The notes under the pieces: generated by a model | The model's input: the letters and a program-made list of their open reading frames with translations, nothing else | Database searches by the model: none | What the model was told of the DNA's origin: nothing | Shown: piece by piece, positions 1 to 22,370 of the stretch | Layout: each line of letters opens with the position of its first letter | Position numbering within the stretch: the stretch's first letter is position 1 | IMG/VR virus record: IMGVR_UViG_3300042402_004024 | Span: 1 to 22,370 of that record | Direction: 5' to 3' (one strand) | Origin: a virus | DNA: 22,370 bases | Position numbers and translations under genes: made by a program

Positions 1-193
1 TGGACCCTGCTCTATGGTGCACTCATAACAGGTGACGGGGAACCAACCGTCAGTAAAATCTAAAACCACGGTGAGCGTGGAAGGAGCTTGTTTCATCTTC
101 GTTATATTGAAGTGTCGCAATACGCGTTTCAATCTGATCGATAGACGTGTCGGTAAAAGATGTTCGGAGGTGAAAATCCTTTGCTTCAATATT
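1..193 (+). ncRNA. Structured non-coding stretch of unknown identity, probably continuing upstream
   Basis: No convincing ORF lies here, but the + strand holds three neat local hairpins in tandem: TGACGG (33-38) with CCGTCA (47-52); CCACG (66-70) with CGTGG (76-80); and ATTGAA (106-111) with TTCAAT (128-133), the last enclosing CGC (116-118)/GCG (124-126). The stretch runs directly into an expanded tRNA gene. Large phage RNAs lying next to or containing tRNAs are known (the GOLLD class), but I see no specific GOLLD motif and the piece is cut by the window edge. The strand is inferred from the neighbours. It could also be a string of decayed tRNA remnants; a CTCATAA heptamer at 23-29 resembles a Met anticodon loop but lacks a proper stem. 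Confidence 0.4.
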
Positions 194-406
194 AGTCAGG
201 TGGCGGAATAGCTACTTCAACCCCGCGCAGTCGGAGCAATAGATACGGTTCGAATCCGTTGTGGGGTCAATGAGTAGCTTTGGTAGACGCACCCAAAGTA
301 TGTGAGGGAAAAATAATCATATAGGTTGCTGCCTTAAGGTAGTAAGGCCTGAAAGTTTAAACTTTTAATTGTAAAAGTTATACAGGTTCGAATCCTGTCC
401 TGACTA
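194..406 (+). tRNA. Expanded Leu-like tRNA gene with a tRNA-like insert in the D-loop
   Basis: The outer ends form a good tRNA frame: AGTCAGG (194-200) pairs perfectly with CCTGACT (399-405), and the T-arm is ACAGG-TTCGAAT-CCTGT (382-398), followed by discriminator A406 and C407. The D-arm start (GGCGGAATAG, 202-211) and end (GTAGACGC, 283-290) match tRNA-Leu(CAA) at 482-561, but about 71 nt separate them. That insert has an acceptor-like stem (ACCCCGC 220-226 / GTGGGGT 261-267) and its own T-arm (ACGG-TTCGAAT-CCGT, 245-259), with no anticodon arm. TAGCT occurs at both edges (209-213 and 275-279). A second excess of about 55 nt sits between the D-arm and the T-arm, with a stem TTGCTGCC/GGTAGTAA around TTAA and a hairpin ACTTTTA/TAAAAGT. 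I cannot place one clear anticodon. It may be a processed exotic tRNA, two nested tRNAs, or a pseudogene. Confidence 0.5.
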
Positions 407-481
407 CAAAACTGATACCCCAGTGATTGACACAAAAAGCTATTGTGTAAAGTATTGACAGCTCGGAAAGACGAGTGTTTT
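407..481 (+). other. Spacer with two small hairpins between tRNA genes
   Basis: This intergenic spacer holds ACACAA (430-435) pairing with TTGTGT (443-448), and CTCG (462-465) pairing with CGAG (472-475). TTGACA at 455-460 could also pair with TGTCA(G) at the start of the following tRNA-Leu. The hairpins could be processing signals between co-transcribed tRNAs. No promoter of the TAnnTTTG type is visible. Confidence 0.35.
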
Positions 482-561
482 GTCAGAGTGGCGGAATAGG
501 TAGACGCGCACGACTCAAACTCGTGTACTTCGGTGTGTGGGTTCGATTCCCACCTCTGATA
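482..561 (+). tRNA. tRNA-Leu(CAA)
   Basis: The acceptor GTCAGAG (482-488) pairs with CTCTGAT (554-560) with a G-T first pair; discriminator A561, then C562 only. The D-arm is GCGG-AATAGGTAGA-CGC. The anticodon arm is CACGA-CTCAAAC-TCGTG, giving anticodon CAA (codon UUG). A short variable arm (around TACTTCGGTGT) and T-arm GTGGG-TTCGATT-CCCAC follow. It is a normal class II tRNA, and its D-arm serves as the reference for the disrupted gene just upstream. Confidence 0.93.
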
Positions 562-570
562 CTTATTAAT

Positions 571-639
571 ATGGGAAAAATTAAATTGTTTTTGAAAAAA
601 ATGATAATAGCTTTCTTCGAAACTATTTCTTATCATTAA
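571..639 (+). CDS. Possible 22-aa basic/hydrophobic micropeptide
   Basis: A short reading frame between tRNA-Leu and tRNA-Asp starts at ATG 571 and ends TAA 637-639. Its product is lysine-rich at the N-terminus (MGKIKLFLKKM) followed by IIAFFETISYH. The 3' half overlaps a strong hairpin (AATGATAA 600-607 / TTATCATT 630-637), so the sequence may be there for the RNA structure rather than for a peptide. No promoter or family supports translation. Confidence 0.2.
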   Translation: MGKIKLFLKKMIIAFFETISYH

Positions 640-644
640 TTTTT
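600..644 (+). terminator. Hairpin followed by T-run upstream of tRNA-Asp
   Basis: AATGATAA (600-607) pairs with TTATCATT (630-637), with a central TTCGAA in the loop, and TTTTT follows at 640-644 directly before tRNA-Asp. The stem is AT-rich, so it would be a weak intrinsic terminator, or a processing hairpin that frees the tRNA 5' end. Confidence 0.35.
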
Positions 645-716
645 GGTCTATTAGTGTAGTGGTGAACACGCCTCACTGTCTATGAGGTAGCCTCGGTTCG
701 AATCCGTGATAGACCG
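645..716 (+). tRNA. tRNA-Asp(GTC)
   Basis: The acceptor GGTCTAT (645-651) pairs with ATAGACC (709-715); discriminator G716, the expected Asp identity base, then C717. The anticodon arm CCTCA-CTGTCTA-TGAGG gives GTC. The T-loop is TTCGAAT, with one T-T mismatch in the T-stem. Otherwise canonical. Confidence 0.93.
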
Positions 717-758
717 CAAAAAATATGTCTTTTAGGGTTCGAGTTGATATTTATTAAT

Positions 759-1388
759 ATGGAATGTAAAAGATGTAAGAAAAAATTTGAACCTTCGAAG
801 GGTTTAATTAATTATTGTTCATTAACTTGTCGAAATAGTAGAACTTGGAATGAAGAGGATAAATTAAAAAAATCACTCTCAGCAAAAAAATCAAAGAAAG
901 TTAAAAATGCAAATATTGAAATTGGTAAGAAACGAGTAAAAAACCCCACAATAACTATTTGTGTTAAATGTGGTAGTGAAATTATCTCGTATAGAAGAAG
1001 AAATAATAAATACCACAAAGAATGTTGGATTAAAAGTTCCGGTGGGTTAAGGGAGAATTCAACAAAAAAATATTCATCTTACTACAAGGGACATAAAATG
1101 GACTCTAACTCGGAAAAGGAATTTGCAATCCTGTGTGACAAACACAATATAAAGTGGATTAAAAATAATGGTGAGTTTTTTTTCGATTATGTTGGTGTGG
1201 ACCAAAAAAAACACAAATATTATCCAGACTTTTTTTTGTCTGAATTTGATTATTGGGTGGAAATTAAGGGTAAATTTTATGCAGATAAAGACCCGAATTT
1301 GAGTTTCAAGATAAAATCTGTTCCAAAAATCAAAATTATTTACTCGAAAGAAATAAAAAAATTGGATTTAGAAAAACTATTCGAGTAG
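759..1388 (+). CDS. Zinc-finger, PD-(D/E)xK-like endonuclease (homing-type candidate)
   Basis: This 209-aa basic protein has an N-terminal zinc-finger-like pattern, CKRCKKKF at residues 3-10 and then CSLTC, and a second CVKC near residue 68 followed by a later HKEC. The C-terminal half contains YYPDFFLSEFDYWVEIKGK, a good PD-(D/E)xK nuclease core (P-D, then E-x-K) as in Vsr-like and phage homing endonucleases. Zinc ribbons joined to such a core are typical of free-standing phage homing enzymes, which often sit among tRNA genes. The ATG at 759 is chosen over an in-frame TTG at 744 because the Cys motif follows it at once. The gene lies between tRNA-Asp and tRNA-Ala and is very A-rich in its codons. 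Function is inferred from motifs only; a repair nuclease is possible. Confidence 0.65.
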   Translation: MECKRCKKKFEPSKGLINYCSLTCRNSRTWNEEDKLKKSLSAKKSKKVKNANIEIGKKRVKNPTITICVKCGSEIISYRRRNNKYHKECWIKSSGGLRENSTKKYSSYYKGHKMDSNSEKEFAILCDKHNIKWIKNNGEFFFDYVGVDQKKHKYYPDFFLSEFDYWVEIKGKFYADKDPNLSFKIKSVPKIKIIYSKEIKKLDLEKLFE

Positions 1389-1393
1389 TAAAT

Positions 1394-1467
1394 GGGCCTG
1401 TAACTCAGTTGGCTAGAGTGTTACCCTTGCAAGGTAAAAGTCGTGGGTTCGAGTCCCACCTGGTCCA
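1394..1467 (+). tRNA. tRNA-Ala(TGC)
   Basis: The acceptor GGGCCTG (1394-1400) pairs with CTGGTCC (1460-1466) apart from a T-T mismatch at the sixth pair; discriminator A1467, then C1468. The anticodon arm TTACC-CTTGCAA-GGTAA gives TGC. The T-arm is GTGGG-TTCGAGT-CCCAC. It starts six bases after the upstream stop codon. Confidence 0.92.
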
Positions 1468-1468
1468 C

Positions 1469-1484
1469 AAGTTGATTTCAACTT
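1469..1484 (+). promoter_or_regulatory. 5'-leader hairpin created by tRNA-Ala processing
   Basis: AAGTTG and CAACTT (part of a 7-bp palindrome, 1469-1484) form a compact hairpin beginning one base after the C that follows the tRNA-Ala discriminator and 21 nt before the FKBP start. If the tRNA is trimmed from the transcript, this hairpin becomes the 5' end of the FKBP mRNA and could protect it. The position is seen; the role is inferred. Confidence 0.35.
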
Positions 1485-1505
1485 ATTTAAAAACAAATTA
1501 AATTT

Positions 1506-1934
1506 ATGAAGGTAGAAAATGGAAATTCTCTTAAAGTTCACTATATCGGAACTTTGAATGACGGCACTGAGTTCGATAACTCTTATAAACGAGGCGAACC
1601 TATCGAGTTCCAAGTCGGATCAGGTCAATTGATCAAAGGTTTTGATGATGGTGTTGTTGGAATGTCCCAAGGAGAAAAGAAGACGATCAATATCCCCGCA
1701 GCTGAAGCATACGGTGAATATGATGATCAAGCTCTTCAGATGATAGGACGTGAGAACTTCCCTGAAGATTTTGAATTCGTGTTAGGGGCACAAGTAGTTG
1801 GTCAGAACCAAATGGGGATGCCACTCAAAGCAGTGATTAAAGACGTTCAAGAAGGTGGTATCACTTTGGATTTTAATCACCCCCTTGCTGGTCAAGATCT
1901 CAACTTTGAATTGGAAGTAGTTGAAATCAACTAA
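1506..1934 (+). CDS. FKBP-type peptidyl-prolyl cis-trans isomerase, SlyD-like
   Basis: This 142-aa cytosolic protein matches the SlyD/FkpB branch of FKBP isomerases. The N-terminal strand (VHYIGTLNDGTEFDNSY) and GQLIKGFDDGVVGMSQGEKK form the split FKBP core; a middle segment of about 65 residues is the insert-in-flap chaperone domain (AYGEYDDQALQMIGRENFP to about residue 115); HPLAGQDLNFELEVVEI closes the core. The His-rich metal-binding tail of E. coli SlyD is absent. Such enzymes catalyse proline isomerisation and act as holdase chaperones. In a phage it could help fold virion or secreted proteins. It probably shares a transcript with tRNA-Ala, with no promoter between them, and ends just before the promoter of the RNA cluster at 1942. 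Confidence 0.9.
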   Translation: MKVENGNSLKVHYIGTLNDGTEFDNSYKRGEPIEFQVGSGQLIKGFDDGVVGMSQGEKKTINIPAAEAYGEYDDQALQMIGRENFPEDFEFVLGAQVVGQNQMGMPLKAVIKDVQEGGITLDFNHPLAGQDLNFELEVVEIN

Positions 1935-1941
1935 AAAAAGA

Positions 1942-1973
1942 TTTGGAGGATTGAAAAAACCTCCTTATCTTTG
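1942..1973 (+). promoter_or_regulatory. Bacteroidetes sigma-A promoter for the RNA cluster
   Basis: TTTG (1942-1945), a 20-bp spacer and TATCTTTG (1966-1973) match the Bacteroidetes -33/-7 consensus. Transcription should start around 1978, seven bases before the tRNA-Phe gene. The spacer holds an inverted repeat GGAGG...CCTCC (1946-1964) that could terminate the FKBP transcript or bind a regulator. Confidence 0.8.
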
Positions 1974-1984
1974 TCTCATCAAAG

Positions 1985-2083
1985 GGTAAGATAGCTCAGG
2001 AGGAGTACTCATATGATACTCCCAAGGTAGAGCAGCGGAAGTGAAGATCCGTGTGTCGTGTGGTTCGATCCCCACTCTTACCA
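1985..2083 (+). tRNA. tRNA-Phe(GAA) with a 27-nt hairpin inserted in the D-loop
   Basis: The acceptor GGTAAGA (1985-1991) pairs perfectly with TCTTACC (2076-2082); discriminator A2083, then C2084. The D-stem GCTC...GAGC is intact, but where a normal D-loop has two or three bases, 27 extra occur, containing GGAGTA and TACTCC as a hairpin with a TCA/TGA extension. The anticodon arm is GCGGA...TCCGT with an eight-base loop (AGTGAAGA) instead of seven, so there is one extra base 5' of T33; the anticodon GAA follows. The T-arm has one extra T in its 5' strand (GTGTGG versus CCCAC). Length is 99 nt against about 73 usual. The conserved ends and the promoter directly upstream argue for expression. 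It could be a functional expanded tRNA, a decoy, or a decaying gene. Confidence 0.75.
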
Positions 2084-2092
2084 CTTAAGTTT

Positions 2093-2197
2093 GTCGGGTG
2101 GCTGAATTGAAAAAGGCACACCTCCTTTCGGGGGGTGGAGGATATAGAGGTCTATTTATAGATGTCCTCGATTGTAGGTGGGATTCCTACCCCGACA
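2093..2197 (+). tRNA. tRNA-like RNA with long variable arm and non-canonical T-loop
   Basis: GTCGGG (2093-2098) pairs with CCCGAC (2191-2196), followed by A2197 and C2198, the same 3' signature as the tRNAs around it. A T-arm-like hairpin GTAGG-TGGGATT-CCTAC (2174-2190) has the right geometry but lacks TTC. CACCTCC (2119-2125) and GGGGGTG (2131-2137) form a strong hairpin; in tRNA register its seven-base loop would be CTTTCGG (anticodon TTC). A long variable-arm-like helix GAGGA/TCCTC (2138-2142 / 2165-2169) follows. The D-arm resembles class II tRNAs only at its start (TGGCTGAATTG). It is the second element of the RNA transcription unit. It may be a degenerate Leu/Ser-type tRNA or a tRNA mimic. 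A reading frame across this stretch is treated as chance. Confidence 0.55.
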
Positions 2198-2203
2198 CTT
2201 TTT

Positions 2204-2245
2204 CTGTCCCTCCGGGTTTTTGTGGTAGGTGTTTGAGGGGGACAG
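2204..2245 (+). ncRNA. Long hairpin between the tRNA-like RNA and the pseudoknot RNA
   Basis: CTGTCCC (2204-2210) pairs with GGGACAG (2239-2245), and TC (2211-2212) can extend with GA (2235-2236), closing a loop rich in G and T. The hairpin follows the tRNA-like element by six bases and precedes the larger RNA by three, so it may be a domain of that RNA or a processing boundary. It is not followed by a T-tract, so a terminator is unlikely. Confidence 0.5.
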
Positions 2246-2408
2246 CCGGGTTGGTAGTAGTAAGGCGTAGGCCGACATTCTGGGAGAGCAGAGTCGCAAA
2301 GGTACACACTAAGTAGCTCTCTAATGGTGTGTGAAGCGTGATACGTAAGTTGGAAAAGCGGGATTCCTGATACAGTCGGTCACTACCAACCTTTTTTTAT
2401 TTTTTTAG
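2246..2408 (+). ncRNA. Novel structured RNA with pseudoknot, ending in a T-tract terminator
   Basis: The body is closed by GGTTGGTAGT (2249-2258) with ACTACCAACC (2382-2391), a perfect 10-bp helix. Directly stacked on its 3' strand is GGCCGAC (2270-2276) with GTCGGTC (2375-2381), 7 bp with one G-U. Inside, GAGAGC (2284-2289) pairs with GCTCTC (2316-2321), and ACACAC (2304-2309), in the loop of that helix, pairs with GTGTGT (2327-2332): an H-type pseudoknot. A weaker GGAA/TTCC hairpin lies near 2352-2367. T-rich sequence (2392-2406) follows, so the closing helix may also act as terminator. It lacks the marks I know for tmRNA (no tag ORF, no TTCGA T-arm), RNase P RNA and 6S RNA. Function is unknown. 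Confidence 0.65.
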
Positions 2409-2431
2409 GTGAAAAAGATTCACTATATTTG
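2400..2431 (+). promoter_or_regulatory. Promoter for the 2453 gene
   Basis: TATATTTG (2424-2431) fits the -7 element; the -33 region is only T-rich. It lies just after the terminator T-tract of the RNA cluster and 21 nt before the start codon, giving a leader of about 17 nt. Confidence 0.65.
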
Positions 2432-2452
2432 TAGAGTTAAAACGGAAAAAAA

Positions 2453-2731
2453 ATGGCATACAAAAACATTAATGGAGAAAATGAGTACCTGTTCTCTTGG
2501 TTGACGGCAAGTCCTGATTCAAATGAGTTCCGTCCTACGTCAGGTGGAAACAGTGTTTGGGCTAAAACAAAACGTGAGGCAATTGCTAAGGTGAATAGTG
2601 AGCGTAAAGAGTATGAGTCAAAAAACCCTACACATTGGAAACTTCGGGTTAACCCTGAAAATTGCCATCGGGCAAAAACGTCCAAGGAGTCCGCAGCTTT
2701 TTCTTGGGGACTGTATATGATGACAGTATAA
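2453..2731 (+). CDS. Hypothetical protein, 92 aa
   Basis: I do not recognise this small soluble protein. It has no signal peptide or membrane segment, is rich in Lys, Glu, Ser and Asn, and has the look of a small DNA- or protein-binding accessory factor (WAKTKREAIAKVNSERKEYE in the middle). The ATG at 2453 is fixed by its own TATATTTG promoter just upstream. The stop is seven bases before tRNA-Tyr, so both are probably on one transcript. A reverse-strand ORF over the same place is a shadow. Confidence 0.75.
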   Translation: MAYKNINGENEYLFSWLTASPDSNEFRPTSGGNSVWAKTKREAIAKVNSERKEYESKNPTHWKLRVNPENCHRAKTSKESAAFSWGLYMMTV

Positions 2732-2738
2732 TAAACAG

Positions 2739-2820
2739 GGGGGTATCGCATAGTGGCAATTGCGGCTGACTGTAACTCAGCTCCTTAAATGGTTCGGTGG
2801 TTCGAGTCCATCTACCCCCA
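2739..2820 (+). tRNA. tRNA-Tyr(GTA)
   Basis: The acceptor GGGGGTA (2739-2745) pairs with TACCCCC (2813-2819); discriminator A2820, then C2821. The anticodon arm GCTGA-CTGTAAC-TCAGC gives GTA. A class II variable region of about 14 nt and T-arm GGTGG-TTCGAGT-CCATC follow. Tyr is the expected class II bacterial form. Confidence 0.92.
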
Positions 2821-2821
2821 C

Positions 2822-3241
2822 AAGTGAGTTCTTTGACATCTTAATATTAAATTAAAATTATGGAACAATTATTAGGTTTCGTTTGGGGTATAATTACGGT
2901 CGTCTATGTTATGATGGGTGTGGTTATGGTTCAGATGAGAAAATCAGTAAAAGAGTTGGAAGTTCAATTATTGGGTTTCCAACAAAACATTTCAGATCTT
3001 CATCGAATCATCGATGAGAAGGAATACAAAAACATAGGTTATGTAGATAACCTTAGTAACAATAATCAGAGTCAAATTGACGAAATCTTTCGTCAAATGG
3101 ATTCAAGGTTTGACAAAATGGAAAATAAAATTTCCAAAGAGATCTCCATCTTACACACGGAGATTGATAAATTAGATTCAAAATCACCCGATTTACTTAA
3201 AGGGTAAATCATAAACCGTCAAGGAACTCACTTTTTTTTTT
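2822..3241 (+). repeat. 16-bp inverted repeat closing the whole 2860 gene (panhandle) plus T-tract
   Basis: The 16 nt at 2822-2837 (AAGTGAGTTCTTTGAC) are complementary to 3218-3233 (GTCAAGGAACTCACTT) with one G-U. The left arm begins one base after the C following the tRNA-Tyr discriminator, so trimming the tRNA would make it the 5' end of the mRNA; the right arm runs into T10 (3232-3241). The transcript of the enclosed gene could thus form an end-to-end panhandle. The right arm has no other local stem partner. Confidence 0.6.
2860..3207 (+). CDS. Membrane-anchored coiled-coil protein, 115 aa
   Basis: One hydrophobic N-terminal helix (about residues 4-25, LGFVWGIITVVYVMMGVVMV) is followed by a long polar helical region with heptad-like spacing (about 28-108), including repeated IDEIFRQMDSRFDKMENKI-type segments. 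This fits a single-pass inner-membrane protein with its coiled coil in the cytoplasm or periplasm. No family is recognised; phage spanins, lysis regulators or membrane-tethering proteins have such layouts. It lies alone inside a 16-bp inverted repeat and downstream of tRNA-Tyr with no promoter of its own, so its mRNA probably comes from tRNA processing. Confidence 0.75.
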   Translation: MEQLLGFVWGIITVVYVMMGVVMVQMRKSVKELEVQLLGFQQNISDLHRIIDEKEYKNIGYVDNLSNNNQSQIDEIFRQMDSRFDKMENKISKEISILHTEIDKLDSKSPDLLKG

Positions 3242-4105
3242 ATGAGAGGTATTCACACAATATATTCAACTAACGGAAGGTACAAGAAGTTTTATTACTT
3301 TGAGTTACTTCAACTTATGTTGTCCTCTCTTACCTGGCGGAAGTATAATGGTGATATCAATTTATATTGTGATGATAGTTTCAGATTGGTAATCGATGAA
3401 CTTGACATCTCTTGGTTTTGGGATTCAATCGATTACACATCACTAAAACAAATACCTGAGGATATAAATCAGGACATCTTCTGGACCTATCCTAAGATGT
3501 TTATCCACAGCATTCAGAAAGATCCATTCTGTTCAATAGATGCTGATCTTTATCTGACAAAATCAATTCAGGATCACAAAGAAGATATTGTATTTTCACA
3601 CTATGAGATTGATCTTCACGAGAACACTTATCCCAACTTTTACGAATTGGAATTGTTTCGTGATGTATTCAATTATCAATCAATCGAATCACCAGCTATC
3701 AATACCTGTTTGGTTCAGTTTAACAGACTTGATGTCTTGGAACCACTAATGGAGATCACAAATAAGTTTGTTACCAAAGACTATACGAAGTTCTTTAATT
3801 ATCCTTCACACAGTTGGACAATCTATTGTGAACAAAAGGTGTTGGGTCAACTCGTTGATGACTTGGGGTATACCAAGAAAAGTGTGATGGATGTTTATTA
3901 CGATTGTTTCAATTGGGAAAAGAACATCCGTGATTTTATTCCACCAAGATATGGGATCGATCACATTTGGTTTGAGAAAGAAGAGTTTTATAGTAACGAT
4001 CCTCAAAGACTTATGAAAACTTTCCGATTGTTAAAAGAAATTGAAGTAAATTTTCCTGAATACTTAGATCAAGCAAAAAGTTTGATGAGGTATTGTGTAG
4101 AATAA
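3242..4105 (+). CDS. Glycosyltransferase-like protein, 287 aa
   Basis: The N-terminus HTIYSTNGRYKKFYYFELLQ, a middle IFWTYPKMFIHSIQKDP and the motif FCSIDADLYL (near residue 100) resemble small GT-A-type glycosyltransferases in which D-A-D binds the metal and nucleotide sugar. Later segments (SHYEID, PAINTCLVQFN, W-T-Y-C-E-Q) fit the acceptor half of such enzymes. No signal peptide is visible, so the protein should act in the cytoplasm, perhaps glycosylating phage proteins, DNA or a surface polysaccharide precursor. The ATG follows a T10 tract directly. A tRNA-Glu promoter lies just after its stop. The family is inferred from motifs, so the exact reaction is unknown. Confidence 0.65.
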   Translation: MRGIHTIYSTNGRYKKFYYFELLQLMLSSLTWRKYNGDINLYCDDSFRLVIDELDISWFWDSIDYTSLKQIPEDINQDIFWTYPKMFIHSIQKDPFCSIDADLYLTKSIQDHKEDIVFSHYEIDLHENTYPNFYELELFRDVFNYQSIESPAINTCLVQFNRLDVLEPLMEITNKFVTKDYTKFFNYPSHSWTIYCEQKVLGQLVDDLGYTKKSVMDVYYDCFNWEKNIRDFIPPRYGIDHIWFEKEEFYSNDPQRLMKTFRLLKEIEVNFPEYLDQAKSLMRYCVE

Positions 4106-4123
4106 AATTATTTTATATATTTG
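4093..4123 (+). promoter_or_regulatory. Promoter for tRNA-Glu / tRNA-Met
   Basis: TATATTTG (4116-4123) lies 12 bases before tRNA-Glu; TTG at 4093-4095 is a partial -33 element at the right distance. It overlaps the end of the upstream coding sequence. Confidence 0.7.
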
Positions 4124-4134
4124 TAGTGTCAAAT

Positions 4135-4207
4135 GGCCCGGTCGTCTATCGGTTTAGGACATATCCCTTTCACGGATAAAAGCGGGGTTCGATTCCCCGT
4201 CGGGCTA
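4135..4207 (+). tRNA. tRNA-Glu(TTC)
   Basis: The acceptor GGCCCGG (4135-4141) pairs with TCGGGCT (4200-4206) using G-T pairs at both ends; discriminator A4207, then C4208. The anticodon arm TATCC-CTTTCAC-GGATA gives TTC. The T-arm is CGGGG-TTCGATT-CCCCG. It is the first gene after a TATATTTG promoter. Confidence 0.93.
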
Positions 4208-4213
4208 CAAAAT

Positions 4214-4285
4214 TGCGGGGTAGAGCAGAGGTAGCTTGCGAGGCTCATAACCTTGAGGTCGGAGGTTCGAATCCTTCCCCCGCTA
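4214..4285 (+). tRNA. Initiator-like tRNA-Met(CAT)
   Basis: The anticodon arm CGAGG-CTCATAA-CCTTG gives CAT. Two hallmarks of bacterial initiator tRNA are present: the first acceptor pair is a mismatch (T4214 against T4284, TGCGGGG / CCCCGCT), and the D-stem is GAGC...GCTT, giving A11-T24 rather than the elongator pyrimidine-purine pair. The third hallmark, three G-C pairs at the base of the anticodon stem, is only partly kept (two G-C and an A-T). Discriminator A4285, then C4286. The T-arm is GGAGG-TTCGAAT-CCTTC. A second CAT tRNA in this window (12516-12588) has a fully paired acceptor. A phage-borne initiator-like tRNA could favour phage translation. Confidence 0.8.
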
Positions 4286-4289
4286 CAAA

Positions 4290-4357
4290 GTAGACCTTAA
4301 AAAGGGCCCTTCCGTCTCTGCGTGAGCGGCTTGCTGGGCCCGGGTCTACCTCTTTTT
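4290..4357 (+). terminator. Three-tier GC-rich hairpin with T-run: terminator or small structured RNA
   Basis: GTAGACC (4290-4296) pairs with GGTCTAC (4343-4349); GGGCCC (4304-4309) with GGGCCC (4336-4341); and CCG-T-CTC (4312-4318) with GAGCGG (4324-4329) around loop TGCGT. Tail CTCTTTTT follows. It lies four bases after the C that follows tRNA-Met, so it probably ends the Glu/Met tRNA transcript. The extended, internally bulged form is longer than a plain terminator and could be a stable small RNA. Confidence 0.6.
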
Positions 4358-4372
4358 AATAACAAATTAATT

Positions 4373-4504
4373 ATGTCAGAAAAGTTGTTCGTTCAGAATT
4401 TAAAAAATGGAGTAGATACTTGGACAACCCTGATACTTATGATTAAGACAAACAGTACCTCGAGGCATCCCGTAAGATCTGCTCACTTTGCTGAGGTCTT
4501 ATAG
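4373..4504 (+). CDS. Possible small protein, 43 aa, perhaps frameshifted
   Basis: ATG 4373 opens a frame encoding MSEKLFVQNLKNGVDTW and then TTLILMIK..., ending at TAG 4502-4504. Rereading the last G of the TGG codon (-1 frame) gives W-D-N-P-D-T-Y-D and a TAA stop, a more natural acidic end, so a one-base deletion or a frameshift is possible; there is no classic slippery heptamer. The distal half overlaps a stem (TAAGA 4473-4477 / TCTTA 4497-4501, enclosing CTCA/TGAG), so part of the stretch may be structural RNA. No family is recognised. Confidence 0.35.
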   Translation: MSEKLFVQNLKNGVDTWTTLILMIKTNSTSRHPVRSAHFAEVL

Positions 4505-4590
4505 TGATACAAGTGAATAACCCAAGGCATAAGCTATAATCACACCCCCATCCTCTCCTTGGAGGACGCTTCAAGGATGTTGGGGTTTTT
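4505..4590 (+). terminator. Strong intrinsic terminator abutting tRNA-Gly
   Basis: CCCC-CATCCT (4545-4554) pairs with AGGATG-TT-GGGG (4574-4585), with an inner TCC/GGA helix, followed by TTTTT (4586-4590). The next base is the first of tRNA-Gly(TCC). Upstream, GTGAT (4504-4508) can pair with ATCAC (4539-4543). It has the form of a Rho-independent terminator, yet no promoter lies between it and the tRNA, so read-through or processing is implied. Confidence 0.7.
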
Positions 4591-4663
4591 GCGGAAGTAG
4601 CTCAGTTGGTAGAGCATCAGCCTTCCAAGCTGATGGTCGCGAGTTCGAATCTCGTCTTCCGCT
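4591..4663 (+). tRNA. tRNA-Gly(TCC)
   Basis: The acceptor GCGGAAG (4591-4597) pairs with CTTCCGC (4656-4662); discriminator T4663, then C4664. The anticodon arm TCAGC-CTTCCAA-GCTGA gives TCC. D- and T-arms are canonical. The gene starts directly after a T5 terminator tail. Confidence 0.95.
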
Positions 4664-4669
4664 CAAATT

Positions 4670-4742
4670 GCGAAAGTAGCTCAGTTGGTAGAGCATAACC
4701 TTGCCAAGGTTAGGGTCGCCGGTTCGAATCCGGTTTTTCGCT
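4670..4742 (+). tRNA. tRNA-Gly(GCC)
   Basis: The acceptor GCGAAAG (4670-4676) pairs with TTTTCGC (4735-4741); discriminator T4742, then C4743. The anticodon arm TAACC-TTGCCAA-GGTTA gives GCC. It resembles the preceding tRNA-Gly, suggesting duplication and anticodon change. The next start codon is only three bases further on. Confidence 0.95.
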
Positions 4743-4745
4743 CAT

Positions 4746-5297
4746 ATGTTTAAATGTGATAAAATACGAAAGTTAGAATCATTCTATGTTGTCGAAAACT
4801 TTTTAAGTATAGACGAAGTAGATATGATTAGAAATCATTGGGATACTTTAGAATGGGGTCCTCAAAAAATTACTTGGGGTCGTGAAGATCCGAAAATAAC
4901 ACCTATTAGTACCAAGTTTAGAATTTGCAATGTTTGGGGTATACCCACAAATAAATTTGAATTCTTAGAACAAAAATCTTCCGAAGTTTTCAATTGTTTA
5001 TATGAAGAAGGGTTCAAATTTTATGACAAATTTGCAGTACACGAATACCCATTAGGTGGTCACCACGTTAGACATTTTGATCATTTATCTGATGATAATA
5101 CTCACCGTGATTTAATCATAAGTGTACAACTTTCTGACAAAAGCGAATACGAAGGTGGTGAACTATTGGTTTCTGATAATTCAACACCACAAAAAAAAGG
5201 ATCTGCAATTATCTACAAATCTATGGATTTTCACATAGTGAAGGAAGTAACAAAAGGTAAAAGATATTCGATCACCATTTGTGGAGGTCCAAAGTAG
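4746..5297 (+). CDS. 2-oxoglutarate/Fe(II)-dependent oxygenase (prolyl-hydroxylase-like), first of three
   Basis: This 183-aa protein has the double-stranded beta-helix signature of 2OG-Fe(II) oxygenases: HHVRHFDHLSD gives the H-x-D iron ligands, EYEGGELLV is the usual strand after it, and the distal His (MDFHIVKEV) and the 2OG-binding Arg (GKRYSITI) follow. It resembles the P4H/PKHD type that hydroxylates protein side chains; a nucleic-acid or small-molecule target is possible. The start is taken at ATG 4746, because an in-frame upstream extension would run through tRNA-Gly. Its stop TAG (5295-5297) lies inside the acceptor of the next tRNA. Two divergent relatives occur at 13904 and 19765. 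Confidence 0.87.
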   Translation: MFKCDKIRKLESFYVVENFLSIDEVDMIRNHWDTLEWGPQKITWGREDPKITPISTKFRICNVWGIPTNKFEFLEQKSSEVFNCLYEEGFKFYDKFAVHEYPLGGHHVRHFDHLSDDNTHRDLIISVQLSDKSEYEGGELLVSDNSTPQKKGSAIIYKSMDFHIVKEVTKGKRYSITICGGPK

Positions 5298-5368
5298 AAG
5301 TAGCTCAGTGGTAGAGCAATCCCATTTATTGGGACGTGACGTGATAGGTTCGATTCCTGCCTTCTACA
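5294..5368 (+). tRNA. tRNA with anticodon TTA (UAA/ochre-decoding candidate)
   Basis: The acceptor GTAGAAG (5294-5300) pairs perfectly with CTTCTAC (5361-5367); discriminator A5368, then C5369. The D-arm GCTC-AGTGGTA-GAGC is canonical. In standard numbering the anticodon arm is ATCCC-ATTTATT-GGGAC with four clean pairs and an A-C mismatch at 27-43; the loop puts TTA at 34-36, which would read UAA and, by wobble, UAG. T37 is unusual, since a purine is normal. The variable loop is eight bases with a tandem ACGTG duplication (5334-5343). The T-arm is TTCGATT-looped with a weak outer pair. Genes here use TAA and TAG as ordinary stops, so this is either a tuned suppressor or a decayed tRNA. Confidence 0.65.
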
Positions 5369-5382
5369 CAAAATAAATTAAT

Positions 5383-5456
5383 TCTCCCTTAGCTCAGTTG
5401 GTTAGAGCATTTGACTGTTAATCAAAGGGTCCCTGGTTCGAGCCCAGGAGGGAGAG
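5383..5456 (+). tRNA. tRNA-Asn(GTT)
   Basis: The acceptor TCTCCCT (5383-5389) pairs with AGGGAGA (5449-5455); discriminator G5456 (usual for Asn), then C5457. The anticodon arm TTTGA-CTGTTAA-TCAAA gives GTT. The T-arm is CCTGG-TTCGAGC-CCAGG. Confidence 0.95.
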
Positions 5457-5514
5457 CAGAATTTATAAACAGACTTGTCTTTTAATAAATCCTTTTGTAA
5501 GTTTGTTATTAAAT

Positions 5515-5587
5515 AGGGAAGTAGCGCAGTTGGTAGCGCTCCTGGTTTGGGACCAGGAGGTCGCAGGTTCGAGTCCTGTCTTCCCTA
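5515..5587 (+). tRNA. tRNA-Pro(TGG)
   Basis: The acceptor AGGGAAG (5515-5521) pairs with CTTCCCT (5580-5586); discriminator A5587, then C5588. The anticodon arm CCTGG-TTTGGGA-CCAGG gives TGG. The T-arm is GCAGG-TTCGAGT-CCTGT. Confidence 0.94.
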
Positions 5588-5600
5588 CAAAATTTTTAAA

Positions 5601-5759
5601 ATGGATACAGTAAAACCAAATTGTATTATTTGTGGTTCTCCCGCAACTCATAAACTTCACGATGAAGTGAGGGAAGGGTTTTTTTATACCTGTGACAAAC
5701 AGGAATGTAAAAAAAGTTTGGAACAACAATTGACAGGTGGTTCAAAAAATTTAAATTAA
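5601..5759 (+). CDS. Small zinc-finger-like protein, 52 aa
   Basis: MDTVKPNCIICGSPATHKL carries a C-x2-C knuckle at residues 8-11, and a second Cys pair lies in CDKQEC near residue 34, so a single treble-clef or zinc-ribbon fold is likely. The protein is too short for an enzyme and may be a DNA- or protein-binding regulator. ATG 5601 is 13 bases after the end of tRNA-Pro, so its mRNA is probably freed by tRNA processing. An in-frame upstream extension would translate the tRNA and is rejected. The exact role is unknown. Confidence 0.7.
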   Translation: MDTVKPNCIICGSPATHKLHDEVREGFFYTCDKQECKKSLEQQLTGGSKNLN

Positions 5760-5777
5760 AAATATATAAATAAATCC

Positions 5778-5850
5778 GCCTCTTTAGCTCAGTTGGTAGA
5801 GCTTCTGATTTGTAATCAGATGGTCGTTGGTTCGAGTCCGACAAGAGGCT
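5778..5850 (+). tRNA. tRNA-Thr(TGT)
   Basis: The acceptor GCCTCTT (5778-5784) pairs with AAGAGGC (5843-5849); discriminator T5850, then C5851. The anticodon arm TCTGA-TTTGTAA-TCAGA gives TGT. The T-arm is GTTGG-TTCGAGT-CCGAC. Confidence 0.94.
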
Positions 5851-5866
5851 CAAAAAAATTTAAAAT

Positions 5867-5962
5867 ATGTCTCCCGACACAAAACAAAAATTAGCAGAAT
5901 ATATGGTAATTCTAATACTAATCAGTTTGGTTGGTGGTATTATATTTTTTACGTCTTTGTGA
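5867..5962 (+). CDS. Single-pass membrane micropeptide, 31 aa
   Basis: MSPDTKQKLAEYM is followed by a hydrophobic helix VILILISLVGGIIFF and a short tail. The stop TGA (5960-5962) overlaps the GTG start of the downstream kinase by three bases, a classic translational-coupling arrangement that supports both calls. It follows tRNA-Thr at a distance of 16 bases. Function is unknown; small membrane peptides in phages often act on lysis, exclusion or host membrane enzymes. Confidence 0.55.
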   Translation: MSPDTKQKLAEYMVILILISLVGGIIFFTSL

Positions 5963-6519
5963 AAAAAACAAAAATAATCAACCTGTTCGGGGGACCAGGT
6001 TGTGGGAAGTCCACTATAGCCTCAGGGATTTTCTACGAATTAAAAAAGAAACACTATTCAGTTGATATCCCGTATGAATTTCCAAAGGAAGTTTTTTGGG
6101 AACAAAATCTTTCACAGATTTCAGATCAACTTTTTATTTTAGCTAACCAACATAGAGGAATTGTAAGGGCATACGGTAAAGTAGATTTTATAATCTTGGA
6201 TTCACCAATTCTATTATCCCCGATTTATCGTGACAACTATTCCAATGAATATCCGGCAAGTTTATATGATGAAAATTTTGATGAGTTTGTATTGAACCTG
6301 TTCAAGAAATACAACAATATGAACTTCTTTCTACGTCGACCGTCAAGTGACTTCCAAAAAGAAGGTCGTTTTCAAGACTCTGAGGGTTCCATTGAAATCG
6401 ATAACAAAATTATTGATTTGCTAACACAAAAAGAAATACCATTTGTAAGATTGCCCGTCAACGGTAACACTGTTGACTTTATCACAAATTACCTCATAAA
6501 AGTCTACCACCAAGAGTAA
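5959..6519 (+). CDS. P-loop nucleotide kinase / AAA-type NTPase, 186 aa
   Basis: The N-terminus KIINLFGGPGCGKSTIASGI holds a complete Walker A motif (GGPGCGKST, residues about 9-17). VDFIILDSPILL supplies a Walker B/DSP-type acceptor motif, and FFLRRPSSDFQKEGRFQ looks like the mobile LID. This layout fits small phage P-loop kinases related to thymidylate and NadR-like enzymes; the substrate cannot be read from sequence. The GTG at 5959 is chosen because it overlaps the stop of the micropeptide and starts the first beta strand directly; an extension to 5827 would run back into tRNA-Thr. It is followed by a long T-run and then the T9SS gene. Confidence 0.75.
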   Translation: MKKTKIINLFGGPGCGKSTIASGIFYELKKKHYSVDIPYEFPKEVFWEQNLSQISDQLFILANQHRGIVRAYGKVDFIILDSPILLSPIYRDNYSNEYPASLYDENFDEFVLNLFKKYNNMNFFLRRPSSDFQKEGRFQDSEGSIEIDNKIIDLLTQKEIPFVRLPVNGNTVDFITNYLIKVYHQE

Positions 6520-6577
6520 TTTATCTTTTTTTTTTGTATTTATTGTCAAAACAAACATAAACAATAAACACAAGGGA

Positions 6578-8497
6578 ATGAAACAATTTTTTATCGCTCT
6601 GGCGATGCTGACATTCGGGAGTTCTGTATATGCACAAAACGGAATGAACGAAGTGTTGGTTTCACCAAACAACTCAAGTCCATATTTTCTTGTTGATACA
6701 GTGTTTACGTTGGGAACGGGAGTGGATGATACTACAACAATTTATCTACACTACCACAATTCAACCGCACAAACAATTCAGGGTTTACAAGTACGTTTCT
6801 TCTATGACAACGTAAACTTTCTAACTCCGATTGTGAAGTGGGGACCAACAATGACATCTGTATCTTCAAAGTATGGCTCTTTCTATTCTTCATCAAATTG
6901 GGTTAACGCAACTGCAGTTTACACCGGTACATTGAATACTTTCAATTTACCAAATGGTGCAATCTTCAAGATTGTTCTACCCCATAAACCAACCTACGAT
7001 CCTGCAACTGTAGGTCCAATCACTCTTAACGGTACACCAGTTTACACAAACTTGGCAACCACAAATGGAGGTGTGGACGTATCTTTAGGAATGTTTAGTT
7101 ACGGTGGTACCTTTATTCAACCATACTTCAATTACAACCTTCGGGTTTGGAATGTTGGAAGTCAGATTGGTGCTGAAGGTGTTAGTGCAACGTATTCGTT
7201 CAAGAAAAAGAACGCATCGTCTTACACAGCATCTAATCTAACGTTCACAACTGACAGTACAGGTTTAGCTACCATCACAATCCCCTATGATACGAACTAC
7301 TATAATGTGAAACTTATTACATCATCAAGTAGTATGTCTGACGGTGGTGCTATTAACGTAACAGATGCGTACAAGATCTTGTCACACACAATCTTAGCTG
7401 ACACATTGGAAACGTACGGATTCCAACAGGGTGATGTTAACTTATCAAATTCAGTAACAGTATCTGACGGATTTTTAGTATTCAATAGAATTGCTAATTT
7501 GTTAAACGTATGGTCTTCACTTGTGGCAGGTGAAAATAACGTAAAACTTTTGACACCATCTGAATACACAACAATTCTTAACAATCCAACATCGCATCAA
7601 ACATCTATTGACGGAACATATTCAGTAGAACAGGTGATTAATAGTTTGGATTCAACAGAATATAGAGCTTTTGTTTTAGGTGATGCAACCAACACAGGTG
7701 TGAACAACCAAATGGTTTTAATCGCAGCTAAGGTCAACTCTGGTCAACCTTCAGATTGGGTATTGGATCAAGGTGTTCTATACAGAACCATCGAAGATAG
7801 TGTCGAGTTTAGAGTTCCAAGAATTACCCCAACTCAATCATTAGAGTTTGATGTACCTGTTACGATTTACACACACGGTAACAAAATTGGAGCAGCACAA
7901 ATTGGTCTTGAATTCAATTCCGACATTTTTGAATTCTTAGGTGTTCAAACTTCTGACGTTGTTGGACAATGGAACAGTTTTGTTAAAGTTGATTCAAACA
8001 GAGTAATTTGGGGTGGACACGAAAACCAAATGGCACCAGCACTTATCGAAACAAATCAGGATGTTATCACTTTCAAGTTCAGAGCATTGACTCAAGACTG
8101 GGACAAAGAAAACATCAGAGTATTCAATAAAGGTGCAGGATCTGAAAAGGCTGAAGATTTAAATATCAAACCAACACCAACAGACGGGACAATTCTTTAT
8201 GTTGGTAAAACACAGACGGATCCGTTAATGGAAGAGACGATAAAATCATTTTTGGTTTACCCTAATCCTGTAACTGACGGATACCTGTTAATTGATTTTT
8301 ATACTTGGGAAGACACTCCTTTTACCGCACAATTGTTTGCGATAGATGGAAGACTTATGAAGTATGAAACTCAAGAAGTTCAAGAAGGAGAAATATACAC
8401 CACGTATATGGACCTATCTTTCTTGGACAAAGGAACATACATCTTGAAACTTAACACGAACTCAAAAGAAAAGTTTGTGAAAGTTCTTAAGTTTTAA
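6578..8497 (+). CDS. Secreted T9SS (type A) protein with cohesin- and dockerin-like domains, 639 aa
   Basis: A Sec signal peptide (MKQFFIALAMLTFGSSVYAQ) opens the protein. A beta-rich region (about 25-230) follows, then dockerin-like calcium-loop segments near 255-310 (NVTDAYKILSHTI, GDVNLSNSVTVSDGFLVFNR). A cohesin-like beta-sandwich lies around 420-550 (LEFDVPVTIYTHGNKIGAAQ to VITFKFRAL). The last 81 residues, starting LVYPNPVTDG and ending EKFVKVLKF, are a T9SS type A sorting domain, which directs export by the Bacteroidetes type IX system and attachment to the cell surface. The product should be made in the infected or lysogenic host and displayed or released. It stands alone between a T-rich spacer and a perfect hairpin. 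The C-terminal call is strong; the inner domains are by resemblance. Confidence 0.85.
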   Translation: MKQFFIALAMLTFGSSVYAQNGMNEVLVSPNNSSPYFLVDTVFTLGTGVDDTTTIYLHYHNSTAQTIQGLQVRFFYDNVNFLTPIVKWGPTMTSVSSKYGSFYSSSNWVNATAVYTGTLNTFNLPNGAIFKIVLPHKPTYDPATVGPITLNGTPVYTNLATTNGGVDVSLGMFSYGGTFIQPYFNYNLRVWNVGSQIGAEGVSATYSFKKKNASSYTASNLTFTTDSTGLATITIPYDTNYYNVKLITSSSSMSDGGAINVTDAYKILSHTILADTLETYGFQQGDVNLSNSVTVSDGFLVFNRIANLLNVWSSLVAGENNVKLLTPSEYTTILNNPTSHQTSIDGTYSVEQVINSLDSTEYRAFVLGDATNTGVNNQMVLIAAKVNSGQPSDWVLDQGVLYRTIEDSVEFRVPRITPTQSLEFDVPVTIYTHGNKIGAAQIGLEFNSDIFEFLGVQTSDVVGQWNSFVKVDSNRVIWGGHENQMAPALIETNQDVITFKFRALTQDWDKENIRVFNKGAGSEKAEDLNIKPTPTDGTILYVGKTQTDPLMEETIKSFLVYPNPVTDGYLLIDFYTWEDTPFTAQLFAIDGRLMKYETQEVQEGEIYTTYMDLSFLDKGTYILKLNTNSKEKFVKVLKF

Positions 8498-8505
8498 AAC
8501 TAAAT

Positions 8506-8532
8506 CTTGAGGTCTCAAATTGAGACCTCAAG
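8506..8532 (+). terminator. Perfect 13-bp palindromic hairpin after the T9SS gene
   Basis: Bases 8506-8518 are the exact reverse complement of 8520-8532 (CTTGAGGTCTC...GAGACCTCAAG around AAATT). No T-tract follows, so it could be a Rho-independent-like stop, a 3' stabilising hairpin, or an operator for the operon starting at 8576. Confidence 0.55.
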
Positions 8533-8575
8533 TCAGCCTTAACAAGGGAAATAAACAAATAAAAAAAAATAAGTT

Positions 8576-8950
8576 ATGTCAGACGAACAAGAAAATGACG
8601 GAACTTGGTCTGGTTTAAAAAAGACCATTATCGGTACCTTGGCTACCGTAGTAACTGCCGGAGGTGCTTGGGTAGGTACAACAATCTTCAGCGGTGGAGA
8701 GGAGGCTGCACCTGTTCAACAACAAGCAGCTCAACCAATAATCCTAAATGTTGACAATTCATCTCAGAACAATTCTGCGAATTCTGCGGGTGGGTCAACT
8801 ACAGTTATCAAGGAAACTGTTAGAGAAGTACCTTCATCTCAACCTGCACCTGCTCAGGCGGCACCGGTAGAAGAGAAAGTAGAAACTCCGACGGAAAGAA
8901 TGAAGAGACTAAAGGCTGAAAAGGCAAAACAAGATGAATCCTCGAAATAA
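8576..8950 (+). CDS. Small membrane protein with Pro/Ala/Gln-rich tail, 124 aa
   Basis: A short polar N-terminus is followed by one hydrophobic helix (about 18-40, TIIGTLATVVTAGGAWVGTT) and a low-complexity tail with PVQQQAAQP, Asn/Ser-rich and SSQPAPAQAAPVEEK stretches, ending in a charged helix (ERMKRLKAEKAKQ). It looks like an inner-membrane protein with an extended periplasmic linker, as in TonB-like or secretion-accessory proteins. It is the first gene of a five-gene envelope operon whose members overlap or nearly touch. No family is recognised. Confidence 0.7.
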   Translation: MSDEQENDGTWSGLKKTIIGTLATVVTAGGAWVGTTIFSGGEEAAPVQQQAAQPIILNVDNSSQNNSANSAGGSTTVIKETVREVPSSQPAPAQAAPVEEKVETPTERMKRLKAEKAKQDESSK

Positions 8951-8951
8951 T

Positions 8952-9680
8952 ATGGATAAGATTATGGAATACACTTTGGGGTGGGGTGGTATCATTGCTA
9001 TTATTGGTTCGTTAGTTGTTTTAGGTAGTTTAGCTACAAGTTGTAAAAGTTCTATTGCAACTCAACAATATGAAGCTTCATTCGAAAAGGCAGAGGCATT
9101 AGAAACTCTTCCACCTTACACAGGAGAAAAGAAAGTAGTTCAATTAGCAAGTCTTAATGTCAACAAAGAGTTATGGGATATGTTCCCTGAACTTCGTGAC
9201 AAAAGAGTTGGTTTAGGTGTATCTAACAGAATCATCGAAAACTTTGAAACCACAGGAAGATTTATGTATGCAGAAGAAAAAGATGCAATTGTAAATCAAA
9301 TGTTGAACACGTGGGAAAAAGATATTGAAGGTATGGGTGATGGTACAACCAAAATCAAAACCGAAGGTATTTTGCTACCTAAGTTCATTGTTTACGCTGA
9401 AATCTATGACTTCTCAACAACTTATGGTGAAACTTATGATAAGGGTAAGTTAGTTAAAACTAATACAACCATCGTGGGTATTCAAATCAGATTGGTTAAC
9501 GTAGACAATTCACAATATATAGTGGCATCAGGACAAGGGACTTCAACACAAGTAGGTGAAGGTTTCTTCAAAAATCCAAATATGTCATTTGACCAATCAA
9601 CCGTAGGTATTGCAACTCAAAGAGCACTTGAAAAAGCAACTTTTAACTTAATCGGTAGAATGGAAAAAAATGGTTGGTAA
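8952..9680 (+). CDS. CsgG-family outer-membrane lipoprotein, 242 aa
   Basis: The N-terminus has a hydrophobic stretch ending in LATSC, a plausible lipobox with Cys as the lipidated residue. The rest matches the CsgG/curli-export fold: VVQLASLNVN, the helix-strand RVGLGVSNRIIENFETTGRF, YAEIYDFSTTYGETYD and GIQIRLVNVDNSQYIVASGQG, with a C-terminal helix ATQRALEKATFNLIGRM. CsgG proteins form nonameric outer-membrane channels for amyloid subunits, or the base of related export systems. ATG 8952 is preferred; an in-frame ATG at 8934 overlaps the previous gene. No CsgE or CsgF partner is recognisable next to it. It ends inside the next gene (11-bp overlap), so the operon is tightly coupled. Confidence 0.8.
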   Translation: MDKIMEYTLGWGGIIAIIGSLVVLGSLATSCKSSIATQQYEASFEKAEALETLPPYTGEKKVVQLASLNVNKELWDMFPELRDKRVGLGVSNRIIENFETTGRFMYAEEKDAIVNQMLNTWEKDIEGMGDGTTKIKTEGILLPKFIVYAEIYDFSTTYGETYDKGKLVKTNTTIVGIQIRLVNVDNSQYIVASGQGTSTQVGEGFFKNPNMSFDQSTVGIATQRALEKATFNLIGRMEKNGW

Positions 9681-11103
9681 AAAACTGATATTATTTTTAT
9701 TTTTCATTTTTGGAATAGGTTTGTCCGTTTTCGGGCAAACCTATTCTTATACTTATGTAGACCCTTGCACGGGAATACCAAATACAATCCAACTTTCTTC
9801 AGCCTCAGGAACCGTAACTATGTTTTATGGTGGACAATACAGAACTTTTACTTTTACCGAATTACAACAAGGATCATATGACACTTGGGTTGCTAATATA
9901 AATGCACTAGCACCATCAGGATCAAATCCTTGTGCAGGTAATGCTGGTCCTGTTACCAACAACTTCAATAATATATTAGCCAATAGTATGACAGGTAATA
10001 TAACTAACATTACCAACATAGTTTCTATGGCAGCTTCTTTGGGTAGTTCGATGACAGGTGCAGCTTCAACTGCAGGTGGCGTAAGTTCAACAACATCAAC
10101 CAACTCAGACTCAGATAATAACAACTCGAATAGTAATAACAACACTAATAACTCAGGTGGGTCAGGAGGAAGTAATTCAGGTGGATCAGGAAATTCAGGA
10201 GGAAGTAACTCAGGTGGATCAGGAAATTCAGGAGGAAGTAACTCAGGTGGGTCAGGAAGTACTGGTGGTGGTAATGGTGGTCAAACAAGTGGAAGTACTA
10301 ACCAACCAACTCAAGGTGGTTCCAAAGGACAATCTCAAGGACAAAATGTCTCTGGTGGTTCACAATCTGAACAAGGCGGTGCTTTAGGTGAAATGAATTC
10401 AACCTCAGCATCTGGTGGGTCAACAGAATCAAGCGGTGGTGGAGGAAAAAAAAGTAACTCTGAAAGAATAAGTAGAGGCGCCCTTATCGGAGCTGCCGAT
10501 TTAGTTATAATTAGGAACGATAGTCTTATTACGAAATCAGGTAATGATAATGTAAAAATTAATTCATCATTAACTCACGTTAACACAAAACAGACAATCA
10601 TTAAAGGCGTAAATGTTAACTACCAAACGGGTGTCAGTATTTTAAACTTAACACTTTATGGGTCTTATAAGAAAAAACATTATATGTTAATAGGATCAAA
10701 CTCTTCTATGTATAATTTTAGACGTGATTGGTTTAATACCACATCAATTCTTGCTTCTCAAAAAGCATCTAAAGTTACATTAATGGCTGGTACGAATTAT
10801 ACTTTCGGTCAGATGGGTAAAGGTAATTTTGGAAACTGGTCAATTATTGGTGGTGGATTTACAAATTTTAAAGGAGGTAAAAGTTTTGGGGCAAATATTA
10901 TGTTACTTGGTGTTTATTCTCCTTATATTTTCTATTATGATGGACAATGGTATAAGAGTGGTATTCTTTTCATACCTTTAATAAATACAGATTTCAAAGT
11001 TACTGATAAATTCAAGTGGAGTATTAGTTTTGCGGGTACTTATCAATTAAACAGTAATATCTTGAACTACCAAATCGCTACAGGTGCAAAAATGTTATTA
11101 TGA
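9670..11103 (+). CDS. Secreted Gly/Ser-rich protein with outer-membrane-barrel-like C-terminus, 477 aa
   Basis: A signal peptide (KKLILFLFFIFGIGLSVFGQ) is followed by a folded N-terminal part with an Asn/Thr-rich segment (about 25-130), a long Gly-Ser-Asn-rich linker (about 140-265) with perfect 11-residue repeats, and a C-terminal region of about 190 residues with alternating aromatic beta strands (NLTLYGSYKKKHYMLIG, TLMAGTNYTFGQ, WSISFAGTYQL) typical of an outer-membrane beta barrel. It could be a passenger displayed on a barrel, or a partner of the CsgG-like lipoprotein directly upstream, which overlaps its start. The stop overlaps the start of the lectin gene (ATGA). Function is inferred from layout only. 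Confidence 0.7.
   Translation: MVGKKLILFLFFIFGIGLSVFGQTYSYTYVDPCTGIPNTIQLSSASGTVTMFYGGQYRTFTFTELQQGSYDTWVANINALAPSGSNPCAGNAGPVTNNFNNILANSMTGNITNITNIVSMAASLGSSMTGAASTAGGVSSTTSTNSDSDNNNSNSNNNTNNSGGSGGSNSGGSGNSGGSNSGGSGNSGGSNSGGSGSTGGGNGGQTSGSTNQPTQGGSKGQSQGQNVSGGSQSEQGGALGEMNSTSASGGSTESSGGGGKKSNSERISRGALIGAADLVIIRNDSLITKSGNDNVKINSSLTHVNTKQTIIKGVNVNYQTGVSILNLTLYGSYKKKHYMLIGSNSSMYNFRRDWFNTTSILASQKASKVTLMAGTNYTFGQMGKGNFGNWSIIGGGFTNFKGGKSFGANIMLLGVYSPYIFYYDGQWYKSGILFIPLINTDFKVTDKFKWSISFAGTYQLNSNILNYQIATGAKMLL
10156..10260 (+). repeat. In-frame 33-bp tandem repeat (11-aa Gly/Ser linker)
   Basis: Two identical 33-bp units lie at 10180-10212 and 10213-10245, each encoding GGSGNSGGSNS, flanked by a truncated 24-bp unit at 10156-10179 and a partial unit from 10246. 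Being a multiple of three, gain or loss of units keeps the frame and would only change linker length. Confidence 0.9.
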
Positions 11104-12083
11104 AAAAGATTTTGACTTTAATAAATTTTTTTCCTTTGATCCTGTTTGGACAAACATTTACACACTCTGGTAAAATATTTGACGCAAATGGTATTGGAGT
11201 ATCAGGCGTAGTTATTAATCTTTATCAGAGAACCACTCCAAATATTGTTGGATTCACTCAACAAACAAACTACAATGGACACTCATATTACAGATCAACT
11301 AGTTCGGCAACTTGGACATCTGCAAAACAAGCTTGTATCAATATGGGTGGGCACTTGGTAACATTCGGATCCGCAGCCGAAAACAATTTTGTTTTTAATA
11401 CTTGGCCTTCAGGTTGGATTGGTTTTACCGATGAAGTCGTAGAAGGTCAATGGAAATGGGTAACGGGAGAAACTGTAGTTTATACAAATTGGAATGGTGG
11501 TGAACCAAACAACTCAGGAAATGAAGACTATGCTCAATTTGTTACTAACGGAAAATGGAACGACTTACCTAACATATCTTTACCTTATGTGATTGAATTT
11601 GACTATATTGTCTCTACAACACCTTGGTCTGTTGTGTCAACATCAACAACAACTTCTACAGGTAATTATTCTTTTTCTTTACCAACAGACCCCTCGAAAG
11701 AATATTACATCGAAATAACAGTACCAACAACGAATAGTACTTTATCAACAAAAGATTTTGTAGGTGTCGATGACATTGTATTGAATAGAACATCAGTTAA
11801 ATCTTTTCATTATCATTTGTATGATTTGAATTCGGATAATAAAATAACTGTTTCAGACATCAAATACTTATCCAACATCATTAATGGGTCACAACCTTGG
11901 TCAAATCAAACTTTATTATTTACATCAAGTCAATGGACAAGTTTACAGGGTACTACAAACTTAAGACCAACAATACCAGGGTTGGTTGGAACCTATACTT
12001 TTACACCTACGTCGGGAGGGGTAACTAACTTCTATTTATTATCACCTGGTTTCACCAATCAATCAACCTTAACATATCCCTAA
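11100..12083 (+). CDS. Secreted C-type lectin-domain protein with dockerin-like motif, 327 aa
   Basis: A signal peptide (MKKILTLINFFPLILFGQ) precedes a short carboxypeptidase-regulatory-like strand pair (GKIFDANGIGVSGVVINLY). Residues about 60-170 are a classical C-type lectin domain: WTSAKQACINMGGHLV, WIGFTDE, WKWVTGE, WNGGEPNNSGNEDYAQF and KWNDL. The EPN triplet is the mannose-type sugar-binding motif, and WND is a calcium ligand site. Near 245-265, YDLNSDNKITVSDIKYLSNI is a dockerin-like EF-hand. There is no T9SS tail. The product is probably exported with its operon partners and may bind host or neighbour glycans. Sugar specificity is an inference from EPN. Confidence 0.85.
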   Translation: MKKILTLINFFPLILFGQTFTHSGKIFDANGIGVSGVVINLYQRTTPNIVGFTQQTNYNGHSYYRSTSSATWTSAKQACINMGGHLVTFGSAAENNFVFNTWPSGWIGFTDEVVEGQWKWVTGETVVYTNWNGGEPNNSGNEDYAQFVTNGKWNDLPNISLPYVIEFDYIVSTTPWSVVSTSTTTSTGNYSFSLPTDPSKEYYIEITVPTTNSTLSTKDFVGVDDIVLNRTSVKSFHYHLYDLNSDNKITVSDIKYLSNIINGSQPWSNQTLLFTSSQWTSLQGTTNLRPTIPGLVGTYTFTPTSGGVTNFYLLSPGFTNQSTLTYP

Positions 12084-12085
12084 TT

Positions 12086-12487
12086 ATGAATCAAATTATT
12101 TGTTATTTTGTATCCGCAGTATTATCACTATCACAATTAGATGGTGTAGACCAAAAAAGATTTGAATTTGGTGTACGTCAGATGACAGAAGAAATTCTCT
12201 CAGAGAAATATCAACTTTGTTCAGATGGTCGTCCTGTAGAGGTGACCGTTTTATCTATTGAGGCACCCACAACTGGTGTACAAGTAGGTCCTTTCGAATT
12301 TAAACAAAAGAAAACCATCGTAAAAACAAAAGTGATAATCGATGGAAAAGAGTACTATGGTGAGGGCACCAACAAAACAACCGCAACATCCACACTACTA
12401 CAACTACAAGACGAAAATCTTCCTTTTGAAAGAACGGAATTTTCTGTGGCTTTGAAAAAATCTTTGGAGGACGCTTTGATTCATTGA
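12086..12487 (+). CDS. Hypothetical envelope-operon protein, 133 aa
   Basis: A hydrophobic start (MNQIICYFVSAVLSLSQL) could be a weak signal or membrane anchor. The rest is a compact alpha/beta protein with FEFGVRQMTEEILSEKYQL, VQVGPFEFKQKKTIVKTKV and a final helix LKKSLEDAL. No family is recognised. It starts two bases after the lectin stop and closes the operon that begins at 8576, so a role with the CsgG-like lipoprotein in assembly or surface display is plausible but unproven. Confidence 0.7.
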   Translation: MNQIICYFVSAVLSLSQLDGVDQKRFEFGVRQMTEEILSEKYQLCSDGRPVEVTVLSIEAPTTGVQVGPFEFKQKKTIVKTKVIIDGKEYYGEGTNKTTATSTLLQLQDENLPFERTEFSVALKKSLEDALIH

Positions 12488-12515
12488 GTCTTTTCACTTA
12501 TAATTGATTTCACAA

Positions 12516-12588
12516 GGGCCTATGGCGCAACGGTTAGCGCAGCGGACTCATAATCCGTTGGTTGCAGGTTCAAATCCTGCTGGGCCCA
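12516..12588 (+). tRNA. tRNA(CAT), elongator Met or Ile-CAU
   Basis: The acceptor GGGCCTA (12516-12522) pairs with TGGGCCC (12581-12587), fully paired unlike the initiator-like gene at 4214; discriminator A12588, then C12589. The D-arm is GCGC...GCGC, the anticodon arm GCGGA-CTCATAA-TCCGT, and the T-arm GCAGG-TTCAAAT-CCTGC. Whether C34 is converted to lysidine (Ile, AUA) cannot be seen; a separate Ile(TAT) tRNA at 22323 would already read AUA, which favours Met. Confidence 0.9.
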
Positions 12589-12604
12589 CTTAATATTGAA
12601 ATCT

Positions 12605-13021
12605 ATGAGAAAACTCCTCACATTATTTTTGGTTCTTATTGGAACCTTATCCTTTGCTCAACCTGTTGTGGACAGGATGATTATCACCAACTTTATGTCC
12701 ACATCAGATATGATTTGGAATGCGCGAACATCTAATTTTGATTTTATTGATAATAATGACCGTGAAATTTGGAAAACAAGTTGGGAAATAACTTTATTTG
12801 ATAACGGTACAGGTAGAATTCAAAGTGGTGATATCACATACACAGTTAAAGAATGGGTTTTTGATACATCTAATGAAAACCCTATGATCCGTACAACTAC
12901 ATACAACCATAAATTAAGTCGTGATGTTGTAGTTATTATACATAAAGACAAGAAAACGGAAGAATTTATGTTAAGTGTTTACGACAAAGATGCTCGTATA
13001 AGCTATTATTTTTGGCAATGA
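12605..13021 (+). CDS. Secreted hypothetical protein, 138 aa
   Basis: A clear Sec signal peptide (MRKLLTLFLVLIGTLSFAQ) is followed by a small beta-rich domain (IWKTSWEITLFDNGTGRIQ, VVVIIHKDKKTEEFMLSVY) ending in YYFWQ. It is likely periplasmic or exported. The ATG at 12605 begins the signal peptide; a TTG at 12596 is possible. It follows tRNA(CAT) by 16 bases and overlaps the next gene by four bases (ATGA). No family is recognised. Confidence 0.75.
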   Translation: MRKLLTLFLVLIGTLSFAQPVVDRMIITNFMSTSDMIWNARTSNFDFIDNNDREIWKTSWEITLFDNGTGRIQSGDITYTVKEWVFDTSNENPMIRTTTYNHKLSRDVVVIIHKDKKTEEFMLSVYDKDARISYYFWQ

Positions 13022-13251
13022 TGTATTATAAATTTAAATCAGTTACTAAAATTCACCCTTGGGTTAAAGTAGACCGAACAAGTTATCTTGTCATTCAACT
13101 TGGGTCTTTTGAAGATATTAATAACCAAATCATTGAGGGTCATATGATGACCTTGGATAATTATATACAGATTTGTGAGGAAAGAGGTCAAACTTATTTA
13201 TTTGATAATCCTCTAATTAAGTTACATTTGGATGCCAAACAAAATGACTAA
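13018..13251 (+). CDS. Hypothetical protein, 77 aa
   Basis: ATG 13018 overlaps the previous stop (ATGA). A second ATG at 13021 or a TTG at 13012 are alternatives. The protein is soluble and mixed alpha/beta with WVKVDRTSYLVIQLGSFED and a DNYIQICEERGQTYLF helix. No motif is recognised. Translational coupling suggests it works with the secreted protein upstream, although it has no signal peptide itself. Confidence 0.65.
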   Translation: MMYYKFKSVTKIHPWVKVDRTSYLVIQLGSFEDINNQIIEGHMMTLDNYIQICEERGQTYLFDNPLIKLHLDAKQND

Positions 13252-13268
13252 TATATATCACCTCTGTA

Positions 13269-13299
13269 TTTGTTTGGCAAAAAATAATGACTATATTTG
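13269..13299 (+). promoter_or_regulatory. Promoter of the HAD/2OG oxygenase/glutamine synthetase operon
   Basis: TTTG (13269-13272), 19 bp, TATATTTG (13292-13299). It fixes the HAD start at ATG 13314, because an upstream in-frame ATG at 13287 would lie before the transcription start. Confidence 0.8.
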
Positions 13300-13313
13300 C
13301 ACATACTAAAATT

Positions 13314-13907
13314 ATGAAAGTTCTATTCCTTGACAATGACGGTGTGATCTGTCTTAGTAATAATTGGGGTTCTCGTCACAAAAAACAAAAAAAGTGGGGA
13401 GGAAGAAAACTATCTATGTCATCGAATGAAATCCCTACTCAATACAGATTTGATAACTTTGATACAAAAGCTGTTGGAGTATTAAACGAGATTTTGGAAC
13501 AAACAGGTGCTGAATATGTTGTGAGTTCAGATTGGAGGTTTCACGCTACTCTTGAAGAATTAGGTGACTACTATCTATCACAGGGTGTTATCAAAAAACC
13601 AATTGCTGCCACCGATATGTTCAAAGACATTTTTCCACGAGAATGGTCAACCTTGAGATTCCGAGCAGATTTAGAATTGGAAAGAAGTATGGAAATTCAA
13701 CATTGGTTGGACAATCATCCTGAGGTAACTAATTGGGTTGCCGTTGATGATTTGAATATGAGTGTTGAGTTCTTGGAACCAAGGTTTGTCGCTTCAAATG
13801 GTACGGATGGTCAAGCTGGTCTTACTAACTTTGTATTGACACCTAGTGACAATCAAGGTATCAAACAAAGCGGTATAAAAGAAAAAATATTACACTTTTT
13901 ATTATGA
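13314..13907 (+). CDS. HAD-superfamily hydrolase-like protein, 197 aa
   Basis: MKVLFLDNDGVICLS carries the HAD motif I (D-x-D-G-V, residues 7-11). VVSSDWRF (about 75) is motif II with its Ser, and NWVAVDDLNM (about 143-152) supplies the acidic pair of motif IV. This pattern fits the small HAD domains common in phages and in nucleic-acid-repair contexts, which act as phosphatases on nucleotides, sugars or RNA ends. The start is set by the TATATTTG promoter. The last codons overlap the next gene (ATGA), placing it first in an operon with a 2OG oxygenase, a small protein, glutamine synthetase and a T9SS protein. The substrate is unknown. Confidence 0.8.
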   Translation: MKVLFLDNDGVICLSNNWGSRHKKQKKWGGRKLSMSSNEIPTQYRFDNFDTKAVGVLNEILEQTGAEYVVSSDWRFHATLEELGDYYLSQGVIKKPIAATDMFKDIFPREWSTLRFRADLELERSMEIQHWLDNHPEVTNWVAVDDLNMSVEFLEPRFVASNGTDGQAGLTNFVLTPSDNQGIKQSGIKEKILHFLL

Positions 13908-14509
13908 TTATAATTGACAACTACATCAAGGACGAAGAACTTCTTGAAAAAATGCAAACCGATGTTGACTTCGGAACTGAAGGATTCAGGTGGTATGACG
14001 GATGGTGGAAAGATGGGATTCAGAATGTCCGTCACGAATTGATAAATCAAATTTGGGGACCTAATTCTCCCCACTCACCTGTCCGTGTCCGTGGATTCGA
14101 ACATTGGATTGGTGATTACACCAAGGATTCAGAAGTCACTGAACGTTTCGGTATGGAGTGGTCTTTGGCACCTCACTTTGATAGGGATGAGGAATATTGG
14201 TATGAAAATAAAAAACTAATCGGTCCTATGATTGGTACAATTTATTATCCTGACCCTGAAATTAATGAAGTTGAGGGTGGTATGTTATATATTTGGGAGG
14301 GTATGGACAATACCAAAATTACTCCTGAGGGATACTTAATTATCCCTGAAGAAGACCCACAAATAATCAAACCTAAATTTAACAGATTGGTTATTTTTGA
14401 CGCAAGTGCTCTTCACGCAGTTAGTCGTATTCGTAAAGGAAGACGTAGAGCAGTGGCCATTAACTTGTGGGACAAACCAATCACAGGATTTGAAAAAATG
14501 TACGGATGA
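13904..14509 (+). CDS. 2-oxoglutarate/Fe(II)-dependent oxygenase, second of three
   Basis: MEWSLAPHFDRDEEYW gives the H-x-D iron ligands (near residue 88). GTIYYPDPEINEVEGGMLYI is the following strand pair with EGG, and LHAVSRIRKGRRRAVAINLW gives the distal His and the 2OG-binding Arg. The 201-aa length suits a single double-stranded beta-helix domain. It resembles uncharacterised phage and bacterial prolyl-hydroxylase-like oxygenases; the substrate is unknown. It is translationally coupled at both ends (ATGA overlaps) and sits two genes before glutamine synthetase. Glutamine synthesis uses glutamate, which is linked to 2-oxoglutarate, so a metabolic connection is possible. Confidence 0.85.
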   Translation: MIIIDNYIKDEELLEKMQTDVDFGTEGFRWYDGWWKDGIQNVRHELINQIWGPNSPHSPVRVRGFEHWIGDYTKDSEVTERFGMEWSLAPHFDRDEEYWYENKKLIGPMIGTIYYPDPEINEVEGGMLYIWEGMDNTKITPEGYLIIPEEDPQIIKPKFNRLVIFDASALHAVSRIRKGRRRAVAINLWDKPITGFEKMYG

Positions 14510-14718
14510 GTAGTAAAGAACAAATAGATTATCAACACTTCATCGATAAAATAGGTAGTATTGCCGAACTTGTTCAAATACACCTAATTGAATGTCCGAT
14601 AGTTAAAGATGAGTATGAAATATTAAATAAGATATTACTTACTCAAGACCTTTTGGTAGAAATAAAAAATGAAATAAGAACAATTAAAGAAAAAAAACTA
14701 AATCAAAATGAAAATTAA
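14506..14718 (+). CDS. Small helical protein, 70 aa
   Basis: It overlaps the oxygenase stop by four bases and the glutamine synthetase start by 11. The sequence is nearly all predicted helix (DYQHFIDKIGSIAELVQIHL, LLVEIKNEIRTIKEKK). It might be a partner or regulator of one of its neighbours, but no family is recognised. Confidence 0.65.
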   Translation: MSSKEQIDYQHFIDKIGSIAELVQIHLIECPIVKDEYEILNKILLTQDLLVEIKNEIRTIKEKKLNQNEN

Positions 14719-15856
14719 ATTAGAATATATTTGGCTCGATGGATATTCACCCGAACCAAACCTTCGTAGTAAGGTTAAAGTAATGGATCAACCTAGACAT
14801 ACAATTAAAGGTAAAGAAATGTATGGCACAACACTTCAAGATTGCCCTGAATGGAGTTTTGACGGATCATCAACAATGCAAGCCGAAGGAAACTTTTCAG
14901 ATTGTATTCTAAAACCAGTTCGTCTATATCCTAACCCTCTGAACAAGAGTATGATTCAAAGTTTCTTTGTTTTATGTGAGGTTTACAACCCTGACGGAAC
15001 TCCACACGAGACAAACACTCGTCATCTTTTAGGTGAAGAAGAATCAGATTTGTGGTTTGGTTACGAACAAGAATATACTCTTATGAAGGATGGTCGTCCT
15101 ATAGGATTCCCTAACAACGGATATCCAGAACCACAAGGTAAGTATTATTGTGGTGTGGGAGGTCAACTTGTTCGTGGAAGAGAATTTGTAGACCAACATA
15201 TGGAAAACTGTATTATGGCAGGAATAGACATTACAGGTATTAACGCTGAAGTGTTGATGGGTCAATGGGAATACCAAGTGTTCAGTAAGGGTAAGTTAAA
15301 AGCTGGTGATGACCTATGGATTAGTCGATATATTCTTGAACAAATGTCTGAAGATTTTGGTTACAACATTGAGTTACATCCAAAACCTGTTGCAGGAGAT
15401 TGGAATGGTTCAGGACTTCATTGTAACTTCTCAAATCAAAAAATGAGAGAAGAAGGAGGTAAAGAATACTTCACAAGTATCTTTAATTCATTCTCGTCCC
15501 GTCACAAAGTTCATATTGAGAATTACGGTTCTGACAACAATCTTCGTTTGACAGGAAAACACGAAACCCAATCAATTGAGAAATTTAGTTGGGGTATTTC
15601 CGATCGTGGAGCATCGATTCGTGTTCCATTGTCAACATCAAAAGAATGGAAAGGATATGTTGAGGACCGTCGTCCTGCATCTAACGGAGACCCCTATAAA
15701 ATCTGTAGAGTCGTTAGTGAGTCTTTGAAGTTCGCAGAAACTTTAGACAATTCGATTCATAATATGAATTATGAAAAACCAACTAGTGATTTATTCAAAA
15801 ATAATATGGAGGAATTTGATCAAGCACTAAAACAAGAATTCACAAAAGAAGATTAA
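14708..15856 (+). CDS. Type II (eukaryote-like) glutamine synthetase, 382 aa
   Basis: The enzyme makes glutamine from glutamate, ammonia and ATP. All signature blocks of GSII are present: WSFDGSSTMQAEG (about residue 52), the metal-binding Glu pair in FGYEQEYTL, VGGQLVRGREFVDQH, GINAEVLMGQWEYQV, KPVAGDWNGSGLHCNFSN (ammonium and nucleotide site), LRLTGKHETQSIEKFSWGIS and the adenylate-binding EDRRPASNGDPYKICR. Length is slightly above the usual 340-370. No N-terminal regulatory extension is seen. It overlaps the small helical gene and is followed after two bases by a T9SS type B gene, so it is expressed with surface proteins. In a phage this would be an auxiliary metabolic gene that lifts nitrogen assimilation. 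Confidence 0.93.
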   Translation: MKIKLEYIWLDGYSPEPNLRSKVKVMDQPRHTIKGKEMYGTTLQDCPEWSFDGSSTMQAEGNFSDCILKPVRLYPNPLNKSMIQSFFVLCEVYNPDGTPHETNTRHLLGEEESDLWFGYEQEYTLMKDGRPIGFPNNGYPEPQGKYYCGVGGQLVRGREFVDQHMENCIMAGIDITGINAEVLMGQWEYQVFSKGKLKAGDDLWISRYILEQMSEDFGYNIELHPKPVAGDWNGSGLHCNFSNQKMREEGGKEYFTSIFNSFSSRHKVHIENYGSDNNLRLTGKHETQSIEKFSWGISDRGASIRVPLSTSKEWKGYVEDRRPASNGDPYKICRVVSESLKFAETLDNSIHNMNYEKPTSDLFKNNMEEFDQALKQEFTKED

Positions 15857-15858
15857 CT

Positions 15859-17928
15859 ATGAAAAAGTTGCTTACATTTCTATTCGTTGTATTTGGACTA
15901 CTGACAACCCACGCATCACACTATGCTGGTGGTGACATTCAATACAAATACGTTGGGGATTCAACGGGAATTCCAAATCACTACAAAATACTTCTTAGAC
16001 TTTATCGTGATGCTAGTGGTATAGGAATGCCAGCAACAACAAACGTTACTATCAGTTCATCTTGTTTTCCAAATCAAAGTGTTTTGATGAATCAAACAGC
16101 AGGGTCAGGTCTTGTGGCTCCAACCTTGTTTGATTGTGTAACACCAGGATCACCAGGAACCCGAACTTTGGAGATTTATTTATACAGGGGGTTTGTAGTT
16201 CTACCTGGTACTTGTTCTAACTTTAAGTTTTGGTGGTCGGATTGTTGTAGACCAGGTGGAATAACAAATATTTTCACATCCAATGGTACGATTGGAAATG
16301 ATGGGTTTTTCTTTGATGCAGATTTAAATAATACTTTGGGTAATAACTCATCCCCTATTTTTATTTCAGAACCCGCAAGGGCTTTTTGTGTCAATAAGAC
16401 ATTCTCTTGGGCTCAGAAAAGTGTTGAGTACAACGGAGATAGTATTCATTACCAAATGATTAACTGTCGTGAAGGTTTATATCCTACACAAACCAATATA
16501 CCATTTGATCCCGGTTTTAGTGCTACACAACCTGTTACCTCGACATTCTTTAACCTTAACCCAAAAACGGGAACAATATCATTCTTACCTACACAGCAAG
16601 AAATAGACGTGATGAGTATTAAAATCACGGAGTATCGTTTTGATTCGCTGTTTGGTAATTGGTACCCTGTTGGGTCTTCATCAAGGGATATGATAATTTC
16701 AATTAGTCCAATATGTTCACCACAAGCATCTCAGGGTGTTATTCTAAACTACAACTATCCTGGTCAATACTTAGATAGTGTTACGATGTTACCGGCAGTT
16801 GATTATAATTGTGGTGACTCTTTGGTTGAGTTAAACTTTGTTGTAAAACTTGATTGTGAATCCATTGCTGAGGATGGTAGTGACTTTAGACTTACCAACC
16901 CACTTGGTCAACCAATTCCTGTAAAAAGATTGTCAGCAATCTGTGACGTTAATGGTGAAACTCAAAAGATAACAGTTCACCTTTACAAACCACTGTTGGT
17001 TAATGGTAGGTATTTCCTTTATTCAAAGACAGGGAATGATGGTAACACATTAACTAATAAATGTGGTTTCCCGATGGATGAGTTTGATACATTGGTTCTC
17101 ATAGTAGATGATTGTTATGATCCAATTTGGAAGTTTGAAAATGTAACAGTTTTGGATGACAATCACACAATGTTACAGTGGAGTATTGATTCGACGAGTT
17201 TTGATACCACATACTTTGAAGGTTATGGGGTTTACCGTTGGGATGGGTCTCAATATGTTTTTCGTCAAATGGTTACAAAATGGGATAGATCGTTCTACGA
17301 TGATTTGACAGCAACCAATGTTGATGGTGAATCTTATTCTTACAAAATTGATTTCAGATACAGTGGTTTTATATTTGGACCATCAGATTCAATTCAATCT
17401 ATTTGGTTGAGAAGTAATGGTAAGTGCGATTCTCTGTGTCTGATTTGGAATCAATACGATGGTTGGATCAATCCTTTATATAACGTATTTCTGAAATACA
17501 ACAACCAATGGGTGAAATGGAATGATGTTCCATTAACCGATACTGTTTATTGTGTTACATCAGATACTTTGGAAGTTGGAACCTACGAGATCAAAGTGAC
17601 AACCGAGAACAATGGTTACACAAGTGAAAGTAATTACGTTAACTGTGTCCAACCTGAACCACCAACAATTGTAATTCCAAACGTATTCACACCAAACTCA
17701 GACGGAATAAATGACCTATTTGTTATTCGTAATCTAACCCTTTATTCACATCGTCCTTTGACTATTAGGAATAGGTGGGGTAAGGTCGTATATCAAAGTT
17801 TACAATACAACAACGATTGGGATGGAAGTAACGTACCTGATGGTGTATACTTTGGAATTGTTGAAATCAATATCAATAATCAAATCGTCTCTTTCACCAT
17901 TAACGTCACTATTCTACACGGTAGATAA
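15859..17928 (+). CDS. Secreted T9SS (type B) protein, gliding-motility-associated C-terminal domain, 689 aa
   Basis: A signal peptide (MKKLLTFLFVVFGLLTTHAS) leads into a large extracellular beta protein. Residues about 20-310 resemble the long adhesin-type repeats of Bacteroidetes surface proteins, rich in Cys (SSSCFPNQS, WWSDCCRPGG, NCREGLYP). A fibronectin-III-like section follows (about 430-590). The final 85 or so residues, PNVFTPNSDGINDLFVI to WDGSNVPDGVYFGIVEI, are the CHU_C type B sorting domain used by T9SS for surface anchoring or release. It follows glutamine synthetase after two bases. Paired Cys suggest disulfides formed after export. It could be an adhesin or gliding-type surface protein supplied by the phage. 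Confidence 0.87.
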   Translation: MKKLLTFLFVVFGLLTTHASHYAGGDIQYKYVGDSTGIPNHYKILLRLYRDASGIGMPATTNVTISSSCFPNQSVLMNQTAGSGLVAPTLFDCVTPGSPGTRTLEIYLYRGFVVLPGTCSNFKFWWSDCCRPGGITNIFTSNGTIGNDGFFFDADLNNTLGNNSSPIFISEPARAFCVNKTFSWAQKSVEYNGDSIHYQMINCREGLYPTQTNIPFDPGFSATQPVTSTFFNLNPKTGTISFLPTQQEIDVMSIKITEYRFDSLFGNWYPVGSSSRDMIISISPICSPQASQGVILNYNYPGQYLDSVTMLPAVDYNCGDSLVELNFVVKLDCESIAEDGSDFRLTNPLGQPIPVKRLSAICDVNGETQKITVHLYKPLLVNGRYFLYSKTGNDGNTLTNKCGFPMDEFDTLVLIVDDCYDPIWKFENVTVLDDNHTMLQWSIDSTSFDTTYFEGYGVYRWDGSQYVFRQMVTKWDRSFYDDLTATNVDGESYSYKIDFRYSGFIFGPSDSIQSIWLRSNGKCDSLCLIWNQYDGWINPLYNVFLKYNNQWVKWNDVPLTDTVYCVTSDTLEVGTYEIKVTTENNGYTSESNYVNCVQPEPPTIVIPNVFTPNSDGINDLFVIRNLTLYSHRPLTIRNRWGKVVYQSLQYNNDWDGSNVPDGVYFGIVEININNQIVSFTINVTILHGR

Positions 17929-17929
17929 A

Positions 17930-17992
17930 ATGAAGAACTACATCAAACCTTTTATTGGATTTTTACTTTCAATTGGTTTAGTTTTTTTATGA
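17930..17992 (+). CDS. Membrane micropeptide, 20 aa
   Basis: MKNYIKPFIGFLLSIGLVFL begins one base after the stop of the T9SS type B gene and ends with TGA before a new promoter. One hydrophobic helix takes up nearly the whole peptide. The tight spacing suggests coupled translation, but it is short enough to be chance. Confidence 0.35.
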   Translation: MKNYIKPFIGFLLSIGLVFL

Positions 17993-17998
17993 ATTAAT

Positions 17999-18028
17999 TT
18001 TGTAGTATTGATTTTTTTACTATCTTTG
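17999..18028 (+). promoter_or_regulatory. Promoter for the 18048-19121 small-gene operon
   Basis: TTTG (17999-18002), an 18-bp spacer and TATCTTTG (18021-18028), with an expected start near 18033 and a leader of about 15 nt to ATG 18048. Confidence 0.75.
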
Positions 18029-18047
18029 TCAAATAAAAACATTAGTT

Positions 18048-18206
18048 ATGGACTACCACAAAATTGAATTACTAACAGGACTACAACGAAAAGTTGATTA
18101 TGATTCCGAACGCGACGAGGTGTTAGAAGAGGACATTGATCAAATAATCGAAATCTACGATACACTAACTGAAGAAGAGGAAGAAGAACTTTATAAAAAT
18201 CTGTAA
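18048..18206 (+). CDS. Acidic small protein, 52 aa
   Basis: MDYHKIELLTGLQRKVDYDS is followed by a strongly acidic helix (DEVLEEDIDQIIEIYDTL) and a run of six Glu before LYKNL. The net charge is very negative, as in DNA-mimic and anti-restriction or anti-polymerase phage proteins, though that role is only a guess. The promoter just upstream and the next start two bases after its stop support it as a real gene. Confidence 0.65.
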   Translation: MDYHKIELLTGLQRKVDYDSERDEVLEEDIDQIIEIYDTLTEEEEEELYKNL

Positions 18207-18207
18207 A

Positions 18208-18393
18208 ATGGGGAAGTACTTTATCACCAAAAAAATAAAATATAACAACACTGATCTCACAGTCATTATGTTTGACGATCAGAATGAGATTCTGGAATTT
18301 GACACACATCAGGAAGCTGAAAAAATGCGAAAATTGTTTCAGGTGAACTCAGATTCACAACACATTTATGAAGTTAAAAAAATTGGTAACTAA
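18208..18393 (+). CDS. Hypothetical protein, 61 aa
   Basis: MGKYFITKKIKYNNTDLTVI and a FDTHQEAEKMRKLFQ helix suggest a small alpha/beta fold of the type used to read or bind a short ligand. No family is recognised. It begins two bases after the acidic protein and is probably on the same transcript. Confidence 0.65.
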   Translation: MGKYFITKKIKYNNTDLTVIMFDDQNEILEFDTHQEAEKMRKLFQVNSDSQHIYEVKKIGN

Positions 18394-18394
18394 T

Positions 18395-18811
18395 ATGTTC
18401 TGGTATCATATGTTTCGTCGAAAAATGCAACGTAACTATATCTACGTTCATCGTCTACTAACACCAAAAGACACAAATACCTCTCAACACGAGAATGATG
18501 CAATTCGTATTACTTCGAAATTAGTGAATGATATGGATAGTACAATGTTAATATCTCCACTATCAGGTAAAAAATACATAAAGAATGAAAAATTTGGTAT
18601 GTATATTATCCTGTCGTCAAGTACCGTACAAATCATTAATCACAGATACTCTTATGTAATTTTTATTTCAGATAAGAAATACGATAAACTTATCAATGAG
18701 TTTAATGTGGAGGTTGAAAAACGTCGTCAGTTTTTTGAAAAAGAAATCTTGGGAAATATCAATGTGTCTATGAAATCAATACTTAAAAACTTGAATGAAT
18801 ATGAGAAATAA
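18395..18811 (+). CDS. Hypothetical protein, 138 aa
   Basis: ATG 18395 starts one base after the preceding stop and is preferred to an in-frame ATG at 18368 that would overlap the upstream gene by 26 bases. The N-terminus is basic and aromatic (MFWYHMFRRKMQRNYIY). A beta-hairpin-rich middle (KFGMYIILSSSTVQIINHRY) and a C-terminal helix (EKRRQFFEKEILGNI) follow. No motif is recognised; a peripheral membrane or nucleic-acid-binding role would suit the charge. Confidence 0.65.
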   Translation: MFWYHMFRRKMQRNYIYVHRLLTPKDTNTSQHENDAIRITSKLVNDMDSTMLISPLSGKKYIKNEKFGMYIILSSSTVQIINHRYSYVIFISDKKYDKLINEFNVEVEKRRQFFEKEILGNINVSMKSILKNLNEYEK

Positions 18812-19121
18812 ATTTGATGTGTTTTTTTGGGTTGGTTTAACATACACCCTCATTCCTTTTCTGTTGGTTACAATCGGTTCAAGTATTTTGATTGATTCTC
18901 TCGACACTGAAGGTGGAAACTCAAAAGTTGAAAAAAAAGAAATTTATATTGAACCACAACAACCTGTTGTTATTGGTGAATCAAAGACCAAAGAAGTGAT
19001 CACTACTCCAAAATCTGTAGTTGTAATCACACCCAAACCAAAGGTCACCGCACAAGATACCGGACATCATACCGTACAAGATACCGTACAAGTACTAGAT
19101 CCCACAAAAAAACCCGAATAG
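18795..19121 (+). CDS. Single-pass membrane protein with Pro/Thr-rich periplasmic tail, 108 aa
   Basis: One hydrophobic helix (about 10-36, FFWVGLTYTLIPFLLVTIGSS) is followed by a Val/Thr/Pro/Lys-rich tail that looks extended. The tail contains a near-repeat in DNA (ACCGTACAAGATACCGTACAAG, encoding TVQDTVQ) that could be slippage-prone. The start is at 18795 or 18801; both overlap the previous gene. It is the last gene before tRNA-Arg. A tethering or TonB-box-like role is a guess. Confidence 0.6.
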   Translation: MNMRNKFDVFFWVGLTYTLIPFLLVTIGSSILIDSLDTEGGNSKVEKKEIYIEPQQPVVIGESKTKEVITTPKSVVVITPKPKVTAQDTGHHTVQDTVQVLDPTKKPE

Positions 19122-19123
19122 GG

Positions 19124-19155
19124 TTTGATTAAATAAAAAAACTGGTATATATTTG
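19124..19155 (+). promoter_or_regulatory. Promoter for tRNA-Arg
   Basis: TTTG (19124-19127), 20 bp, TATATTTG (19148-19155): a full consensus match. Transcription would start near 19160, about seven bases before the tRNA. Confidence 0.82.
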
Positions 19156-19166
19156 TGTTAACAAAA

Positions 19167-19240
19167 GCCCCCGTAGCTCAGCTGGATAGAGCAACGCACT
19201 TCTAATGCGTAGGTCATTGGTTCGAATCCAATCGGGGGTA
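19167..19240 (+). tRNA. tRNA-Arg(TCT)
   Basis: The acceptor GCCCCCG (19167-19173) pairs with CGGGGGT (19233-19239), the first pair being G-T; discriminator A19240, then C19241. The anticodon arm ACGCA-CTTCTAA-TGCGT gives TCT. The T-arm is ATTGG-TTCGAAT-CCAAT. Confidence 0.95.
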
Positions 19241-19254
19241 CTAAATTTTTTACA

Positions 19255-19644
19255 ATGAACTATATTCTTAAGTTCTTTAATTTTAAAGATACGATCAATG
19301 GTACTACATACTTTCTACGAAACCTTTTAGCTTCCGCAATTGCATATGTAGGTGGATTTACTTTAGGGTGGGGTCTACTTCACAAGAATTACGGACTTTT
19401 CAGTTTGGGTGCTGTTATTGTTGCCATCGCACTAGCATTTCAATACTCTGCACTATTCAAGAGAATGAAATCTTTATTTCCTGAAAATACTGTGGTTTAT
19501 ACTGTAGTGGTAGCATTACTACAACTTATAGCACAAATGGTAAAACCATACGAATATTTAAATATTACTGTAACTATTAGTTTAGTAATGATTGGACTTA
19601 TTCTAATATTCAAAAACTCAGGTATTGAAAAACACGAGGGATAG
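19255..19644 (+). CDS. Multi-pass membrane protein, 129 aa
   Basis: Four hydrophobic helices can be seen at about 20-40, 45-65, 78-95 and 100-120, with a short cytoplasmic FLRN motif between the amphipathic N-terminus and the first helix and an RMKSLFP loop in the middle. The size and pattern recall DUF805-type small inner-membrane proteins. It lies between tRNA-Arg and tRNA-Ser with no promoter of its own, so it is likely read from the tRNA-Arg promoter. The role in a phage is unknown; superinfection exclusion is one option. Confidence 0.7.
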   Translation: MNYILKFFNFKDTINGTTYFLRNLLASAIAYVGGFTLGWGLLHKNYGLFSLGAVIVAIALAFQYSALFKRMKSLFPENTVVYTVVVALLQLIAQMVKPYEYLNITVTISLVMIGLILIFKNSGIEKHEG

Positions 19645-19660
19645 TATATATTCATATAAA

Positions 19661-19747
19661 GGAGGTTTGGCAGAGCGGTCGAATGCGTCAGTCTTGAAAA
19701 CTGAATTACTTGAAAGGGTAACCGGGGTTCGAATCCCTGAGCCTCCG
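19661..19747 (+). tRNA. tRNA-Ser(TGA)
   Basis: The acceptor GGAGGTT (19661-19667) pairs with AGCCTCC (19740-19746); discriminator G19747, then C19748. The anticodon arm TCAGT-CTTGAAA-ACTGA gives TGA. A long variable arm (ACTTGAAAGGGT region) marks it as class II. The T-loop is TTCGAAT. Confidence 0.95.
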
Positions 19748-19764
19748 CAAAAGTTAGTAAAACA

Positions 19765-20340
19765 ATGGTAACAGAAATAAGGAATTTCATAACAGAAGAC
19801 GAAAGGCTGTTACTATTGGAGGAACTGACTTATCGATTGGATTCTTCAAAGATTGTTGAGGAACCATTTTACGTATGGGATAATATAAAAGTTGAGGATT
19901 TAGATACTTTAAATCCCATATATAATAAAATTTTAGACAGACAATATAGAACCATAAAACTTGAGACCGGTTTAACTGATCTTGGTTTGGACTATGTTGG
20001 ATTCGCAATTCAAACAAGAGCATTTCCATATCACGCAGATTCTGTTTGGCCAAAGAACGAGGAAGATCGATTTTTGGGTTGGCCAGGACAAGATGGTTAC
20101 AAACACTACGATGGTGAATGGATCGGAAACTATGTTGAGGATCGTATCTACACAACGGTACTATATTTGAATGACAACTTTGATGGTGGTGAAACTGACT
20201 TCCCAATGTTAGATAAGTCATACACACCAGAGTCAAAGAAACTTGTTGGATTTTATTGCGATGAAAAACACGTTCACGGAGTAATGCCAGTCGAGAATGG
20301 AATACGTAAAGCCTTCATTTGTTGGTTTTACAAAAAATAG
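19765..20340 (+). CDS. 2-oxoglutarate/Fe(II)-dependent oxygenase, third of three
   Basis: YHADSVWP supplies H-x-D; IYTTVLYLNDNFDGGETDFP is the typical strand with the GGET/F segment of prolyl-4-hydroxylase-like enzymes; and HVHGVMPVENGIRKAFICWF gives the distal His and the 2OG-binding Arg. The 191-aa length is that of a single domain. Of the three oxygenases here it looks closest to the P4H type, probably acting on a protein side chain. The start ATG follows tRNA-Ser by 17 bases. Its TAG stop (20338-20340) shares its G with the first base of the next tRNA-Ser. Confidence 0.87.
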   Translation: MVTEIRNFITEDERLLLLEELTYRLDSSKIVEEPFYVWDNIKVEDLDTLNPIYNKILDRQYRTIKLETGLTDLGLDYVGFAIQTRAFPYHADSVWPKNEEDRFLGWPGQDGYKHYDGEWIGNYVEDRIYTTVLYLNDNFDGGETDFPMLDKSYTPESKKLVGFYCDEKHVHGVMPVENGIRKAFICWFYKK

Positions 20341-20426
20341 GAGAGGTGCCTGAGTGGCCGAAAGGACCAGTTTGCTAAACTGTCGTACCCGAGAGGGTAC
20401 CCAGGGTTCGAATCCCTGTCTCTCCG
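20340..20426 (+). tRNA. tRNA-Ser(GCT)
   Basis: The acceptor GGAGAGG (20340-20346) pairs with TCTCTCC (20419-20425); discriminator G20426, then C20427. The anticodon arm CAGT-TTGCTAA-ACTG gives GCT. The variable arm GTACCC-GAGA-GGGTAC is a strong helix. The first base is also the last base of the upstream stop codon. Confidence 0.95.
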
Positions 20427-20460
20427 CTTAATCAACACACAATGTTGAAAATTTGAACCT

Positions 20461-20483
20461 AACCCCCTTGTATGGGGGTTTTT
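20461..20483 (+). terminator. Intrinsic terminator after tRNA-Ser(GCT)
   Basis: AACCCCC (20461-20467) pairs with GGGGGTT (20474-20480) around TTGTAT, and TTT follows. It is a textbook Rho-independent terminator ending the tRNA-Ser transcript. Confidence 0.88.
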
Positions 20484-20570
20484 CATTTTGTATATTAGGG
20501 TTGTGAAATTCTTTAATGTTGAAGACTTTGATTTGACAAATTGATTTTAATTTTTTAAACTATTAATACT

Positions 20571-20759
20571 ATGATGATTTTTGAAATGTCCGAACAACAA
20601 AAACGTAAACTTACTGAATGGCAGGATGCAATTGAAAAGGTTTACGGACAGACGGGAAACTATGAATATACTTTCCGACCTAATGGTGATGATTATACCA
20701 TCACCGTATACAGCGACTTGGCTGATTTTGAACTTGATTTAACTGAACAACAAAACTAA
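20571..20759 (+). CDS. Hypothetical acidic protein, 62 aa
   Basis: It is mixed alpha/beta with EQQKRKLTEWQDAIEKVYG as a helix and YEYTFRPNGDDYTITVYS as a hairpin. Starts at 20571, 20574 or 20586 are all possible. The next gene begins five bases after its stop, so the two are coupled. No family is recognised and no clear TAnnTTTG promoter is seen upstream. Confidence 0.6.
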   Translation: MMIFEMSEQQKRKLTEWQDAIEKVYGQTGNYEYTFRPNGDDYTITVYSDLADFELDLTEQQN

Positions 20760-20764
20760 AAGGT

Positions 20765-22021
20765 ATGAAGAACGAGTTTTTAAACCAACACCCACATACT
20801 TTGGGGTTGAACCTTTATACAATTTTCAAGTATATGTTGGGAAATAAAACCAACAAATATTTGCCACTTATTGTAAAAGAGTTGCACAAGTCATCGGAAC
20901 AAAGATTTACCGATTACCGCGATTATGATGATACGTTTCAAGATTATATTGAAAAATATGATTTGAGTCACACCGTTCTTAATTCACTATCCTCAAAACA
21001 CAAAGGAATACCAATGTTGTTTATGCAAATGATGAGCGAATTCATCGACATTGACAAAATTCAGGAGTTCGACAGAATGTTGGAAGACAACCTTATTGAA
21101 AATACTGACATTTCAACGTACAAAGATTTATCAGATGTTGATCAACAACTGAATATTGCATATACCAAAAAAGCAATAAATGAAGAGCGTAAATTGGTTC
21201 AAGTGGTTATGGATAACGAAGAATGGTTTTGTGTTAGACCCTTGACTCACTCAGCGTCGATGAAATATGGTGCAGGAACAAAATGGTGTACCACAATGGA
21301 AAAACATATTCACCATTTTAATCGTTATTCTAAAGAAGGTATCTTGATTTATTTGTTTAATAAATTGAATTCTAGGAAATTTGGTATACAGCTCACCTCC
21401 CGTGAACAGAACTCATCTATGATTTCAATATATGATGAATTGGATGAACGTATTGATTCCACTGTTGCACGAATTCCCTTGGAAACTTGGGATGAAATTT
21501 TCAAATTGGTAGGTTTCAGTCTGGATTCAAAACAAATAGAAACCAATGTGCAGTATATCCAACGAGTATACCCAAAAATTTTTGAACAATATTGGAATAT
21601 TGAAGAAGAGGAACCGGTCGATACGGTCGATGGTGTTGTTCAAGAACAACAATTTAATAATGAGGTAGATATTACATTAGATAATCATTTTATGAATAAT
21701 GAAGCATCTCGGTTTCGCATTGCTGACTATATGACGGACGGTGTGTTGGACACATCACAGGATAGTGATACAGATGAATATGTAGATTATATGATTGAGT
21801 CTGTTCAAGAACGTCTAAAACCAAAAACTATTTTTCATAAGTGGTATCGTAATATTTTTTACGGTGGTCACGAGAAACTTGTTTTGATTGGTGTTCCTAC
21901 TCAGAATCACGGTATTGAGGCGGTCAAAAGAACCTCAGAGTTTTTTGGTGAAACCAAAGGATACAAAACAGTTTTTTATCCGATTTACGAAGGAAAAGAT
22001 TTGGTGGTTACAAAACTTTAA
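20765..22021 (+). CDS. Large uncharacterised phage-type protein with GTKWC motif, 418 aa
   Basis: It is a mostly helical N-terminal half (about 1-140) followed by a globular segment with VVMDNEEWFCVRPLTHSAS and MKYGAGTKWCTTMEKH (about 155-180). The KYGAGTKWCT signature recurs in uncharacterised proteins of large phages, but I do not know its activity; Trp-Cys and the Gly-rich loop suggest a binding or catalytic pocket. An acidic linker (about 278-290, IEEEEPVDTVDG) and a C-terminal alpha/beta part with FYGGHEKLVLIGVP follow. It starts five bases after the small acidic gene, and the promoter of the next gene lies at its end. Confidence 0.7.
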   Translation: MKNEFLNQHPHTLGLNLYTIFKYMLGNKTNKYLPLIVKELHKSSEQRFTDYRDYDDTFQDYIEKYDLSHTVLNSLSSKHKGIPMLFMQMMSEFIDIDKIQEFDRMLEDNLIENTDISTYKDLSDVDQQLNIAYTKKAINEERKLVQVVMDNEEWFCVRPLTHSASMKYGAGTKWCTTMEKHIHHFNRYSKEGILIYLFNKLNSRKFGIQLTSREQNSSMISIYDELDERIDSTVARIPLETWDEIFKLVGFSLDSKQIETNVQYIQRVYPKIFEQYWNIEEEEPVDTVDGVVQEQQFNNEVDITLDNHFMNNEASRFRIADYMTDGVLDTSQDSDTDEYVDYMIESVQERLKPKTIFHKWYRNIFYGGHEKLVLIGVPTQNHGIEAVKRTSEFFGETKGYKTVFYPIYEGKDLVVTKL

Positions 22022-22031
22022 AGTATCTTTG
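22000..22031 (+). promoter_or_regulatory. Promoter for the 22036 gene / tRNA-Ile, giving a probably leaderless mRNA
   Basis: TTTG (22000-22003), 20 bp, TATCTTTG (22024-22031). The start codon is at 22036, where transcription itself should begin, so the message may have no leader. Confidence 0.8.
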
Positions 22032-22035
22032 TCGT

Positions 22036-22332
22036 ATGAGTATACAACCAAAAAAAAACGAAGAGTTGGCAGTGTTGGAATGTTATCGACGCCTTTTCAA
22101 GGCTTCAACACCATCGGGAAATTTTGACGAACTTATGGCAAATGCCTACGTTGACGAGAAAGGTTCCAAACATATTCCGTTCAACGATTACGAAATTGAA
22201 GATGAACATATGCAGTCCATCATTCAAGATGTAATCAAGGAATACAAAATCAAACCCGCGTATCGTCAACAGGCTTTCAAATTCACCATCTTATTTGGTG
22301 CATCGCCAAAGACAAAGCTTAAAGTGGAATAG
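22036..22332 (+). CDS. Hypothetical protein, 98 aa
   Basis: It is a soluble helical protein with ELAVLECYRRLFKASTP and a C-terminal basic part (YRQQAFKFTILFGASPKTKLKVE). No family is recognised. The start is fixed by the strong promoter five bases upstream. The stop TAG (22330-22332) coincides with bases T8-A9-G10 of the following tRNA-Ile, so gene end and tRNA overlap by ten bases. Confidence 0.7.
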   Translation: MSIQPKKNEELAVLECYRRLFKASTPSGNFDELMANAYVDEKGSKHIPFNDYEIEDEHMQSIIQDVIKEYKIKPAYRQQAFKFTILFGASPKTKLKVE

Positions 22333-22370
22333 CTCAGGGGTGAGAGCAGAATGCTTATACCATTCAGGTC
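22323..22370 (+). tRNA. tRNA-Ile(TAT), 5' part, cut by window end
   Basis: The acceptor strand AGTGGAA (22323-22329), D-arm GCTC...GAGC and anticodon arm GAATG-CTTATAC-CATTC (anticodon TAT, codon AUA) are visible; the T-arm and 3' acceptor lie beyond the window. A rare AUA reader suits an AT-rich phage genome. Confidence 0.85.

Follow-up and report, generated by a model that had tools for sequence, protein, structure and literature searches.

The window analysed here, a 22,370-nucleotide stretch of viral DNA (IMG/VR record IMGVR_UViG_3300042402_004024, positions 1 to 22,370), carries a real, uncatalogued structured RNA under selection, as judged from comparison of its sequence with those of its relatives. 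On the same comparison, the RNA is a member of a structured-RNA family that is new and so far uncatalogued. The first-pass annotation had proposed an unassigned structured phage RNA at this place and had named an Rfam search and a covariation analysis over homologues as checks. Both were run: no significant Rfam family was found on the RNA, many homologues were recovered and their paired positions covary strongly, and the proposal was upheld.

Relatives and covariation

Folded as a single sequence, the element is ordinary in energy (z = -0.99; 31 of 200 shuffles folded equally well or better), and the case therefore rests on the comparison of relatives. The first of these (L002; loci carry L numbers) lies on a 113-kb viral contig that was reached by a protein search with the open reading frame just downstream, and its homologous RNA stands directly behind an altered tRNA-Phe. 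Further loci were pulled from viral contigs by patterns of the shared core, and coding false positives were removed. In total, 94 homologous loci were found, giving a family of about 95 members; the model R1 recognised 80 loci including the window, then 14 more, and then the divergent L150. Most members are about 130-190 nt long, and some are longer with insertions.

The member contigs reach 393 kb, and phage records searched whole contained one strong R1 match per record. The family is carried by large, mostly uncultured phages. BLAST with four members detected no homologue in cultured phages (only chance or tRNA/promoter matches), and BLAST with one member detected none in plasmids. The pattern had no match in 297 Bacteroidota genomes, and R1 had none in four huge-phage records (634-735 kb), a Tenacibaculum phage and T4 (stricter filters). 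The pattern TGGGAGAGC..CACTAAGTA together with a scan of genome contigs added no family members, and a literature search with the motif strings of the RNA returned only unrelated papers.

The structure was scored on alignment A2, which holds 45 sequences. It paired 94.7% of cells compared with 79.7% in shuffles, and two-sided changes were seen in 237 cells compared with 66.4 in shuffles. The covariation score was 0.457 against 0.179 after shuffling, a value that none of 500 shuffles reached, and sliding the partners by 1-3 columns lowered the pairing to 29-54%. With a tree calculated from all columns, we counted 72 double-change events in P1, P2, PK1 and hairpins A and B (5-13 in the slid controls); with a tree from the unpaired columns only, the count was 122 (11-23 in the slid controls). 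P1, P2 and PK1 lay outside the patterns that recruited the alignment members, and hairpin A lay outside the main pattern. A coding origin of the element was rejected in view of the two-sided changes and the many length changes. The plus strand was assigned as the RNA strand because P2 contains G-U pairs, which would correspond to A-C in the opposite strand.

Extent and fold of the RNA

The span originally claimed, 2204-2408, does contain the structured RNA, but the true extent, from P1 to P1', is shorter (Table 1). A leader hairpin at 2204-2245 was considered as part of the RNA and rejected: in most relatives the RNA starts 0-3 nt after a tRNA, and in L068, where a matching tRNA-like 3' end lies upstream, the RNA follows it without any hairpin.

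Table 1 Coordinates of the RNA, its parts and the elements before and after it in the window.
Feature	Positions	Strand	Remarks
Promoter-like TTTG-N20-TATCTTTG	1942-1973	+	from sequence; before the altered tRNA-Phe
tRNA-Phe with D-loop insertion	1985-2083	+	Rfam tRNA, 37.6 bits, E 1e-5
RNA element, P1 to P1'	2249-2391	+	R1 match 2247-2391, 124 bits, E 1.2e-24, the window being one of the 45 sequences used to build R1
P1 5' strand GGTTGGTAGT	2249-2258	+	pairs with 2382-2391; 10 bp
PK1 5' strand GCG	2265-2267	+	P1/P2 junction; pairs with 2295-2297
P2 5' strand	2270-2276	+	pairs with 2375-2381; 7 bp
Hairpin A	2279-2292	+	stem 2279-2282/2289-2292 (TCTG/CAGA), loop GGAGAG 2283-2288
Candidate kissing-loop strand GGAGAG	2283-2288	+	loop of hairpin A; pairs with 2317-2322
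PK1 3' strand CGC	2295-2297	+	segment after hairpin A; pairs with 2265-2267
Hairpin B	2304-2332	+	stem ACACAC 2304-2309/GTGTGT 2327-2332
Candidate kissing-loop strand CUCUCU	2317-2322	+	loop of hairpin B; pairs with 2283-2288
Unpaired segment GAUUCCUGAUA	2362-2372	+	invariant in the 45-sequence alignment, partly because the search pattern included it; some divergent members have AGAUACC
P2 3' strand	2375-2381	+	directly abuts P1' on the 3' side
P1 3' strand ACTACCAACC	2382-2391	+	pairs with 2249-2258
T-tract after P1'	2392-2408	+	from sequence; 2392-2398, then more T

The 10-bp closing helix, the 7-bp helix without a 3' spacer and the terminal T-tract described by the first-pass annotation are all present in the sequence, the helices being P1 and the adjoining P2 and the T-tract following P1. 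In the 45-sequence alignment, two-sided changes occurred in 10/10 pairs of P1 (87.1% of cells paired) and in 7/7 pairs of P2 (98.7%), and in the R1 family test the two helices jointly had changes on both sides in all 17 of 17 pairs. P1 kept its pairing with wholly different letters in L138 (AAATGTCT/AGACATTT) and L150 (AACAGTATTA/TAATACTGTT). No spacer column exists between P2' and P1' in the alignment, and from this direct abutment we infer that P1 and P2 stack coaxially.

A second pseudoknot, PK1, had been missed earlier. It paired in 97.8% of cells of the 45-sequence alignment, with two-sided changes in 2/3 pairs, and accounted for 6-7 double-change events on the tree. The variants in the alignment are mostly GCG/CGC, GUG/CAC and ACG/CGU; by eye, the divergent members have GAG/CUC (L131, L132 and L135), CCG/CGG (L139) and AGG/CCU (L138).

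For hairpins A and B the picture differs from the H-type pseudoknot that had been claimed. The GAGAG/CTCTC pairing is present, and one of the two interleaved helices, 2304-2309/2327-2332, was found as claimed and is the stem of hairpin B. The other, 2284-2289/2316-2321, is better placed at 2283-2288/2317-2322, where C2289 is left to pair with G2282 in the covarying hairpin A. In the same 45 sequences, hairpin A had two-sided changes in 4/4 pairs (91.5% of cells paired) and hairpin B, whose loop holds CUAAG and CUCUCUAAUG, in 2/6 pairs (98.1%). GGAGAG/CUCUCU paired in every row (100% of cells), being near-invariant with changes on one side only. We prefer to read it as a candidate kissing contact between loops A and B, which would fit better than a simple H-type pseudoknot because hairpin A covaries beneath it.

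This contact may be made within one molecule or between molecules. ROOL and GOLLD are phage or prophage RNAs found near tRNA islands (PMC12286853), and if the kissing loops paired between molecules, the present RNA could be an RNA-only assembly unit whose oligomers are a small counterpart of the ROOL/GOLLD cages. The complementarity of the loops, kept in 100% of cells, and a genomic niche like that of ROOL and GOLLD (PMC12286853) are consistent with such oligomers. However, the two loops are near each other in one molecule, so that intramolecular pairing is at least as likely, and ROOL and GOLLD exceed the RNA several-fold in size, with neither Rfam model matching it; we regard this explanation as unlikely.

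The invariant unpaired letters comprise AAGGGUACAC, CUAAG, UAAUG, GAAG and GAUUCCUGAUA, an apparent conservation that is inflated by the use of the core as a search pattern too. Two resemblances of these letters were set aside. A match of GGAUUC to the 3' strand of the tRNA T arm was rejected because divergent members have AGAUACC; pairing of AAGGA with the anti-Shine-Dalgarno sequence was rejected because the window, L007 and L009 have CUAAGUA.

Genomic setting

In the sequence around each locus, tRNA genes were present at 80 of 80 loci of the first model search, with a tRNA within 60 nt upstream at 54 and within 60 nt downstream at 68 of them. Typically 0-3 nt separate the RNA from the preceding tRNA and 3-6 nt from the following one. 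The adjoining tRNA varies (Arg, Leu, Cys, His, Met, Trp, Phe and others), and with so many different neighbours the RNA is therefore tied to the array and not to one tRNA. The usual distance to a tRNA is 0-6 nt, and a few divergent members stand apart: L135 has no tRNA within 6.4 kb, and the nearest tRNA to L137 is 1.4 kb off. L139 and L089 lie just behind promoter-like boxes (TACATTTG/TATATTTG). These divergent members show that the RNA is an independent gene. No linkage to a protein gene was found, and at the one stand-alone locus examined the flanks were homing endonucleases and a DnaB-like helicase.

In the window, the transcription from a consensus promoter proposed in the first-pass annotation would fit the element at the head of Table 1, which resembles the Bacteroidota-type promoter consensus and is probably where the transcript starts. 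The altered tRNA-Phe is probably the first cistron of a putative unit that, going by the order of elements, would continue with a tRNA-like element and the RNA and end in the T-tract after P1', where transcription in this genome likely terminates. The tRNA-like element (2092-2197) has a long variable arm, and in L068 the RNA is preceded by a 3' end that matches that of this element. A hairpin is inserted in the D loop of tRNA-Phe in both phages, the window (1985-2083) and L002 (1629-1726).

P1/P2 followed by a T-tract, as in the window, L068 and L104, would also be expected if the RNA acted in cis, as a terminator or as a processing spacer between tRNAs. In most relatives, however, a tRNA follows 3-6 nt after the RNA without a long T-tract, and a terminator or spacer needs neither a covarying pseudoknot nor about 40 invariant letters. 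Because tRNAs follow so closely in most arrays, action in cis fits worst among the alternatives and we consider it highly improbable.

Other RNA genes were seen in these phages. RNase P RNA matches were obtained in 3 of 17 records. Small RNase P RNAs lie in the phage tRNA arrays of L007 (9492-9680, minus strand), L008 (10969-11169, minus strand) and L146, all below the Rfam cut-off with E of about 1e-6 to 1e-14. By eye, another is present in L009 at about 9882-10043. L007 holds a tmRNA gene (929-1353) together with the new RNA and an RNase P RNA. Matches to bS21 were found in 5 of 13 records at E<=0.001, with 2 of 13 above the Pfam cut-off. For freshwater phages with bS21, Bacteroidota hosts are predicted (PMC9723584), and the promoter style agrees with this.

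Several further observations concern the window itself. Positions 1-58 match the Rfam freshwater-1 RNA (RF02979; 62.9 bits, E 1.6e-13), which is cut by the 5' end of the window. A tRNA-Leu-like gene at 195-405 has a D-loop insert that resembles an acceptor/T-arm mini-tRNA, and a tRNA called at 5294-5369 with anticodon TTA is a possible ochre suppressor. A second small candidate RNA, GCCCTTCCG...CGGCTNGCTGGGC, lies at about 4287-4350 between tRNA-Met and tRNA-Gly; by eye it occupies the same place in L007, and its closing helix changes.

Proposed role and comparison with known systems

We propose that large phages carry the RNA as a free-standing small gene acting in trans, usually an extra cistron of the tRNA array, and that the RNA would be matured by tRNA nucleases and would bind, through its rigid core, one partner, likely in the tRNA or translation machinery; we put the probability of this reading at roughly 0.5. 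The tRNA-maturation nucleases would cut the RNA out of the array transcript: RNase P acting on the next tRNA would make its 3' side, and its 5' side would arise when the 3' end of the preceding tRNA is matured. Hairpins A and B may be held against the P1/P2 stack by PK1 and the kissing loop, and a single conserved partner would bind to the rigid surface made up of the invariant unpaired letters. Most likely this partner would belong to the tRNA or translation machinery, and the RNA might retune or protect that machinery during infection. We favour such a partner because of the company that the RNA keeps, namely tRNAs and sometimes phage RNase P RNA, tmRNA and bS21; a shared pathway is only suggestive, because most of the searched records lack RNase P RNA, tmRNA and bS21.

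The same fold and surroundings bear on two other functions. Ribozyme activity, cleaving either the tRNA-array transcript or the RNA itself and thereby helping tRNA release, would agree with the compact double-pseudoknot fold, the long invariant unpaired stretches, the variable peripheral hairpins and the location inside tRNA arrays. Still, no Rfam ribozyme family matches at E<=10, the sequence around P1 is unconserved and offers no obvious cleavage site outside P1, and L135 and L137 are not beside a tRNA, which leaves this idea a slim chance. Alternatively, the RNA could counter a host defence enzyme directed against tRNAs or translation, serving as its decoy or inhibitor through an invariant surface that mimics the target of the enzyme. 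Its encoding with tRNA sets in phages and its invariant unpaired surface on a fast-changing scaffold point in this direction, but by eye there is no likeness to a tRNA arm or anticodon loop, and an anti-defence RNA is expected to vary at the recognition surface; the chance of a decoy is just as slim.

Returning to the proposed trans-acting gene, we suggest tentatively, at somewhat less than even odds, that it represents a new RNA class with its own fold (P1/P2 coaxial stack, PK1 and A-B kissing loop) and a trans-acting part in the phage-borne translation/tRNA apparatus. If true, this would be a function new for phage RNAs. Phage tRNA islands are known to hold large orphan RNAs (ROOL and GOLLD) and, in T4, two stable RNAs; what is added here is a compact family of about 95 members with unusually strong covariation, of a size that suits SHAPE, crystallography and cryo-EM. 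Should its target be tRNAs, ribosomes or tRNA-directed defences, the RNA would be a tractable system for studying why large phages pair RNA genes with tRNAs.

The comparison with catalogued RNAs was made with Rfam 15, which covers tmRNA, RNase P, 6S, SRP, GOLLD, ROOL, raiA, the known ribozymes and phi29 pRNA. The window gave no gathering-level match on the RNA and nothing at E<=10 there, the typical member L065 gave only bxd_1 (13.7 bits against a cut-off of 75), and the divergent L138 gave chance-level matches only. The mismatch to tmRNA, 6S, RNase P and SRP RNA noted in the first-pass annotation was thus borne out. When R1 was applied with filters off to T4 69.5-73.5 kb, rnaC/rnaD did not rise above noise, and the whole T4 record was also without a match. 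By the tests run, the RNA is not T4 rnaC/rnaD, GOLLD, ROOL, tmRNA, RNase P or SRP RNA, nor is it 6S.

Housekeeping-type RNAs, the phage RNase P RNA and tmRNA, are encoded in the arrays of some of these phages as well, but they are separate genes in the same genomes (L007 and L008) and the new RNA matches neither model. The phi29 pRNA is a small phage RNA with a terminal closing helix that works by loop-loop pairing. The new RNA is likewise small and closed by a terminal helix, and may share the loop-loop pairing, but it differs in its junction and loops, lies in tRNA arrays and has no Rfam match. The T4 rnaC/rnaD (species 1 and 2) are stable RNAs of 119-139 nt at the end of the phage tRNA cluster; rnaC, however, has a tRNA-like T arm, and both fold otherwise than the new RNA. 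ROOL and GOLLD are much longer (GOLLD often >800 nt), with other sequences and secondary structures and no Rfam match of the RNA to them, but like the new RNA they are phage-encoded, lie near tRNA islands and have an elaborate pseudoknotted structure. By niche, ROOL, GOLLD and the T4 stable RNAs are the closest systems.
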